64,000 bases of DNA from contig JAJDCD010000023.1 in the NCBI GenBank assembly GCA_029261035.1, positions 566,565-630,564 on the forward strand, read 5' to 3'. Positions 1 through 64,000 of the stretch are shown in pieces. The notes beneath the pieces are model-generated. The model did no database searches. It was given only the letters and a program-made list of their open reading frames with translations, and had not been told where the DNA came from. The position numbers and the translations under genes are program-made. Within the stretch, counting starts at the first letter, position 1. Each line of letters starts with the position of its first letter. Source of the stretch: Candidatus Omnitrophota bacterium. GTDB taxonomy: Bacteria; Omnitrophota; Omnitrophia; Omnitrophales; JACROU01.

Positions 1-1535
1 CTTACACAGGAATTCTTTCCACTTTGGTTTTAGTAGTATCATTTGCTCTGGTCGGTTGCGGAACTATGAGTTACTCGGGCAATAATGTTAGCAAATCTTC
101 CAGTCAATCTTCAATAACGAATGGTATGAGCGTCATTAAATCAGCATTTCCTACAGGGAGCACCTCTAGTAGTGTTCTTGGAATTAAAAAGTGGGCTCCA
201 GCTGAAGTGCGTGTGGGTCAACCAACAGATTTTTACATTGAAGTAAGCAATTTGACAAACTTGAAATTAAACAATGTGGTGGTTTCTGAGGGGCTTTCTA
301 ATGATGAGAAAGCAAATTCAGGTAATTTCAAATTGACGTCTTCTAGTCCTGAAGTTTCTGGAGATGCAGATACTCTTATTTGGAATTTGGGTAATTTGGA
401 TCCAAAAGAAAGTCGCACGATTAAGTTTACAGGAGTTTCTAGTGGTGTTGGGCCCATTCCTTGTTGTACCGAAGTAACTTATGATCCAACTCTTTGCTTG
501 AAACAGAATATCGTTGATCCAGGTCTTGCTTTGGCGATTCAAGCGCCTGCAGAAGCAATTCTTTGTGACAGTATTCCTTTAACTTTTACTGTTTCTAACC
601 CAGGAAGAGGGTCTGCGAGGAATGTGATCATTACTTCTCTGCTTCCTTCAGGATTAAAAACGTTAGATGGAAAAAACTCTGTTTCTTACAATGCAAATGA
701 ATTGCCTTCTGGTGAAAAGCGTGAATTTACAGTAAATGTAAAAGCAGCTCAGCCTGGAAAATATTCTTCTCAAGGAACTGCTACAGCGGATTCTGGATTA
801 TCTACAAAAGCTCAACCCGTAAGCGTTCTTGTCCGCCAACCAAAATTGGCTCTCAATATTTCTGGTCCAAGCACCATTATTATTGGACGAAATGTTCAGT
901 ACAAGATTGCGGTCAGCAATCGAGGAGATGCGATTGCTAAGGGTGTTGTGATTGAAAGCCCACTACCTTCTTATATGACTTTTGTTAGTGCTTCTGACGG
1001 TGGAAGTGCTTCTGATGGGAAAGTGATTTGGAGTGTTGGTTCTATTCCTCCAAATCAATCTAAGAATATTACTGTTACATTAAAATCTTCAAAATTAGGA
1101 TCTGCTACTAGCTCCGTTGTGGCTTCCGGAGTATGTTGTAATGACGCTTCTGCAGTTGCGAGCACAGAGCTTAAAGGTGTTCCTGCTGTTCTTCTTGAAG
1201 TGATAGATGTTAAGGATCCAATTAGCGTTGGAGAGAGCACAACCTATATTATCAATGTAACAAACCAGGGTTCTGCTAAAGATACAAATATTAAGATTAC
1301 AGGTTTCTTGGAAGACAATGTTATGTTTGTTAGTGCTTCTGGAGCAACAAGGGGTAGTTTGAATGGTGTGAAAGTTGAATTTATTCCTTTAGCTTCTTTA
1401 GAGGTTGGACAAAAGGCTTCTTGGATTATCGAAGTTAAAGCGGTTAAGCCGGGTGACAGTCGTTTTAAGGCTATAATGACAACCGACCAATTAACTCGTC
1501 CTGTTGGGGAAAGTGAAGCTACTAACGTTTATTAA
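1..1535 (+). CDS. DUF11-repeat (OmcB-like) lipoprotein, 5' end outside window
   Basis: The reading frame is already open at base 3, so the start lies before the window. The first visible residues form the end of a lipoprotein signal peptide with lipobox LVGC near base 58, so the mature protein should be lipidated and exported. The rest consists of about four DUF11-type beta-sandwich repeats with motifs such as VSNPGRGSARNV, VSNRGDAIAKGV and VTNQGSAKDTNI, plus paired cysteines (PCCTE near 465, VCCND near 1135). This resembles chlamydial OmcB-type cysteine-rich envelope proteins, where cysteine pairs cross-link the envelope. The role here is inferred: a structural or surface envelope protein. 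A strong terminator follows at 1553. Confidence 0.7.
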   Translation, partial: YTGILSTLVLVVSFALVGCGTMSYSGNNVSKSSSQSSITNGMSVIKSAFPTGSTSSSVLGIKKWAPAEVRVGQPTDFYIEVSNLTNLKLNNVVVSEGLSNDEKANSGNFKLTSSSPEVSGDADTLIWNLGNLDPKESRTIKFTGVSSGVGPIPCCTEVTYDPTLCLKQNIVDPGLALAIQAPAEAILCDSIPLTFTVSNPGRGSARNVIITSLLPSGLKTLDGKNSVSYNANELPSGEKREFTVNVKAAQPGKYSSQGTATADSGLSTKAQPVSVLVRQPKLALNISGPSTIIIGRNVQYKIAVSNRGDAIAKGVVIESPLPSYMTFVSASDGGSASDGKVIWSVGSIPPNQSKNITVTLKSSKLGSATSSVVASGVCCNDASAVASTELKGVPAVLLEVIDVKDPISVGESTTYIINVTNQGSAKDTNIKITGFLEDNVMFVSASGATRGSLNGVKVEFIPLASLEVGQKASWIIEVKAVKPGDSRFKAIMTTDQLTRPVGESEATNVY

Positions 1536-1552
1536 TATTCTAATATAAGAAT

Positions 1553-1589
1553 AAAGGGGTGGAGAGAAATCTTTCCACCCCTTTTTTTT
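1553..1589 (+). terminator. Rho-independent terminator after DUF11 lipoprotein
   Basis: An 11-bp stem AAAGGGGTGGA pairs with TCCACCCCTTT and is followed by a run of eight T. It lies 18 bases after the stop codon of the DUF11 lipoprotein gene, separating it from the permease gene. Confidence 0.85.
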
Positions 1590-1601
1590 ATGGTGTGATG
1601 T

Positions 1602-2639
1602 ATGAACGATAAAAATTCTAGTTGTCATCAACCGAAAGCGCCTTGGTATTTAAAGCCTCTGGTTATTGTTTCTTTGATAACAATAGCTTTATTAATGCTT
1701 TCTGTTTTTATTTCGTTTCTAAAACCCTTTCAAATTTCATTTATAGAATATGCACAGATGGTGACTTTCCCTATATTGCTCGGATTTTTTCTTGGGGGAA
1801 TGATAGATCGGTTTGTTCCTAAAGAATATGTTAGTAAAGTATTAGGAAGTAAAAAGAAAAGAACGGTTGTTTATGCTGTTGCTCTTGGTTTTTTAATGAG
1901 TGCTTGCAGTCATGGCATTTTGGCATTGTCGATGCAGCTTCACAAAAAAGGGGCAGCAGGTTCTTCCGTTGTCGCTTTTTTATTAGCGAGTCCATGGGCT
2001 AATTTAGCCATTACCGTTTTACTTGTAGGGTTTTTTGGTCTGAAGGCTTTTTTGATTATTCTTTCTGCTCTTTTGATTGCTTTATCAACAGGCATTTTTT
2101 TTCAATTTTTAGAATCAAAAAATAAAATAGAGATCAATAAAAATGTATTAGAAATTGAGACTCATTTTTCGATTTTTGAGGATGTGAAGAGACGCTTTGA
2201 AGAATATCGTTGGGGGTGGGGTCAGTTTAAGTTAGATTGTATTGGGGTAGGACGAGGAATTTTTTCGCTGATGGAAATGGTTCTTTGGTGGATTTTAATC
2301 GGAATGGTATTGGCTAGTTTGATTTCTGCATATATGCCTCATGATATTTTTCAGCGCTTTTTAGCACCCAATGGAATGGGGCTCCTCATAACACTTTTAG
2401 CGGCAACGGTGATTGAAGTATGCTCCGAAGGAAGCGCTCCTTTAGCTTTTGAAATCTTTCGTCAAACAGGAGCCTTTGGAAATGCGTTTGTTTTTCTGAT
2501 GGGGGGTGTCGTCACCGATTATACAGAAATAGGGCTTGTATGGACGAATTTAGGCAAAAAAACAGCCCTTTGGATGATAGTTGCTACTCTTCCTCAGGTT
2601 TTGTTTATGGGCTTTTTGCTTAATCTCATTCGATCATAG
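1602..2639 (+). CDS. YraQ/ArsP-type permease (DUF318 family)
   Basis: Integral membrane protein of 345 residues with about eight hydrophobic segments. The segment SACSHGILALSMQLHKKG, followed by SPWANLAITVLL, is typical of the YraQ/ArsP/SO_0444 permease family, and a second related half appears near the C terminus (CSEGSAPLAFEIFRQTG). Characterised relatives export metals or organoarsenicals; the substrate here cannot be read from the sequence. A His- and Cys-bearing N terminus (NSSCHQ) precedes the first helix. The ATG at 1602 has only a weak ribosome binding site. The gene starts 12 bases after the terminator and is followed 15 bases later by the glycosylase-like gene, so these genes may be co-transcribed. 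Confidence 0.75.
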   Translation: MNDKNSSCHQPKAPWYLKPLVIVSLITIALLMLSVFISFLKPFQISFIEYAQMVTFPILLGFFLGGMIDRFVPKEYVSKVLGSKKKRTVVYAVALGFLMSACSHGILALSMQLHKKGAAGSSVVAFLLASPWANLAITVLLVGFFGLKAFLIILSALLIALSTGIFFQFLESKNKIEINKNVLEIETHFSIFEDVKRRFEEYRWGWGQFKLDCIGVGRGIFSLMEMVLWWILIGMVLASLISAYMPHDIFQRFLAPNGMGLLITLLAATVIEVCSEGSAPLAFEIFRQTGAFGNAFVFLMGGVVTDYTEIGLVWTNLGKKTALWMIVATLPQVLFMGFLLNLIRS

Positions 2640-2654
2640 GGAGAGACTAAACAA

Positions 2655-3233
2655 TTGAAGAGCTTAGAGAGTTTGTTGAAAGAGATTCGAGCTTGTACGG
2701 TTTGTGAGAAACACTTACCTTTAGGAGCGAATCCGATTGTGAGGGCCAAGAAGTCAGCGAAGCTTTTAATTGTGGGACAAGCCCCTGGAACAAAAGTTCA
2801 TCAAACGGGGATTCCGTGGAACGATCCTAGTGGTGATCGTTTGAGAGATTGGCTGGATATGGATCGAGATACGTTTTATAATGAAGATTATATTGCGATT
2901 GTCCCAATGGGATTCTGTTATCCGGGAAAGGGAAAATCAGGAGACTTACCTCCTAGAGAAGAGTGTGCTCCCTTGTGGCATGAAAAAGTTTTAAATCAAT
3001 GTTCTAATGTAGAACTTGTCTTGCTGATCGGAATGTATTCTCAAAATTATTATCTTGAGTCCAAATCTACTTTAACCGAGACTGTTAGGTCGTGGAAGGA
3101 ATATGGGCCGCTCTACTTTCCGTTACCACATCCTTCTCCTAGAAATCGTTTGTGGGTAAAAAAGAATGATTGGTTTGAAAAAGAAGTTGTTCCTATTTTG
3201 AGAAAAAGAGTTAAAAAATTATTTAAAGGATAA
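2655..3233 (+). CDS. Uracil-DNA glycosylase family protein
   Basis: Protein of 192 residues of the uracil-DNA glycosylase superfamily (COG1573-like). It has the GQAPG motif (about residue 41), the water-activating and binding-loop region TGIPWNDPSGDRLRDWL, and the C-terminal HPSPRNRLW motif. The N terminus carries CTVC, but the complete four-Cys cluster of family 4 enzymes is not evident, so this is the shorter subfamily common in Gram-negatives. Expected role: excising uracil or a related damaged base from DNA, in the cytoplasm. It starts at TTG with GGGAGAG upstream, and its stop lies just before the ribosome binding site of the phosphoesterase gene. Confidence 0.75.
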   Translation: MKSLESLLKEIRACTVCEKHLPLGANPIVRAKKSAKLLIVGQAPGTKVHQTGIPWNDPSGDRLRDWLDMDRDTFYNEDYIAIVPMGFCYPGKGKSGDLPPREECAPLWHEKVLNQCSNVELVLLIGMYSQNYYLESKSTLTETVRSWKEYGPLYFPLPHPSPRNRLWVKKNDWFEKEVVPILRKRVKKLFKG

Positions 3234-3246
3234 AGAGGTGAAGTTT

Positions 3247-4239
3247 ATGTTAAGAAGATTGTTCGTGGTGTTAATGGTTTTAGGTTTTGTTTTTAGTTTG
3301 GGAGATTCTATTTATGCGAGCGGGTGGCGTTATGACTTAAAAGATTATTCGAATGCAGGTCATGGCCCTGGAGAAGTTATTGATGCTCAAAAACCGCAGT
3401 CATTTAACGTTCCTGTAATGAAGGAAGGTAAGGATTATTTACAATTCTTTGCTATAGGTTGTGCGGGGTCGGGAAATGAGGGGCAGAGAATTATAGGTCG
3501 AAGGATGTCGGAAGTTGCTTCTAAAGAAGACGTCTCGTTTGTTCTTTATTTAGGGGACAATTTTTACGGTCGAGGAGTGGATTCCGTAAAGGATAAAAAA
3601 TGGAAGACTCAATTTGAAGATATTTACTTTCAAGACTCCTTACAAATTCCATTTTATGCTGTGTTAGGAAATCATGGTTATCATAAAAATCCATTAGCTC
3701 AAGTTGAGTATGGATTAACAAATGAGCGATGGAAAATGCCAGATCGTTTTTATCGTTTTAGCAAAACTCTTCCAGATGGAACGGAAGTTGATTTCTTTGG
3801 GATTGATACAGAGGCAATTATAAATAAATCGGACGCTAAGCAGTTGGTTTGGTTGGATCGCGAGTTAAAACGATCGGATGCTGATTGGAAAATTGTTTAT
3901 GGCCATCATCCTTTATACACAGGTGACAAGTTTCATCATGAACGCGCTGAAAAAGCACGCATTTTATTAGAACCTATTTTGATGAATAACAAAGTGGACT
4001 TATACCTTTCGGCCCATAGTCATAACATACAAGCCTTCAGACCGATTAAAGGAATTAATCATTTGGTGACGGGTGCGGCTTCTCGTCCCAGGGATTTGAG
4101 ATGGATTGAAAATACGATCTTTGCAAGTGCTGATTTAGGAGTTTCTTGGTTGAGAATTTCGAAAGAAAAAATAGATGTTTTAATTATTGATAAAGAAGGT
4201 AAGACGCAATTTGCTTATGAAATTAGTCCTAAAATTTAA
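3247..4239 (+). CDS. Secreted metallophosphoesterase, purple acid phosphatase-like
   Basis: Calcineurin-like phosphoesterase with an N-terminal signal peptide ending near YASG. Metal-binding motifs appear in order: GDNFYGRGV, GNHGYHKNP, YGHHPLYTG and SAHSHNIQAF. The order and the Y after GDNF match type 5 (tartrate-resistant) acid phosphatases, which bind a di-iron or Fe-Zn centre and hydrolyse phosphomonoesters. The protein should act in the periplasm or outside. I chose ATG 3247, not the in-frame GTG 3238, because AGAGGTG sits six bases before it and overlaps the GTG. A Pho regulon lies 26 kb away; a phosphate-scavenging role is possible but unproven. Confidence 0.75.
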   Translation: MLRRLFVVLMVLGFVFSLGDSIYASGWRYDLKDYSNAGHGPGEVIDAQKPQSFNVPVMKEGKDYLQFFAIGCAGSGNEGQRIIGRRMSEVASKEDVSFVLYLGDNFYGRGVDSVKDKKWKTQFEDIYFQDSLQIPFYAVLGNHGYHKNPLAQVEYGLTNERWKMPDRFYRFSKTLPDGTEVDFFGIDTEAIINKSDAKQLVWLDRELKRSDADWKIVYGHHPLYTGDKFHHERAEKARILLEPILMNNKVDLYLSAHSHNIQAFRPIKGINHLVTGAASRPRDLRWIENTIFASADLGVSWLRISKEKIDVLIIDKEGKTQFAYEISPKI

Positions 4240-4265
4240 TTAGGATTTCAATAAGGAGTAAAAGC

Positions 4266-4709
4266 ATGTCAGATATTTTGCATCGTATTGGTGTTAAACA
4301 AAAATCGGATAAAGTTTATGAAGCCTTAACAACGATTGAAGGTTTGTCGGGGTGGTGGACACCCCAAGTAAAAGGAACCCCGGATCAAGAAGGTGGGGTT
4401 ATTGAATTTCGCTTTGGAGAATCGGGCCCAGATATGGAAGTTCGTACTTTGATTTTAAATAAACAGGTCGAATGGCTTTGTACTATAGGCCCAGAGGAAT
4501 GGCTGGGAACGCGAATTAGTTTCTTTATTCAAGATTCAGGAGATGAAACGATAGTTTTGTTTGGCCATAGGGATTGGCAGTCTCCTAGCGAATTTATGGC
4601 ACATTGTAGTTGTAAGTGGGCTGCTTTTTTGATTAGCTTAAAAGAATTTTTGGAATCGGGGAAGGGAAAGCCTTATCCTGATGATTTAAAAGTGGGGGAG
4701 TGGGGCTGA
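4266..4709 (+). CDS. SRPBCC / AHSA1-like domain protein
   Basis: Small cytoplasmic protein of 147 residues with the START-like (SRPBCC, AHSA1) fold signature: KVYEALTTIEGLSGWWTPQVKG at the start and CSCKWAAFLISLKEFLESG near the end, where the long C-terminal helix lies. Members bind hydrophobic ligands; the ligand and role here are unknown. A good AAGGAG ribosome binding site precedes the ATG. Its TGA stop abuts the left arm of the AT-rich inverted repeat at 4709, so convergent transcription from the PEPCK-like gene may end in the same element. Confidence 0.7.
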   Translation: MSDILHRIGVKQKSDKVYEALTTIEGLSGWWTPQVKGTPDQEGGVIEFRFGESGPDMEVRTLILNKQVEWLCTIGPEEWLGTRISFFIQDSGDETIVLFGHRDWQSPSEFMAHCSCKWAAFLISLKEFLESGKGKPYPDDLKVGEWG

Positions 4710-4870
4710 AAATTAAAAAGTTTAAAGTAAAAAATCAGAACCATAATTAAAAACTCAAACATGAAGAAAGCTAGAGGTTTTGACTTTATATTAGAAGATT
4801 AGATAGTAAAAAGAATTTTTTGGGATTTTAAATTTTTAGTTATGGCTTTTACTTTTTACTTTTCAATTTC
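4709..4870. repeat. AT-rich inverted repeat, family A copy 1
   Basis: Two arms of about 40 bases, starting AAATT(G)AAAAAGTTTAAAG on the left and, read in reverse complement, GAAATTGAAAAGTAAAAAG on the right, enclose about 70 bases. Both arms contain a core like AACCATAATTAAAA. The left arm starts at the stop codon of the SRPBCC gene; the right arm supplies the last five codons and the stop of the convergent PEPCK-like gene. A second copy lies at 12405-12550. It may act as a bidirectional terminator or be a small non-autonomous mobile element. Confidence 0.6.
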
Positions 4871-7800
4871 CACAAGGTGTTCTTTGAGTTGTTTTTGCAA
4901 AGGATCCGCGCCAATGGTTCCAGAAAGTTGTTCTATGTAGTCTGGTTTTTGAATTGCTTTAAAATACTGTTCTGCTTTTTCTAGCTGTTCTCTACTTCCC
5001 TTTTTTTGCTCTAAGTATTTAATATGTTTCTTCCAAAGATGAAGGTCTCTTTCTTGCTTTGTTCTTAGTCTATCTTGATACCAATCGCTTTCGAGTAGGT
5101 GTTTTTTTGTGAACAAATTTCTTATGTCTTTATGGTGCAAATCTTTTCCTTCGAAGTTCCCTTCAGCCATAATGTGAATTAATGCTTTGAGAGGAGGGCA
5201 CAAGGCTTCGACACTTCCATCTTGAAGGTAATTTTCAGCGACTCTTTTTTGTGTAGCGACTAAGTTGTTAATTCCATCAACAAAAGAGAGTGCGTCTTGT
5301 TTTTCTGGTTTGAGCATTTCTTCGGTAAAAACAGCATTCGGATTATTAAAGATACGACCTAAGAAAGAATGAACAAATTTAATGGTAATTCGATAACCTA
5401 AAATGCTAGCGAGTACAGTTTTTCCTTCATAATCAAAATTTCTTACTTTTTCTAAATAACCATTTTCGATTAAAAATTGAGGGTTTCTTTCAGCAACAGT
5501 CATGCGGCACCAAATTTCTGGAATGAGTAAACTGATGTCATGGTCCACTTTGTATTTAGGGCCAATATAGCCAGCGGCAGATGAAAAACCGTCATAGCCC
5601 GTAATCAAGTAGGAAACAAGAGCGTTATTTAAATCAGCAGCACTCCAAAGCGCATTAAAAGGTCCTTTGGTTAAAGCGCCTTCAGATCCAAAACCTGTTG
5701 TAGAAGGAGATTTCCCCGTGACGCTACAAGCAAAGTCCATGAATAATTCGGGTAGTTCCTGGTAATGAATTGGGTTATATACGGCTAAAGGAGGAACTCC
5801 TTGTTTTAAGTCTCTTGGATTGTTTCTGCGTCCTGGTAGCACTGCGTTCACGGGTAAATGAACAGGTTTATCTAAAGATATTTTACGATAGAGTTGAGTT
5901 CCAATTGTTGCTAAGTATTTGTTGATGGGTTCTATATGATCCGGTCTTGTTTGTAAATAGCGTGGATTTTTTGTCATTTGACCATCAATAATTCTTGGGA
6001 TAGAGGAACATACAACATAATCTGGTTTTTGGTCTGATGTAAAACGAGTGAGTAAGTCTTTGACGGGTTCTGTGTATTGCTCGAAACCGATGGCATCTTG
6101 TATGATTTCTTTTGCTTGGTTTTGACTTAGGGGTTCGTAGTTTGAAAGAAAGGAGTTTGAGGTTGAAAGGTCCAACTCTCCTTGTTTGTCGTATCCTATA
6201 TGAATGCAATCGTCCGGTCTTTGGAATAAACGATTTTCACAATTGATTACCATTTTTACGCTATCATTTTTATAGTGAGGATTTAAATCATTTAAATATT
6301 TTTTTGGAACAACAACAGAAGCAGTAATGTCGTCTTCGGTTTGAATTTTTTCTGATGCATTATAATCCTGTCTTAGCTTGTAAATCCTCCAAGAACCATC
6401 GGTTTCATGGCCTACGCGTAAATAGTTAGATACTAATTTTTTTTGTTCGTATTTAAGCTCATGACCTAAACTGCCATTAATCATGTCGACAGAAAAATGT
6501 TCTTGCCAATTCTCACCCCATTCGGGACGGTAGTGTCGTTTGACTACAAACACAATATCTTTGATGTGTCTAGGGATTGCCTCTAACCAAGAGTTGTATT
6601 CATCCGTGTATTCTAAAGAAGGGGTGAATAGTTTGATTACAGAACCCAAAGAACGTTGAGGGCTTAGAAGGGGGCGGCTTTCTCTCTTTTCTTGATGAGG
6701 GAGGCGGAAGCGTATTCCAAAATCTTTGCTTAATATTTCTGTAACCATTTTCATGTCTTGATGGAAGTCGGCAGTAAATACAGGGCCTTGAATCATGGCG
6801 TCTTGAATAGATTTAGAAATTTCCGATTTTCCACCACCAGAAACGGTGCACGGCTTATGACAAAAAGTTCCTTCTCCCATAGTTCCTATCAGTTTCCAAG
6901 AATGACTTCCTTTTTGTTTTTCTAATTTTATTTTATATCCAGAGGGTAAGACGTAAGTGTGATAAGCCAACAGTTTTATTTGTTGATCTTGGCCTTCGTG
7001 GGACCAAGTAATAGTTTGATCTTGTATGCGAAACCAAGCATTTTCGGGGATGTAAACAATGTTGGGATATTTTTTATCTGTAGCATAACCCTCAGGGTGG
7101 ACATCCATAATTTCTTTATATAAATTAAGAACATCTTTGAAAGTGCTTTGATTTTCAGGCAAAATACTTTCTAAATGGAACTCTTCTCCTAAATCATAAG
7201 TTGGAAAAGCGATAGCTCCGCCAGAATGCTCTTCTTCACTGAGTCCGTATAGGTTGCTAGAAAAACTGATTTGGGTTTTGACTTCTTTTTTGCAATAACC
7301 AAAATAATTATCTGCAATCAAAGTAACCATTATGCCATTTTCATCTCGGCAGGTTGCTTTAAAAGCAATGCCATCATTGTAAAGTTCGTCTTCCTTACTC
7401 CAACACATTCCTTGCTTCTTTTGAGACTCTGTTGCTTCATCTATGTGAGGAAGGCCAAGGTCTTTCTTTTTTAAATAAATAAGGTGCGGAGCTAGAATAA
7501 CGCATCCCGTATGGCCTGTCCAATGTTCTGTATCTAACCCAGCATCATTTTCTGGAAGGTAAGGGTTTCCCGCATTTCCAAAAATGGATTCAACAAAATC
7601 TAAATTGCTCACTAGGTTTCCTGGAGCAAAGAAGCGTATCTCATTACTTTTTTCTAAAATAAACCCTGGAACTTCCGGACATACGATGGGACGTAAAAGA
7701 AGCGAAACAAATAAATGATCCTGCTTTTTTTGAGCAGAAGAAAAAGGTAACAGCATAAGTTCTTTAGGTGGATTTAAAGCGGCTTCTAGCATTTTTTGGA

Positions 7801-8230
7801 AAGTAAGTTTTGGGACTGTTAATTTATCTCCAGAGATCGGCATTCCACCTTCTGAAACATGAAAAGCCCCTTTGGTTGTACGCCGATCACTTTTAGGGTT
7901 ATGCAAAATACCTTGCTTGATTCTGTATGAGCATAAAATATCCGATTTAAACTCATCTTTATCAAAAGGGAGAGACATGATGCGAGATAAACCATGATGA
8001 TCTAGAACAAAAGTTTTTCTAGGGAGTTCGATGTTGGTATCTGAAGAAGTGTCTTGAAAATAATTATTTAGAAAATCTTCAATACGTTGGTCTGCCGGGC
8101 AGACTTCGGGTGCAAAGGATTGATTGTTCAGTTTATTCAATTTGTCTTGAATATACTGAACACCTTCAGCGTTATCTGTTGAGGATACGCTTTTATTAGA
8201 CTCGATACCTAGAGTAGATTTTAGTGACAT
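4856..8230 (-). CDS. PPi-type phosphoenolpyruvate carboxykinase-like protein
   Basis: Cytoplasmic protein of 1124 residues, the length of the PPi-dependent PEP carboxykinases known from Entamoeba and Propionibacterium (about 1100-1160 residues) and twice that of GTP or ATP enzymes. A P-loop-like segment VSGGGKSEISKS lies at about residue 463, and strongly patterned blocks FGSEGALTKGPFNALWSA and GYIGPKYKVDHDISLLIPE at about 845-895. The reaction would be oxaloacetate + PPi = PEP + Pi + CO2, linking the C4 and C3 pools. I assign the family from overall pattern and length, not from an alignment, so the substrate call is moderate. The stop codon falls inside repeat family A. It is a single-gene unit with about 180 bases of upstream space. 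Confidence 0.6.
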   Translation of the reverse strand: MSLKSTLGIESNKSVSSTDNAEGVQYIQDKLNKLNNQSFAPEVCPADQRIEDFLNNYFQDTSSDTNIELPRKTFVLDHHGLSRIMSLPFDKDEFKSDILCSYRIKQGILHNPKSDRRTTKGAFHVSEGGMPISGDKLTVPKLTFQKMLEAALNPPKELMLLPFSSAQKKQDHLFVSLLLRPIVCPEVPGFILEKSNEIRFFAPGNLVSNLDFVESIFGNAGNPYLPENDAGLDTEHWTGHTGCVILAPHLIYLKKKDLGLPHIDEATESQKKQGMCWSKEDELYNDGIAFKATCRDENGIMVTLIADNYFGYCKKEVKTQISFSSNLYGLSEEEHSGGAIAFPTYDLGEEFHLESILPENQSTFKDVLNLYKEIMDVHPEGYATDKKYPNIVYIPENAWFRIQDQTITWSHEGQDQQIKLLAYHTYVLPSGYKIKLEKQKGSHSWKLIGTMGEGTFCHKPCTVSGGGKSEISKSIQDAMIQGPVFTADFHQDMKMVTEILSKDFGIRFRLPHQEKRESRPLLSPQRSLGSVIKLFTPSLEYTDEYNSWLEAIPRHIKDIVFVVKRHYRPEWGENWQEHFSVDMINGSLGHELKYEQKKLVSNYLRVGHETDGSWRIYKLRQDYNASEKIQTEDDITASVVVPKKYLNDLNPHYKNDSVKMVINCENRLFQRPDDCIHIGYDKQGELDLSTSNSFLSNYEPLSQNQAKEIIQDAIGFEQYTEPVKDLLTRFTSDQKPDYVVCSSIPRIIDGQMTKNPRYLQTRPDHIEPINKYLATIGTQLYRKISLDKPVHLPVNAVLPGRRNNPRDLKQGVPPLAVYNPIHYQELPELFMDFACSVTGKSPSTTGFGSEGALTKGPFNALWSAADLNNALVSYLITGYDGFSSAAGYIGPKYKVDHDISLLIPEIWCRMTVAERNPQFLIENGYLEKVRNFDYEGKTVLASILGYRITIKFVHSFLGRIFNNPNAVFTEEMLKPEKQDALSFVDGINNLVATQKRVAENYLQDGSVEALCPPLKALIHIMAEGNFEGKDLHHKDIRNLFTKKHLLESDWYQDRLRTKQERDLHLWKKHIKYLEQKKGSREQLEKAEQYFKAIQKPDYIEQLSGTIGADPLQKQLKEHLVEIEK

Positions 8231-8371
8231 CTTATTACCCTTTAAATAATGCTTAAAATAGAGCCTTTCATTGTATATAAATTGGGTTATTAGGTAAAGG
8301 GAGAAAGGGGATTTTTGTTTAAAAAGTACTTAAAGGTTGGTTTTGCAGCTGTTTATAGGCTGTTATCGGAT

Positions 8372-8398
8372 AAAAAGGGGTTGTTTCAACCCCTTTTT
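8372..8398 (-). terminator. Terminator downstream of sodC
   Basis: Perfect 12-bp stem AAAAAGGGGTTG / CAACCCCTTTTT with a TTT loop, flanked by A and T runs on the two sides so it can work in both directions. It lies 12 bases past the sodC stop codon and separates sodC from the PEPCK-like gene promoter region. Confidence 0.8.
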
Positions 8399-8410
8399 TT
8401 TAACAGAGAT

Positions 8411-8935
8411 CTATTTTTTTACTAGAATGATACTGCCGCAACCGATGCGGGCTCCAGCATTTCCAGTGGGCTGACCAAAATCATCTGCCTTGGCATGGAC
8501 AATAAAAGCCCTGCCACTCACAGTGAAATCAGAGTTTGTTAATGTAAGCTCAGAAAGGGTGATGTCGAGCTCTCCATCCCCATTCTTATCAATTGTAATA
8601 TTGCCTAGATCTCCTGCATGAGCCTTTTTAACGCCATCTTTAGAGAGAAGCCCATGTTCTGTCCCTTTAGGGTTGTAGTGGCCACCAGCAGCTTTTCCAC
8701 CTTCGCTACACGAACCATATTGATGGATGTGGAACCCATGTTCTCCTGGCGGAAAATTGGATAGTCGAGCGTTGACGACTAAACCCTCTTTAGTGTCTTC
8801 GAGGGCTATAATTCCTTGAGCTTTAGAACCTTCTTCGGTTCCTTGAATAATTGCGATTCCTTTTTGCGCCATAGCAGGTACGCAAGAAGATAAAATAAAA
8901 GTAACAAGCATTGAAGATAAAAGTAGTTTTTTCAT
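8411..8935 (-). CDS. sodC: Cu/Zn superoxide dismutase, exported lipoprotein
   Basis: Protein of 174 residues from ATG 8935, which has GGAGG six bases upstream; an in-frame ATG at 8953 would place that site inside the gene. The signal sequence ends in lipobox LSSC at about residue 18. Copper and zinc ligands are visible in GEHGFHIHQYGSC, GGHYNPKGTEHG, HAGDLGN and FIVHAKADDFG, and the disulphide partner in ARIGCGS. The enzyme dismutates superoxide outside the cytoplasm, probably anchored in a membrane. It is monocistronic with its own terminator and faces away from the secreted-protein genes at 9044 and 9503. Confidence 0.92.
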   Translation of the reverse strand: MKKLLLSSMLVTFILSSCVPAMAQKGIAIIQGTEEGSKAQGIIALEDTKEGLVVNARLSNFPPGEHGFHIHQYGSCSEGGKAAGGHYNPKGTEHGLLSKDGVKKAHAGDLGNITIDKNGDGELDITLSELTLTNSDFTVSGRAFIVHAKADDFGQPTGNAGARIGCGSIILVKK

Positions 8936-9043
8936 TTGGACCTCCGTTTTCAATAGTAGAAGTGTATCACTATTTTTTGGGGGTGGAAAGAGATTAAAAT
9001 TAATGATATAAGATAGGATTCTATTGAAGAGGATACGAGGCTT

Positions 9044-9445
9044 ATGTTGATTTTATGGACTAAAAAAACAGGCATTTTTTTATTGATTGCTACGGTCTTG
9101 CTGAACTCGATGGGGACAGTTGTGGCTGAAGAAGTACGTGTAAAGGAAGAAGTCAGCTGTTGCTGTTTGTCGGAGCAGGATTGTTCTGTTTTATTCGATA
9201 ACGCGTGTCACTTAGAAAGTTCCAAAGTTGCTTTTGATTTAGACGCTCCTATTCCTTTTTTAGAACCTCTGTCATGCTCTTCTTTAGAAGAAAGTGTCTT
9301 CTTCGAATTAATGAAAAATTCTTATATTCCTCAGCCTGTGTTTATGCTTACTTCTTTAAATGTAGAACAGCAAGTTTTGTTTGTTGGTTTTACTCATCTT
9401 GAAACAACTCCTCAGGTTTCTTTTAGACCTCCTCAAATGATTTAG
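9044..9445 (+). CDS. Unrecognised Cys-rich secreted protein
   Basis: Protein of 133 residues that I do not recognise. It has a signal peptide ending near VVAEE (about residue 29). The mature part starts with a cluster SCCCLSEQDCS and further cysteines (NACHLE, LSCSS), suggesting disulphides or metal binding, and ends in a Pro- and Phe-rich tail. It lies 57 bases before the outer-membrane barrel gene at 9503 and probably shares its transcript. By position it could be a small periplasmic metal-related accessory of that barrel; this is inference only. Confidence 0.5.
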   Translation: MLILWTKKTGIFLLIATVLLNSMGTVVAEEVRVKEEVSCCCLSEQDCSVLFDNACHLESSKVAFDLDAPIPFLEPLSCSSLEESVFFELMKNSYIPQPVFMLTSLNVEQQVLFVGFTHLETTPQVSFRPPQMI

Positions 9446-9502
9446 TTTTCTACTTCAGTTAAAATTTTTTCATTTTATTTTAATCTATTTGAGAGGTGTA
9501 TT

Positions 9503-10570
9503 ATGTTGTTACGTAAATTATCAGCATGCATTCTATTGCTGTTTTTTGTTATATCAATTCCTCGATGGAGTTGGTCCGCTGAACCTGTTGTCAACAAATT
9601 GATGGCAGATAATATTGTTGAAGCTGCAGGGCTTCAACGTCCTGATGATCATGCTCCTATTGGCGTTATGCAAGAGCACACGCATAAAAAGAAGGAGCTT
9701 ATGGCTTCTTATCGTTTTATGTTTATGAATATGGACGGAAGTCGTATTGGTCATAAGCAAGTAGGGGATGGTCGTGTTTTAAGAGACTTTCCTGTAACCC
9801 CAACCGAGATGGAAATGATGATGCATATGATTGGTTTGATGTATGCGCCTAGTGATAATGTTACTTTTATGGCGATGCTTCCAATCATTCGTAAAGATAT
9901 GAATCACTTAACACGAGCGGGAGTTAAATTCAGAACCCATTCCGAAGGTGTTGGTGATTTAAAACTTTCTGCGTTGGTGCCTATTTATAAAAAATCTACA
10001 GAGAAAACTTTTCATAAGGTTCACTTAAATGCAGGGATGAGTTTTCCTATCGGAGAAATTAATGAGACGCATGATACCCCAATAGGAAAAGGAATTCGTC
10101 TTCCGTATCCTATGCAATTGGGATCTGGAACCTGGGATATTTTACCAGGCATTACTTATACGGGTTCTACGAATAATTGGTCCTGGGGTGCTCAGGGGTT
10201 AGTCACAATTCATCCAGGGAGGAATCGTATTGGTTATGCCTTGGGGAATCAATACGATGTTAATGTTTGGGGCGCTAGAAAAATTTTTGATTGGATGAGC
10301 GCCTCCCTTCGCTTTCATTATTCCATTTGGCAGAATATTGATGGAAGAGACTCTTCTTTGGTTCCCGCAATGGTTCCCTTAGCAGATCCTAATAGTCGAG
10401 GAGGAAAACGCTTGGATTTGGAAGCAGGGTTTAATTTTGTTATTCCTACAAAAGTTTTCAAAAACCATCGGCTGGCTTTTGAATGGGGAGTCCCAATTAT
10501 GCAGTCTTTGGATGGTCCTCAGCTCGAAACAGAGTATTGGTTTACTGTGGGTTGGCAGAAGGTGTTTTAG
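9503..10570 (+). CDS. Outer-membrane beta-barrel protein (Phenol_MetA_deg-like transporter)
   Basis: Protein of 355 residues with a signal peptide cleaved near WSWSAEP and a long region of alternating amphipathic strands, ending in aromatic residues (WFTVGWQKVF) as expected for a BAM-assembled outer-membrane barrel. The pattern MASYRFMFMNMDG, GVGDLKLSALVPIYK and ITYTGSTNNWSWGAQG resembles the transporter-annotated Phenol_MetA_deg / MetA-like barrels. An unusual Met/His-rich stretch (TPTEMEMMMHMIGLM) and an HAPIGVMQEHTHKKK segment could bind metal. The ribosome binding site GAGAGGTG is strong. It follows the Cys-rich secreted protein; sodC lies divergently upstream. The substrate is unknown. 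Confidence 0.6.
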   Translation: MLLRKLSACILLLFFVISIPRWSWSAEPVVNKLMADNIVEAAGLQRPDDHAPIGVMQEHTHKKKELMASYRFMFMNMDGSRIGHKQVGDGRVLRDFPVTPTEMEMMMHMIGLMYAPSDNVTFMAMLPIIRKDMNHLTRAGVKFRTHSEGVGDLKLSALVPIYKKSTEKTFHKVHLNAGMSFPIGEINETHDTPIGKGIRLPYPMQLGSGTWDILPGITYTGSTNNWSWGAQGLVTIHPGRNRIGYALGNQYDVNVWGARKIFDWMSASLRFHYSIWQNIDGRDSSLVPAMVPLADPNSRGGKRLDLEAGFNFVIPTKVFKNHRLAFEWGVPIMQSLDGPQLETEYWFTVGWQKVF

Positions 10571-10679
10571 AATGAAGTAGAGGTAAGTTGTTGGTTTGTT
10601 AGATAGGGCCGAGCCTCGGTGCTTGGCCCTAAACATATTAAATTAGTAGGTCAATGAGCGTTTAATTCTTGTCTCGTGC

Positions 10680-10709
10680 TTCACTTACGAATAGTTTCTA
10701 TGTTATAAT
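10680..10709 (+). promoter_or_regulatory. Candidate sigma-70 promoter of cysI, near-leaderless transcript
   Basis: TTCACT at 10680 and an extended -10, TGT followed by TATAAT at 10704-10709, are separated by 18 bases. The expected transcript start (about 10716) is only some three bases before the cysI ATG at 10719, and no Shine-Dalgarno sequence fits in between, so translation would be leaderless. Confidence 0.5.
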
Positions 10710-10718
10710 CCTTCCACT

Positions 10719-12416
10719 ATGAATGACGAAAATATCAAACTATCACCTTTAGAAGAACTTAAAGATAAGAGTAATTACCTGCGAGGACGTTTTAAAGAGC
10801 TCTTGGCAGACGACTCTACCCATATGCCTAAAGAGGAAATACAACTCTTAAAGTTTCATGGCTCTTATCAACAAGACGACCGGGATTTAAGGTCTCAGCT
10901 CATCAAAGAGAAAAAAGAAAAAGCTTTTTCTTTTATGATTCGCACCCGACATGCCGCGGGGCTTGTGACTCCTGAACAATACCTTGCTTTCGATAATCTT
11001 TCTAACAATGTGGGTAATAAGACAATGAGAATGACAACCCGTCAAACATTTCAGTTTCATGGGGTGTTGAAGAAAGATCTTAAAACTTTAATTCGTACGG
11101 TAAATGAGTCTTTATCTACAACTTCTGGGACTTGCGGAGATATTGTGCGCAATGTTACAGGGGATCCTGCTCCTTTTGAAAGTCGAAAAAAAATAAAGTT
11201 ACAAGAATACTGCCAAGCTTTGTCTGATCAGTTTCTTTCTCAGAGCGGCGCTTATTATGATGTTTGGTTGGAAGGTTCTAAAGTAGAGGCTCCGGAAATT
11301 TTAAAAGAAGGGCCGGAACCCATTTATGGAAAAACCTACTTGCCTCGTAAGTTTAAAATAGCGATGGTGTACCCCGATGTAAACTCTGTTGATGTTCTTA
11401 CCAATGATATTGGGATTGCTGCTGAAGTAGATGCGGATGAGAATTTGTCTGGTTTCAACATTTTTGTTGGAGGTGGTTTTGGGATGAGCTTAACCAATCC
11501 TGATACATATCCACGACTTGCAACTCCTTTGTGTTTTGTTAAGCCAGATGAACTATTAGACGTAACGAAGGCGATTGTTTTAGTTCAAAAAGAGAATGGA
11601 AATCGTTCTGATAGAAAACAGGCACGCTTGAAGTACCTTATTGATAAAAAAGGAATGGATTGGTTTCGCCAAGAAACAGAGAAAAAGTTTGGCAAAAAAC
11701 TAGAGTCTGCGCATGAAGTAACTTTTAAAGATGTTGATTTGTATTTAGGGTGGCACGAAGAAGGGGATGGAAAGTGGTTTTTTGGTTTATCCGTTGAAAA
11801 TGGACGGGTTAAAGATGAGGGAGATTTTCGTTTAAAGACTGCTCTCCGCACCGTGGTTGAAAAATATAAACCCACTCTTTTTCTAACAGCACAGCAAGAT
11901 GTTCTTTTGTCTGGTTTTACGGAAGATCAGAAAAAAGACGTTGAAGAGATTTTTACATCTCATGGAATTCTTCTTCCAGAACAGATCTCAAATGTTCGTA
12001 AAGACTCTATGGCATGTCCTGCATTTCCAACTTGTGGTTTGGCTTTTTCTGAGTCGGAAAGAGTGCTTCCTGATTTGACTACAGAGTTGGCCGGAAAACT
12101 TAAAGAATTAGGTTTAGATCAAAATAGAATTATGATTCGTATGACGGGTTGCCCTAACGGGTGTGCGCGTCCTTATAATTCAGAGATAGCTTTTGTAGGG
12201 CGGACCCCGGGGACATACACCTTTTATATTGGAGGTAGTCTGAGGGGAGATCGTTTAAATTTTGTTTTAAAAGATAAGGTTCCTTATGCCGAGCTGATTC
12301 CAACATTACTTCCTATTCTTTCTTCGTATAAAGAGAATAAATCTGAAGATGAAAGTTTTGGAGATTACTGTGCCCGCATGGGTAAGGATAGTTTACTTTC
12401 TCTCGTTGAAAAGTAA
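10719..12416 (+). CDS. cysI: Assimilatory sulfite reductase hemoprotein (CysI-type)
   Basis: Protein of 565 residues, matching CysI length (about 570). The N-terminal ferredoxin-like and MTTRQTFQFHGV segments are followed by the siroheme/4Fe-4S cysteines in CPAFPTCGLAFSESER and MTGCPNGCARPY near the C terminus (C-x5-C then C-x3-C). It reduces sulfite to sulfide in six-electron steps in the cytoplasm, with electrons from a flavoprotein or ferredoxin not encoded in the window. Nitrite reductases are the main alternative, but the CPAFPTCGLA block and overall length favour sulfite reductase. No other sulfur genes adjoin; a CbiX-like chelatase at 47318 could serve siroheme synthesis. The last codons and stop lie in repeat family A. 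Confidence 0.85.
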   Translation: MNDENIKLSPLEELKDKSNYLRGRFKELLADDSTHMPKEEIQLLKFHGSYQQDDRDLRSQLIKEKKEKAFSFMIRTRHAAGLVTPEQYLAFDNLSNNVGNKTMRMTTRQTFQFHGVLKKDLKTLIRTVNESLSTTSGTCGDIVRNVTGDPAPFESRKKIKLQEYCQALSDQFLSQSGAYYDVWLEGSKVEAPEILKEGPEPIYGKTYLPRKFKIAMVYPDVNSVDVLTNDIGIAAEVDADENLSGFNIFVGGGFGMSLTNPDTYPRLATPLCFVKPDELLDVTKAIVLVQKENGNRSDRKQARLKYLIDKKGMDWFRQETEKKFGKKLESAHEVTFKDVDLYLGWHEEGDGKWFFGLSVENGRVKDEGDFRLKTALRTVVEKYKPTLFLTAQQDVLLSGFTEDQKKDVEEIFTSHGILLPEQISNVRKDSMACPAFPTCGLAFSESERVLPDLTTELAGKLKELGLDQNRIMIRMTGCPNGCARPYNSEIAFVGRTPGTYTFYIGGSLRGDRLNFVLKDKVPYAELIPTLLPILSSYKENKSEDESFGDYCARMGKDSLLSLVEK

Positions 12417-12550
12417 GAAATTTTAAATTTTAAAGTAAAAGTTTAAAATCATAATTAAAAAGCTGAAATTTTTAAAACCCCTTTGTTAATACAATTCTAA
12501 AAAACTTTCTATTTTAAATTATGGTTTTGACTTTAAACTTTTCAATTTTT
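12405..12550. repeat. AT-rich inverted repeat, family A copy 2
   Basis: Left arm from 12405 (GTTGAAAAGTAAG, then AAATTTTAAAGTAAAAG and TCATAATTAAAA) pairs imperfectly with the right arm at 12511-12550, which in reverse complement reads AAAAATTGAAAAGTTTAAAG followed by TCAAAACCATAATTTAAAA. The first bases of the left arm are the last three codons and stop of cysI. The same family occurs at 4709-4870. The space between the arms is AT-rich without a gene. Confidence 0.6.
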
Positions 12551-12565
12551 ACTTATTGAGGTTTT

Positions 12566-14362
12566 ATGCTTGAACATATAGCTATTGCTTTGACGACTAT
12601 TATTTCTTTAGGGATGATTGCGCAGTGGATCGCCTGGCGTTTTCAAATTCCATCTATTTTATTGCTTCTCTTAGCTGGGTTTTTAATTGGACCTGTCTTG
12701 GGGTTTCTGCAACCGGATGAGCTTTTCAAATCCCTTCTTTTTCCATTCATATCTTTTTCTGTAGCAATTATTCTGTTTGAAGGTGGATTAGAACTTAACT
12801 TTAAAGATCTGACCAAAGTAGGCGGGGTGGTTAGAAATCTCGTGACCTTGGGTTCTTTGGTGACTTGGGTTCTTTCAGCTTTAGCTTTGTATTTTATAGT
12901 GAAGTTAGAGTTTTCATTATCGGTTCTTTTAGGAGCGATTCTGATTGTGACGGGCCCAACAGTCATTGGCCCATTGTTAAAACATATGCACTTAAAACGA
13001 AGTGTAGGCTCTGTTTTAAAATGGGAAGGAATCGTTATTGATCCTATAGGGGCTATGTTGGCAGTATTAGTTTTTGGGGCGATCCTCTCTGGAGGTTTTC
13101 AAGAGGCTTTGGCAGGCACTGCCTTAGGATTGCTTAGAACTGTTTTTATTGGAGGTGTAGTGGGTATGTTGGGAGCGGGAGTTATGATTTATCTCCTGAA
13201 ACATTATTGGCTTCCTGATTTTTTACAAAGCCCTGTTTCTTTAATGATGGTGCTTCTTGTTACAACAATTTCTAATTCTTTTCAGGCGGAGGCTGGATTG
13301 CTATCAGCAACTTTAATGGGGGTTTGCTTAGCGAATCAAAAATCAGTTAATGTTAAGCGAATTGTAGAGTTTAAAGAAAGTTTAAGAATTCTTTTGATTT
13401 CAGGTCTATTTATTATTTTATCAGCACGAATGGAACTGGAACAGTTAATGATGATGGACTGGAACACAGTTATTTTTATTGCTTTGCTTATTTTTGTTAT
13501 TAGACCGTTGTCTGTTTTTGTTTCGACTTTAGGCTCCGAATTACACTGGAAAGAAAAATTACTGTTGAGTTTTATGGCGCCAAGAGGAATTGTAGCTGCT
13601 GCTGTAGCTGCTGTATTTGCTTTTGAGCTTATTGAGCATGGTTTTTCCTCAGCTTTTCAGCTGGTTTCCATCACCTTTATCGTGATTGTCAGTACCGTTT
13701 TTATTTATAGTATTATTTCTCCGAAGCTGGCTATTTGGTTAGGTTTGTCAACACCAAACCCTCAAGGAGTTTTAATGTTAGGAGCACATCGCTGGGCCAG
13801 GAGTCTTGCATTAGCAATTAAGAAAGCAGGTATCGATGTTTTGCTTATAGATACGAACTATGCAAATGTTTCTTCTGCACGTATTGCAGGCTTGTATGCT
13901 GTGGATAAGGATGCTTTAAGTCAGCACTCAGGAGATGAATTAGACTTTGAAGGGTTGGGTCGGATGATTGCTTTAACTCCCAATGACGAAGTCAATTCTT
14001 TAGCAGCAGTTCGATATCATAATGAATTTGGAACTTCTGAAGTATATCAATTGAGTCCAAAAAAGGAGAGTGAATCTCAGCAAGAAGAGAAAGAAAAAAA
14101 AGCGCATTATCGCGGCCGTTATTTGTTTGGTAAGAAATCAACCTATACGCAATTAGAAAAGTGGTTTGATGAGGGTGCTGAAATCAAACTAAAACAAGCA
14201 GAGAAAGATTTTAATTTAGAAGAATTCTTAAAAAAGAATCAAGAAAGCATTGTTCCTTTGTTTATTGTAACCCCTTCAAAAGAACTTTTTATTTTTGCAA
14301 CGGATAAGCTTTTGTCTATTAAAGCTGAACAAACTCTTATTTATTTGGAATTAAAGAATTAA
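12566..14362 (+). CDS. CPA1/NhaP-type Na+(K+)/H+ antiporter with C-terminal nucleotide-binding-like domain
   Basis: Protein of 598 residues. The first ~390 residues form 12 or so membrane helices of the Na_H_Exchanger fold, with the ion-binding region VTGPTVIGPLLK and the helix GIVIDPIGAMLAVL characteristic of NhaP/NhaK-like CPA1 antiporters. The C-terminal ~200 residues begin with a Rossmann-like TrkA-N segment (VLMLGAHRWARSLALAIKKA, VLLIDTNYANV), which may sense nucleotides. It exchanges monovalent cations for protons at the inner membrane. The stop and the next start overlap as TAATG, so the GT39-like protein is translationally coupled to it. Confidence 0.8.
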   Translation: MLEHIAIALTTIISLGMIAQWIAWRFQIPSILLLLLAGFLIGPVLGFLQPDELFKSLLFPFISFSVAIILFEGGLELNFKDLTKVGGVVRNLVTLGSLVTWVLSALALYFIVKLEFSLSVLLGAILIVTGPTVIGPLLKHMHLKRSVGSVLKWEGIVIDPIGAMLAVLVFGAILSGGFQEALAGTALGLLRTVFIGGVVGMLGAGVMIYLLKHYWLPDFLQSPVSLMMVLLVTTISNSFQAEAGLLSATLMGVCLANQKSVNVKRIVEFKESLRILLISGLFIILSARMELEQLMMMDWNTVIFIALLIFVIRPLSVFVSTLGSELHWKEKLLLSFMAPRGIVAAAVAAVFAFELIEHGFSSAFQLVSITFIVIVSTVFIYSIISPKLAIWLGLSTPNPQGVLMLGAHRWARSLALAIKKAGIDVLLIDTNYANVSSARIAGLYAVDKDALSQHSGDELDFEGLGRMIALTPNDEVNSLAAVRYHNEFGTSEVYQLSPKKESESQQEEKEKKAHYRGRYLFGKKSTYTQLEKWFDEGAEIKLKQAEKDFNLEEFLKKNQESIVPLFIVTPSKELFIFATDKLLSIKAEQTLIYLELKN

Positions 14363-15873
14363 TGCAGACACAGTCTAAAGATCTGCCTTTAATTAAAGTT
14401 ATAGGAAATTCACAAAAATTTTGGACGCTTCTTTTTTTTAGCGCCTTTCTTTTGGTGGGGATCTTAACTTACAGAGATTATGGTATTTCTTGGGATGAAG
14501 AGATGCAAAGAAATACAGGTATGGTCACATCTCAATATGTGTTGGGTGAAAACACTGATTTGCTTACTTACATTGACCGATACTATGGGACTGCTTTTGA
14601 GCTTGTTCTGATTTTTGCTGAAAAGGCATTTGATTTAGAAGACACTCATGATATTTTTTTATTGAGGCATTTGCTTACTTTTTTGTTGTTTGCTTTGGGA
14701 GTTTTCTTTTTCTTTTTGATCTGCAAGCAACATTTTGGAAGTTGGCGTTGGGGATTACTTGGGGCTGCTTTTCTTGTTTTAAGCCCTCGAATCTTTGCCC
14801 ACGCTTTTTATAACTCTAAAGACCTCGCTTTCCTCTCTGTATTTATTATTGCTATCTATTCTCTGATTCTTTTTTTACAGCATCCTCACTGGAAAACATT
14901 AATTTTCCATGCCTTGACTACAGCTTTTCTGATTGATATTCGAATATTGGGAGTTCTAATACCAGCCTTAACAGTTTGCTTTTATTGGAATAAAAGAGGA
15001 ATAAAAGATTGGGCGTATTTGATTGGGTATGGAGGGTTTGCCTTATTTGCGACAGTGCTTTTTTGGCCCCTATTATGGAATTCGCCCATTCAAGAATTTA
15101 TAGCTGCTTTTAATAAGATGAGTCATTACCCTTGGGACGGTGTTGTTCTTTATGGAGGGCAATTTATTAAAGCTCTAGATTTACCGTGGCACTATTTGCC
15201 TGTATGGATGTTGATTACGACCCCATTAGTTTGCATTGGGTTTTTTATTTTAGGTCTTCTTCTATGTTTTTATGCAAAGAAAAAACAAGAGGTTCTGATT
15301 TTTACAGCGTGGTTTTTCTTGCCGGTAATGGCGGTTCTGATTTTACAATCCGTAGTCTACGATGGATGGCGACAACTCTTTTTTGTTTATCCTGCTATGG
15401 TGTTAATTGCGTTAATTGCTATTTCTGTTCTGTGGGATAAGGTTAAAGAGGGCAGGTTTTTGCGCTATGCTTTTATTGGTATTGTTGCCCTGGGTTTATT
15501 AGAGCCTTTTGGATTTATGGTTTTTAATCATCCTCATCAAAACGTTTATTTTAATGCTTTCTCAGGAAATGATTTACGGAATCGTTTTGAGTTGGATTAC
15601 TGGGGCCTTTCATTTAAGCAAGGACTTGAAAAGATTTTAGAAAAAGATTCTTCAAAAGTTATTCCTATATATGTAGAACATTGGCCTGGTATTTCAAATG
15701 TAAGTTTTCTTCCGAAAGAGGATAGAAGCCGGTTTGAACTTGTAGAAGATGAGGCGGATGCTAAATATTTTTTAACTAATTATCGTTGGCATTCAAAAGA
15801 TTATGATTACGAGAAATGGGATTCAATAAAAGTAAAAAGCACAGAAATCCTGGGTATTTATAAACCAACCTAA
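14362..15873 (+). CDS. GT39/ArnT-like membrane glycosyltransferase
   Basis: Protein of 503 residues with about 10-12 membrane helices. The first external loop carries ISWDEEMQRN, the acidic D-E motif of GT-C glycosyltransferases of the PMT/ArnT/GT39 group, and a following RHLLTFLLF region fits the family. Such enzymes move a sugar from a polyprenyl-phosphate donor to a lipid or protein acceptor on the periplasmic face. Donor and acceptor are unknown. It overlaps the antiporter gene by one base and ends just before the convergent KorAB operon, 13 bases from the CBS protein stop, with no clear terminator between them. Confidence 0.65.
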   Translation: MQTQSKDLPLIKVIGNSQKFWTLLFFSAFLLVGILTYRDYGISWDEEMQRNTGMVTSQYVLGENTDLLTYIDRYYGTAFELVLIFAEKAFDLEDTHDIFLLRHLLTFLLFALGVFFFFLICKQHFGSWRWGLLGAAFLVLSPRIFAHAFYNSKDLAFLSVFIIAIYSLILFLQHPHWKTLIFHALTTAFLIDIRILGVLIPALTVCFYWNKRGIKDWAYLIGYGGFALFATVLFWPLLWNSPIQEFIAAFNKMSHYPWDGVVLYGGQFIKALDLPWHYLPVWMLITTPLVCIGFFILGLLLCFYAKKKQEVLIFTAWFFLPVMAVLILQSVVYDGWRQLFFVYPAMVLIALIAISVLWDKVKEGRFLRYAFIGIVALGLLEPFGFMVFNHPHQNVYFNAFSGNDLRNRFELDYWGLSFKQGLEKILEKDSSKVIPIYVEHWPGISNVSFLPKEDRSRFELVEDEADAKYFLTNYRWHSKDYDYEKWDSIKVKSTEILGIYKPT

Positions 15874-15886
15874 AAATAAACCAGCC

Positions 15887-16420
15887 TTAACTTGATTTTC
15901 TATGAGAAAGATATCCTAGAACATCTTTGATAGAAATAATACTTATTGGAGCGCCATCACTGGCTAATACGGGAAGATGTCGAAATCGACCGGTTGCCAT
16001 TTTGTTTACAGCAAATGCAATAGGCGCATTGGGTCTAACATATTCTGGATTTGGAGTCATCACATCTTGAGCAGTGATGTTTTTTGGATCAATGCTGTTG
16101 TTTCTGCAGGCAATTTTTTTTAAAAAATCTCGATTACTAATAATGCCCACAAGCTTATGTTCGTGATAAACAAGAACACAGCTTTTCTTTTTTTCTTGAA
16201 TAATAGCTAAGATTTTATCCACAGTGTCTGTTGTATCACAAACAAGAAGGTCTTTTCCTGTAATGATATTAGAAACAGGGTCTGTCATCATAACACTTTG
16301 ATACTGGTCGTCTTTTTTTGGGCTTGGAAGATCTCGCTGCATCAATGTGTAAAAACAACATTCGCAACGATCAACACCTTCTATATTATTAAACCCGCAG
16401 GATGGACAGGTAATATCCAT
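15887..16420 (-). CDS. Zinc-ribbon plus tandem CBS domain protein
   Basis: Protein of 177 residues from ATG 16420, preceded by GGGAGG nine bases upstream; an in-frame ATG at 16450 would overlap korB more deeply. The N terminus is a zinc-ribbon, CPSCGFNN-x6-CECC, followed by two CBS motifs (VCDTTDTVDKILAIIQEKK and YVRPNAPIAFAVNKMATGR). CBS pairs bind adenosine nucleotides and regulate partners. It is the last gene of the CBS-korA-korB-CBS operon, which suggests an energy-charge sensor acting on the oxidoreductase. That role is inferred from position. Confidence 0.75.
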   Translation of the reverse strand: MDITCPSCGFNNIEGVDRCECCFYTLMQRDLPSPKKDDQYQSVMMTDPVSNIITGKDLLVCDTTDTVDKILAIIQEKKKSCVLVYHEHKLVGIISNRDFLKKIACRNNSIDPKNITAQDVMTPNPEYVRPNAPIAFAVNKMATGRFRHLPVLASDGAPISIISIKDVLGYLSHRKSS

Positions 16421-16421
16421 A

Positions 16422-17459
16422 TTATTTAACCTCCCAGGTATCTTTGCCATAAATTAAATCCTTTAAATCACCAACACCTTTTTTCTTAATAGCACCTTGT
16501 ACTTGTTCGTTTAACATTTCGTCGTAAGTGGGTTTGTCTATATCTCTAAAAACACCAAAGGGAACAGGCATTTCTGGATATTCCATTTGAGTCAAAAAAT
16601 AAGCGTAGTTGGGTTCTGTATCTTTTTCATTATGAATGAGCAGTTCTGATGAATCCACTTCATTGATATTGACAATTTCCGGATGGAGACCTTTGAGTCG
16701 TATTGCTTTTTCTTTCTCTTTACCAAATATAAGAGGTTTGTCATGCTCCAGATAAAGCATTCTCTCATCTCGCGTCTCTCTTCCTGTAACTGGACCAAAA
16801 GTTTTGTCATTAAAAATAATACAGTTTTGATAAATCTCTACAAAAGAGACCCCTTTGTGATTCATTGCTTTCTCTAAAATGGTACTCATGTGACTGGGCG
16901 CTGTATCTAAAGTGCGTGCAATGAATGTTGCTTCTGAAGCAATAGCAACACATAAAGCGTTAATGGGGTAATCGATGGAACCTTCAGGAGATGTTTTGGT
17001 TACTTTGCCTGGTTGAGAGGTTGGGGAATATTGTCCTTTAGTTAAGCCGTATATTTGATTGTTTACAAGAAGAATGTTTAAATTCATATTTCTTCTCATA
17101 CAGTGAATTAAATGATTTCCTCCAATACTCAAACCATCTCCATCTCCGGTTATGACCCAAATATTTAAATCTGGATTAATACAGCGAAGACCACTTGCAA
17201 TTGTTGGAGCTCTACCGTGAATGGTATGAAATCCGTATGTGTTCATATAATAAGGAAAGCGGCTAGAACAACCAATGCCAGAAATGAAAACATGATTTTC
17301 TTTAGGGATAGGAAATTTAGCCAAAGTTCGTTGTGTTGTAGAAAGAATCGCATAGTCTCCGCAGCCAGGGCACCAACGCACTTGCTGGTCCGAGACGAAA
17401 TCTTCTTTGCTATAAGAAATGACGGGCTGTTTTGTTGTTTCTTTTTTTATTGTACTCAT
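16422..17459 (-). CDS. korB: 2-oxoacid:ferredoxin oxidoreductase, beta subunit
   Basis: Protein of 345 residues. Iron-sulphur cysteines are seen in WCPGCGDY (C30, C33) and GIGCSSR (C64), and the thiamine pyrophosphate motif in ITGDGDGLSIGGNHLI followed by LLVNNQIYGLTKGQ. It binds TPP and the 4Fe-4S cluster and, with KorA, converts 2-oxoglutarate (or another 2-oxoacid) + CoA + oxidised ferredoxin to the acyl-CoA, CO2 and reduced ferredoxin, reversibly. The two-subunit layout with a long alpha subunit is that of 2-oxoglutarate enzymes, but pyruvate or branched-chain substrates are not excluded. Its start overlaps the korA stop by four bases. Confidence 0.85.
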   Translation of the reverse strand: MSTIKKETTKQPVISYSKEDFVSDQQVRWCPGCGDYAILSTTQRTLAKFPIPKENHVFISGIGCSSRFPYYMNTYGFHTIHGRAPTIASGLRCINPDLNIWVITGDGDGLSIGGNHLIHCMRRNMNLNILLVNNQIYGLTKGQYSPTSQPGKVTKTSPEGSIDYPINALCVAIASEATFIARTLDTAPSHMSTILEKAMNHKGVSFVEIYQNCIIFNDKTFGPVTGRETRDERMLYLEHDKPLIFGKEKEKAIRLKGLHPEIVNINEVDSSELLIHNEKDTEPNYAYFLTQMEYPEMPVPFGVFRDIDKPTYDEMLNEQVQGAIKKKGVGDLKDLIYGKDTWEVK

Positions 17460-19303
17460 AATAATTCTGAAATCCTTTGTTCAATTTCCTCTACTTTAAA
17501 GGGTACCCCTTTTACTTTGTTAAAGCCAATGCTGTGTGATTCTGGAAATTTGTATCGAATGAGCATGAGAAGTTGTCCCATATTTAATTCTGGAATTAGA
17601 ATCGTCTTAAATTGTTTTAAAATATCGCCAAGATTTTTTGGGAATGGATTTAAATAACTTAAGTGCACTTGAGAAACTTTTTTCTTTTTGTTGTGTAAGT
17701 TGGTGACTGCTTGATAGACAGCTCCATAATTACCACCCCAGCTAAGAACTAACAACTTACCTGATTTTGGCCCATGAATTTCAGCTTCAGGAATATCATT
17801 AGCAATCCGTGCGATTTTTTCTGCACGTAAATTAGTCATTTTTTGATGGTTTTCAGGATCGTAACTTACGTTTCCAGTAATGTCTGCTTTAGATAAACCG
17901 CCAATGCGATGTTCTAATCCAGGTGTTCCAGGGATAGCCCAAGGACGTGCGAGTGTTTCTGGGTTTCTTTCGTAAGGATAAAAGGTTTTTCCTTTTTCTG
18001 CTTTTGGATGTGTTACTTCAATAGAGGGTAGAGTGGAAATGTCCGGTAACTTCCAAGGTTCGGCAGCGCTTGCTAAATAACCTTCCGACAAGAAAATAAC
18101 AGGAGTCATGTATTTAATAGCAATACGAACAGCTTCAATAGCCATTATAAAGCAATCTGAAGCAGTTCGAGGAGCGAGAACGGCAATAGGGGACTCTCCA
18201 TTTCTACAATAAAGGACTTGAAGCAAATCGGTCTGTTCTGTTTTGGTAGGCATTCCAGTGCTAGGGCCTCCACGTTGTACATTGATAATAATGAGAGGAA
18301 GTTCTGCCATAACAGCTAAGTTCATCATTTCTGATTTAAGGCTTATTCCAGGGCCGCTGGTTCCGGTTACCCCAATTTGTCCGCCAAAAGAAGCTCCAAC
18401 AGCACTGCCAATAGCTGATATTTCATCTTCGGCTTGAAAAGTTTTCACATTATAATTTTTGTAGGCAGCAAGGTATTGTAGGATTGTGCTGGCTGGAGTA
18501 ATAGGGTATGAGCCATAAAACAAAGTTTTATTGGCTAAGTTAGCTGCAGTAATGAGTCCGATAGCTAGAGCTTCATTACCCATAATTTTTCTATAGGTTC
18601 CAGGATCTAAAATGGCTTTTTTAATTTGATATTGGTTAGGAATAACTTCAGCAATGTCTGCAAAATTATAGCCGGCAGTAAGCGCTGTGATATTGGCTTC
18701 GACAATCTCCGGTCTTTTGGCAAACTTATTTTTAATCCATGCTGTTGTGTGATTTAATTCTCGATCATAAAGCCAAAACATCATTCCTAATGCAAAAAAG
18801 TTTTTGCAACGTTCCACTTCTGAAGCTTTAAGATGGAGATCTTTAAGGGCGTTTTTTGTTAGTTCCGAAAGCTTTACTTTAAGTACAGAATAATCTTTTA
18901 AGGTCTCGTCATCTAAAGGGTTTTTTTCCCAAGTGGCTTTTCGGAGGTTTTCTTCATTGAAAACACTTTCGTTAACAATGATAAGTCCACCCTTTTTTAC
19001 TAAAGGAAGATTGACTTTGAGGGCGGCGGGGTTCATCACAACCAAAACATCTGCAATGTCACCGGGCGTAAAAATAATGGAGTCTGAAAATTGAATTTGG
19101 AAACTACTAACACCAGGCAAAGTACCTATAGGAGCTCTGATTTCAGCAGGAAAGTCGGGAAGCGTAGCAAAATCATTACCCATGATAGCAGCGGTGTCAG
19201 TAAACTGGTCGCCTGTCAGCTGCATACCGTCTCCAGAGTCACCAGCGAAGCGAACTGTAATTGAAGACACTATCTCTGTTTTATTTTTTTTTGTTTCAGT
19301 CAT
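17456..19303 (-). CDS. korA: 2-oxoacid:ferredoxin oxidoreductase, fused gamma-alpha subunit
   Basis: Protein of 615 residues. Residues about 10-200 are the gamma domain (VRFAGDSGDGMQLTGDQF, FPAEIRAPIGTLPGVSSFQ), and the rest is the alpha part with the pyrimidine-binding domain (YPITPAST, EDEISAIGSAVGASFGG, TGTSGPGISLKSEMM) and a transketolase C-terminal-like domain. This gamma-alpha fusion is typical of two-subunit KOR enzymes, which reduce ferredoxin in the TCA or reductive TCA cycle. The gene lies eight bases after the CBS gene and overlaps korB by ATGA, so all four genes are likely one transcript. Substrate specificity cannot be read directly. Confidence 0.87.
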   Translation of the reverse strand: MTETKKNKTEIVSSITVRFAGDSGDGMQLTGDQFTDTAAIMGNDFATLPDFPAEIRAPIGTLPGVSSFQIQFSDSIIFTPGDIADVLVVMNPAALKVNLPLVKKGGLIIVNESVFNEENLRKATWEKNPLDDETLKDYSVLKVKLSELTKNALKDLHLKASEVERCKNFFALGMMFWLYDRELNHTTAWIKNKFAKRPEIVEANITALTAGYNFADIAEVIPNQYQIKKAILDPGTYRKIMGNEALAIGLITAANLANKTLFYGSYPITPASTILQYLAAYKNYNVKTFQAEDEISAIGSAVGASFGGQIGVTGTSGPGISLKSEMMNLAVMAELPLIIINVQRGGPSTGMPTKTEQTDLLQVLYCRNGESPIAVLAPRTASDCFIMAIEAVRIAIKYMTPVIFLSEGYLASAAEPWKLPDISTLPSIEVTHPKAEKGKTFYPYERNPETLARPWAIPGTPGLEHRIGGLSKADITGNVSYDPENHQKMTNLRAEKIARIANDIPEAEIHGPKSGKLLVLSWGGNYGAVYQAVTNLHNKKKKVSQVHLSYLNPFPKNLGDILKQFKTILIPELNMGQLLMLIRYKFPESHSIGFNKVKGVPFKVEEIEQRISELL

Positions 19304-19311
19304 GTTATGAG

Positions 19312-19785
19312 TTATCCACCCTCTGGGGTGTCCATTATTTTATCAGGGTCTGGAGGTAAGTTTAAGACTTCATCTGGGTAGCACTCTGCTAGAAAACGAA
19401 TAAGGGATCGGACGGATACGACGCCGGTAAGCTCTTCCTTTTCATTCACAATTGGAATGTGGTAGAAACGATGTTTTCCCATTAAGTCAATGGCGGTCCC
19501 AATAGAATCATTACCCGTTAATAAGATAGGGTTTTGTGTTATAAGGTCGCGAATAGGAGTTTCTAAATCTATGTTTTTTCCTAAAACTTTTCGGACCAAA
19601 TCAGTTTCTGTAAAAATACCAACGACTTTTTTGTTTTCTGTAAGAATAACATAGCCATGTTTATTATCCTGCATCAGTTCAATAGCTTTTGAAATTGTAA
19701 TATCAGGAGCTGCCTCTAAGTACTTGGGCATGCTCACCTTAAACAACTTCTGACTATCTAGAATTTCCACAGGTTTTGGTTCCAT
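19312..19785 (-). CDS. CBS-domain pair protein
   Basis: Protein of 157 residues made almost entirely of a tandem CBS pair (ITISKAIELMQDNKHGYVIL, VVGIFTETDLVRKV; LTGNDSIGTAIDLMGKHRFYHI, ELTGVVSVRSLIRFL). It has no other domain. It starts at ATG with AGAGGAAG upstream and heads the operon with korAB, so it probably binds AMP or ATP and tunes the oxidoreductase. Divergent prmA starts 165 bases away; the shared intergenic region holds an AATCTTTTCAAAAGATT palindrome near 19847 but no clear promoter. Confidence 0.78.
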   Translation of the reverse strand: MEPKPVEILDSQKLFKVSMPKYLEAAPDITISKAIELMQDNKHGYVILTENKKVVGIFTETDLVRKVLGKNIDLETPIRDLITQNPILLTGNDSIGTAIDLMGKHRFYHIPIVNEKEELTGVVSVRSLIRFLAECYPDEVLNLPPDPDKIMDTPEGG

Positions 19786-19949
19786 AACTTCCTCTTAACA
19801 GTTTGCTATTTATAATGTTAGGGTCTGTCTGGATGACATAATTCAATCTTTTCAAAAGATTCCAACATAATTGTATCACATCCTTCAATAACCTGGAAAT
19901 GAATTGTAAAGAGGTTTTACATTCTTGACGACTTTGTTATGCTGTTGCC

Positions 19950-20831
19950 ATGAAAACGCATCTTCTCCCAAAAGAAACTTATGTCGAAGTGGCATTAACT
20001 TGCAAGTCTCCGACCGATTCAGAGCAGGCCGAAATCCAGTCTTTTTTTCAGAAGCTTCGTGTGCCTTCAGATCAAAGGGCGATTTCCTTTTTTGAGAGCC
20101 AGTTCCAGCATTGTTTTTATACCCGGTCTTTAAGAATAGTAGAAAAGGCAAAAAAAGAGATAAGGCATATTCGATCGAATAAGATTCAACTAAAAGTCAA
20201 AGTATTAGGGCGTGCGGATTGGTTGGATAAATGGATGTTGGATTATCACATATCTCGTTTTGGACAAAATTTTATGATCGTTCCAATTTGGGAAAAAGAA
20301 GAATTTCGATCAAAAAACAAAATACCTATCTATATGAATCCTCAAGGTGCTTTTGGTTCAGGGACTCATGAAACAACATGCCTTGTGATTCAGTTGATGG
20401 AGCGTCTTGATGGAAAATTTAATAACTTTTTGGATGTTGGAGTTGGAACAGGCATTCTTTCTATAGCAGCTCATTATTTGGGCGCCAAAGAAAGTGTGGG
20501 CTTTGATTATGATGAAAAGGCTGTGAAGGCTTCTAAATGGAACCTTAAACTCAATAACATTAACAGTTCTCAAATCATGAGAAAGAGATTAGAAGAAGTT
20601 CAGTTAACTAAAAAGTACGACTTGGTTGCGGCTAATGTGATATCCAAGCACTTATTAGATAATCGTAAGAAATTGGTGAATAGCACAAAAAAAAGGGGTT
20701 ATTTAATTGTTTCGGGAATTCTTTTAGAACATTTTGAAGATTTTAAGAAACAGTTCAAACATCCTCAGCTCCATTGCATTAAAATCCTAAAGAGCAAGGA
20801 ATGGGCATCTGTCCTTTATAAGAAAAAGTAA
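19950..20831 (+). CDS. prmA: Ribosomal protein L11 methyltransferase
   Basis: Protein of 293 residues. It has the PrmA hallmark AFGSGTHETT (about residue 135), the SAM-binding motif LDVGVGTGILSIAA, the acidic motif FDYDEKAVKASKWN and the LVAANVISKHLL segment where family members have an NI or NP-like loop. PrmA methylates lysines and the N terminus of ribosomal protein L11 in the cytoplasm. The ATG at 19950 lacks an obvious ribosome binding site. The gene stands alone between the divergent KOR operon and the Mrp operon. Confidence 0.85.
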   Translation: MKTHLLPKETYVEVALTCKSPTDSEQAEIQSFFQKLRVPSDQRAISFFESQFQHCFYTRSLRIVEKAKKEIRHIRSNKIQLKVKVLGRADWLDKWMLDYHISRFGQNFMIVPIWEKEEFRSKNKIPIYMNPQGAFGSGTHETTCLVIQLMERLDGKFNNFLDVGVGTGILSIAAHYLGAKESVGFDYDEKAVKASKWNLKLNNINSSQIMRKRLEEVQLTKKYDLVAANVISKHLLDNRKKLVNSTKKRGYLIVSGILLEHFEDFKKQFKHPQLHCIKILKSKEWASVLYKKK

Positions 20832-20905
20832 CATCGGTACTTCTAATCAAATGGGTTTCTCTGTATAATACCCTTTTCTAACGACTCTATAACATTGGAC
20901 AATTC

Positions 20906-23203
20906 ATGGTCTTAGCCGTATTTTCTTTGTTTTTATTTTCGTTTTTTACTCCTTTTTTATGTCGTGTTTTTCAAAAGAAAAGCGGATGGCTGTTTTCTTT
21001 GCTTCCTTTAAGTTTAACGCTTTATTTTTTAAGTCAAACTTCTTTAATTCTTCAAGGGCAAACCTTGACCCACACTTTCGAATGGGTTCCTCTACTTAAT
21101 TTTTCTTTTTCTTTTCATTTGGATGGTCTGAGCTATTTATTTGCGATGCTTATTTGTGGGATTGGAACGGTTATTGTTTTCTATTCGGGATCCTACTTGG
21201 AAGGGGATAGGTATTTAGGACGATTTTTTTGTAGCCTTTTTGTTTTTATGGGTTCTATGTTGGGAGTCGTTTTATCTAATAATGTATTGGTGCTTTTTGT
21301 ATTTTGGGAATTAACAAGTCTGAGCTCTTATTTTTTAATTGGATATAACCATGAAAAGAAAGAGTCGCGTTATGCTGCTCTTCAGGCTTTGTTGGTTACT
21401 GGGTTGGGAGGGCTTGCACTTTTAGTTGCTGTTCTTATGGCAGGGAGTGCTGTTGGGAGTTTTGAAATAACTGTTTGGGTAGAGAGGTGGCAAACGTTAA
21501 TTTCGAGTCCGTATATTTCTGCGATTGTAATTTTAGTTTTGTTAGCAGCTTTTACAAAGTCAGCTCAATTTCCATTTCATTTCTGGCTTCCGAATGCGAT
21601 GCAAGCTCCAACACCTGTCAGTGCTTATCTACATTCATCAACGATGGTCAAAGCAGGTATTTATCTTGTGGCACGTCTCAATCCTGTTTTTTCTGAAACG
21701 CCTCTTTGGTTTACTACAATTGAAATTGCTGGGTTGACAACAATGATTGTAGGAGCTGTTCTTTCTTTCACGCAGAATCAATATAAGCTTGTTTTGGCAT
21801 ATATGACGGTGACAGCTTTGGGAATGATTCTATTCTTATTAGGAATGGGGACGGCCTATTCCGTAGCGGCAGCTCTTGTTTTTATTTTGGTTCATGCGTT
21901 GTATAAAGCTGCTTTGTTCTTGATAGCTGGGGCAGTGGATCATGAAACGGGAGAAAAGGATTTAAGAAAGTTATCAGGACTTCGAAGTAAAATGCCACTT
22001 ACAGCTATTATTGCTTTGGTTTGCGGGCTATCAATGGCAGGAGTGCCGCCGCTTTTTGGTTTTATTGGCAAAGAGCTTTTTTTAGAAAGCACATTAAAAA
22101 CGCAGCTTTTTTATCCTCTCAATATTTGGGTTGTTAGCTTTACCAGTTTGTTTATTGTTTGTGCGGCGTGTTTTACGGGGCTAAAACCTTTTTTTGGAAA
22201 GCTTGCTGTCACACCTAAAAAACCGCATGAAGCACCTCTTGCTTTATATTTGGGGCCTTTAATTTTTGCCGTTTTGAGTGTGGGGTTTGGGTTATACCCT
22301 AAAGTCTTGGATTCTTTTGTGACAGCCAGTGTTCATACGCTGGTTCGCTCATCTTCGGACCATGTTCATTTAGCACTTTGGCATGGTTTTAATCAGGCAT
22401 TTTTTATAAGTATGACTGTGTTAGCTGTGGGGGTGGCTTTTTATTTATTACGAGATGTTAGTTTGAAGCTGTTTAAACCTTTGGCTATTTTTAAATCTTT
22501 AGGACCTGAGAAAGCATATCAAATATTTTTAAAAATACTGAATAGTGTTGCTAAAACGCAAACCCTAATTCTTCAGAATGGATTTCTGCGCTATTACGTA
22601 TTTTTTATTATTTTGACGGCTGTTTTTTTGTGTGGGTGGGTGGTGTTTCTGCATCAAGAAACATTGCAGATGACTTTTAATTTTTCTGATATTAAATTTC
22701 ATGAGTTCTTACTTGTGCTTCTGATCATAGCAGCTACTTTAGCTTCTACAGTTTTGAGGTCTCGAATTTCCGCTATTATTTCTTTGGGGGTTGTTGGGTA
22801 TGGGGTGAGTGTGATATTTGTGATTTTTGGAGCTCCAGATCTTGCCATGACTCAAATTGTGATTGAAACGTTAATCGTTGTTCTTTTTATTTTAGTTTTT
22901 TATCATTTAAAACCTTTTCAGAATTTATCTTCTAAAGGGTCGAAGTTAAGGGATGCGTTATTAGCATTATCCGCAGGAGCATTGATGACTTTTTTAGTTT
23001 TAGCAGCTCAAGATGTTCAGTATGCTGAAAGCATATCTCCTTACTTTGAACAGAACAGTTGGCTTTTAGCTCATGGAAGAAATGTTGTGAATGTGATTTT
23101 GGTGGATTTTCGTGCTCTAGATACGTTGGGAGAAATTACCGTATTAGCCATTGCGGGATTAGGTATTTTTATTTTGTTAAAGTTAAAGCTAGGGAAGAAG
23201 TAA
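20906..23203 (+). CDS. mrpA: Mrp Na+/H+ antiporter subunit A (with MbhE-like tail)
   Basis: Protein of 765 residues with about 20 membrane helices. Residues up to ~500 are NuoL-like: LVLFVFWELTSLSSYFLIG, FPFHFWLPNAMQAPTPVSAYLHS and KAALFLIAGAVDHETG carry the Glu, Lys and His of the proton path. The C-terminal part has the DUF4040/MbhE-type domain (GAPDLAMTQIVIETLIVV and ILVDFRALDTLGEITVLAIAG). MrpA is the largest subunit of the hetero-oligomeric Na+/H+ antiporter, which acts in pH and sodium homeostasis. It is the first of seven genes; a TATAAT lies at 20864 without a clear -35 partner. Confidence 0.92.
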   Translation: MVLAVFSLFLFSFFTPFLCRVFQKKSGWLFSLLPLSLTLYFLSQTSLILQGQTLTHTFEWVPLLNFSFSFHLDGLSYLFAMLICGIGTVIVFYSGSYLEGDRYLGRFFCSLFVFMGSMLGVVLSNNVLVLFVFWELTSLSSYFLIGYNHEKKESRYAALQALLVTGLGGLALLVAVLMAGSAVGSFEITVWVERWQTLISSPYISAIVILVLLAAFTKSAQFPFHFWLPNAMQAPTPVSAYLHSSTMVKAGIYLVARLNPVFSETPLWFTTIEIAGLTTMIVGAVLSFTQNQYKLVLAYMTVTALGMILFLLGMGTAYSVAAALVFILVHALYKAALFLIAGAVDHETGEKDLRKLSGLRSKMPLTAIIALVCGLSMAGVPPLFGFIGKELFLESTLKTQLFYPLNIWVVSFTSLFIVCAACFTGLKPFFGKLAVTPKKPHEAPLALYLGPLIFAVLSVGFGLYPKVLDSFVTASVHTLVRSSSDHVHLALWHGFNQAFFISMTVLAVGVAFYLLRDVSLKLFKPLAIFKSLGPEKAYQIFLKILNSVAKTQTLILQNGFLRYYVFFIILTAVFLCGWVVFLHQETLQMTFNFSDIKFHEFLLVLLIIAATLASTVLRSRISAIISLGVVGYGVSVIFVIFGAPDLAMTQIVIETLIVVLFILVFYHLKPFQNLSSKGSKLRDALLALSAGALMTFLVLAAQDVQYAESISPYFEQNSWLLAHGRNVVNVILVDFRALDTLGEITVLAIAGLGIFILLKLKLGKK

Positions 23204-23206
23204 TTT

Positions 23207-23623
23207 ATGCACTCCATTATTTTAAGAACGGCGACAGTATTTTTAAAGTATTTGCTGCTTGTGTTTTCTGTTTATTTATTGCTAGGGGGGCACAATGAAC
23301 CGGGGGGTGGGTTTGTTGGTGGTCTTGTAGCTGCTTCGGCATTTATTTTATTTGCGATCGCTTATAATGTGGAAGAAGCAAGAAAACGACTCCGAATTGA
23401 GCCGGCGGTACTTATTGGTATTGGGCTCTTAACAGCTCTTTTTAGTGGACTGATTCCTGTTATTTTAAATAAATCTTTTTTGACTGGGGTGTGGTTTCAT
23501 GGCCATTCGGAAATTTTTGGAGACATCCACATAGGGAGCCCTTTGTTTTTTGATGTAGGTGTTTATCTTGTTGTGTTGGGAGTGACTGTCAAAATTATAT
23601 TTTCATTATTGGAGGAAGTTTAA
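23207..23623 (+). CDS. mrpB: Mrp Na+/H+ antiporter subunit B
   Basis: Protein of 138 residues with four membrane helices and the MnhB signature [43 protein letters not shown] segment near the end is also typical. It packs beside the MbhE-like tail of MrpA in the antiporter complex in the inner membrane. It starts three bases after mrpA; its TAA stop overlaps the next ATG (TAATG), coupling it to mrpC. Confidence 0.92.
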
Positions 23624-23967
23624 TGTCTTTCTGGTTAGCTATTATTGTGGGAGTTCTTTATTCAGCAGGTATCTATATGATGATGCGGCGTAGTGTAGTG
23701 AAATTGATTATTGGTTTGGCATTATTGAGTCATGCGGCTAACTTGCTTATTTTTACAGGAGCTGGAATTGTAAGAGAAAAAGCGCCGATTATTTCTAAGT
23801 TTCAGGAAACTGTTTCAAACAACGCAGATCCTTTGCCTCAGGCACTTGTTTTAACAGCTATTGTGATCAGTTTCGGTGTATTAGCTTTTGCGTTGGTGTT
23901 AACACATCGAGCCGTTGAAAGTGTAGGGACTGATGATCTCGATCAAATGAAAGAAACGGATACATGA
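23623..23967 (+). CDS. mrpC: Mrp Na+/H+ antiporter subunit C (NuoK-like)
   Basis: Protein of 114 residues with three membrane helices, homologous to NuoK of complex I. The loop [20 protein letters not shown] is the diagnostic MnhC/MbhG motif, with the second-helix pattern [14 protein letters not shown]. It forms part of the ion path linking MrpA and MrpD. It overlaps mrpB by one base and mrpD by four bases (ATGA). Confidence 0.92.
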
Positions 23968-25463
23968 GCCACATTATTATTCTTCCAATACTGATTCCTC
24001 TCATAACGGCTGCCGTGTCGCTTTTGGGTTGGAAAAAAAGGATTTATCAAAAGAATATGGGTGTTGTCGGGGCCTTTCTTTTGTTGGTTGTAGCGGTGTA
24101 TCTTTTGATGCATGTTTATCGCAACGGAATTATTGCAGTTCAAATGGGAAGCTGGATTGCTCCTTTTGGCATTACATTGGTTTGCGATTTGTTTAGTGCC
24201 ATTATGGTTTTGCTTGCAGCCATTATTGCGTTTGCTACGATTTTATATTCTTGTTTTACAGTAGATAAAGACAGGGAATCTTTTGGGTATTATCCTTTAA
24301 TGCATTTAATGATGATGGGTATTTGCGGGGCTTTTCTTACAGGAGATATTTTTAATTTGTACGTCTGGTTTGAAGTTCTTTTGATCAGTTCTTTCGTGCT
24401 TTTAGTTTTGGGTGGTGAGAAACAGCAAATGGAAGGTGCTATTAAATATGTGACGTTAAACTTACTTTCCTCAACTTTTTTTCTAGTAGCGGTTGGAATT
24501 TTGTATGGACTTTTAGGCACGCTGAATATGGCAGACTTGGCCATTAAAATAAAAACAATTTCGGAGCCAGGATTGATTACATTAGTTTCTGTTCTATTTC
24601 TAATGGCTTTCGGGATTAAAGCGGCTATCTTTCCAATGTTTTTTTGGCTTCCAGCTTCTTATCATACGCCACCCGTTGCTGTTTCTGCTGTGTTTGCAGG
24701 CCTGTTGACGAAGGTGGGAGTTTATGCGCTTATTCGGGTGTTCACACTTATTTTTATACAGGACACAGAAGTGACGCACTCTCTTATTTTAGGGATAGCT
24801 GCTTTTACGATGGTTACAGGGGTGTTAGGGGCTGCTGCTCAAAATGAATTTCGTAGAATTCTATCCTTTCATATCATCAGTCAAATAGGGTATATGATTA
24901 TGGGGCTAGGTTTGTTTACAAAAGCAGCACTTGCCGGTTCTGTGTTCTATATCATTCATCATATAATTGTAAAATCAAATTTGTTTTTAGTGAGTGGATT
25001 TGCTCATAAAGTTAAGGGTTCTTTTCATTTAAGTAAATTGGGAGATATGTATCGTGATCACCCTTACGTTTCAATTGTTTTTCTTGTATCCGCATTATCT
25101 CTTGCGGGGTTACCACCGCTGTCTGGATTTTTTGCAAAATTTATTTTGATTAAATCAGCTCTTGAGGTAGGTCAATACGGGATTGTTGTCGTTGCTCTAA
25201 TAGTTGGCTTGCTCACTTTGTTTTCGATGACTAAGATTTGGCAGGAAGTATTCTGGAAGAAAATGGAAGGTTCTAAACCCGTTTTAAGTTCTGTTTCCGG
25301 TTTTGCATTATCTGGAATGTTTATTCCAATGGTTTGGCTTGCTTTGATGACGGTTTGCATTGGTTTTGGAGCGCAGTTTGTTTTTGGTTTATCTCTTCAG
25401 ACAGCCGAACAACTCATGGATCCGACATCCTATGTTGCGGCAGTCTTACAGAGTCAACAGTAA
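23964..25463 (+). CDS. mrpD: Mrp Na+/H+ antiporter subunit D (NuoN/M-like)
   Basis: Protein of 499 residues with about 14 membrane helices of the proton-translocating antiporter family. Key motifs are [18 protein letters not shown] with the buried Glu, [20 protein letters not shown], and [14 protein letters not shown] with the conserved His-Lys pair. It carries proton or Na+ flux in the Mrp complex. The following mrpE start lies 12 bases after its stop with a GAGGG site. Confidence 0.92.
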
Positions 25464-25475
25464 AAGAGGGTCTTA

Positions 25476-25949
25476 ATGGTTCGATTATTTTGGGAAGCAG
25501 TTATTGTAATTGTATGGATTGCCTTGACGGTAGATTTTAGTTTGCTTAATATTGCTCTAGGAGCTTTGTTGGGTGTTTTTTTGCTTTGGTATATGCCTGT
25601 TCAAAAAAAATCTTTGAAGTATTTTTTAAAATTACCCAAAGTTTTTATTTTTATTTTTTATTTTTTCTGGGAGCTTATTGTTGCAAATATCAGAGTGGCT
25701 TATTATGTCTTATCCCCGTTGAAAAAAGCAAAACCAGGGATTGTGGCGATACCTCTTCGATTAAAGAAAAATTGGCAGATTACGGTATTGGCCAATGTTA
25801 TTACTTTAACTCCGGGAACCTTAAGTATCGATGTTTCTAATGACAAAAAAACACTTTATATTCATGTGATTTCAATGAAATCTGCCGATGAAGTCCGAAA
25901 AGAAATAAGAGACGGGTTAGAACAAAAATTATTGGAGGCTACGAAGTAA
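25476..25949 (+). CDS. mrpE: Mrp Na+/H+ antiporter subunit E
   Basis: Protein of 157 residues: two or three N-terminal helices and a cytoplasmic domain with LANVITLTPGTLSIDVSNDK, the MnhE signature. Length and order in the operon fit. It is an assembly and stability subunit of the Mrp complex. It is separated from mrpF by two bases. Confidence 0.9.
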   Translation: MVRLFWEAVIVIVWIALTVDFSLLNIALGALLGVFLLWYMPVQKKSLKYFLKLPKVFIFIFYFFWELIVANIRVAYYVLSPLKKAKPGIVAIPLRLKKNWQITVLANVITLTPGTLSIDVSNDKKTLYIHVISMKSADEVRKEIRDGLEQKLLEATK

Positions 25950-25951
25950 CT

Positions 25952-26236
25952 ATGTCAGGTGTGGAACTTATTCCTTATGCCATTAAAGGGGTCAACGGAT
26001 TACTTTATCTCTCCATCATACTAGCATTCTATCGTTTGTTGAAAGGGCCTAGGCTGACGGACCGTGTTGTCGCCTTGGATTTTATCGCAACTATTGTGGT
26101 GGGTATTATTGGCTTATATACGATTGAAACAGGAGAGTTCTATTATTTAAAAGTCGCTATTGTTTTAGCGTTACTCATGTTTTTGGGGACCGTAGCGATG
26201 GCATTTTTTGTTGAGAAACGAGAGGACGATTTATAA
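25952..26236 (+). CDS. mrpF: Mrp Na+/H+ antiporter subunit F
   Basis: Protein of 94 residues with three helices and the MnhF motif GPRLTDRVVALDFIATIVVG, whose Asp residues are important for transport in studied relatives. It sits directly before mrpG, with stop and start adjacent. Confidence 0.9.
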   Translation: MSGVELIPYAIKGVNGLLYLSIILAFYRLLKGPRLTDRVVALDFIATIVVGIIGLYTIETGEFYYLKVAIVLALLMFLGTVAMAFFVEKREDDL

Positions 26237-26605
26237 ATGGAATGGGTCACAATTGTTTGTTTATTGTTAGGCGGCTTTTTTTCTCTGATCGCTGCGATTG
26301 GTTTAGTTCGAATGCCGGATTTGTTTATGAGAATGCAGGCTGCTACGAAAGCGGGAACTTTGGCGGTCGGTGTGATTATGGTTGGGGTTTGCTTCTATCA
26401 CCCTAATCTTAATGTGGTATTTAAAGCAGCTCTGATTGTTTTATTTCTTTTTTTGACAGCGCCTGTAGCGGCACATTTAATAGCTAGAGCTTCTTATATT
26501 GTGGGTGTGGATATGTGGACTGGTTCTGTGGTGGACGAACTTAAAGGGAAGTATGAGTTGAGAACCCATGAACTGAAAGGGGAGGAAAAGAAGGGTGAGA
26601 AATGA
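26237..26605 (+). CDS. mrpG: Mrp Na+/H+ antiporter subunit G
   Basis: Protein of 122 residues with three helices and the MnhG/PhaG signature IAAIGLVRMPDLFMRMQAATKA, then FLFLTAPVAAHLIARAS. A charged cytoplasmic tail rich in Lys and Glu ends the protein. It completes the set MrpA-G; the operon ends here, and no strong terminator is visible before the Spy-like gene. Confidence 0.9.
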   Translation: MEWVTIVCLLLGGFFSLIAAIGLVRMPDLFMRMQAATKAGTLAVGVIMVGVCFYHPNLNVVFKAALIVLFLFLTAPVAAHLIARASYIVGVDMWTGSVVDELKGKYELRTHELKGEEKKGEK

Positions 26606-26706
26606 TCAAGGATTGTTTTATTCTTGTCGTAACTTACAACCTGGTCTTGGTGTGGTACGATTATAAGTGGAGTATTAGCCTATAACGATTAATGAGGAGG
26701 TGTGTT

Positions 26707-27168
26707 ATGCAGAATTCGGTTAAGATTTTATCTGTTTTATTCTTATTTTTATTTGCTGCGTCAGTAGTGGTTCCAAGTGCTTATGCTAAGGGAGGCCATA
26801 AACATTCTCTGGAGCATAAATTTAATATGAAGGTGAAGTTTATTCTTCTTCATCAAGATGAGTTAAATATGTCTGATGAACAAGTTGAAGTTATCAAGAA
26901 AATTAAGATGGATTTAAAGAAAAGCATGATTAGACAAAAAGCAGAGATCGAAGGAATAATGGTCGATTTTTATTCTGCGTTGCATCAAGATCCTATTGAT
27001 ATTGAAGCCATTAATGCTCTGATTGATCAGAAGTATGAAGTTAAGAAAATTAAGATGCGGGGCATTGTAGAGGCTATTACAAATATTAAAGGGAATATGA
27101 GTTCAGAACAGAGAGCTCAGTTTAAAGATATGTGGATGGATTATAAGAAGAAACGCTGTTTTGGCTGA
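26707..27168 (+). CDS. Spy/CpxP-like periplasmic helical protein
   Basis: Protein of 153 residues. ATG 26707 has GAGGAGGTG four bases before it, better than the in-frame ATG 26692 that overlaps this site. A signal peptide ends near SAYAKG, followed by a His-containing stretch (GGHKHSLEHKF) and an all-helical body. NMSDEQVEVIKKIKMDLKK and MSSEQRAQFKDMW match the LTxxQ-like repeats of the Spy/CpxP/CnrX group. Relatives are periplasmic chaperones or metal sensors in envelope stress responses. The specific role is unknown; no two-component partner adjoins it. Confidence 0.6.
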   Translation: MQNSVKILSVLFLFLFAASVVVPSAYAKGGHKHSLEHKFNMKVKFILLHQDELNMSDEQVEVIKKIKMDLKKSMIRQKAEIEGIMVDFYSALHQDPIDIEAINALIDQKYEVKKIKMRGIVEAITNIKGNMSSEQRAQFKDMWMDYKKKRCFG

Positions 27169-27192
27169 TAAAGAGTTGTTTAAATTTAACGC

Positions 27193-27297
27193 TTGTCATT
27201 CCCGAGTGTTTTTGTCGGGAATCCAAAAGATATATGGATAGTTTGTAAGGGATTAGTTTTTTTGAGTTTTCTGGATCCCCGCCTGCGCGGGGATAAA
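27193..27297. repeat. REP-like repeat, family E (GTCATTCCCG type)
   Basis: A left hairpin TTGTCATTCCCGAG / GTCGGGAATCC at 27193-27222 and a right one, CTGGATCCCCGCCTGCGCGGGGATAA at 27272-27297 in two halves, enclose 50 AT-rich bases. The same TCATCCCC...GGGGATCC pattern recurs at 41266 and 62675. It fills the gap between the Spy-like gene and the rpmG terminator. Confidence 0.65.
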
Positions 27298-27305
27298 TTC
27301 ACAAT

Positions 27306-27338
27306 ATAACTTAGGGTAAATTTTTTACCCTAAGTTAT
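27306..27338 (-). terminator. Hairpin downstream of rpmG
   Basis: A perfect 15-bp stem, ATAACTTAGGGTAAA with its complement and a TTT loop, lies nine bases past the rpmG stop codon. It is a probable terminator, although the T run beyond it on the minus strand is short. Confidence 0.6.
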
Positions 27339-27346
27339 TTGTTCAT

Positions 27347-27508
27347 TTATTTCTTCTCTTTATACAATACGTGTTTTCTGAGGCTTGGATCAAACTTTTT
27401 AAGCTCTAGTTTCTCAGTCGTATTTCTTTTATTTTTCTTTGTATAGTAGATATGATGACTTTCAGTGCTTTGAAGTTTCACCATAACTCTATTTCCTGGC
27501 TTAGCCAT
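27347..27508 (-). CDS. rpmG: 50S ribosomal protein L33
   Basis: Short gene of 53 codons reading [19 protein letters not shown], then [20 protein letters not shown] and ending [10 protein letters not shown]. The TKKNKRN...LKKFDP pattern and length are those of L33 in the large ribosomal subunit. The cysteine pairs of zinc-binding L33 paralogues are missing, so this is the Cys-free form. AGGAG lies eight bases before the ATG. It stands alone on the minus strand; tRNA-Trp, secE or nusG neighbours found in many genomes are absent. Confidence 0.93.
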
Positions 27509-27575
27509 AATACACTCCTTTTAATCTCATGAAAACGGACCGGAAGTATACCAAAATAGGGCTCTGGGGTCAACT

Positions 27576-27716
27576 ATAGTGACTTTTCACTAGCCTGCGT
27601 CCCCGCAGAGCATGGTGGCTGTCACTATGATGAGGCCAATGAGACCAATTGCTTAGTTGGGTAGATTGGTGACAGTCACCATGGACCGCTGAAAGCGGCC
27701 TGATGACAGTCACCAG
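27576..27716. repeat. GGTGACAGTCACC palindrome cluster
   Basis: Four related palindromic units lie in 140 bases: ATAGTGACTTTTCACTA (27576), TGGTGGCTGTCACTATGATG (27613), TGGTGACAGTCACCA (27667, perfect) and GATGACAGTCACCAGGATG (27702). A CCGCTGAAAGCGG hairpin sits at 27686. The region between rpmG and the gene at 27785 otherwise holds only a -10-like TATACT at 27745. The units look like REP-type or operator-type repeats. Confidence 0.6.
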
Positions 27717-27784
27717 GATGATGGACGGATTTAAAGCCTTAAGGTATACTCTTGTTTCTAATACGGATAAGAAAAGGAGAATTT

Positions 27785-28420
27785 ATGAGTACGGATGTTT
27801 TGGACCAGCAAGAAGTCTCCCAAAATAGGGAGTTGTTAAGAGAAAAGACCTTAGAACAGGCCAAAAGCCATAAGGCTTCATGGATCAAACTAGGACAATA
27901 TTTATACTCGATTTATAAAGATAAGGTTTATAAAGAATGGGGTTATTTGAGCTTTGACGGCTATTGCGGTAAAGAACTTGGGATTAGGCAGAACACCGCT
28001 TCGAAATTGTTGAAATCCTACTATTATTTAGAAAAGAAAGAACCGATGTTGGCTAAAGAGGATGAATCTGGAGAGAGATCTCCTTCGGAACTTCCTAATT
28101 ATGAATCTGTTAACATACTTCGTTTAGCCGCAAACAACAAAAAATTAACAGAGGAAGATGTTCAGGAGATTAGAGAGAGCGTGATCGAGAGATCTTCAGA
28201 GCCTAAAGAAGTGCGAGCTCAAGTTAAAAAAATATTGGAAGTTAGAGATGATCGTGATCCAACAGAAATTCGCTCTCAGAGAAGAAATTCTACAATTAAA
28301 CGATTGTCTTCTATGTTGAATAATGCTGTAAATGAGTTAGGCCAAGATGGCTTAGTTCCTGAGTATTTGTTAAAGCAAATGAAAGAATTAGTTGAAAAAC
28401 TAAATGATCAAGTAGAGTAA
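27785..28420 (+). CDS. Unrecognised helical protein with HTH-like segment
   Basis: Protein of 211 residues that I do not recognise. ATG 27785 has AAAAGGAG seven bases upstream, better than the in-frame start at 27752. It is soluble, highly charged and predicted all-helical. Residues about 30-70 (WIKLGQYLYSIYKDKVYKEW, then FDGYCGKELGIRQNTASKLL) look like a helix-turn-helix of the kind found in plasmid or phage regulators. The C-terminal half is coiled-coil-like (IRSQRRNSTIKRLSSMLNN). It lies next to a cluster of palindromes and 16 bases before the Trm112-like gene. A DNA-binding regulator is the best guess. Confidence 0.45.
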   Translation: MSTDVLDQQEVSQNRELLREKTLEQAKSHKASWIKLGQYLYSIYKDKVYKEWGYLSFDGYCGKELGIRQNTASKLLKSYYYLEKKEPMLAKEDESGERSPSELPNYESVNILRLAANNKKLTEEDVQEIRESVIERSSEPKEVRAQVKKILEVRDDRDPTEIRSQRRNSTIKRLSSMLNNAVNELGQDGLVPEYLLKQMKELVEKLNDQVE

Positions 28421-28436
28421 TAAAGGAGAATAAATT

Positions 28437-28679
28437 ATGGAACAAGAATTTTTAGATATTCTTTGTTGTCCCGAAACAAAACAAAAGTTAAAGTTGGTAG
28501 GGGATGATCTTGTAGTATCGATCAATCAAAAAATTGAAAATAAAGAACTAAAATCTCGAGATGGTGAAGTTGTGGAAGAGAAGTTAGACGCGGGTTTAAT
28601 TCGAGAAGATCAAAAATTTATCTATCCCATTAGAAATGAAATTCCTGTCATGCTAATGGATCAATCTATTCCGGTATAA
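28437..28679 (+). CDS. Trm112-like protein (UPF0434)
   Basis: Protein of 80 residues of the Trm112/YcaR family: LDILCCPETKQKLKLVGDD at the N terminus and FIYPIRNEIPVMLMDQSI at the C terminus are diagnostic. Eukaryotic Trm112 activates methyltransferases; bacterial members are small partner proteins of uncertain role. The usual four zinc cysteines are reduced to CC here. A clear AAAGGAG site lies upstream, and a terminator follows at 28691. Confidence 0.8.
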   Translation: MEQEFLDILCCPETKQKLKLVGDDLVVSINQKIENKELKSRDGEVVEEKLDAGLIREDQKFIYPIRNEIPVMLMDQSIPV

Positions 28680-28690
28680 TTTTAGACATA

Positions 28691-28724
28691 AAAAAAGCGC
28701 CTAGCAGTTGCCAGGCGCTTTTTT
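28691..28724. terminator. Bidirectional terminator between Trm112-like gene and ahpC
   Basis: The stem AAAAAAGCGCCT / AGGCGCTTTTTT encloses a 10-base loop, with T runs on both strands. It lies 12 bases after the Trm112-like stop and 14 bases past the ahpC stop, so it can serve both convergent genes. Confidence 0.85.
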
Positions 28725-28737
28725 CTTTTAGTAACTC

Positions 28738-29289
28738 TTACCCTTTTCCTAATGTTTTTTCGCCTGGCTTCCATCCACACTGAGTAAGCTCGCCTGTTTG
28801 GGCTGCTTGAAGTGTTCGTAGTGTTTCTTCTACATTTCTTCCTACAGGAAGGTCGTTAACGACTGCAGATTTAACATTGCCATCTGGGTCAATGATAAAT
28901 GTGCCGCGAAGAGCAATTCCTTTATCATCAATAAGAACGCCATAACTTTTTGAAATAGCGTGATTGGTATCAGCAAGCATTGGGAATTCTACTTTTCCAA
29001 GAGCGCCTTCTTCTGCCCATGCTTTGTGTGAGAAAACACTGTCGGTGCTCACAGAAACAACTTCTGCATTTGCGTCACGGAATTGACTAACGCTGTTGCT
29101 GAAAGATTGAATTTCTGTTGGGCATACGAAAGTAAAGTCTAATGGATAGAAAAACAAAACGACCCATTTTCCTTTATAATCAGAAAGACTGATATCTTTG
29201 AAGCTACCATCAGGCAAATAAGCTTGACCTGAGAAGTTAGGAGCAGATGCCCCTACTTTGACTTGAGATAATTCACATACTTCACTCAT
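28738..29289 (-). CDS. ahpC: 2-Cys peroxiredoxin (AhpC/Prx1 type)
   Basis: Protein of 183 residues. The peroxidatic Cys56 lies in FYPLDFTFVCPTEI and the resolving Cys171 in GELTQCGWKPGEK, giving a typical 2-Cys peroxiredoxin. It reduces hydrogen and organic peroxides in the cytoplasm, with thioredoxin or AhpF-like donors not encoded here. AAGGAG lies upstream of the ATG. It is monocistronic and divergent from phoB, 208 bases away. Confidence 0.92.
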   Translation of the reverse strand: MSEVCELSQVKVGASAPNFSGQAYLPDGSFKDISLSDYKGKWVVLFFYPLDFTFVCPTEIQSFSNSVSQFRDANAEVVSVSTDSVFSHKAWAEEGALGKVEFPMLADTNHAISKSYGVLIDDKGIALRGTFIIDPDGNVKSAVVNDLPVGRNVEETLRTLQAAQTGELTQCGWKPGEKTLGKG

Positions 29290-29497
29290 TTTGACTTTCT
29301 CCTTCTAGTGCATTAACAGTTAAATTCTATATATTTGACTATGATCGCAAAAATTCTATAATTAGTCCAATCTATTATTGATATAGAGAGATCTTTAATT
29401 GTAAGCTTACTTATTTTTTACACCTATAATGTGAGTTAAAGCGTAAAATAAGTTTTTTGATGTTGTGGTCTAACCCTATTAGAGGCAAAGAAGTATT

Positions 29498-30190
29498 ATG
29501 GCTAAGAATACAATTCTTGTTATAGAGGACGAGAAAAACATCCAGGAGCTAGTAAAATACAACCTTGAGCAAGAGGGGTATAAAGTTCTGACGGCGGATA
29601 AGGGAGATGAAGGATTGGTTTTGGCTATTAAAAAAAAGCCAGATCTTATCGTTTTGGATTTAATGCTTCCTGAGATGGATGGAACAGAGATTTGTAAGGC
29701 GTTAAAAAGAAATAATCTGACAGCACATATGGCTATTATTATGCTGACAGCAAAAAGTGAAGAGTTGGATAAAGTTTTAGGTTTAGAACTTGGCGCAGAT
29801 GACTATGTGACCAAGCCGTTTAGTCCTAGAGAACTTGTGGCTCGAGTAAAAGCGGTTCTTAGAAGAGGGAAGAGTTCATCAAAAGAGAATTTTTTGTGTG
29901 TGGGAAATTTGCAAATAGATGATGAGAAACATAAGGTTCTTTTAAAGCAAAAAGAGATTACTCTAACTTCAAAAGAGTATGATTTGCTTTTGTGTTTGAT
30001 GCAAGCAGGTGGCCGTGTTTTAAGTAGGGAGTTTTTGCTTGAAAATGTTTGGGGTTATGAACAGTCTGTTAATATTGAAACACGCACAGTTGATATGCAT
30101 GTTGGGCAGTTAAGAAAAAAATTGAAGTCGGAGTCGGACCGTATTATTACTGTTAAGAATGTAGGTTATCGTTTTGACACAGAAAGTTAA
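29498..30190 (+). CDS. phoB: Phosphate regulon response regulator
   Basis: Protein of 230 residues: receiver domain (IEDEKNIQELVKYNLEQEGY, LIVLDLMLPEMDG, ELGADDYVTKPFSPRELVAR) and an OmpR/PhoB-type winged helix (LTSKEYDLLLCLMQAGGRV, RTVDMHVGQLRKKL, VKNVGYRFD). It is phosphorylated by the adjacent PhoR and activates Pho genes at low phosphate. Naming it PhoB rests on the pst genes downstream. A TATAAT at 29425 may be its -10; TTAC direct repeats 11 bases apart lie at 29407 and 29418. phoR starts two bases after its stop. Confidence 0.9.
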   Translation: MAKNTILVIEDEKNIQELVKYNLEQEGYKVLTADKGDEGLVLAIKKKPDLIVLDLMLPEMDGTEICKALKRNNLTAHMAIIMLTAKSEELDKVLGLELGADDYVTKPFSPRELVARVKAVLRRGKSSSKENFLCVGNLQIDDEKHKVLLKQKEITLTSKEYDLLLCLMQAGGRVLSREFLLENVWGYEQSVNIETRTVDMHVGQLRKKLKSESDRIITVKNVGYRFDTES

Positions 30191-30192
30191 TT

Positions 30193-31962
30193 ATGAGCTT
30201 CTTTAGCTTTAATCGATTTGGAAATCGGCTAACCTTCCTTTTTTCACTTATCTTTATATTGTTGCTTTTAGGAATTAGTTTCTTTGTTTCTCGTGTTATT
30301 GAAACAAAGATGTTATCTCAAGTGGAAGCTTCTTTATTAGCAAAAGCAAAGTTGGTGGAAAATCAAATTCCAACCTCAGACACTCCTTCCGAAGGGGTTC
30401 AGGACAAAGTGAAACATATTGCTACCCAAACTCAGTCTCGAATCACAGTGATTGATATTAGTGGAAAGGTGATTGCGGACTCTATGAGAGATTTATCTCA
30501 AGTTAAAGAAATGGATAATCATCGGTGGAGGCCTGAAGTGCGGTCTGCTATAGAAGGGCGGGTAGGTTCGAGCATTCGATTTAGTCAAACATTACAAATG
30601 AAAATGTTTTATGTGGCTGTCCCTATGTTTAAAGGGGGAGATGTGGAACGCGTATTGCGTATTACTCTGGGGTTAGACAAATTAAATGAGATTTTGTCTT
30701 CTGTAAGAAAGCCTATTTTGATTGGACTTATTTTTGGAGTGTTTGTGGTTCTTGTCATGGGGTTTACTGTTGGAGCATCTATTAGAAAGCGAGTTGAAGA
30801 GATGACATTGGCGGCAACCCGTTATGCCAAAGGGGATTTAAGTCAGAAGATCATGGTTCAAGGAAGTGATGAGCTTAATGTGTTGGCGGATACCATGAAT
30901 AAAATGGCTCATATTTTAACAAAACGAATTTCTGAAATAGAAAATGAACGCTCTAAACTATCCGCGATTTTGGATAATATGACCGAAGGGGTTATTGCTG
31001 TTAATTCTCAAAGAAGACTTGTCTTGATGAATCAGAGTGCAAAAAATATATTCGGTATATCTCAGTCGGACATTTTGGCTAAGCCGTTGCTCGAGATTGT
31101 TAAGAATCAACTCATTGATCAGATTGTTGAAAAATCTATTGCTCAATCAAAAACGATTAGCAAAGAGATTGAAATGAACTATCCCGAAAACAAAATCTTA
31201 AAGGCAAATGCAGTAGGTATGCAAGAAGTGGGCAGAGAGGTTAGTAGCATCTTAGTTATTTATGATGTGACAGAGCTCCGCCGCCTTGAGATGGTTCGAA
31301 GTGAGTTTGTGGCTAATGTATCTCATGAATTAAAAACTCCGTTAACTTCGATCAAAGGTTTTATAGAAACTCTTTTAGGAGGAGCGTTAGAAGACAAAGA
31401 ACAGAGTCGAAAATTTTTACAAATGATGGACGAAGATACAAAGCGATTAGCTCGATTGATTGACGATATTTTAAAATTATCTAATATTGAGTCAAAAGAA
31501 GATGATTTAAATTTAAAGCATCTCAATTTAAAACAATTGGTTTCCAGCGTTGTTGAAATTTTGGAACCTCAGTCCAAAGAAAAAAAGATTTCAATTCGAA
31601 ACCAAATCCCAGATATTCAAGTTCAGGCCGACGAAGATAAATTGAGACAGGTTTTTTTGAATTTGATTGATAATGCAATTAAGTTTAATTCCGAAGGAGG
31701 TTTTGTTACTTTGGATATAAATGAAATACCAGGTTATTATGAAATTTCCATTACAGATACGGGGTTGGGGATTCCTTCTGAAGCAACCTCGAGGGTGTTT
31801 GAACGGTTCTTTCGAGTTGATAAAGCTCGCTCTCGTGAAATGGGAGGTACCGGCTTGGGACTTTCTATAGTCAAACATATTGTCGAGAACCATGGAGGGT
31901 CTGTCTCTTGTAATTCCTCTATAGGAGAGGGTGCGACCTTTTATTTCACCTTACCTAAATAA
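30193..31962 (+). CDS. phoR: Phosphate regulon sensor histidine kinase
   Basis: Protein of 589 residues. Two membrane helices (about 12-35 and 174-195) flank a periplasmic domain, unlike E. coli PhoR, which has almost none; this resembles Gram-positive PhoR. HAMP, PAS (about 255-360), HisKA with SHELKTPLTSIKGFIETLL and HATPase with DNAIKFN, DTGLGIP and GGTGLGLSIVKHIVE follow. It phosphorylates PhoB under phosphate limitation, probably held inactive through Pst and PhoU. It is translated just after phoB. Confidence 0.9.
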   Translation: MSFFSFNRFGNRLTFLFSLIFILLLLGISFFVSRVIETKMLSQVEASLLAKAKLVENQIPTSDTPSEGVQDKVKHIATQTQSRITVIDISGKVIADSMRDLSQVKEMDNHRWRPEVRSAIEGRVGSSIRFSQTLQMKMFYVAVPMFKGGDVERVLRITLGLDKLNEILSSVRKPILIGLIFGVFVVLVMGFTVGASIRKRVEEMTLAATRYAKGDLSQKIMVQGSDELNVLADTMNKMAHILTKRISEIENERSKLSAILDNMTEGVIAVNSQRRLVLMNQSAKNIFGISQSDILAKPLLEIVKNQLIDQIVEKSIAQSKTISKEIEMNYPENKILKANAVGMQEVGREVSSILVIYDVTELRRLEMVRSEFVANVSHELKTPLTSIKGFIETLLGGALEDKEQSRKFLQMMDEDTKRLARLIDDILKLSNIESKEDDLNLKHLNLKQLVSSVVEILEPQSKEKKISIRNQIPDIQVQADEDKLRQVFLNLIDNAIKFNSEGGFVTLDINEIPGYYEISITDTGLGIPSEATSRVFERFFRVDKARSREMGGTGLGLSIVKHIVENHGGSVSCNSSIGEGATFYFTLPK

Positions 31963-31971
31963 AACCCTTCT

Positions 31972-32033
31972 TTTACCACTTTACATACAATTTACTTTAC
32001 CCTCAATTAGTTCAAACATACTCCTAATATACT
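31972..32033 (+). promoter_or_regulatory. Candidate PhoB-controlled promoter before porin-pst operon
   Basis: Repeated TTTAC units occur at 31972, 31980, 31991 and 31996; those at 31980 and 31991 are 11 bases apart, the helical spacing of PhoB/PhoP direct-repeat boxes. A -10-like TATACT sits at 32028-32033 with no good -35 (AATTAG), as expected for an activator-dependent promoter. Spacing from the repeats to the -10 is longer than in E. coli, so this is tentative. Confidence 0.35.
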
Positions 32034-32091
32034 TTTACTCATCAACAAAACTTTATATCAATTCCAAGTAACGAACGAAGGGAAATTAAAC

Positions 32092-33495
32092 ATGAAAATG
32101 AAACTGTTTATAGCAGGAATGCTCGTTTTTGTATTCGGAACTTCTTCAACTGTTTTTGCAGGCGGAGCTGAGCCAGCTGGCTTTGAAGCAATGCAAAAGC
32201 AATTACAAGAGTTGAAATCTATTATCGAATTACAAAACAAAAAAATTGGCCAGTTAGAAAAAAAACAGAATGCCATACGTATTAACGGAGCGGGAGGTAT
32301 TGAAGCCGTCGGGATCTCTGACGAAGAATTTAAAGAAAAGTTCGACCAAAACTTAAAGGGAAAAATCGGCAAGTCAGATAAATGGCTTAAAGATTTAAAC
32401 TTTAAAGCAGATTACCGTTTGCGTTATGAAGCTTTTGACTTTACTAGCGGATCTCCAGCAGAGTCGAATGCACGTAATCGTTTTCGTATGCGTTTACGTT
32501 ATGGTTGGGAGAAAAAGTTTAGCCCAGATATGAAAGTGGGCTTTTTTCTTTCTTCTGGAGGAACGACAGATCCAACTTCTACCAACGCCACTTTAGATAC
32601 GAACTTCACTTTTAAATCTACTGTGATCGAGCGCGCCTATGTACTTTATACGCCAGGTTGGGCGGAAAAAGGTGTGATTGATAAGTTAACCATTGGAGCT
32701 GGTAAATTTAAAAACCCATTCGAAAAAGGCTCTTCAAAAATGATTTGGGACCGAGATGTTCGTCCAGAAGGTGCCTATCAAAAATTTGATTTTGATTTCT
32801 ACGATGGAGATAACGTGGATCTAGGTGGTTGGTTAACCTTTGGTCAATTTGTGCTGGACGAAGATGGTTCGTCTCAAGGTGATGCAGAGCTGTATGCATT
32901 TCAGGCAGGTGTGAATACCGTTTTTTATACACCTTTCTTTGAGCGTCCTGCAGATTTAAACCTTTCAACATCTTGGTATAACTACAACGATTATGCCGAA
33001 GCTGGTAATTTTGGTACGTTAGCTCGAGGGAACCCTAATATCGATGGTGTAGCGGCTTCTTTAGATGCGAATGACTTTTCAGTGATTGAAGGTTATGCAG
33101 ACTTAACCGTTTATCCTTATGGAAAACCTCTTAAGTTCTATTTTGATTTTGCTCATAACCTTGTGGAAAATGCACCTGACTCATCTGCTGGAGGACAAAA
33201 CATTGCTTGGGCTTTAGGAGCTAAGCTGGGTAAGGCAGCGAAAAAAGGAGACTGGCAGGTTGGAGCCGATTACCGCTACATTGAGGCAAATTCTGTTGTT
33301 GGAGCATTTAATGACAGTGACTTTGGTTTAGGGCATGCAGATAAACGTGGTAGCTCGATCTTTGCTAAGTATAAATTAACGGATGACCTTACTTTAGCGG
33401 GGACTGCATTTTTTGTAAACAACATTACAGCTGGAACTTTATTAAGAGATGAAGAACAGCGAAGATTTCAATTAGACCTTGTTTGGAAATTCTAA
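32092..33495 (+). CDS. Outer-membrane porin, phosphate-regulon associated (Porin_5/OprP-like)
   Basis: Protein of 467 residues. The signal peptide ends at TVFAGG; a short coiled coil follows (MQKQLQELKSIIELQNKKIG), as in trimeric porins, then an antiparallel barrel (LNFKADYRLRYEAFDF, NRFRMRLRYGWEKKF) ending in FQLDLVWKF with the terminal Phe needed for outer-membrane insertion. It belongs to the putative-porin (Porin_5) group. Its place between phoR and pstS suggests that it admits phosphate under starvation, like OprP in Pseudomonas; selectivity is not proven from sequence. Ribosome binding site GAAGGGA is present. Confidence 0.75.
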   Translation: MKMKLFIAGMLVFVFGTSSTVFAGGAEPAGFEAMQKQLQELKSIIELQNKKIGQLEKKQNAIRINGAGGIEAVGISDEEFKEKFDQNLKGKIGKSDKWLKDLNFKADYRLRYEAFDFTSGSPAESNARNRFRMRLRYGWEKKFSPDMKVGFFLSSGGTTDPTSTNATLDTNFTFKSTVIERAYVLYTPGWAEKGVIDKLTIGAGKFKNPFEKGSSKMIWDRDVRPEGAYQKFDFDFYDGDNVDLGGWLTFGQFVLDEDGSSQGDAELYAFQAGVNTVFYTPFFERPADLNLSTSWYNYNDYAEAGNFGTLARGNPNIDGVAASLDANDFSVIEGYADLTVYPYGKPLKFYFDFAHNLVENAPDSSAGGQNIAWALGAKLGKAAKKGDWQVGADYRYIEANSVVGAFNDSDFGLGHADKRGSSIFAKYKLTDDLTLAGTAFFVNNITAGTLLRDEEQRRFQLDLVWKF

Positions 33496-33527
33496 TTTTT
33501 TAAATAACTAGTGAAAAGGAGATAGAT

Positions 33528-34388
33528 ATGAAATTAAAAATAATAGCGGTTTTAGCTTTGGTGGTGATGATAGCTTCACCCTCCGCTTTTGCAGAAAGAA
33601 ATATTACAGTGAAGGGTTCGGACACCCTGGTGGTTCTTGGACAACGTTGGGCTGAAGAATATATGAAGCAAAACCCAGAAGTAAGCATTCAAGTTACTGG
33701 CGGTGGTTCTGGGACAGGTATTGCCGCATTAATTAATGGGACAACAGATGTTGCTAATGCAAGTCGTGGGATTAAGGGGAAGGAAATTACTAAAGCTAAA
33801 AAAAATGGTTACTATCCGGAAGAATTTAAAGTAGCGATGGATAGTCTTGCGGTTGTTCTTCATAAAGATAATCCGATTGATTCTCTTTCTATGAAAGAGT
33901 TAATGGGGATTTATACTGGAAGAATTAATAATTGGAAAGAAGTGGGCGGGGAAGATAAGCCTATTTTAAGATATTGTCGTGAAGCAAACAGCGGAACCTA
34001 TGTTTTCTTTAATGAAACCGTATTGAAGAAACAAGACTATGCTGCTGATTGTCAGACGGTTCCAGGAACAAGTGCTGTTGCGAATGCAGTGTCTAAAGAC
34101 ACTGCTGGAATTGGTTATGGTGGGGTGGCTTATTTCTTGACTCAGTCAAACACGAAAGTTGTTGCTGTTAGTAAAACGCAGGAAACGGAAGCGGTGAGCC
34201 CTGTAAAATCTAATGGTAAAGTGGACTATGAAGCGGCTACTTCTGGGAAATATCCCATTGCGCGCTATTTGTTCATGTATACGGCGTTGAAACCTAAAGG
34301 GGAAATTAATGAGTATCTCCAGTGGATTTTAAGTCCTGATGGACAAAAAATTGTTGAGATGGTTGGGTATGTTCCTTTAACTTCTTAA
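33528..34388 (+). CDS. pstS: Phosphate ABC transporter, substrate-binding protein
   Basis: Protein of 286 residues with a signal peptide ending at SAFAER. The mature part starts with NITVKGSDTLVVLGQRWAEE, and GGGSGTGIAALINGTTDVANASR plus REANSGTYVFF hold the phosphate-binding Ser, Thr, Arg and Asp typical of PstS. It delivers phosphate in the periplasm to PstCA. AAAGGAG lies upstream. A hairpin in the 118-base gap before pstC may set a higher pstS level. Confidence 0.92.
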   Translation: MKLKIIAVLALVVMIASPSAFAERNITVKGSDTLVVLGQRWAEEYMKQNPEVSIQVTGGGSGTGIAALINGTTDVANASRGIKGKEITKAKKNGYYPEEFKVAMDSLAVVLHKDNPIDSLSMKELMGIYTGRINNWKEVGGEDKPILRYCREANSGTYVFFNETVLKKQDYAADCQTVPGTSAVANAVSKDTAGIGYGGVAYFLTQSNTKVVAVSKTQETEAVSPVKSNGKVDYEAATSGKYPIARYLFMYTALKPKGEINEYLQWILSPDGQKIVEMVGYVPLTS

Positions 34389-34454
34389 TGAAGCTGAAGG
34401 AATAATTTTTGTTATCAATTTTTTAAGAAGTGTTTAAGTTGTTAAAATGTGTAA

Positions 34455-34486
34455 AAAGTGGTGGCCATTAATTTGACCACCACTTT
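34455..34486 (+). terminator. Attenuator-like hairpin between pstS and pstC
   Basis: A perfect 10-bp stem AAAGTGGTGG / CCACCACTTT with a 12-base loop is followed by GTTTG instead of a long T run. Inside an operon this would give partial termination or 3'-end protection, allowing more PstS than membrane components. Confidence 0.55.
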
Positions 34487-34506
34487 GTTTGCATTAAAAA
34501 GGTAAT

Positions 34507-35448
34507 ATGAAAGATCTCGTCAAAAAAAAGCATTTATTCAATTCTGAGTGGTTCATCGAAAAGACACTTTTATTTGCAGGAGTGTCTTCTGTTCTAATTA
34601 TTGCTCTCATTTTCGTTTTTCTTTTCAAAGAAGCTATTCTATTTTTCCAAACAAGACCTCCTTTTGACCTTATTGGTATTACTGTATTCGATTCATGGGA
34701 AGAGAAAAATATTTTTAAAATGATGTGGCAAGCGGTGAATGAAACACCTAAATACTCTTTGATTCCTTTAGTGTGCGGTAGTTTTTTAGTGGCGTTTCCA
34801 GCAACGGTTATGGCATCTGTTTTTGGTATTGGAGCAGCTATTTATCTTTCTGAGATTGCTCCAAATAAAGTTAGGGAAACGTTGAAACCATCTCTTGAGC
34901 TCCTTGCGAGCATTCCTTCTGTTGTAGTTGGTTTTTTTATGTTGGCTGTGATTGCTACGATTGTTCAGAATATTACAGGTTCCAAGTTTAGGCTCAACGC
35001 ATTTGTCGGTGCTCTAGGTGTTGCTTTGGTGACATTTCCTATTATTGTGAGTATTTCAGAGGATGCTTTGCGTGCAGTTCCCAAAGAGCTTAGAGATGCA
35101 TCGTATGCATTGGGAGCGTCTAAGTGGCAAACGATTTGGAATACGGTTCTTCCCGCGGGGGTTTCAGGAATTTCTGCTGCAGTTATCTTAGGCTTCGGAA
35201 GAGCTTTAGGGGAGACGATGATTGTTGTTATGGCTACAGGAAATGCAGCGTTAGTTACTGGAGATATATTTTCAAGTGTACGAACGATGACAGCAACGAT
35301 TGCAGCAGAACTGGGTGCGGTAGCTCAAGGAAGCGAACACTATTATGCTCTTTTCTTAGTAGGTGCTGTTTTGTTTACGATTACCTTTATATTAAATTTA
35401 TGTTCAGAAATTGTCATTAATCGTATGCGTCAGAATTTACGAATGTAA
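34507..35448 (+). CDS. pstC: Phosphate ABC transporter permease PstC
   Basis: Protein of 313 residues with six membrane helices and the BPD permease EAA loop at DALRAVPKELRDASYALGAS. The PstC-type SEIAPNKVRETLKPSLELLASIPSVVVGF segment (written here in part) precedes it. With PstA it forms the phosphate channel in the inner membrane. The N-terminal helix and a soluble segment fit the family length. The gene ends 13 bases before the pstA start. Confidence 0.9.
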   Translation: MKDLVKKKHLFNSEWFIEKTLLFAGVSSVLIIALIFVFLFKEAILFFQTRPPFDLIGITVFDSWEEKNIFKMMWQAVNETPKYSLIPLVCGSFLVAFPATVMASVFGIGAAIYLSEIAPNKVRETLKPSLELLASIPSVVVGFFMLAVIATIVQNITGSKFRLNAFVGALGVALVTFPIIVSISEDALRAVPKELRDASYALGASKWQTIWNTVLPAGVSGISAAVILGFGRALGETMIVVMATGNAALVTGDIFSSVRTMTATIAAELGAVAQGSEHYYALFLVGAVLFTITFILNLCSEIVINRMRQNLRM

Positions 35449-35461
35449 AAGAGAAAATAAC

Positions 35462-36436
35462 ATGAAAACACCATTAGTTAAGCCAAACAAAGATTTATAC
35501 CATAACCAGATGGATAAAAATAAAATCACAGAAGCTTTCTGGATTTTTTTAACTCGTGTTTTTACTCTATTTCCTTTGGTTTGTCTTTTTGCGTTGTTAG
35601 CTAAAATTGTATTAGAAGGCTACGGAATTATTTCTTGGGAATTTTTATTTCAACCTCCTAAAGATGGTATGGAAGCGGGTGGAATTTTACCTTGTATTTT
35701 TGGAACAATTGCAATTACGTTGTTTATGATTTTGATGGCGCTACCCCTGGGTGTTGGAGCTGCTATTTATTTGGTTGAGTATGGGGGTGATAATAAGTTG
35801 GTGCGTATTATTCGGGCTGCAGTCAATAATTTAGCAGGTGTTCCTTCAATTGTATTTGGACTCTTTGGGCTAGGTTTTTTTATTTTATTTGTGGGGCGTA
35901 ATTTAGATGCTGTTTTAAATACAGGACTTTTATTTGGACAACCTTGTTTATTATGGGCTTCGGCAACACTTGCAGTTCTTGTGCTTCCGGTGATTATTGT
36001 TTCCACAGAAGAAGCGTTGAACTCGGTTCCTCAGAGTCATCGAGATGCTGCGCTGGCTTTGGGTGCTACAAAGTGGCAAACAATTTGGACTGTGGTACTT
36101 CCTCAAGCTAGAGGAGGGATTTTAACGGGGGCTATTCTTTCTATTAGTCGTGGAGCAGGCGATACGGCACCGATTTTATTTACAGGGTGTGCTTACTTTT
36201 TACCCCACTTGCCTGTAACGGAATTGTTTGGTTTTATTCCTATGGTTAATCCGTTTGATCAATTTATGGCGTTAACGTATCATATTTTTATTATGGCGAC
36301 TCAATCAATTAATGTGGAAAGAACACTTCCAATTCAATATGGAACGACACTGGTGTTAATTGCTTTGACTTTTTTGCTTAACTTCTTTGCTATTATGCTT
36401 CGAATTCACTTTAGAAAAAAGTTGAGGGTAAACTAA
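35462..36436 (+). CDS. pstA: Phosphate ABC transporter permease PstA
   Basis: Protein of 324 residues from ATG 35462; an in-frame ATG at 35411 would overlap pstC by 38 bases and add a non-homologous leader. Six membrane helices with the EAA loop EEALNSVPQSHRDAALALGAT and the PstA motif NNLAGVPSIVFGLFGLGFF. It pairs with PstC. The pstB ribosome binding site AAGGAG follows its stop immediately. Confidence 0.9.
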   Translation: MKTPLVKPNKDLYHNQMDKNKITEAFWIFLTRVFTLFPLVCLFALLAKIVLEGYGIISWEFLFQPPKDGMEAGGILPCIFGTIAITLFMILMALPLGVGAAIYLVEYGGDNKLVRIIRAAVNNLAGVPSIVFGLFGLGFFILFVGRNLDAVLNTGLLFGQPCLLWASATLAVLVLPVIIVSTEEALNSVPQSHRDAALALGATKWQTIWTVVLPQARGGILTGAILSISRGAGDTAPILFTGCAYFLPHLPVTELFGFIPMVNPFDQFMALTYHIFIMATQSINVERTLPIQYGTTLVLIALTFLLNFFAIMLRIHFRKKLRVN

Positions 36437-36448
36437 TCCAAGGAGACA

Positions 36449-37285
36449 ATGAATATTATGTCAAACGAGTTAGGGACTATAGACAAAAATCAAATGAGTG
36501 TACATTCTGATATGCAAACAAATTTGGAAAATCAGATTAAAATACAAGCCAAAGATTTAAATTTGTTTTATGGCGATAATCATGCGCTAAAAAATATTCA
36601 TATGAATATTCGAGAAAAAGCAGCTACGGCTTTGATTGGACCTTCAGGTTGTGGAAAATCTACTTTCTTAAGAACTTTAAACCGCATGAATGATACGATT
36701 CCAGGCGTCCGAAGGACAGGTGAGATTAATTTAGATGGGGTTAATATTTATGACTCTAAAATTGATGTTGTGGCTTTAAGACGTGTTATAGGGATGGTCT
36801 TTCAGAAATCAAACCCATTTCCAAAAAGCATTTATGAAAATGTGGCCTATGGATTGCGCTTAATTGGAATGAAAAACAAAACAGAATTAGATGAGATTGT
36901 TGAGCATAGTTTGAAGCAATCAGCTCTTTGGAAAGAAATTAAAGATCGTCTCCATGAATCAGCCCTTCAACTTTCTGGAGGTCAACAACAGCGTCTTTGT
37001 ATTGCCAGAGCTCTAGCCGTGAGTCCTGAAGTTATTTTGATGGACGAACCCGCATCTGCTTTGGATCCGATCTCGACAGCAAAAATTGAAGAATTGATTC
37101 ATCAACTTAAAGAAAATTATACGATTGTTATTGTCACACACAATATGCAGCAAGCGGCACGCGTGAGTGATTACACAGCCTATTTTTATATGGGTGATAT
37201 GGTAGAGTTTGACGATACAAAGAAAATTTTTACGAATCCAGAAAAAAAAGAAACAGAAGATTATATAACCGGAAGATTTGGGTGA
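36449..37285 (+). CDS. pstB: Phosphate ABC transporter ATP-binding protein
   Basis: Protein of 278 residues. The Walker [20 protein letters not shown], signature [16 protein letters not shown], Walker [14 protein letters not shown] and the switch His in VTHNM are all intact. The RTLNRMND context is specific for PstB. It powers phosphate import and, with PhoU, signals to PhoR. The start at 36449 has AAGGAG close before it. Confidence 0.95.
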
Positions 37286-37335
37286 TTCATTTTCAGTTTT
37301 TGTAATAACGGAATATTTATAAAAGAGGATAAATT

Positions 37336-38004
37336 ATGGCCAGACATTTTCATGAAGAACTTAAAGATTTAAAACAGAGTTTGCTTAAAATGGGTTTGAT
37401 GGTTGAAGAGGCTATTGAGAATGCAATCGATGCTTTTTTAAACCAAGATAGCGAGATTGCAAGAAGAGTAATTAAAGGAGATGCTGTCATTAATCATCAA
37501 GAAATAGAGATAGATGATAACGGGCATGCTCTTTTGGCTTTGGGACAACCCATGGCTGTAGACTTAAGAATGATCACAGGTATTTTAAAGATCAATAGCG
37601 ATTTAGAACGCATGGGTGACCACGCTGTTAATATTGCTCAGCATACGCTTTATTTGTTGGAGAGTGAGCCTCTTAAAGAAGAAGGGGTTATGGTGTCCAT
37701 GGCAGAAGCTGTAAAAAAAATGCTTAAAGATACGTTAGAGGCCTTTATTAATGCGGATGTTGAGTTGGCCCGTGCTGTATTAAAGCAGGATGATGAGGTG
37801 GATAGTTTAAATAGTGATCTTTATTTTAAGTTGTTGAAGGTGATGGAAGGTGAGTCAAAGCTAGTTAAGCCAGGTATTAATTTAATTTCTTTAGGACATG
37901 ACTTGGAACGAATCGCTGATTTATGCAATAATATCGCTGAAGATATTGTGTACATGAAATTGGGTACAGAAATAAGGCATCCTGCTGACACCCAAACCAA
38001 ATAA
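37336..38004 (+). CDS. phoU: Phosphate signalling protein PhoU
   Basis: Protein of 222 residues, all-helical, with two three-helix repeats. Metal-binding E/DxxxD motifs occur in each half: [13 protein letters not shown] and [16 protein letters not shown]. It links PstSCAB to PhoR and represses the Pho response at high phosphate. It lies 50 bases after pstB with its own AGAGGA site, and is followed 32 bases later by gpmA. Confidence 0.93.
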
Positions 38005-38036
38005 CTATAGAAATTAATAAGAGAGGGAAGAAAGAT

Positions 38037-38783
38037 ATGTCGAAATTAGTGTTGCTCCGTCACGGGCAGAGTCAGTGGAATTTAGATAATCGTTTTACAG
38101 GATGGCATGATGTGGATCTGACTGAGAGAGGTGTTGGAGAAGCTCGTAATGCTGGAAAAGTTATTAAAGATGAAGGAATTCAGTTTGATGTGGCCTTTAC
38201 TTCTGTTTTGAAGCGTGCAATTAGAACGTTGTGGCTTTCTTTGGATGAGTTGGATCAGATGTGGCTTCCTGTGATTCGTACTTGGAAGTTGAATGAAAGA
38301 CATTATGGAGCGTTGCAAGGTTTAAATAAATTAGAAACAGTTGAAAAGTTTGGAGAAGAACAAGTTTTAGTTTGGAGACGTAGTTTTGCTACTCCTCCAG
38401 AACCTCTTGATGAAAGTGATGAGCGTCACCCTAAACATGATTCTCGTTACAAAGATTTAAAGCCAGAAGATCTTCCAGCAACAGAGTCTTTAAAAACAAC
38501 TTTGGAGCGAGTGATTCCCTATTGGGAAGAGAAGATTCTTCCTGAGTTGAAGAAGGGTAAAAATGTAATTGTTGCGGCTCATGGAAATAGCTTGAGAGCT
38601 TTGGTGATGCATTTAGATGGAATGTCGGAAGAAGAAATTGTGAAATTAAATATTCCTACTGGAATCCCTCTTCTTTATGAGTTTGATGATAATTTAAATC
38701 AAACAGGGCATCGTTATTTAGGAGACCCTGCAGCTCTTAAAGCGGCTCAAGACGAAGTAGCGAATCAAACAAAGAAAAGCTAA
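38037..38783 (+). CDS. gpmA: 2,3-bisphosphoglycerate-dependent phosphoglycerate mutase
   Basis: Protein of 248 residues. The catalytic histidine lies in [12 protein letters not shown] and the second in [26 protein letters not shown] and [13 protein letters not shown] are classical dPGM motifs. It interconverts 2- and 3-phosphoglycerate in glycolysis and gluconeogenesis. Its position behind phoU, with an AGAGGGAAG site and a 32-base gap, suggests it is also transcribed with the Pho operon. A hairpin at 38792 and a repeat follow. Confidence 0.93.
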
Positions 38784-38791
38784 ATGAGAAC

Positions 38792-38825
38792 ACAACTTAG
38801 ACGTACATAGTACGTCTCAAGTTGT
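38792..38825 (+). terminator. Hairpin just after gpmA
   Basis: Nested stems ACAACTT/AAGTTGT and GACGTAC/GTACGTC around an ATA loop, starting nine bases after the gpmA stop. No T run follows, so it may protect the 3' end or pause transcription rather than end it alone. Confidence 0.4.
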
Positions 38826-38835
38826 CCGTTCGAAT

Positions 38836-38918
38836 TTATTCTGAGAAGGCACGGCCCAGTGCCGCCGAAGGATCTGCCGGTACCAAGTCTGAGATTGTCA
38901 CGACTCCTAGGATGACAA
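38836..38918. repeat. Diverged REP-like repeat, family D
   Basis: TTATTCTGAGAAGGC and CGAAGGATCTG on the left and ACTCCTAGGATGACAA on the right match the ends of the GTCATTCTGAG...GGATGACAA family seen at 50294, 57491 and 59491. The centre (GGCACGGCCCAGTGCC) is an extra palindrome. It fills most of the 270-base gap between gpmA and acs. Confidence 0.5.
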
Positions 38919-38969
38919 TTTGTCTATTTCTTCTATTCCCAAAAAACTAAAGAATTAATTTTAACGTCC

Positions 38970-38999
38970 AAAGTGCCAGGCCTTTAAGCCTGGCACTTT
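38970..38999 (+). terminator. Terminator upstream of acs
   Basis: The 12-bp perfect stem AAAGTGCCAGGC / GCCTGGCACTTT with a CTTTAA loop ends in TTTT. It probably closes transcription from the pst-gpmA side, and it overlaps the position where the -35 box of the acs promoter would lie. Confidence 0.7.
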
Positions 39000-39003
39000 T
39001 CCA

Positions 39004-39012
39004 TGCTATAAT
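39004..39012 (+). promoter_or_regulatory. Extended -10 promoter element of acs
   Basis: TGC followed by TATAAT (39007-39012) gives an extended -10. The -35 position falls in the terminator hairpin and has no good match. A transcript starting near 39019 would have a 35-base leader with AAGGAG seven bases before the acs ATG. Confidence 0.5.
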
Positions 39013-39053
39013 ATCCTCTCATTTTTTCACTCCATATCTTAAGGAGACCGTTT

Positions 39054-41009
39054 ATGTCAACTGACTCTCTCGATGATCTTTTAAAAGAAGAACGCATTTT
39101 TCCTCCTTCTTCTGATTTTCAACAAAAAGCCAATTTTAAGGACGCTTCCATTTATGAGAAAGCTCTGTCTGACCCTGAAAGTTATTGGTCTGATTGGGCA
39201 AAGAAACTAGATTGGTTCGAGCCATGGAAAGAAGTTTTGAAATGGAATCCTCCACATGCGGAATGGTTTGTGGGTGGGAAGATTAATGCTTGTTATAACT
39301 GTGTAGACCGTCACGCTGCGAATCCTGATAGAAAAAATAAGAAAGCGATTATATTTGAGGGAGAGCAAGGAGAAGTTCGGACTCTTACTTATGAGGAGTT
39401 GCTTAAAGAAGTAAGTCGTTTCGCAAATGTGCTTAAAAATTTAGGAGTGGGTAAGGGAGATCGTATTGCGATTTACATGCCCATGGTTCCAGAGGTGATG
39501 ATTGCTTGTTTGGCATCTGCTCGGATTGGGGCGGTTCATAATGTTGTTTTTGGCGGATTTAGTGCGGAATCTTTAGCAGATCGAATTCAAGATTCTTCAG
39601 CGAAAGTTCTAATTACAGGGGATTATGGTTGGAGAAGAGGTAAGAAGATTTTATTAAAAAAAGCGGCTGATGAATCGTTGGATACTTGTCCAACAATTGA
39701 AAATGTGATTGTTCTAGGACGAGAAGGAAAGTCATCAGAGGATTGTCAGATGAAAGAAGGGCGTGACCATTGGTGGCATGATTTAATCCAGGATGTGAAT
39801 GATGTGTGTGCTCCAGAACCTATGGATGCAGAAGATATGCTCTTTGTTCTCTATACTTCGGGGACGACCGGAAAGCCTAAGGGTATTGTGCATACAACTG
39901 GAGGATATCTCACGGGAGTTTATGCGACGACGCAATGGGTTTTTGATTTAAAAGAAGACGACATTTTTTGGTGTACAGCTGATATTGGTTGGGTAACGGG
40001 ACACAGTTATGTGACTTATGGTCCTTTAGCGAATGGGGCGACAGTTTTGATTTATGAGGGTTCTCCGGATTGGCCAGAGAAGAGTCGGTTCTGGGAAATG
40101 GTAGAGAAACATAAAGTAAGTATTTTTTATACAGCACCTACAGCCATTCGTGCTTTTATGAAATGGGGTACTGAGTGGATTGATAAAACAGACCTTTCTT
40201 CTTTGCGTCTTTTGGGATCCGTTGGAGAACCCATTAATCCTGAAGCATGGATGTGGTATCACAAAAATATAGGAAAAGAAAATTGCCCTATTGTAGATAC
40301 GTGGTGGCAAACAGAAACAGGGGCGATTATGATTACGCCACTTCCGGGAGTTGTGACAACAAAACCGGGTTCTGCTACGAAAGCTTTTCCTGGAATTTCT
40401 GCCACTGTTCTTAATGAACAAGGAGAAGAAATTACTTCGGGTGGAGGTTATGTGGCTATTAATAAACCTTGGCCTTCCATGTTGCGCACCATTTTAAATG
40501 ATGATGAGAGATTTAAAGAACAGTATTGGTCTAAGTGGGATGGGATTTATTTTCCTGGAGATGGAGTTAAGAGAGATGAGGATGGAGACTTTTGGTTTTT
40601 GGGTCGAGTGGATGATGTGATGAATATTTCGGGACATCGGCTTGGAACGGCTGAGGTAGAGAGTGCTCTTGTAGATCATCAGAAGGTTGCGGAGTCTGCT
40701 GTTGTGAGTAAGCCTCATGAAATTAAGGGAGAGGGTATTGTTGCTTTTGTTACTTTGAAAGAAGGGCAAGAGGCGAGTGATGCGTTGAAGGATGAGTTGA
40801 AGCAGCATGTGGTGAAGAAGATTGGGGCGATTGCGAGGCCGGAGGAGATTTTGTTTTCTGTGGATTTACCGAAGACTAGGTCGGGGAAGATTATGCGGAG
40901 GTTGTTGAAGGATATTGCGCTTGGGAAGGCTTTGGGGGATACGACTACGTTGGCGGATCCGAATGTTGTTGCGGAGTTGAAGGAGAAGTACGAAGGAAAA
41001 GAGGGGTAG
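39054..41009 (+). CDS. acs: Acetyl-CoA synthetase (AMP-forming)
   Basis: Protein of 651 residues, the normal Acs length. Core A3 motif [20 protein letters not shown], the acetate-pocket Trp region [18 protein letters not shown], the hinge [18 protein letters not shown] and the acetylatable lysine in [15 protein letters not shown] are present. It makes acetyl-CoA from acetate, ATP and CoA, and is probably controlled by lysine acetylation. The last ~300 bases are strongly G-rich on this strand compared with the rest of the gene. The stop lies 18 bases before the hairpin element at 41028. Confidence 0.95.
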
Positions 41010-41027
41010 TTGTAATGTTTCGTCGTC

Positions 41028-41179
41028 GGAAATAGCATTTCTCCGGCGCTCAGACATGCTCGGGCTTTGCCCTGCGCAACTCGCGGCGGAGAAATGCTAT
41101 TTCCTCCTCCTAGAGAGTATGTACAATCTTTGGGGTTTGTGGGCAGGTAAAAAAGCGTGGCATCGAGCCACGCTTTTTT
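41028..41179 (+). ncRNA. Bipartite hairpin element copy 1 (putative structured RNA ending in a terminator)
   Basis: An outer 18-bp perfect stem (41028-41045 with 41087-41104) encloses the constant segment CGGCGCTCAGACA (41044-41056), a small GGGC-TTT-GCCC inner hairpin, and the constant AACTCGCGGCGGAGAA (41078-41093, overlapping the outer arm). After a 46-base spacer comes a second hairpin at 41151-41177: an 11-bp stem with loop ATCGA and a run of T, a good rho-independent terminator. Copy 2 at 54854 keeps the constant parts and loop but has different, still complementary stems. It may be a small RNA, an acs 3' element, or a mobile hairpin. It accounts for much of the 336-base gap after acs. 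Confidence 0.5.
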
Positions 41180-41265
41180 AATTCGTGATGTGCTTCAGCG
41201 CAATAAACCTCTTCCGGTCTGCGGTCTCGTTTTTTTTAGCTCCCGACCGACGGTCTCGAATCTTC

Positions 41266-41299
41266 TGTCATCCCCGAAATCTTTTGTCGGGGATCCAGT
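41266..41299. repeat. REP-like repeat, family E short copy
   Basis: TGTCATCCCCGA and GTCGGGGATCCA form a hairpin around AATCTTTT, matching the units at 27193 and 62675. It lies in the leader of the epimerase-like gene, about 50 bases before its start. The 60 bases before it hold two GGTCTCG repeats and no gene. Confidence 0.6.
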
Positions 41300-41345
41300 A
41301 AGCAAAGGAATATCGCTTCACGAAAAAAAGGACAAAGGGGTTTTG

Positions 41346-42176
41346 ATGATCGACTTATTAATTTTAGGGTGTGGTTATGTTGGTACTGCTGTAGGTAAGG
41401 AATTTGTTCAGCAAGGAAAGTCTGTTGTGGGAGTTGTGCGCTCGGATAAGCGGTTGGGGGCTTTGAAAGAGGTTGGGGTTGAGCCTTTGCTTTTGGATCT
41501 GAGGCAATCAAAAGTTATCGAAGAGCTTCCGGAAGCGCGCTGGGTTTTGATTTGTCCTTCTGCGGGGGGGCAGGATGTTGAGTTGTATCAGGCTGTTTAT
41601 GTGGATTTGGTTCGTAACTTTTTGGATAACTATTTATTTATTTCTTCGATAGAAAAGTGTGTTTATACATCGAGTACGGGTGTTTATTCTCAGTGTCATG
41701 GAGAGTGGGTGGATGAAGATACTTATCCTCAACCCTTAACGGAAAGAGCTAAGATTCTTCTTCATGCTGAGCAACAACTTCTTCAAAGTTCTGTACCTTC
41801 TATTATTTTTAGATTGTCTGGTATTTATGGTCCGAATAGAAGTCGAATTAGTTCGATTCAATCGGGAGAGGTTTCTCTGGAGGGTAAAGAACGTTTTGGA
41901 AATATGATTCATTTAGAGGATATTGTTCAAGGAGTGCGGTTGCTTTTTGAAAAAGGGTCTTCGGGTGAAACTTATTTGGGAGGGGATGATGCCCCTTTTA
42001 AACAAGCGGAGTTTTATGGGTGGTTAATTGATAGGCTCAATTTAAAACAAGCGGAGTTTCATTTTGGTAATAACAGTCCAGAAGGTAAGCGTTGCAGTAA
42101 TAAAAAAATAAAAGCTCTTGGATTCAAACCTAAATACCCTACTTTTCGAGAAGGGTACGAGAGTTTTTTGAAGTAA
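41346..42176 (+). CDS. NAD-dependent epimerase/dehydratase-like protein (SDR)
   Basis: Protein of 276 residues from ATG 41346, which has AAAGGGG upstream; the frame is open back to 41157 but that stretch is terminator and repeat sequence. It starts with a Rossmann motif LLILGCGYVGTAVGKEF and has YTSSTGVYSQCHGEW and RLSGIYGPNRS, as in the extended SDR/YeeZ-like group. The classical YxxxK is not evident, so activity is uncertain. It may act on a nucleotide sugar or be a reductase. Its stop is directly adjacent to the convergent flavoprotein stop (41 kb to 43 kb genes meet at 42176/42177). Confidence 0.65.
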   Translation: MIDLLILGCGYVGTAVGKEFVQQGKSVVGVVRSDKRLGALKEVGVEPLLLDLRQSKVIEELPEARWVLICPSAGGQDVELYQAVYVDLVRNFLDNYLFISSIEKCVYTSSTGVYSQCHGEWVDEDTYPQPLTERAKILLHAEQQLLQSSVPSIIFRLSGIYGPNRSRISSIQSGEVSLEGKERFGNMIHLEDIVQGVRLLFEKGSSGETYLGGDDAPFKQAEFYGWLIDRLNLKQAEFHFGNNSPEGKRCSNKKIKALGFKPKYPTFREGYESFLK

Positions 42177-43616
42177 TTATTTTCCTCGTCTAAAAGAATG
42201 AAATTTTTCTACTAATTTTAAGATACCTTCGGGTTTGTGGGCTTTTTTCCAGGCGCCTGCTGCGTATTTGATCGCTTCTCCCATGGTTGGATAAACATGA
42301 ATCGTGCCTAGGATTTTGTTTAAACCCATTCCGTATTTTTTTGCGAATACAAATTCTGGAAGTAAGTCTCCTGCGTGATATCCACAAATGGTTACTCCTA
42401 AAATCTCATCTTTATTTGGAGGGGTTAGTACTTTGATCATTCCGTAGTCTTCAGAGTCTGTGATGGCGCGGTCGAGGTCATCTAAAGGGTACACAGTTAG
42501 TTCATAAGGGATGTTTTGTTCTTTTGCTTCCTTTTCGTTGAGACCGACACGACCGATTTCGGGATCGGTGTAGGTGCACCAAGGTGTGATACTGAGATCC
42601 ACTTTGAATTTAGCGAAGGGAGAGAAGAGTCCGTTCACGGCACAGTACCAAGCCTGATGGGCTGCCATGTGGGTAAATTGATAAGGGCTGGTTACGTCTC
42701 CGCAGGCAAATATGTTCTTGATGTTGGTTCGACTAAAAGCATCTGTTTTAATTCGACCTCGATCATCAAGTTCAACCCCTAATTCTTCTAAGCCAAAACC
42801 TTTTGTTCTTGGAACACGTCCCACTGCAGATAGAAGTTCATCAAATTCGATTTCTTCTGTTTTTTCAGAACCTTTTTCTTTAACGAGTAAGTATTTTTTA
42901 CCATCGCGAACTTCAATTTTTTCTGTAATTGTATTGAGCCTGAGTTCAACCCCTTCTTTTTGCATATGTCTTTCCATAACTTCAATGACGTCGTCATCCT
43001 CTCGAGGAAGAAGTTGATGGTGACGTTGAATTAGAATAACCTTAGTTTTCATACGTGCAAAGGCTTGTCCTAATTCACATCCAATAGGACCTCCGCCAAT
43101 AACGACAAGGCGTTTGGGTTGTTTGCGAATAGTCCAAATGTTATCGGTGTGATAATAGTCAATATTTTCGATCCCAGGAATTCGAGGGGCTGCAGGAAAT
43201 CCACCAGTGGCAATGATAATATTTTTTGTGGTTAAAACTTTTCCGTCCACTTGAACCTTGTTCGGAGATAAAATTTTTGCTTCTCCTTGATAACAATCAA
43301 CCCCTAATTTGGAGTATCGTTCAACAGAGTCGTGAGGTTCTATTTTTTTAATAACACTTTGAACACGTTCCATAATTTCGGCAAAATCAAACTCCGCTGT
43401 TGCATTTGTGAATCCAAAATCTTTGTGACGATTCACATGGGATAGAAAGGTGGTGCTTCGGATAAGAGCTTTGCTGGGTACACAACCTGTGTTTAAACAA
43501 TCCCCGCCCATTTTATGTTTTTCGATGAGAGCAACTTTAGCTTTAACAACAGAAGCGATGTAAGCTGATACAAGTCCTCCAGAGCCTGCTCCTATAACTA
43601 CTAAATTGTAATCCAT
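42177..43616 (-). CDS. FAD-dependent disulphide oxidoreductase (MerA/Lpd-like)
   Basis: Protein of 479 residues. FAD motif VVIGAGSGGLVSAYIA, redox-active pair in GGDCLNTGCVPSKALI (C-x4-C), NAD-binding VVIGGGPIGCELGQAFA, and TNIKNIFACGDV near the FAD. The C-terminal HVYPTMGE has the His and Glu arrangement of the family. There is no N-terminal heavy-metal domain and no C-terminal vicinal Cys pair, so it is not a canonical mercuric reductase; no lipoamide complex genes are near either. This subgroup often neighbours TVP38-type membrane proteins, as here. The electron acceptor is unknown. Confidence 0.75.
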   Translation of the reverse strand: MDYNLVVIGAGSGGLVSAYIASVVKAKVALIEKHKMGGDCLNTGCVPSKALIRSTTFLSHVNRHKDFGFTNATAEFDFAEIMERVQSVIKKIEPHDSVERYSKLGVDCYQGEAKILSPNKVQVDGKVLTTKNIIIATGGFPAAPRIPGIENIDYYHTDNIWTIRKQPKRLVVIGGGPIGCELGQAFARMKTKVILIQRHHQLLPREDDDVIEVMERHMQKEGVELRLNTITEKIEVRDGKKYLLVKEKGSEKTEEIEFDELLSAVGRVPRTKGFGLEELGVELDDRGRIKTDAFSRTNIKNIFACGDVTSPYQFTHMAAHQAWYCAVNGLFSPFAKFKVDLSITPWCTYTDPEIGRVGLNEKEAKEQNIPYELTVYPLDDLDRAITDSEDYGMIKVLTPPNKDEILGVTICGYHAGDLLPEFVFAKKYGMGLNKILGTIHVYPTMGEAIKYAAGAWKKAHKPEGILKLVEKFHSFRRGK

Positions 43617-43636
43617 GTTTTTCTCCTTAATTTTAA

Positions 43637-43714
43637 TAGCGAATAGCGTTTAGCGTAGAGCCCATAGGTCAGCCACCCTCACCCTAGCCCTCTCCCTCCG
43701 TCGGAGGGAGAGGG
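43637..43714. repeat. AGCG/CCCTCTCCCT composite repeat, family B copy 1 (half)
   Basis: Left arm TAGCGAATAGCGTTTAGCG then TAGAGC (43637-43661) is followed by a 13-bp hairpin CCCTCTCCCTCCG / CGGAGGGAGAGGG (43688-43714) with a one-base loop. The right terminal arm seen in copies at 44599 and 56874 is missing. It lies between the flavoprotein start and the TVP38 gene stop, so this small gap may contain a terminator. Confidence 0.65.
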
Positions 43715-43728
43715 GATAAATTTAATGA

Positions 43729-44430
43729 CTAAGAACTATTTTTCTTTATTTTACTAATGATTGTGGGTAGGAAAGAAATGCCAATTAACAATACGCTTGC
43801 GATAGCTAAATTGATAAATGCTTTTTGACTGGCTCCGGTTACTCCAGAAAGCACAGAGTCCCCAAAATAAGTGTATATAAATGTTCCTGGAAGCATTCCT
43901 AAAAGAGAGCCAAATAAATAATCTCTATATTTTACTTTTGAAAAACCAGAACCAAAGTTAAGGCCATTGAAAGGAAAGATAGGAATTAGCCTTAGACGGA
44001 AGATTGTTTTGAAGCCATTTTTTTCAATGCTATCATCTAGCTGAGCGAGTTTCCCGCCTTTCATAAGATTTGCAACAAAGTCACGACCGAGAAAACGAGC
44101 CATAAGAAAAGCAAGTGTAGCACCTAGGTTCGAAGCTAAAACGTTGAACAAAGTTCCGTAGGCTGTTCCGAAAATAGCGCCTCCTGCTAATGTAAGCAAA
44201 GAACCGGGAAGAGCAAAAACACAACCGATACCATAAATAAGAATAAAAACGAGAGGGCCCCACCATTCTCCTTTAAGATTTTCCAGAAAACTGAGAAGAG
44301 CTTCTTTTTCCACGTATTGTTTTAGAGGAGTGAATTTAAAGATAATGAAGGCAAGGACTAAAATGAGAATAAAAATGATAAATTTTTTAGCACCACCCGA
44401 TTTTTTTTGAGGTTGATTTTCCATTGTCAT
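43729..44430 (-). CDS. TVP38/TMEM64-family membrane protein
   Basis: Protein of 233 residues with about five membrane helices. The SNARE-associated/DedA-like core shows ALPGSLLTLAGGAIFGTAYG and the FRLIPIFPFNGLNFGSG segment with GSLLGMLPGTFIYTYFG, diagnostic of TVP38/YdjX-Z proteins. Relatives may scramble or transport lipids; the role here is unknown. AGGAGAAGG precedes the ATG. It is upstream of, and in the same direction as, the MerA/Lpd-like gene, a common pairing. Confidence 0.8.
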   Translation of the reverse strand: MTMENQPQKKSGGAKKFIIFILILVLAFIIFKFTPLKQYVEKEALLSFLENLKGEWWGPLVFILIYGIGCVFALPGSLLTLAGGAIFGTAYGTLFNVLASNLGATLAFLMARFLGRDFVANLMKGGKLAQLDDSIEKNGFKTIFRLRLIPIFPFNGLNFGSGFSKVKYRDYLFGSLLGMLPGTFIYTYFGDSVLSGVTGASQKAFINLAIASVLLIGISFLPTIISKIKKNSS

Positions 44431-44598
44431 ACCTTCTCCTTTAAGACTGTTTACGCTAAAAAAAATGATTTGGATTCAAAACAACTATTCTGATGTTTTT
44501 GGGATTGAAAATCAAGTGAAATTCAATCTTAACTTATTATTTTACAATAAGATAAGTATTTTCTTAAGAATTCAAGGTATTAGGTCGATTTAAGAAAA

Positions 44599-44699
44599 TT
44601 AGCGGATAGCGGATAGGCTTTAAACCCTATCCCTCTCCCTGTCAGGGAGAGGGGAGTTTTTGGCAATGGAATCTATACGCTCTACGCTAAACACTAATA
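44599..44699. repeat. AGCG/CCCTCTCCCT composite repeat, family B copy 2
   Basis: Left arm TTAGCGGATAGCGGATAGG (from 44599), central hairpin CCCTCTCCCTG / CAGGGAGAGGG (44631-44653), and right arm TACGCTCTACGCTAAACAC (about 44675-44693), the inverted form of the arm at 43637. It occupies the divergent region between the TVP38 gene and the epimerase gene at 44726, together with AT-rich sequence at 44450-44595 that may hold promoters. Confidence 0.65.
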
Positions 44700-44725
44700 G
44701 AAAATGACAAAGGAAGGTGATATTA

Positions 44726-45640
44726 ATGAAAGTTGTTTTGGCAGGTGGAACAGGTTTTGTTGGAGGGTCACTTTTAAGTGCTTTGATTGCAGAACACCAT
44801 CAAGTTGTTCTTTTGACCCGTAACCTTGAAAAAGCGAAACATTTATCTGGCAATGCGGTTAGTGTGGTTGAGTGGGATGCTAAAAATGGGGGCGACTGGG
44901 AAAAGAGCATTGATTCTTCAGATGTAGTTATTAACTTGTCTGGTGAGTCTGTTGCTAATAAACGGTGGACAGATTCTGTAAAACAAAAAATTTTAGATAG
45001 TCGTGTTAATTCCACTCGAGCTATAGTACATGCAATTTCTAGAGCAGAAAAAAGACCGTCACTTCTTGTGAATGCTTCAGCTATTGGAATTTACGGAAGT
45101 GATCCTGAAAAAAAATTATTAGAAACAACTCCGAAGGGAGAAGGTTTTTTAGCAGACGTTTGTGATTCATGGGAGAAAGAAGCTTCTAAAGCAGAAAATT
45201 TAAGCATTCGTGTTGTGAAACTTCGGATTGGAATTGTTTTAGGAAAAGAAGGTGGTGCTCTTAAACGTATGCTGCCTCCGTTTCAGTTTTTTCTTGGAGG
45301 ACCTTTAGGGAATGGTCTTCAGTGGTTTCCGTGGGTGCATCGGGATGATGTTGTTCGCTCGATACTTTATGTTATGGAGAATAACGAGATTCAAGGGCCT
45401 ATCAATATGGCTGCACCAGAACCTGTTCGTTTGAAAGATTTTTGTAAGGTGTTGGGCAAGGTCTTGCATCGACCTTCATTGTTTCCTGTTCCTATTTTTG
45501 TTTTAAGGCTCATGGTAGGAGATATGGCGGATATGTTAATAGCAAGCCAGAAAATGATTCCTCAAAAGTTAAAAAGCTCTGGTTTTCAATTTAGGTACTC
45601 TCATCTAGAGGATGCCCTACAGGCAATCTTGAAATACTAG
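44726..45640 (+). CDS. TIGR01777-family NAD(P)-binding epimerase (YfcH-like)
   Basis: Protein of 304 residues from ATG 44726, with GGAAGGTG before it (an in-frame GTG at 44717 overlaps this site). It has VVLAGGTGFVGGSLLSALI, NLSGESVANKRWTDSVKQKI, SAIGIYGS and FPWVHRDDVVRSILYVMEN, all diagnostic of the TIGR01777/YfcH/SulA SDR family. The biochemical role of this family is not settled; plant and cyanobacterial members affect cell or plastid division. The sequence gives no further hint. Confidence 0.85.
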   Translation: MKVVLAGGTGFVGGSLLSALIAEHHQVVLLTRNLEKAKHLSGNAVSVVEWDAKNGGDWEKSIDSSDVVINLSGESVANKRWTDSVKQKILDSRVNSTRAIVHAISRAEKRPSLLVNASAIGIYGSDPEKKLLETTPKGEGFLADVCDSWEKEASKAENLSIRVVKLRIGIVLGKEGGALKRMLPPFQFFLGGPLGNGLQWFPWVHRDDVVRSILYVMENNEIQGPINMAAPEPVRLKDFCKVLGKVLHRPSLFPVPIFVLRLMVGDMADMLIASQKMIPQKLKSSGFQFRYSHLEDALQAILKY

Positions 45641-45748
45641 TATTCACAGGCTTTATCAAGAGTTTATTGGCCAAAAGGCCATTTTAGATGTAAACTTAAA
45701 TGCAGAAGGCACTTAAGGAAGAGAAACAAAAAAGAAAGGGTGATTCCT

Positions 45749-46402
45749 ATGGCGAACGAAAAATTTTCAATTAAAGAGGCTATTAGTTACGGTTGGAATG
45801 TTATGAAATCCAACTTAGGATTTTTTATTGGTGCAATGCTTATTGCTGTTGTGGTTAATGTGGTAATTAATATGGTTGCAGAACTGTTTCGTGCTAATAA
45901 CACGGTAATGCTTATCCTTGTTTCTTTGGTTGGTATTGTTATCGGCACAGTCATTGAGATGGGGTTTTTAACCATTGGTTTAAAACTGATCGATAATGCC
46001 AAAGTTTCTTTTAGAGATCTTTTCTCTACTTTTAATTTGGTGGTTAAATATTTACTTGCCTCTATTTTGTATGGACTGATTGTTTTGGGCGGAATGATAC
46101 TATTGATTGTTCCTGGTATTATTTGGGCTATTCAATTTCAATTCTTTTCTCTTGGCGTTATTGAAAAGGGATTAGGTCCTATCGAAGCTTTAAAAGCGAG
46201 TTCCCAATTAACAAAAGGTAAAAAATTGAAAGTTGATCTTTTGCTTTTTGCTTTACTTATTTTAGGTATTAATGCATTAGGTGTATTGGCATTAGGTTTT
46301 GGTTTGTTTATAACGGTTCCGACAACATTAGTTGCTTACGTTTATATTTATCGTAAGTTGCAAGGCCAACCTAGCGCTTCTTCTGAAACACCTGCAGTTT
46401 AA
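45749..46402 (+). CDS. Integral membrane protein, DUF975/YciC-like
   Basis: Protein of 217 residues from ATG 45749, with AAAGGG before it. It starts FSIKEAISYGWNVMKSNLGF, then has about five hydrophobic helices and a PIEALKASSQLTKGKK cytoplasmic loop. This layout resembles the DUF975 / glycerophosphodiesterase membrane-domain families (GWxxxK start, large inner loop). Function is unknown. A hairpin follows 18 bases after the stop. Confidence 0.55.
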   Translation: MANEKFSIKEAISYGWNVMKSNLGFFIGAMLIAVVVNVVINMVAELFRANNTVMLILVSLVGIVIGTVIEMGFLTIGLKLIDNAKVSFRDLFSTFNLVVKYLLASILYGLIVLGGMILLIVPGIIWAIQFQFFSLGVIEKGLGPIEALKASSQLTKGKKLKVDLLLFALLILGINALGVLALGFGLFITVPTTLVAYVYIYRKLQGQPSASSETPAV

Positions 46403-46420
46403 TTGTCTGTCATAGGAAAT

Positions 46421-46450
46421 AAAGTGGTAAACCGAAAGGTTTGCCACTTT
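46421..46450 (+). terminator. Hairpin with GAAA tetraloop
   Basis: The 13-bp stem AAAGTGGTAAACC / GGTTTGCCACTTT (one T-G pair) is closed by a GAAA loop. It ends only 12 bases before the DUF1223 gene start, so it can terminate the upstream membrane-protein gene or modulate expression of the next. Confidence 0.6.
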
Positions 46451-46462
46451 ATCATTCGGCTT

Positions 46463-47215
46463 ATGAAATCTAAAATTAATTTTCTTTTAATTTTCTTTTC
46501 TTTTCTCATCTTATTCTCTGCTACTTCATTTAAAAGTTCTTCACAGCAAACAACGCTTATAGAATTGTACACATCGGAAGGGTGTCATAGTTGTCCGCCG
46601 GCAGATGAGTGGCTGTCTCGTGTTGGGAACGGAAAGAGTTTGTGGAGCGAGTTTGTTCCCGTTGCTTTTCATGTAGATTATTGGGATGCTATCGGTTGGA
46701 AAGATGTTTTTGCTCAATCGAGATTTTCAGATCGGCAGAGAAGGTATGCTTCAAACTGGAATTCTCGTTCTGTTTATACCCCCGGTTTTGTCTTGAATGG
46801 AAAAGAGTGGAGAGGTTTTTTCTCGGGAGATTCTTTGCCAAAAAGAATGGATAGAGAAGTTGGAGTTCTTCAGATTCAGATTCAAGAAGATAATCAATAT
46901 CGCTTTCAGTTTACTCCCACAAAATTAAATCAAAAAAATTATGTTGCTCATATGGCTCTTCTGGGTTCAGGTTTTAAAATCCAAGTGGAGCGGGGAGAAA
47001 ATAGGGGCAAGTTGCTGGAGCACGATTTTGTTGTTGTGGATTTTAAAGAGGAGTCTTTGAAATTAAATGACTCTGACGATTTGATTCATACTTTTATACT
47101 CACTCCTAATACAGAGTTAAAACCAGCTCGATATGCGGTTGTCGCGTGGGTAACGGAGTCTAATGGGTTTGAACCTATTCAAGCTGCCGGAGGCTATTTA
47201 GAAGGTTTGGTGTAA
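46463..47215 (+). CDS. DUF1223 secreted thioredoxin-like protein
   Basis: Protein of 250 residues from ATG 46463, after the hairpin; the frame is open to 46403 but that part is hairpin sequence. An N-terminal hydrophobic signal (INFLLIFFSFLILFSATSF) precedes the family motif TLIELYTSEGCHSCPPADEW, where CHSC is the thioredoxin-like active pair, then AFHVDYWDAIGWKDVF and RQRRYA, all typical of DUF1223. It should work in the periplasm on an unknown disulphide substrate. Confidence 0.85.
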   Translation: MKSKINFLLIFFSFLILFSATSFKSSSQQTTLIELYTSEGCHSCPPADEWLSRVGNGKSLWSEFVPVAFHVDYWDAIGWKDVFAQSRFSDRQRRYASNWNSRSVYTPGFVLNGKEWRGFFSGDSLPKRMDREVGVLQIQIQEDNQYRFQFTPTKLNQKNYVAHMALLGSGFKIQVERGENRGKLLEHDFVVVDFKEESLKLNDSDDLIHTFILTPNTELKPARYAVVAWVTESNGFEPIQAAGGYLEGLV

Positions 47216-47251
47216 AAGTTGAATGCCTTTGATTGTGTGCATTCTAAGATG

Positions 47252-47280
47252 TTGTTTCAAGGATATTGTAACGCTATAAT
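47252..47280 (+). promoter_or_regulatory. Candidate sigma-70 promoter of CbiX-like gene
   Basis: TTGTTT at 47252-47257 and TATAAT at 47275-47280 are separated by 17 bases. The expected transcript start near 47287 gives a 31-base leader that contains the TAGGAGATAG ribosome binding site before ATG 47318. Confidence 0.5.
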
Positions 47281-47317
47281 AAATTTTAAATTGAATTAGA
47301 AAACGTAGGAGATAGAG

Positions 47318-47836
47318 ATGAATACGATTATTGTTCTAGCGATGCACGGAGCGATTCCAAAAAATTTTCCTCAGGATGAAAAAATAGAGTTTCTAAAGTT
47401 ACATTCTCAAATTGAAAATATACCGGAGTCTCAAAGGGTTTCTATTCAAGACCGTCATGATGAGTTAGATAAAAAGATGCGGGAATGGCCTCGTACTATT
47501 GAAAATGACAAATTTCATTTTTCTTCTAATCAGATCGCGGAAGCTTTATCTAAAGAGTCCGGAAATGAAGTTGTGGTTGGGTACAATGAATTTTGTTCCC
47601 CTGACTTAAAAGTAGCTTTAAGAGATTCGGCCTCTAGAGCGGATCAAGTTTTGGTAATGACGCCTATGATGACTCAAGGGGGGATTCATTCCGAAGTGGA
47701 GATCCCGGAAGAAATAGAAAAAGTAAAATTGGAGTTTCCTGATAAACAACTTCATTATGTGTGGCCTTTTGAAGTGGCCGATATTGCTCATTTTTTTACG
47801 GATCAAATTAAAAAGTTTGAGAACACTCACGCTTAA
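47318..47836 (+). CDS. CbiX/SirB-like chelatase
   Basis: Protein of 172 residues of the class II chelatase fold. It begins IIVLAMHGAIPKNFP, with the metal-site His, and the second motif is VLVMTPMMTQGGIHSEVEIPEEIE with the other His. One-domain members (CbiX-S, SirB) insert cobalt or iron into sirohydrochlorin. An iron-inserting role would supply siroheme to the sulfite reductase at 10719, but the two genes are 35 kb apart, so this is inference. It is followed 18 bases later by the small membrane-protein gene. Confidence 0.7.
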   Translation: MNTIIVLAMHGAIPKNFPQDEKIEFLKLHSQIENIPESQRVSIQDRHDELDKKMREWPRTIENDKFHFSSNQIAEALSKESGNEVVVGYNEFCSPDLKVALRDSASRADQVLVMTPMMTQGGIHSEVEIPEEIEKVKLEFPDKQLHYVWPFEVADIAHFFTDQIKKFENTHA

Positions 47837-47854
47837 ATAGAATGGAGGCTGAAG

Positions 47855-48223
47855 GTGTCCAAAGATAAAGAATGTTTTATGAACATTGGCCCTAAAGAAC
47901 AAAAGAAACGTCTTTTGATGGGGCTTGTGATGTCTTTTTTGGTTGCTCTATCCTTCTTTCTTTTAATGCCCTATACCGAAGTGAGTAAAGTTTCTCGTTT
48001 AACTTTATTTTTTCCTATTTACATGGCTTTTCTTTGTTTCTTCCAAGTTAAAGCGAAAACATGTGTTATTTTTGCTTTAAAAGGACTTATGAATGTGGAT
48101 GATGAGTTGAGGGTAATTCAGAATGAAGAAGCAAAGCAACAAGCGATGAAACAAGCTTATGCAGTTTTTGTGCAATCTTTTATTGCATCTTTCATTTTAA
48201 CTTTTGTCTTATGTTTGCTTTAA
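47855..48223 (+). CDS. Small unrecognised membrane protein
   Basis: Protein of 122 residues starting at GTG with GGAGGCTGAAG upstream. It has two adjacent hydrophobic helices (MGLVMSFLVALSFFLLM and LTLFFPIYMAFLCFFQV), a charged middle (DDELRVIQNEEAKQQAMKQA) and a C-terminal helix (FIASFILTFVLCLL). Two cysteines lie in the first and middle parts. I do not recognise the family. It lies between the chelatase and the amidotransferase genes in a compact row. Confidence 0.5.
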   Translation: MSKDKECFMNIGPKEQKKRLLMGLVMSFLVALSFFLLMPYTEVSKVSRLTLFFPIYMAFLCFFQVKAKTCVIFALKGLMNVDDELRVIQNEEAKQQAMKQAYAVFVQSFIASFILTFVLCLL

Positions 48224-48242
48224 ACGAGATCAAAGCTACTTT

Positions 48243-48959
48243 ATGAAAATCCATTATCTACAACATGTTTTATTTGAAGATGCAGCTCATATTGAAGTGT
48301 GGGCTAAGGAGTGGAATATTCCTGTGTCTCGGACTCAGTTATTTCTTGAAGACTTCACATTCCCTTCTGTAGATTCTTTTGATTGGCTTATCATCATGGG
48401 AGGTCCCATGAATATATATGAAGAAGCAAATTATCCTTGGTTGAAGCAAGAGAAAGAATTTATTAAAAGAGCTATTGATTCAAAAAAGTTTGTATTAGGT
48501 ATTTGTTTAGGCGCGCAGTTAATAGCGGATGTTTTGGGGGCTCGAGTTACTAAGAATGAAGAAAAGGAAATAGGTTGGTTTCCTGTTAATCAAATGGACT
48601 CGACATCCTCTGTTCTATTTCAGAATTGTCCTGAATCGTTTATGGCATTTCATTGGCACGGAGATGCTTTTCATATTCCTGAGGAGGCCTTTCATTCAGC
48701 TAAAAGCCAGATATGTTTGAATCAAGCGTTTGAATATAAAAAAAGAGTTTTTGGCCTTCAGTTTCATTTAGAGTCCACCCGTGAAAGCATCCAAAAATTA
48801 ATAGCTCATTGTAATGATGAGCTTATAGAAGCGCGTTACATTCAGTCACAAGAGAAAATGATGGAGCAGATAGATTATTGTGAAGAGATACATCAGTGGA
48901 ACGAGCAGATTTTAAATAATATTTTAAAAGAGGGAACCAATAGTGAGGTTCTTGCGTAG
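48243..48959 (+). CDS. Type 1 glutamine amidotransferase (GuaA-like GATase)
   Basis: Protein of 238 residues from ATG 48243, chosen because the frame before it overlaps the upstream gene. The nucleophile lies in VLGICLGAQLIADVLG, the oxyanion Gly pair in IIMGGPMNIYEE, and the catalytic His-x-Glu in FGLQFHLES. It is a stand-alone class I GATase; relatives act on gamma-glutamyl compounds or feed ammonia to synthetases, and no partner synthetase is near. Substrate unknown. gdhA follows 39 bases later. Confidence 0.75.
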   Translation: MKIHYLQHVLFEDAAHIEVWAKEWNIPVSRTQLFLEDFTFPSVDSFDWLIIMGGPMNIYEEANYPWLKQEKEFIKRAIDSKKFVLGICLGAQLIADVLGARVTKNEEKEIGWFPVNQMDSTSSVLFQNCPESFMAFHWHGDAFHIPEEAFHSAKSQICLNQAFEYKKRVFGLQFHLESTRESIQKLIAHCNDELIEARYIQSQEKMMEQIDYCEEIHQWNEQILNNILKEGTNSEVLA

Positions 48960-48998
48960 AACAAGTATATTGAATTAATTAAATTTAAGGAGAAAGCC

Positions 48999-50285
48999 AT
49001 GTCTGAAACACTTTTTTCTGGAGCAAGTCAGCGGTTAGATGCTGCGGTAAAGCACACCAAAATTTCGGAAGATACGATTGAGCGATTGAAGTACCCAAAA
49101 TCAACAATTAAAGTTTCGATTCCAGTTCGTATGGATAATGGAGAGCTGAAAGTTTTTGAAGGTTATCGTGTTAGGTACGATGACACAAGAGGTCCTGCTA
49201 AGGGTGGGATTCGTTTTCATCCGAATGTGTCGGTGGATGAAGTGCAGTCTCTTGCTTTTTGGATGACATTTAAGTGTGCCGCTGTCAATATTCCTTTTGG
49301 AGGAGGAAAGGGTGGGATTACAGTTAATCCAAAAGAGCTTTCTTTGGCTGAAGTTGAAAGATTAAGTCGTGGGTATATTAATGCAGTTGCTGATTTTATT
49401 GGTCCTGACATCGATATCCCAGCTCCGGATGTTTATACCAATCAAATGATTATGGGTTGGATGATGGATCAATATAGCGTAATCAAACGTCATATTGTTC
49501 CTGGAGTTATTACAGGAAAGCCTATTGCGATGGGAGGAAGTTTAGGTCGAGAAACAGCAACGGCAATGGGTGCTTTTTATGTGATGCAAAATATGTTACC
49601 CAAATTTAAAAAAGAGCCTAAATCCACAACAGTGGCTGTTCAGGGATTTGGAAATGCCGGATCTATTTTAGCAGAACTTCTTTTTGATGCAGGCTATAAA
49701 GTAGTTGCTGTCAGTGATTCTAAAGGTGGAATCTATTCCAAAGATGGGCTTAATATTCCAAGCGTAAAGAAGACAAAAGCAGAAACTCGAAAACTCGAAG
49801 CTGTTTATTGCGAAGGGTCTGTTTGTAATTTAGTGGATCATGAAAAGATTTCTAATGAAGAGTTGTTGGAGTTGGATGTGGATGTTTTAGTGCCAGCAGC
49901 ATTAGAAAATCAAATTACTAAAGAAAATGCAGATAGAATTAAAGCGCCTTATATATTTGAAGTAGCGAATGGGCCGACAACACCTGAAGCGGATGCTGTT
50001 CTTGAATCGAAAGGAATTAAAGTGATTCCGGATATTTTAACGAATGCGGGCGGTGTAACTGTTAGTTATTTTGAATGGGTTCAAAATAGAATGGGTTATT
50101 ATTGGTCTGAAGAAGAGGTGAACACAAAGCTAAAAGAAAAAATGATTCCAGAAACAGAAAGTATATGGAATATTGCACAAGAGAAAAAGATTTCTTTTAG
50201 AACAGCAGCATATGTTCATGCTTTGGATCGGATTGAATTGGCGGTTAATGCAAAGGGTGTTAAAAGTCATTTCGAGAAGGTGTAA
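48999..50285 (+). CDS. gdhA: Glutamate dehydrogenase
   Basis: Protein of 428 residues, hexameric GDH (class I, about 420-450 residues). The glutamate site is in KGGIRFHPNVSVDEVQSLAFWM and FGGGKGGITVNPKELS (catalytic Lys), and the NAD(P) site in VAVQGFGNAGSILAELLF. It interconverts glutamate and 2-oxoglutarate + ammonia, tying nitrogen to the KOR reaction. VSDSKGGIYSKDG after the Rossmann fold, with Asp at the 2' ribose position, hints at NAD+ preference. It has TAAGGAG upstream and a REP-like repeat downstream. Confidence 0.93.
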   Translation: MSETLFSGASQRLDAAVKHTKISEDTIERLKYPKSTIKVSIPVRMDNGELKVFEGYRVRYDDTRGPAKGGIRFHPNVSVDEVQSLAFWMTFKCAAVNIPFGGGKGGITVNPKELSLAEVERLSRGYINAVADFIGPDIDIPAPDVYTNQMIMGWMMDQYSVIKRHIVPGVITGKPIAMGGSLGRETATAMGAFYVMQNMLPKFKKEPKSTTVAVQGFGNAGSILAELLFDAGYKVVAVSDSKGGIYSKDGLNIPSVKKTKAETRKLEAVYCEGSVCNLVDHEKISNEELLELDVDVLVPAALENQITKENADRIKAPYIFEVANGPTTPEADAVLESKGIKVIPDILTNAGGVTVSYFEWVQNRMGYYWSEEEVNTKLKEKMIPETESIWNIAQEKKISFRTAAYVHALDRIELAVNAKGVKSHFEKV

Positions 50286-50293
50286 AAAGGTGG

Positions 50294-50388
50294 TTTGTCA
50301 TTCTGAGGAGCATAGCGACGAAGAATCTATGATGTTTAAGTTTGCTACTCCTTTGTCAGAGATCCTTCTCTCGGCTCAGGATGACAAA
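50294..50388. repeat. REP-like repeat, family D
   Basis: TTTGTCATTCTGAGGAG plus GCGACGAAGAATCT on the left pairs with AGATCCTTCTC and GGCTCAGGATGACAAA on the right. The 95-base palindromic unit fills the gap between convergent gdhA and attH and could act as a terminator for both. Related copies lie at 38836, 57491, 58277 and 59491. Confidence 0.75.
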
Positions 50389-50393
50389 TGACA

Positions 50394-51497
50394 TTAAATG
50401 GATTTTTTATCATATCCCACTAGTTCTGCGTAGGCATTCCCTTTGATCTTTTTGCCCCTTATTCTTCCTTCAACCTTGCAACGTCCTTCCCAATAGGTGA
50501 TGCCTGTAGATTTTGTTGTGATCATTTCTTGTTCTTTAACTGTAGGAGTTACAATGCAATGAAGGCCTTCGCTGGGAATAGAAATCTGCCAGGTTGAAGG
50601 GTAGGTGATGCCTGTCTTTTCGCTCTTCCACGATTCTAGTGGGTAGATTTGGAATTCGTTCTGATTTAAATTTCTTTTTACACCATCGCTGTAAATCCAA
50701 GTGCCAGCAGAATAAGTGTTGGGAAGTCCGTCTTCGTTTCTTACTTGATAGACAAGAAGCTCTTCGTTGTTGTCGAGCTGTAAAGCAAACCAGTCCCAAC
50801 CAGGCAAATCTTTTTCTAATTGAGAGCTTGAAAACTCGTGGTCCATCCAAGCGCTTGCATTTTCAATTTTGTATTTCTTATCCTTAATTCTTATAGTTCC
50901 TTTTCCTTCTAAGCGTGTGATGGAAGTGTAATAAGATGAAAGTGCTTTGTTGGGATGTTTCTGACTAAAGCCATTCTCTCCGTTTAGTACCAGAGGTTTT
51001 GCTTGGTCTAGGTTGAGCATTAAACTGAAATCATCATGGTTTGCTCTTAAAAATAAGTTTTCTCCAATAAACCGAGCATCCCAACCTCCGAGCCACAGAT
51101 TTAATTTTGTTTCACTTGCACCAGCATCATCAAAAGTACCCCGGCTCATTTTTTCTGTGAAGTAGAATTTCTTGTTTTTGTCATCTGTAATAGCAAAGTG
51201 TCCTAAATAAATAGAACGTAAAGTCCAAGGGGATGGGGCTGAGAGAGAATCGTCTGAGTTAATGCCAACCCTAAAAAAACTAACTTCAAATCCAAAAGTT
51301 CTTTTTCGTGTTGTCTCAAGATGTCCTGTAAAGTACCACCATTCGGTTGCGTATTTAGAATGCGCCCCATGATCTTTAGGAAATTTTAGTTCATAGCCTT
51401 TTCGTACTGTTTCGAAGGAAGTGCTAGAGAGAGCGGGAGAGGTTGTGAAAAGCAATCCCAATAATAGAATAAAGGTGCAACACCCGAGTTTATTCAT
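50394..51497 (-). CDS. AttH/CrtC-like lipocalin-fold secreted protein
   Basis: Protein of 367 residues from ATG 51497, with GGAAAGG upstream, overlapping the permease stop by eight bases. A signal peptide ends near SPALSS. The family signature KYATEWWYFTGHLETTRKR is followed by MDHEFSSSQLEKDLPGWDWF and GTWIYSDGVKRNL, typical of AttH / carotenoid hydratase-like double lipocalins. It is encoded with an ABC ATPase and FtsX-like permease, as in AttEFGH clusters, so it is likely a periplasmic carrier or enzyme for a hydrophobic molecule exported by them. The ligand is unknown. Confidence 0.8.
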   Translation of the reverse strand: MNKLGCCTFILLLGLLFTTSPALSSTSFETVRKGYELKFPKDHGAHSKYATEWWYFTGHLETTRKRTFGFEVSFFRVGINSDDSLSAPSPWTLRSIYLGHFAITDDKNKKFYFTEKMSRGTFDDAGASETKLNLWLGGWDARFIGENLFLRANHDDFSLMLNLDQAKPLVLNGENGFSQKHPNKALSSYYTSITRLEGKGTIRIKDKKYKIENASAWMDHEFSSSQLEKDLPGWDWFALQLDNNEELLVYQVRNEDGLPNTYSAGTWIYSDGVKRNLNQNEFQIYPLESWKSEKTGITYPSTWQISIPSEGLHCIVTPTVKEQEMITTKSTGITYWEGRCKVEGRIRGKKIKGNAYAELVGYDKKSI

Positions 51498-54057
51498 AAT
51501 GAAGTACCTTTCCATCGATCTTACGGGCTATAAAAAGTCCTGGAAAAAACCCGGCAAGGAAGGAGATGGCTGTTGCTCCGATAGAAGTTGATATAAGTAA
51601 AATCCAAGGGATTTGAAAACTCACACTCCACCCAAAGAAGAATTTGTTTACAACAAAAATTAACAAAAATGCCAAGCAAAAACCGAGTCCAATGCCACTT
51701 ATCAGAGAAGTAGTCCCAATAAATAAAGATTCAGACGTAATCATTTTAATCAACGAAAGGTTACTGGAACCAATAGCACGCATAACTCCAAACTCTCTTG
51801 TTCTTTCCATCATGAGCATAAGAACAGAATTTAAAATGGTAAATCCAGAAATGATTAAAGCGATAAATTGAAGTGAGTAAGTAATTTTGAAGGTGTCATC
51901 AAAAATCTTTAATACTTCATTTCTTAATGTCTGGTTGTTTCGAACCAGTAAATACTCTTCAGAAAATGTTTTTTGAATTTCTTTCGAGAGAACACTAGCA
52001 GAGTAGCCTTCTTTGAGATAGAGGGCCATTCCTTGTTTTTGAGATTGATTGGTTAGACGTTTAAAATAAGTGTCTGGAACGAGTATAACCCCTTGGTCTG
52101 AAGAGTAGTCATAAAAAATGTTAACCACTTTTCCTACTAAGTACTCATCATTGCCTGGGATGAATAATTGGTCTCCTATTTTAATATTAAATCGATTGGC
52201 ATATGGTTCGGAAACAAGGCAGATATTTTCTTCGGAAAGAGTGTCTTTGAATTGATCCATAGACATTTTCTTTTTCAGCAGAAGTCGATCGTGCTTTTTG
52301 AGGATTTCAAATCGAACTCCTTCTAATTTAATTTCACGGTTATCTTGAATTATTTTTTGTGTTGAAACCCAATCATAATCTTCAACTCCAGGATGGTTTT
52401 GTAAATAAGTTATAATTTTTTCTGGGATATAACCTCCTTTACGACCATCAATGGCGTAGGCAGTGCTAACAAAAATATCTGCTTTAGTTGCGTGGTGAAT
52501 CCAATTGTCGACTGTATTTCTAAAACTTAAGATCATCATAGACACTCCTATAAACATACCAATGGCAATCGTCATGGCAGCAATGGCAGCAGCGTTTCTC
52601 TTTAGAGTCATACGAATGTGATCCATTGCTAAATGAAGTTCGAGGCCAATGAGTTTCCCTAAAACCTTTTTGCATAAAAGAATGGAGGCGCTTAAAAAAG
52701 CAGGAATTAGAAGGCAAACCCCTATAACGAGAAGTACTGGGGATACAAAACCCATTAAAAGATGGATGTTTAAGAGTTCTTGCTTAGCAAAAATAACTGC
52801 AAGAGTTAGAAAAACTCCTGACAGAATTGTGAGAGGCCAAATCCAAGAGTTGAATTTAGTTTCGATGTTTTGGTAGCTAAAACTTTCTCGAGGTGGGATT
52901 TTGAAAATATCAATGCTGGGTAGAAGGCTTGCCATGCAAGCAACAGAGGGTCCTAATAAGAGGCTTTTAATTATTAAAGAAGGGCTTAGGTGAACTTCAC
53001 TGATTTCTATAGGTAAATATAAAGTAGAGAAGCTTTGGCTGATCCATTGAATGCAAGTAAAGGAAAAGAGGTATCCCAAGCCGATGCCGAGCCCAGAAGC
53101 AATGAGTCCTGTTAAAATGCTTTCCATCGTTATTAGCCAGAACAAAGTTTGAGGTCTTTCTCCTAAACAAAGCAGAATACCCATTTCTTTTTTTCGCTTT
53201 AATACGTTGTAGCTTACAATATTATATATTAATAAAAAAGCAACCAGCAATGAAATGCAGGATAAAAAGTTGAGGTTAAGTTGATAGGCTTGAGTCATCT
53301 TGACAGCTTGTTCGTTTTTTTCTTCGTCACTATAGAGTTTTCCAACCCCTTGCATTAAATGCTGAATTTCTTCTTTGACGGTACCCTTATTTGTTCCAGA
53401 TTTTGTTTCAATATCAAGCGTGTCGACATATCCGTAGTCTTGAAAGAGGTCTTGATAGTGAGCTATGTCTGTAATAATAATTTTTCCTCCAAAAGCTTCT
53501 GCAATGCCTTCTTCTGGTAGAGTGGACACAATCTCTAGAGACTTCTTTTTTGTATTAACAAGGATCGAAAAGGGGTTGTCTTGGGTTAGGTCGAACAGAG
53601 ATTTAGAAGCGAATACTTTTCTTGAGTTCCTGAGCACATCAATGGTTTGGTAGCGTTGGTCTTTATTTTGAAAAACATCCCAATATTGAAGAGTTGGATT
53701 ATTGACAAGGTCAACACCCACCACCTGAACCATTCCTAGACGGTTGCCTTTAGAAAAAGCTTGTACAAATTGGCTGCTACGAGGGGATACCGTGTCTACA
53801 CTTACCATATTTTTTATTTGAGCAATAAGTTTTTCTGGAATGCCAGCAGAAGTGCCATGGACCGTTAATCCGCTTCTGCCTGCTAGTTTTTGTGTGGAGT
53901 AGCTAAAGCTTTCAAAAGCATTTTGGTTTGCCAAATGGATGGAAACAAAAACCGCAATGCCCAAAGTCATGCCAAAAAGGGCTAAAAAAGATTTAAACTT
54001 ATCATTTTTTATATGGGAAAGAGAGAGTGTCTTAAAAAGTCTAAATAATTTTATCAT
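51490..54057 (-). CDS. FtsX-like ABC transporter permease (AttFG-like, fused)
   Basis: Protein of 855 residues with two FtsX permease modules. An N-terminal helix and MacB-like periplasmic domain (about 20-265) are followed by helices near 265-450, then a second periplasmic domain and helices near 740-850. The EFGVMRAIGSSNLSLIKMI and KKEMGILLCLGERPQTLFWL loops are typical MacB/LolC elements contacting the ATPase. In AttEFGH-type systems two permeases occur; here one long chain does both. It likely extracts lipidic or protein cargo from the membrane rather than importing. It lies 12 bases after the ATPase gene. Confidence 0.8.
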   Translation of the reverse strand: MIKLFRLFKTLSLSHIKNDKFKSFLALFGMTLGIAVFVSIHLANQNAFESFSYSTQKLAGRSGLTVHGTSAGIPEKLIAQIKNMVSVDTVSPRSSQFVQAFSKGNRLGMVQVVGVDLVNNPTLQYWDVFQNKDQRYQTIDVLRNSRKVFASKSLFDLTQDNPFSILVNTKKKSLEIVSTLPEEGIAEAFGGKIIITDIAHYQDLFQDYGYVDTLDIETKSGTNKGTVKEEIQHLMQGVGKLYSDEEKNEQAVKMTQAYQLNLNFLSCISLLVAFLLIYNIVSYNVLKRKKEMGILLCLGERPQTLFWLITMESILTGLIASGLGIGLGYLFSFTCIQWISQSFSTLYLPIEISEVHLSPSLIIKSLLLGPSVACMASLLPSIDIFKIPPRESFSYQNIETKFNSWIWPLTILSGVFLTLAVIFAKQELLNIHLLMGFVSPVLLVIGVCLLIPAFLSASILLCKKVLGKLIGLELHLAMDHIRMTLKRNAAAIAAMTIAIGMFIGVSMMILSFRNTVDNWIHHATKADIFVSTAYAIDGRKGGYIPEKIITYLQNHPGVEDYDWVSTQKIIQDNREIKLEGVRFEILKKHDRLLLKKKMSMDQFKDTLSEENICLVSEPYANRFNIKIGDQLFIPGNDEYLVGKVVNIFYDYSSDQGVILVPDTYFKRLTNQSQKQGMALYLKEGYSASVLSKEIQKTFSEEYLLVRNNQTLRNEVLKIFDDTFKITYSLQFIALIISGFTILNSVLMLMMERTREFGVMRAIGSSNLSLIKMITSESLFIGTTSLISGIGLGFCLAFLLIFVVNKFFFGWSVSFQIPWILLISTSIGATAISFLAGFFPGLFIARKIDGKVLHYE

Positions 54058-54069
54058 GAGGTTTCAGGG

Positions 54070-54771
54070 TCAATGCTGAGGTTGTTTGGTTATTTGTTTT
54101 ACGAGTTTTCCCTCTTTTAATTTGTATTTTTCATCCGCACGTTCAATGAAGGCCTCGTCATGAGTAACTACAAGAATAGTCATCTTTTCTTTTTCTTTTA
54201 ACTCTGAAAAAATTTCAATCATTTTATCTCGATTTTTTAAATCTAGATTACCACTAGGTTCGTCTGCCAACAGAATGGAAGGTCGATTCATAAGAGCGCG
54301 TGCAATAGCGGCTCTTTGTATTTCTCCACCTGAAACTTGATGAGGAAGTCGATGGGCCTCTTTGTTGAGTCCAACGGCTTCGATGCAGTTTTCTACTCTT
54401 TCCTTCAGTATTTTATTTTTCATTCCTTGAAGTTGTCCAGGAATAGCAATGTTGTCTTTGATTGTTAATGTAGGTAAAAGGTTGAAAAACTGAAAGACAA
54501 TCCCAACATGATTAAGTCGATATTGAGCCAGCTCCTCAGAAGATTTAGAATGAATTTTTTCGTCCTGAACATAAATTTCACCCGCATCAGGATGCTCTAG
54601 GCCTGCAATTAAATGCAGGAAAGTGCTTTTGCCGGATCCGCTCCGTCCATATATGACGTTAAAAGTCCCTTGGGACTGTTCGTATTCGGTCTCTTTTAAT
54701 ACCTGGGTTTGGTTGGGGGGGTGCCCATAACTTTTATTAATGTATTTTGCTTGAATCATGAGTGTAGACAT
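54070..54771 (-). CDS. ABC transporter ATP-binding protein (LolD/MacB type)
   Basis: Protein of 233 residues. Walker A YGRSGSGKSTFLHLIAGLEHP, Q-loop, signature VSGGEIQRAAIARALMN, Walker B ILLADEPSGNLD and VVTHDEAF are intact. The SGNLD and short length place it in the LolD/MacB/FtsE group that partners FtsX-like permeases. It energises the permease encoded next. The start could also be ATG at 54759. The divergent gap of 396 bases up to 55168 holds the hairpin element and two more palindromes. Confidence 0.88.
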   Translation of the reverse strand: MSTLMIQAKYINKSYGHPPNQTQVLKETEYEQSQGTFNVIYGRSGSGKSTFLHLIAGLEHPDAGEIYVQDEKIHSKSSEELAQYRLNHVGIVFQFFNLLPTLTIKDNIAIPGQLQGMKNKILKERVENCIEAVGLNKEAHRLPHQVSGGEIQRAAIARALMNRPSILLADEPSGNLDLKNRDKMIEIFSELKEKEKMTILVVTHDEAFIERADEKYKLKEGKLVKQITKQPQH

Positions 54772-54853
54772 AAGCTGATTATATATCAGCAGTAAAGCTG
54801 GGATAGTTAAATAGGGGTATTTGAGGTATGATATTTGTTCTTTAGATGGGGTG

Positions 54854-55001
54854 GAGCCACGGGATAGTTATACGGCGTTCAGACAGCACAAAAGTAAAGA
54901 GCACTTTTGTGAACTCGCGGCGGAGAACTATCCCGTGGCTCTTCTATAGATAATGTTTTTGGGAGGTTGGCAAAAGAAGGGCATCGAGCCCTTATTTTGC
55001 C
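54854..55001 (+). ncRNA. Bipartite hairpin element copy 2 (putative structured RNA)
   Basis: An outer 16-bp perfect stem (54854-54869 with 54926-54941) encloses the constant CGGCGTTCAGACA (54873-54885), an inner 9-bp stem CACAAAAGT / ACTTTTGTG (54887-54911), and the constant AACTCGCGGCGGAGAA (54912-54927). After 27 bases a second hairpin follows (54969-55001): GGCAAAA-G-AAGGGC, loop ATCGA, GCCCTT-A-TTTTGCC. Constant parts match copy 1 at 41028 almost base for base, while all three stems have other sequences and remain paired. It lies between the divergent ABC ATPase and RlmD-like genes, oriented like copy 1 on the plus strand. Confidence 0.5.
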
Positions 55002-55014
55002 ATGGGAATAAGGA

Positions 55015-55042
55015 GTTTCGTTATAGGTCTAAATAACGAAAC
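55015..55042. repeat. Inverted repeat GTTTCGTTAT
   Basis: Perfect 10-bp arms GTTTCGTTAT / ATAACGAAAC with an 8-base loop. It stands between the hairpin element and the RlmD-like gene. No T run follows; it could be a regulator site or a further hairpin. Confidence 0.4.
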
Positions 55043-55132
55043 GTTTAATTGTTTACAGGGGTTTATGGGGTTGGAGAGATGAAGTCGTTTGGGTGTATCT
55101 CTGGTTTGGTTTAGGATTTAGATAGGATTGGT

Positions 55133-55152
55133 ATCGTCACATGTGTGACGAT
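55133..55152. promoter_or_regulatory. Operator-like palindrome upstream of RlmD-like gene
   Basis: ATCGTCACA and TGTGACGAT form a perfect 9-bp inverted repeat with a 2-base spacer, 15 bases before the ATG at 55168 and just before its AAGGGG site. It resembles a dimeric regulator site such as CRP/FNR-like (TGTGA cores) or a small hairpin affecting translation. Confidence 0.4.
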
Positions 55153-55167
55153 GGGTATAAGGGGTAG

Positions 55168-56256
55168 ATGACAATGAGTGAATTAGAGCTTTTTCCTGAA
55201 GTTGCACCGTCTGAGTTTGAACGTGTAGAACCTCTCTGCCCAGTTTTTGGAGAGTGTGGAGGTTGCTCTTATCAGGATATTCGTTATGAGGACGAGTTGG
55301 TTATTAAAGAAAAAGCGTTAAAAGAATTATTGTCTTCTGAGTGTGGAATTGGAGACAGTTGTTTTGATCCGATTGTAGCTTCACCAAAGGAATATCATTA
55401 CCGTCATCGTTTGGATATATCCTTTCGAAAAACGAAAGATGGACAGTTTTTGCTAGGGTTTAAACCCCCTAAACGGAAAAGAACAGTTGAAGTAGACTCC
55501 TGCGTGATTGGAAGAGAAGAGATTTCTGATTTCATTCCAGAATTAAGAAAACAAGCGATTGAAAAACGACCAGAGAAATATCGTATTGCTAATTTGGTTC
55601 TTAGAACAGGGGATGATGGCCGGGTTTTGTGGGGCGGTATGGGGCGTCGATCTTTAGAGCTAGAACCTAAAGATTATTTTTGGACAGAGGTAGAAGGAAA
55701 AAAGATTTACTATTCCTTAGATACTTTTTTTCAAGCGAACCTAGAAATCTTGCCTCAAGTGATGGAACGTATTCGTCAATTAAACATTTTGGATGATGAA
55801 ACCGTATTTTTTGATTTGTATTCGGGGGTAGGTCTTTTTGGGTTTTGTTTGGTGGACTGCGTTAAGCACGTTGTGATGATTGAGGAGAGTGCCACTTCTG
55901 TTAGGGTAGCTAGATATAACCTGGCTGAATTCAAAAATAAGGCAAAAATTGATATTTATGAAGAAAAAGTCGAATCGATCCTTAGTTCTCTTGTAAAGCA
56001 ATTTGACAATCAGAAGAAGATTGCTATGATAGATCCCCCTCGAAAAGGAGTGCATCCATTGACTCTAGAGGCTCTAGTTCAGACCAAGAGTTTGGAAGCG
56101 GTGCTTTATTTATCGTGTAATCCAGTGTCTTTGGCGCGGGATTTAAAGTTGATGTGTGCCGGTGGTTGGAAAATTGAAAAAGTGATTCCTTTTGATTTTT
56201 TTCCTAAAACAGCCCATTTAGAAACGCTTTGTTTATTGAGGCCGATTAAAGAATGA
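55168..56256 (+). CDS. 23S rRNA/tRNA uracil-5-methyltransferase (TrmA/RlmD family)
   Basis: Protein of 362 residues. The N terminus carries CPVFGECGGCSYQDIRY, the C-x5-C-x2-C of the 4Fe-4S cluster, with the fourth Cys in VDSCVIG. The SAM region is FDLYSGVGLFGF, and IDPPRKGVHPLTLEAL plus LYLSCNPVSLARDL hold the catalytic Cys. It makes m5U in RNA. No N-terminal TRAM domain is visible, so it is nearer RlmC-type in size; the exact RNA site cannot be assigned. The trmB start overlaps its stop by four bases (ATGA). Confidence 0.85.
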   Translation: MTMSELELFPEVAPSEFERVEPLCPVFGECGGCSYQDIRYEDELVIKEKALKELLSSECGIGDSCFDPIVASPKEYHYRHRLDISFRKTKDGQFLLGFKPPKRKRTVEVDSCVIGREEISDFIPELRKQAIEKRPEKYRIANLVLRTGDDGRVLWGGMGRRSLELEPKDYFWTEVEGKKIYYSLDTFFQANLEILPQVMERIRQLNILDDETVFFDLYSGVGLFGFCLVDCVKHVVMIEESATSVRVARYNLAEFKNKAKIDIYEEKVESILSSLVKQFDNQKKIAMIDPPRKGVHPLTLEALVQTKSLEAVLYLSCNPVSLARDLKLMCAGGWKIEKVIPFDFFPKTAHLETLCLLRPIKE

Positions 56257-56876
56257 TTACGGATTCAGAAAAAAAAGTAAAATATGTTGCCAGAGATTTT
56301 AGCTTAGATGTAGAAACTCCACTGTCTTTTGAAGCTCAATTTGGAAACCAAAACCCTGTAGAGTTAGAACTTGGGTGTGGAAAAGGTAGGCTTTTACTTA
56401 ATAGAGCAGAGAGCAATCCTGAAATAAATTTTTTAGCAATTGATCTTGGGAGTCCATGGTTAAAAAAAGGACAGAAGTCTGCTGAAAGAAGAGAGTTGAA
56501 AAATATTCTTTTTTTTAAAGCAGAGGCTCATTACTTTCTAAAAGATTGTTTGTTACCTGAATCGATTCAAGTGATTCATGTTAATTTTCCAGACCCATGG
56601 CCAAAGAAAAAACATCACAAACGCCGTTTTGTGAATTCACAGTTTTTTCAATTGGTAAAACGCACTTTGGTTCCTGGGGGTTTGTTGGAAATTGCGACAG
56701 ACCATGATGGCTATTATGAATATATGTTGGAGCACTTAGTTCTATCGGAAACAGATTGGTCTGAAAAAAAAGAACAGTTGAACAAACGGTTTTTAGAAGA
56801 AGGCCAAAAGACGAATTATGAAGTTAAGTTTGAGATTAAGGGCAAAGATCGACATTATATGGAATTGAAAAAATAG
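56253..56876 (+). CDS. trmB: tRNA (guanine-N7-)-methyltransferase
   Basis: Protein of 207 residues. SAM motif VELELGCGKGRLLLNRA, then FLAIDLGSPWLKKGQKS and the TrmB hallmark VHVNFPDPWPKKKHHKRRFV are present, with TNYEVKFEIKGKDRHYMEL at the C terminus. It methylates G46 of tRNA in the cytoplasm. It is coupled to the RlmD-like gene by an ATGA overlap, forming an RNA-modification pair. Its TAG stop is the first triplet of repeat family B copy 3. Confidence 0.93.
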   Translation: MITDSEKKVKYVARDFSLDVETPLSFEAQFGNQNPVELELGCGKGRLLLNRAESNPEINFLAIDLGSPWLKKGQKSAERRELKNILFFKAEAHYFLKDCLLPESIQVIHVNFPDPWPKKKHHKRRFVNSQFFQLVKRTLVPGGLLEIATDHDGYYEYMLEHLVLSETDWSEKKEQLNKRFLEEGQKTNYEVKFEIKGKDRHYMELKK

Positions 56877-56996
56877 CGTAGAGCGTTTAGCGTAGAGCGG
56901 ATAGTTTTCTTTCTGCCTTTATTTCCCTCTCCCTGATAGGGAGAGGGTAGGGTGAGGGTTAGATCCTCTACGCTAAACGCTATTCGCTCCACGCTA
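56874..56996. repeat. AGCG/CCCTCTCCCT composite repeat, family B copy 3 (complete)
   Basis: Complete copy with left arm TAGCGTAGAGCGTTTAGCG plus TAGAGCGGATAG (56874-56904), central 10-bp hairpin CCCTCTCCCT / AGGGAGAGGG (56925-56947), and inverted right arm ending ATTCGCTCCACGCTA at 56996. The first three bases are the trmB stop codon. Partial or diverged relatives occur at 43637 and 44599. Confidence 0.75.
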
Positions 56997-57014
56997 GTAA
57001 ACAAGGAGATCGTC

Positions 57015-57485
57015 ATGGCAAAATTACAAGAAGGAGTGAAAGCTCCAGAATTTAAATTACCTTCAAGTGAAGGAAAAGAAATTTCGCTAAAAAGCTTTAA
57101 AGGCAAAAAAAGAGTTGTCTTGTATTTTTACCCTAAAGACAATACTCCAGGGTGTACGGTACAGGCATGTGGTTTCAGAGATAAAATAAAACCCATAGAA
57201 AAACTAGACGCCGTTATTTTAGGGGTTAGCCCAGATGATTTAGAGAAACATGAAAAGTTTATCAATAAATTCGACCTTCCATTTACTCTTCTCAGTGATG
57301 AAGAAAAGGGAATGTTGAAAGATTATGGTGTTTGGGTAAAGAAGAACATGTATGGTAAAGAGTATATGGGTGTTGCCCGAACTACATTTATCATTGGCAA
57401 AGACGGAAAAATCGAAAAGATCTACGAAAAAGTAAAGCCCGAAGGCCACAACGAAGAAGTTATAGATTTCTTAAAGAATAATTAA
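57015..57485 (+). CDS. bcp: Peroxiredoxin, BCP/PrxQ type
   Basis: Protein of 156 residues from ATG 57015, which has AAGGAG before it; the open frame extends back to 56952 through repeat sequence. Peroxidatic Cys47 and resolving Cys52 lie in KDNTPGCTVQACGFRD, the C-x4-C pattern of PrxQ/BCP. It reduces hydroperoxides using thioredoxin, in the cytoplasm. Together with AhpC and SodC it points to oxygen defence. Confidence 0.93.
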   Translation: MAKLQEGVKAPEFKLPSSEGKEISLKSFKGKKRVVLYFYPKDNTPGCTVQACGFRDKIKPIEKLDAVILGVSPDDLEKHEKFINKFDLPFTLLSDEEKGMLKDYGVWVKKNMYGKEYMGVARTTFIIGKDGKIEKIYEKVKPEGHNEEVIDFLKNN

Positions 57486-57490
57486 AAGGC

Positions 57491-57595
57491 ATGTCATCCT
57501 GAGTGTGGAGTGCCTGCCCGCCATCTTGTTGGGCGGGAAGGATCTATGACCAAAGATTCTTCGACCACTTGACCTAATATTTCAGAATGACAGAT
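57491..57595. repeat. REP-like repeat, family D, with GCCTGCCCGCC insert
   Basis: ATGTCATCCTGAG on the left and TTTCAGAATGACAG on the right bound the unit. The centre contains a hairpin GCCTGCCCGCC-ATCTTGTT-GGGCGGG (57512-57537) and GGATCTATGACCAAAGATTC, the latter shared with the copy at 59491. The hairpin part recurs inside the giant gene at 62698. It lies between bcp and pdxH. Confidence 0.75.
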
Positions 57596-57619
57596 GGTGT
57601 TGATAAACCAAGGAACTCC

Positions 57620-58228
57620 ATGCAACCGTTAAACGAAAAAACAGTCTTAAAAAATCCTTTCAAGCAATTTGAATTCTGGTTTGAAGAGGCGAAGCAAGTT
57701 TTAGAGAGAGATAATCCAGATTCCGCCTGTCTCTCGACAGTCAATGCCAATGGAGAGCCGGACGGACGTATTGTTTTAATTAAAGAATATGATGAACGTG
57801 GATTTGTTTTTTATACGAATATAGAATCTGTAAAAGGAATGTCTTTATTGGCAACAAAGAAAGCATCTCTTACATTACATTGGGACGAGTTGCATCGACA
57901 AATTCGTATTCGAGGGAATGTCGAGTTGGTTACGGATAAAGAAGCGGATGCTTATTTTAATTCCAGGCCTCGTGGCAGTCAGTTAGGCGCTTGGGCTTCT
58001 AGGCAAAGTTCTACATTAGAATCTAGAGAAGTGATGGAACAAGAGTTTGAACAGGTTAGTAAGAAATATGAGGGGAAAGAAATACCACGACCTACTTTTT
58101 GGTCTGGTTTTCGAGTTGAGCCTCAACAGATTGAGTTTTGGCAACAAGGAGATGATCGGATGCACGACCGATTGCTTTTTACAAAGGATGAAGTGTTGGG
58201 TTGGAAGATAGATCGTCTATATCCGTAA
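57620..58228 (+). CDS. pdxH: Pyridoxamine 5'-phosphate oxidase
   Basis: Protein of 202 residues from ATG 57620, with AAGGAA before it; an in-frame ATG at 57587 belongs to the end of the repeat. NPFKQFEFWFEEAKQ, DGRIVLIKEYDERGFVFYTN, RQIRIRGNVELV, RGSQLGAWASRQSS and the C-terminal FWQQGDDRMHDR match PdxH closely. It oxidises pyridoxine or pyridoxamine 5'-phosphate to pyridoxal phosphate with FMN and oxygen. PLP would serve SerC encoded next; the oxygen need fits an at least microaerobic lifestyle. Confidence 0.92.
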   Translation: MQPLNEKTVLKNPFKQFEFWFEEAKQVLERDNPDSACLSTVNANGEPDGRIVLIKEYDERGFVFYTNIESVKGMSLLATKKASLTLHWDELHRQIRIRGNVELVTDKEADAYFNSRPRGSQLGAWASRQSSTLESREVMEQEFEQVSKKYEGKEIPRPTFWSGFRVEPQQIEFWQQGDDRMHDRLLFTKDEVLGWKIDRLYP

Positions 58229-58245
58229 GAAACGGCTTTTAGTCC

Positions 58246-58340
58246 TTAGCTTTTGGCTTTTAGCAAAAGAAATAATTTTGTCATCCTGAGCAGAGCGAAG
58301 GATCTTTTTAAATAAAAGCTAATAGCCAAAAGCTAAAAGC
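58246..58340. repeat. Nested repeat: AGCTTTTGGC inverted arms around a family D fragment
   Basis: Arm TTAGCTTTTGGCTTTTAGC (58246-58264) and its near complement GCTAATAGCCAAAAGCTAA (58318-58336) enclose TTTTGTCATCCTGAGCAGAG and CGAAGGATCTTTTT (58277-58310), a half family D unit. Two repeat types are thus nested in the 150-base gap before serC. Confidence 0.65.
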
Positions 58341-58378
58341 TTGATAAAGGAAGAATTGTGAATCAAGGAGAAACCAAA

Positions 58379-59473
58379 ATGTCCGATCGTATATTTAATT
58401 TTAGTGCAGGTCCTGCAGCGCTTCCATTGCCTGTCTTAGAAAAAGCTCAAGCAGAATTATTAAATTATAATCAGACCGCTGGAATGTCGGTCATGGAAAT
58501 GAGCCACCGTTGTAAAGAGTTTGATGAGATTCTGGATCATGCTAAAAAGGGCATTAAAAAGCATTTAAATATTTCCGATGACTATGAGGTCTTGTTTTTG
58601 CAAGGCGGAGCAAGTATGCAATTTGCAATGATTCCAATGAATCTTTATATTCCTGGAAAACCGGTGGATATGATTAATACTGGAGCTTGGACTAAAAAAG
58701 CATTTAAAGAAGTGAAGAAGCTCGCAGAGTGGAATTTGGCAGCAAGTACCGAGGAAGTTAATTTTAGCCGCTTACCGCATAAGGATGAAATTAAATTGGA
58801 TTCCAATGCCTCTTATGTGCATCTCTGTTCTAACAATACGATTTTTGGAACTCAATTTAAAGAGTTTCCAAACACAGGAGATGTACCTTTGATTTGTGAT
58901 ATGTCCTCTGATATTTTTTCTCGAAAAATTGATGTGAGTCAGTTTGGGTTGATCTTTGCAGGAGCGCAAAAAAATATTGGGCCCTCTGGGTTAGCTGTCG
59001 TTATTATTCGAAAAGATTTAGCTGAACGAGCAGATGAGAGTATTCCAACTATGTTCCAGTTTCGCACACACATACAAGAAGGTTCTCGTTACAACACACC
59101 TCCAACCTTTGGTATTTATATGGTGGGGCTCGTAATGGATTGGATTGAAAGCCAAGGAGGTCTTGAGGGGTTAGAAAAGCACAATCAGAAAAAAGCAGAC
59201 ATCCTTTACCAAGCGATTAACGAAAGTGGTTTTTATTATTGTCCTGTGGACGAGCAAGACCGATCTCTTATGAATGTGGTTTTTAGAGTTCAAGGCGACA
59301 AAGAAGCCCTAGAAAAACAAATGGTACAAGAAGCAGAAAGCAAAGGGTTAAGCGGACTTAAAGGACATCGTTCTGTTGGAGGTCTTCGAGCATCCATCTA
59401 TAACGCACAACCGCTAGAAGCCGTAGAAGCCCTCGTCTCATTCATGAAAGACTTCGAAAAGAAAAACGGATAG
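58379..59473 (+). CDS. serC: Phosphoserine aminotransferase
   Basis: Protein of 364 residues from ATG 58379 with AAGGAG upstream; an earlier GTG 58358 is in frame but SerC proteins usually begin close to RIFNFSAGPAALP. AGMSVMEMSHR, FLQGGASMQFAMIPMN and the PLP lysine in FAGAQKNIGPSG are present, ending in HRSVGGLRASIYNAQP. It makes phosphoserine from 3-phosphohydroxypyruvate and glutamate in serine synthesis, and may act in PLP synthesis. It adjoins pdxH, a link seen in other bacteria. Confidence 0.95.
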   Translation: MSDRIFNFSAGPAALPLPVLEKAQAELLNYNQTAGMSVMEMSHRCKEFDEILDHAKKGIKKHLNISDDYEVLFLQGGASMQFAMIPMNLYIPGKPVDMINTGAWTKKAFKEVKKLAEWNLAASTEEVNFSRLPHKDEIKLDSNASYVHLCSNNTIFGTQFKEFPNTGDVPLICDMSSDIFSRKIDVSQFGLIFAGAQKNIGPSGLAVVIIRKDLAERADESIPTMFQFRTHIQEGSRYNTPPTFGIYMVGLVMDWIESQGGLEGLEKHNQKKADILYQAINESGFYYCPVDEQDRSLMNVVFRVQGDKEALEKQMVQEAESKGLSGLKGHRSVGGLRASIYNAQPLEAVEALVSFMKDFEKKNG

Positions 59474-59490
59474 AGGCGGCTTTTTAAAAT

Positions 59491-59568
59491 TTTGTCATCC
59501 TGAGCGTAGAGAAGGATCTATGACCAAAGGTTCTTCGGCTATTTTGTGGAGTGCCTCAGAATGACAGA
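59491..59568. repeat. REP-like repeat, family D
   Basis: TTTGTCATCCTGAGCGTAG on the left and CTCAGAATGACAG on the right; the inner GGATCTATGACCAAAGG plus TTCTTCGG closely matches the copy at 57491. It lies in the gap between serC and the HD-domain gene and may act as a terminator. Confidence 0.75.
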
Positions 59569-59604
59569 TAAATTTTTTTACTAACAGCCCAACAAAGTGA
59601 CCCC

Positions 59605-60252
59605 ATGATTCAAACATCTATTATCTCCCAAACTGAAAAATATGTCCGTTCCATTCTTGAAGATGATTTCACAGGGCACGATTGGCATCACATCGACCGT
59701 GTACGTTGTCTCGCTCTCCAGATCGCAAAAGAAGAATCTGTGGATTGTTTTGTTGTTGAATTAGCGGCGCTTCTTCATGATATAGGAGATTGGAAATTTC
59801 ATGACGGTGATGAAAACATGGGTCCGAAACTCTCAAGAGCATGGCTAGAAAAATTAGAGGTTGAAGAAAATATTATTCAGCACGTGTGCGATATCATCAG
59901 CCAACTTTCATTTAAAGGCGCAGGTGTCAAAACACCCATGACCACAAAAGAGGGAATGTGTGTTCAAGATGCCGATCGGCTGGATGCCATTGGTGCTATT
60001 GGAATCTCAAGAGCATTTGCTTATGGAGGTTATCATCATCAACCGATATACGACCCTCAAAATACACCGCAAGCCCATCAAAGTTTCGAAGAATACAAAT
60101 TAGCAAAAACAACATCCATCAATCATTTCTACGAGAAGTTGCTCCTTCTTAAAGACCTCATGAATACCGAAGCAGCCAAGCAGTTAGCTCAACCTCGCCA
60201 CGAACTCATGGAAAACTTCCTAACCCACTTTCACACAGATTGGAAACCCTAA
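59605..60252 (+). CDS. HD-domain phosphohydrolase (YpgQ-like)
   Basis: Protein of 215 residues. The HD metal site is spread over HDWHHIDRVRCLALQIA, LAALLHDIGDWKF and VQDADRLDAIGAIGISRAFAYGG, the pattern of COG1418-like predicted hydrolases such as YpgQ/YedJ, which cleave nucleotides (dNTP or related pyrophosphate bonds). It is cytoplasmic and monocistronic as far as visible. The ATG lacks a strong ribosome binding site. Substrate unknown. Confidence 0.85.
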   Translation: MIQTSIISQTEKYVRSILEDDFTGHDWHHIDRVRCLALQIAKEESVDCFVVELAALLHDIGDWKFHDGDENMGPKLSRAWLEKLEVEENIIQHVCDIISQLSFKGAGVKTPMTTKEGMCVQDADRLDAIGAIGISRAFAYGGYHHQPIYDPQNTPQAHQSFEEYKLAKTTSINHFYEKLLLLKDLMNTEAAKQLAQPRHELMENFLTHFHTDWKP

Positions 60253-60303
60253 AAGGGATTATTCTATCAAACAGCCTCAAGTTTATTTTTTACAGTCTGT
60301 TTC

Positions 60304-60333
60304 CCCGCATTTGGGCCCGGGCCCAAATGCGGG
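60304..60333. repeat. Perfect 30-bp palindrome without spacer
   Basis: CCCGCATTTGGGCCC is directly followed by its reverse complement GGGCCCAAATGCGGG. It sits 51 bases after the HD-domain gene in otherwise AT-rich DNA. It may form a cruciform or terminate transcription from the left, though no T run follows. Confidence 0.8.
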
Positions 60334-60408
60334 AGCTGATTCGGTATTATTTTAATAATATTTTTCTTAAAGCTATTAATATAAATAAGTTACAAATTTT
60401 TTTCACAT

Positions 60409-60437
60409 TTGTCGCGTCTCACCTTCTATGTTATCCT
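60409..60437 (+). promoter_or_regulatory. Candidate promoter of the giant secreted protein gene
   Basis: TTGTCG (60409-60414), 17 bases, then TGT+TATCCT (extended -10, 60432-60437). A transcript from about 60444 would have a leader of some 53 bases with GAGGGG six bases before ATG 60497. Confidence 0.45.
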
Positions 60438-60496
60438 TCTAATAAGCAATAGATCTTATTAAAAGGTTTTATTTGAGTGTCTCTGAGGGGAACAAC

Positions 60497-63400
60497 ATGT
60501 TGGGACGAACTGGTAAGAAGATAACCGCGTATCTTATTGTCTGTGTATTTTTTCTATCTCATTTTTATTCTCCTTCACTTAGTTATGCTCAGTTATCAGT
60601 TCTTCCTATGGCTCTTCCTTCTGTAAACACCATTCAAATTAATAGTGACTTTGCTTCTTTGGTGGAGCGTTCTTCGAATCTGAAGAATAAAAAAGTAGTT
60701 ATTGCGATCCAAGATGCTCACGGTATCTTTGATGCTCAACATAATATTCAGCGAATGATCGAACAGCTACAGAATGAGCATGATTTTAAGCTCGTGGCTT
60801 TAGAAGGTGGCGTGGGAAAGAGCGACCATACTTTCTTAAGAACCTTTCCTGATAAAGAGATTAATCAACAACAATCCATGAAGTATATGAAACGAGCTGA
60901 GTTATCCGGTGGTGAGGTTGCTGCAATTATTAATCCGAAGCCTGGGATGTTTTATGGAGTTGAAAATAAGGATTTATATTTCAAGAATAGAAATTCTTAC
61001 CTTAAAGCTCTCGCGTTTAAACAAAACAATCTCCACACATTGAACTTAATCGAGAAAAAGCTAAATAAAATACGAGATAAAATTTTCCCAGAAAACTTAA
61101 AGGAATTTCACAAAAAAGAACAGATGTATTTAAAAGACCAAATGCTTTTATGGGAGTTTTTACCCATTCTGTTAGAAGAAGGAGAAAGGCAAGGGCTGCT
61201 TCTCTCAGACAGCGTTCCTAACATTGTTCGTATCTATCAAGCCATGGCAGAAGCTAAAAAGCAGGGAAAGAAAGCTCAAGAAGCCAAAGCGCAACAAAAA
61301 GAACTGATGGGAGAAATTGAAGCGAAAGCACTGTTTGAAGAAATTGATTCTATTTTAAAGACGATCAAGTCAAATCTCGTCATTGAGAGACAATCGACTA
61401 ATGAGTTGCGGCAATCTCAGATAAGAGAAATCACAACCCTTATCGACCTCTACAACCAACTCCATATTTTAAAACAATTATCCTCTTTAGAAATTTCACG
61501 AAGAGAATGGGAGTTTTTACAGAAGTCTGAGGTCGGAAGTCAGAAGTCAGAAAAACCTTTTGCCAATTTCTTAAAAGAACATGGAGAAGAAGTCCAGCTT
61601 TCGTTGAAACTAGAGCCAGCGATTCAGTTTTATGAAGATGCTATTGAAAGAGACACAGCTCTTTACCAAAATTTAATGCAAGCAATGAAAAAAGAAAATC
61701 AAGACAGAGCTATTTTAGTTGCTGGAGGTTTTCATACCGACGGAATTACAGAGTGGATGAAAAAAGAAGATGTTTCTTTTGTTGTATACACTCCAAACAT
61801 AGAGCATGTGGAGCAAGATAATCCTTATCACGAAGTAATGCAGGGGCATGTCTCTTATAAACGAAGTAGACCTTTCTCGATACAAACTATTTTAGCTACG
61901 ATGGGTTTAAACCCTGACCAGAAAACATTTCTTGAAGCTTATGCCGTAGGTGGGTTAGAAGAGGTTACTAAAGAAGCGAGAGATCTAGCACCGCAAGCAT
62001 TGTCACAAATAGAAAAAGAGTGGGGAAACAGCATTATTCGTATTGTAAAAGAAAGAAGTCTCATTGAAGCCCCTACAGAACTAATGGACCTTGTTCAAGA
62101 CGTTATAAAAACAGCAATCGAGCTTTCAAGTCCTGAAATGAAAGATGCTCGAATGGTAGAAGATTTAACTCAAGCAATGATGAGTGTTTTTGGAGAAGAT
62201 GCAGAAAAGAGAGTTGCTCAATTAGGGAGAGCTCTTAAAGACCTTTTAGAGTTCCGTAATCAACAAGGTTCAAACCTTCAACCGAATGACTTAATTAAAT
62301 TAATCGAAAACAAATTGGATGCTCGAAAGACTATCGAACAGCTATCAACAGCGAAAATTTCCGATTTACGTACTGAAGGGCTTCGTGCAACTCAAGTGGC
62401 TACATATGTCACTACCCTCAGAGACATAGCTAGAGACACGAAGCCCCCAGTACGTTTAACACAAGAACCTGTCATTCAACAAGCTGCTGACTTTTTAATA
62501 TCGACAGGAACTCAAGCCGCAGAAATTCCAGCAATCACGACAGAAGTAGCCGCAGGACTAACCGAATTCATCGAATCCACAAAACCTGAACTCACAGAAA
62601 ATTACACGACCCCACAAATCGCAGCAGCCATGGCAGAAGAACTTGAAGTCAGAAGTCAGAAGTCAGATGTAGGCCTGTCATCCCCTAATGTTTTGTCGCC
62701 TGCCCGCCGTCTTGTTGGGTGGGGGGATCCATCAGTTTCCCAAGCTGCAAGTCTTGGTCAAAATCTAAATGAACTCAAACGTAGAATTCGAGAAGATAAA
62801 ACAGATGATGATGCTATTCGTCAGTATTTATTTCTTGTTGAAAAAACACATCTGAAAGAAGGAGCTTTGAAGCGTGAAGTTATTAAAGAGTTAGATGAGT
62901 TAGGAATCACAGAAAACGCCTTTTATTATTTTGGTGATTTATCCTTAAGAGTGGCTACGCAGATAGCCAATCAAATGAATGAAGGAGTTTTATTGCAGTT
63001 GGCAGAGCAAAGTGGAATAGGCAATCAATCTGATTATATTGAAGAAGGAACTCCGTCATATATTCTTTTTGGCACACAATTTCCCAATCATATTTATATA
63101 GGCTATTCAGATTTACCCAGATACTTAGAATCTATAGCAGTCTATGATCGATTAGATAGGAAGTTAAGAGCTTTAACAACAAGTCGTCCAACTTCACCAA
63201 CAGAAGATGTTTTGTATATACAGGAAACAAAAGAAGGAGTCATAGCTTTTTATGAAGATGAAACACCCATTTTCAAAGCTATTTCTTTAAAAGATAGAAC
63301 AAAGAGAGTGCCGAATCAATATCTCGATGAAGAAACAGGAGAGATGATGGATGAGAATGAGGTCTTGTCCTCTTCAGAAGACGTTTTTGAAATCACTGTT

Positions 63401-64000
63401 TACTTTGACACAATCTCCTTAGGAGAACAAGATTTAAAACAATTTCCAAAAATATCTTTAGATGATCTTTTTAACGTGGGAGATCCCCCTATAAGCCCTC
63501 ATCAAATTCAATTTTACGGTGAAAATTATTTAGTTCAAGTACAGTTAATTCAAGGTGTGGTCAATCCTGAAGAGCGTTTTCAACCAGGCCAAAACATAGA
63601 AGAATTCTTAGAATCTCAAGCTGCTAGCTTAGGAGCAGAAGAACAGTATGAAGCATCAGAGTTACCACAGCAGTTGGATTTAAGTTGGGAAGAGTTAGAA
63701 GGAAGTTATCCGAAGTTAGTTGAAATATTTGAGGTTGAAATGTTTCATCTTCCTCCTGAAAAAAATGCAATAGCAGCATTTATAGCGTATGCAAGCAATA
63801 TAAAGGACAAAGCCCGAATAAAAGAAGTTGAGACGATGTTTGAAGAGATCGCAAAAGCGAGAGGAGGACAAGAGAGGAGAGGACAGTATTCTCAGTCTGC
63901 TTTTCGAGCCTTGAGAGAGGGGCTAGTTGTCGGAGTGAGAGAGGGAAAGATAGACGAGAAGTTATTAGAAATAGAATTTTTGACAGAAATCGCAAAAGCG
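60497..64000 (+). CDS. Giant secreted protein with TraB/ChaN-like N-terminal domain, 3' end outside window
   Basis: The frame is open without a stop from ATG 60497 to the end, 1168 codons. GAGGGG lies six bases before the ATG. A signal peptide ends near SLSYAQ (about residue 32). Residues ~70-430 form a domain with AIQDAHG (H75), VALEGGVG (E103) and LVAGGFHTD (H413), an arrangement like the TraB/ChaN/EreA group, though I cannot prove the fold. The remainder is helical, Glu/Gln-rich and of low similarity to anything I know. Two segments (342-352 and 717-747) are translated dispersed repeats. Very long secreted proteins are known from Omnitrophota. Function unknown: possibly surface or predatory. 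Confidence 0.65.
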   Translation, partial: MLGRTGKKITAYLIVCVFFLSHFYSPSLSYAQLSVLPMALPSVNTIQINSDFASLVERSSNLKNKKVVIAIQDAHGIFDAQHNIQRMIEQLQNEHDFKLVALEGGVGKSDHTFLRTFPDKEINQQQSMKYMKRAELSGGEVAAIINPKPGMFYGVENKDLYFKNRNSYLKALAFKQNNLHTLNLIEKKLNKIRDKIFPENLKEFHKKEQMYLKDQMLLWEFLPILLEEGERQGLLLSDSVPNIVRIYQAMAEAKKQGKKAQEAKAQQKELMGEIEAKALFEEIDSILKTIKSNLVIERQSTNELRQSQIREITTLIDLYNQLHILKQLSSLEISRREWEFLQKSEVGSQKSEKPFANFLKEHGEEVQLSLKLEPAIQFYEDAIERDTALYQNLMQAMKKENQDRAILVAGGFHTDGITEWMKKEDVSFVVYTPNIEHVEQDNPYHEVMQGHVSYKRSRPFSIQTILATMGLNPDQKTFLEAYAVGGLEEVTKEARDLAPQALSQIEKEWGNSIIRIVKERSLIEAPTELMDLVQDVIKTAIELSSPEMKDARMVEDLTQAMMSVFGEDAEKRVAQLGRALKDLLEFRNQQGSNLQPNDLIKLIENKLDARKTIEQLSTAKISDLRTEGLRATQVATYVTTLRDIARDTKPPVRLTQEPVIQQAADFLISTGTQAAEIPAITTEVAAGLTEFIESTKPELTENYTTPQIAAAMAEELEVRSQKSDVGLSSPNVLSPARRLVGWGDPSVSQAASLGQNLNELKRRIREDKTDDDAIRQYLFLVEKTHLKEGALKREVIKELDELGITENAFYYFGDLSLRVATQIANQMNEGVLLQLAEQSGIGNQSDYIEEGTPSYILFGTQFPNHIYIGYSDLPRYLESIAVYDRLDRKLRALTTSRPTSPTEDVLYIQETKEGVIAFYEDETPIFKAISLKDRTKRVPNQYLDEETGEMMDENEVLSSSEDVFEITVYFDTISLGEQDLKQFPKISLDDLFNVGDPPISPHQIQFYGENYLVQVQLIQGVVNPEERFQPGQNIEEFLESQAASLGAEEQYEASELPQQLDLSWEELEGSYPKLVEIFEVEMFHLPPEKNAIAAFIAYASNIKDKARIKEVETMFEEIAKARGGQERRGQYSQSAFRALREGLVVGVREGKIDEKLLEIEFLTEIAKA

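Follow-up and report, generated by a model that had tools for sequence, protein, structure and literature searches.

A probably REP-like hairpin element with free arms around a fixed internal loop, dispersed in an Omnitrophota genome and present in other bacteria

Described hairpin systems and the two copies of the window

Hairpins with conserved unpaired letters and arms of free sequence are known from the attC sites of integrons, which fold from single strands and are situated behind stop codons; in REPINs, both inverted REP sequences are conserved. REPs possess stems of 5–13 bp with a family-specific sequence and an end tag (GTAG and CGTC superfamilies), and unpaired letters of the stem are important when TnpA_REP recognises the REPs of E. 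coli (PMC3733652, PMC8266576). The element described here is similar to REPs and BIMEs, since it is a short hairpin of many copies, located mostly downstream of genes and often in inverted pairs (PMC3733652, PMC8266576). Unlike these, it has outer stems with a median of 19–22 bp, beyond the range of 5–13 bp, whose sequence is free, and a constant internal loop; neither an end tag nor a linked RAYT (REP-associated tyrosine transposase) was found. The dispersal of hairpin units in a genome is shared with REPINs (PMC3116915). In contrast to REPINs, the arms of the element vary, and neither of its constant strands is the inverted copy of the other. The logic of REPs would thus appear inverted, with free arms and a fixed loop.

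The window, i.e., the whole stretch of 64,000 nucleotides analysed, contains two copies, the first of which starts 18 nt past the stop codon of an acetyl-CoA synthetase gene. The features, all on the + strand, are as follows.

39054–41009, +: acetyl-CoA synthetase gene (Pfam ACAS_N and AMP-binding)
41028–41044, +: copy 1, 5' arm of the outer stem, variable between copies; partner 41088–41104
41045–41056, +: copy 1, conserved internal-loop strand GGCGCTCAGACA, recurring in genome copies and across phyla
41057–41077, +: copy 1, inner hairpin, subtype TGCTCG..CTGCGC
41078–41087, +: copy 1, conserved internal-loop strand AACTCGCGGC
41088–41104, +: copy 1, 3' arm of the outer stem
41148–41180, +: terminator-like hairpin with loop ATCGA and T-rich 3' arm, a lineage-specific companion of the core (z −5.8)
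54853–54869, +: copy 2, 5' arm of the outer stem
54870–54885, +: copy 2, internal-loop strand ATACGGCGTTCAGACA
54886–54911, +: copy 2, inner hairpin, subtype GCACAAAA..TTTTGTG
54912–54925, +: copy 2, internal-loop strand AACTCGCGGCGGAG
54926–54942, +: copy 2, 3' arm of the outer stem
54968–55002, +: copy 2, hairpin with loop ATCGA (z −4.7)
55015–55042, +: palindrome GTTTCGTTAT-N8-ATAACGAAAC, which continues the dispersed unit past copy 2

Every part which the first-pass annotation had assigned to copy 1 was present, namely an outer stem of 17–18 bp, two linkers, a small inner hairpin and the ATCGA-loop hairpin. Copy 2 (54853–54942) follows the same plan with other stem sequences; the linkers, which had been called constant, are nearly so, the first linker of copy 2 being CGGCGTTCAGACA. 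Both copies fold far better than shuffled sequences on either strand (z −5.0 to −7.4). The subtype TGCTCG..CTGCGC of the inner hairpin occurs in 16 of 53 genome copies.

The loop of the ATCGA hairpin reads GTCGA or ATTGA in other copies. This hairpin belongs to a downstream module which was met only in the genome of the window, and not to the core; of the proposed two-hairpin element, the new multi-copy element is retained, and the second hairpin is assigned to a module of its own. The element resembles intrinsic terminators as a stable hairpin of 3' UTRs and differs from them in its core without a T-run, its conserved internal loop and the lack of a G.U excess; in the window, the part of the terminator is taken by the separate ATCGA-loop hairpin. 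Elsewhere in the window, an open reading frame on the − strand (4856–8230, 1124 amino acids) gave no Pfam match at E 0.001.

Core, copy number and distribution

The exact linker pair was matched 24 times in the genome of 2.70 Mb and the pattern read backwards 0 times; an origin of the element by chance is thus dismissed. A covariance model (R1), built from an alignment of 37 sequences with both window copies among them, matched 55 copies in this genome, including those of the window at E 5e-17 and 3e-15; further copies with compensatory stem changes exist. In the alignment, 353 cells were altered on both sides, compared to 121.5 in shuffles, which substantiated the claim that stems differ between copies and are still complementary. 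Paired cells amounted to 88.5%, as against 40–48% under a sliding control, and several base-pair types were present at nearly every position of the outer stem. The invariance of the loop in these 37 sequences was partly imposed, since the search had been anchored on the loops. Copies with GCTCAAACA, GCTCGGACA and AACTGCGC were later recovered with R1, and the core GCUCRRACA - inner hairpin - RAACUCGC, which is located within a freely variable outer stem, was widened because of such variant loops to GCUCRRACA ... RAACU(C/G).GC. The internal loop, consisting of GGCGCTCAGACA opposite GAACTCGCGGC, divides the inner hairpin from the outer stem.

Neither the window nor any of six element loci gave a match to Rfam 15 at gathering score, and the core of copy 1 gave no plausible one below the threshold; a literature search with the sequences of the element yielded no relevant match. 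"Skipping-rope" RNA did not match either. The hairpin element is probably an unnamed, REP-like family whose arms are free and whose internal loop is fixed, and the initial statement that no described family is known stands.

Exact loops were found in four other genomes when 57 relatives were searched. Among 237 sampled genomes of Omnitrophota, 12, including that of the window, contained the element; the others carry 1–16 copies each. In the family around Thermophilibacter gallinarum (G058, locus L064) it was present in 42 of 121 genomes, some of which had 10–31 copies, and Eisenbacteria contained 6–9 copies per genome. Among the matches listed, the core was also present in Atopobiaceae, other Coriobacteriia, Eisenbacteria and one planctomycete (L037). 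The genomes compared were mostly metagenome assemblies. For the wide scan of genome contigs, exact matches by chance were estimated at dozens, and a match was accepted as real only when it had GGCGC together with an outer stem; singletons lacking both (e.g., L067, L068, L070) were counted as chance. A phage origin was rejected: the strict pattern had 0 matches in viral contigs, and a loose pattern gave only chance-like matches, whose outer stem and core were not convincing.

Position behind genes, and transcript or DNA

In the genome of the window, 40 of 54 copies were situated at most 60 nt past a stop codon of the same strand, mostly at 10–40 nt; eight stood farther behind a same-strand gene and five behind a gene of the opposite strand. 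Stops in the GC-rich loci were set by match-anchored stops and a codon-position GC filter, and 100 copies from these genomes yielded 59 behind a sense gene and 24 behind an antisense gene, 13 of these both. The many copies (55), their intergenic location and their placement chiefly downstream of genes are as in REPs. An orientation by replication strand was discarded: 85–94% of the open reading frames in contigs C18, C20 and C21 already lie on one strand, so that the orientation of the element follows that of the genes. These contigs and C16 possess a very strong GC skew (size mostly 0.13–0.27); in C16 the skew is reversed over a block from about 100 to 260 kb.

Such positions could belong to a cis-acting RNA of mRNA 3' UTRs, i.e., a long hairpin after the stop codon whose conserved loop would bind a protein, and which would protect or form the 3' end, dispersal being secondary. 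We regard this explanation, the main rival of the one preferred below, as possible, if rather doubtful. It agrees with the distance from the stop codon to GGCGC, which is sharply peaked at 31–37 nt in Omnitrophota, Atopobiaceae and Eisenbacteria, with the sense bias, with the very stable folds and with the terminator-like hairpin that comes next in the genome of the window. Orthologous genes in several species retain the element behind their stops, with arms that are changed yet still complementary; this retention suggests a use, and it counts against mobile DNA, as does the sense orientation relative to the upstream gene, which is not required of a purely DNA-level element. Against a transcript stand antisense copies directly behind stop codons, the presence or absence of the element between the same co-directional genes, and the mismatches. 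A stem kept for the sake of a transcript is expected to tolerate G.U better than A.C. Isolated mismatches in the outer stems of 189–191 elements, with repeated contexts removed, were 21 G.U to 31 A.C, with 8:7 in the genome of the window (replacing an uncorrected 37:10, which was dominated by two recurrent positions) and 7:15 in the GC-rich genomes. Intrinsic terminators of the same genomes show the preference, with 22:6 in the genome of the window (p 0.002 against the elements) and 16:1 in the GC-rich genomes, compared to 7:15 in the elements (p 8e-5). Without a G.U preference in the outer stems, complementarity would appear to be kept or made regardless of strand, and these strand-symmetric mismatches point to DNA rather than to a transcript. 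Covariation of the stems, which had been taken as the mark of selection on structure, is thus no proof of selection on an RNA; from the initial choice between a structured RNA and a REP-type DNA hairpin recognised via its linkers, the DNA alternative emerges as the better one. If mismatches were repaired by template switching within the palindrome, the test would lose its force and a role as RNA could be hidden. Strong covariation between copies need not imply a functional RNA, which can be checked cheaply by setting G.U to A.C counts against those of terminators in the genome concerned. Should the hairpin act on mRNA ends instead, it would constitute a widespread, unnamed 3'-UTR element.

At the level of DNA, the element could be the REP of a resident RAYT, considering that RAYT-like Y1 transposases were present in seven of 11 element genomes checked and that REPs typically lie 3' of genes in intergenic DNA and form inverted pairs (PMC3733652). 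This is highly unlikely, because the core flanked the gene at 0 of 16 Y1_Tnp loci (the single match lay some 3.5 kb away from the transposase), in contrast to a REPtron. A confinement of the copies to transposase ends, by which the first-pass annotation would have been refuted, was not found. Palindromes of other kinds flank the RAYTs, namely GTGACTGTCAC or GGGACAGTCCC in L167, L170, L171 and L174, and GGGCCCGGGC in L168; GTAG adjoined the stem in 0 of 191 elements and CGTC in 19, counted up to 6 nt from the base of the stem. Y1 transposases were found in 29 of 38 genomes of the order without the element and in seven of nine with it, which is no association, and one genome (G006) has six elements and no Y1 transposase. 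A site for site-specific recombination like attC, which would be a folded single strand behind the stop of a movable gene, is suggested by analogy, namely by the post-stop position, an orientation that prevails, arms that vary and unpaired letters that are conserved, and an integron integrase was detected in two Eisenbacteria genomes. We hold it to be very unlikely, since no integron integrase scored above the curated cut-off in 10 of 12 element genomes, including that of the window, and the upstream genes are assorted core housekeeping genes without a common theme, scattered over the chromosome, and not cassettes. Cassette arrays were not seen, nor, by eye, a pair RYYYAAC/GTTRRRY, and the constant letters of the element are in the middle of the hairpin, unlike in attC.

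Mobility, exchange of modules and a proposed mechanism

The unit common to copies in the genome of the window is bounded; it reaches from about −20 to +195 relative to the core, and nearly nothing is in common beyond. The core lies within a bounded repeat of ~290 bp, which also holds the ATCGA-loop hairpin and the CGTTAT palindrome. In 1.58 Mb of this genome, 26 palindromes GTTTCGTTAT-N8-ATAACGAAAC were located within 400 nt downstream of an element and few elsewhere. Another palindrome, TCGTCACATGTGTGACGA (55134–55151 of the window), had eight matches in 1.58 Mb, six of them downstream of an element, and sometimes stands directly before a start codon. A conserved GGGATAAAGGCGTT is found ~50–60 nt past the CGTTAT palindrome, ahead of the next gene (e.g., copies C21:96510 and C16:341752); 17 of its 19 occurrences in this genome follow an element, and it is possibly part of a promoter or the end of the repeat unit. 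In genome G242, near-identical copies are contained in other, longer repeats whose downstream sequence is of two kinds; the dispersed repeats are specific to each genome.

Within Atopobiaceae, the gap between argJ and argB measures 148–265 bp in five genomes with a sense element and 42–105 bp in eight without; in G329, with one antisense copy, it is 190 bp. Sites of argJ without the element contained no obvious empty hairpin. A function as operon-end marker, which the 3' ends of argJ had suggested, was rejected, with argB located behind argJ in all 14 testable genomes. At gatB, six species carry the element, and in five its position is occupied by a second hairpin family, ACGCRGGACTGCGC..GCGGAAGRTCCYGC. 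Between G058 and G297, and between G278 and G311, 5' flanks and arms are still alike (0.35–0.41; control mean −0.06, sd 0.10, max 0.28). This suggests that tip modules may have been exchanged inside one host hairpin, at one locus and with a similarity which includes the flank beyond the stem. Inverted pairs of elements occur, as in BIMEs. Thirteen of 53 copies contain in their inner tip the REP word GTGACTGTCAC, which flanks a resident RAYT gene; 17 words were seen where 0.1 were expected, an example of palindromes nesting at the tips of hairpins.

With middling confidence, we prefer to explain the element as a REP-like DNA hairpin that is dispersed and, most likely, mobile and non-autonomous, as judged from the strand-symmetric mismatches, the bounded repeats, presence and absence, the alternation at gatB, the patchy spread, the inverted pairs and the nested GTGACTGTCAC. 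Single-stranded or extruded DNA of the element would fold into a hairpin, and a trans-acting enzyme would read the unpaired loop letters and copy or move the element; such reading of loop letters would explain why the loop is conserved and the arms are not. New arms might be taken from a palindrome of the host, the element being a module on the tip of a 3' hairpin already present, or the palindrome might be remade at insertion; an origin from host palindromes is inferred from one locus, gatB, and the argJ sites without the element speak against it. Afterwards, mismatches would be removed, or would accumulate equally on both strands. Once settled in a 3' UTR, the element would be transcribed too, giving a stable hairpin with a possible effect on the end of the mRNA. 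Comparison of Y1 transposases across the order revealed no mobilising enzyme; the two short constant strands could serve as a handle for finding it. More tentatively, there could be a class of mobile hairpins in at least four phyla, read only by the internal loop and settling at the tips of 3' hairpins, where modules with different loops, such as the element and the ACGC/GCTTA family of Atopobiaceae, would replace each other or nest in each other within free arms, moved by a new enzyme.

Other hairpins were noticed in the genomes compared. A second family in Atopobiaceae (L469–L489, L442, L444) has the form CACGCA-GGACTGCGC-TNCG-GCGGAAGATCC-TGCTTAG within variable outer stems; all copies are directly behind an open reading frame of the same strand, and locus L471 had no Rfam match. 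In 400 kb of genome G345 (L490–L509), many perfect or near-perfect palindromes with stems of 30–47 bp were present, e.g., TGACAAAGGTGACAGGG..CTGTCATGA and CGTGCAAAGGGGACAGGCACTTTTGCACG, which are several dispersed families in one genome.
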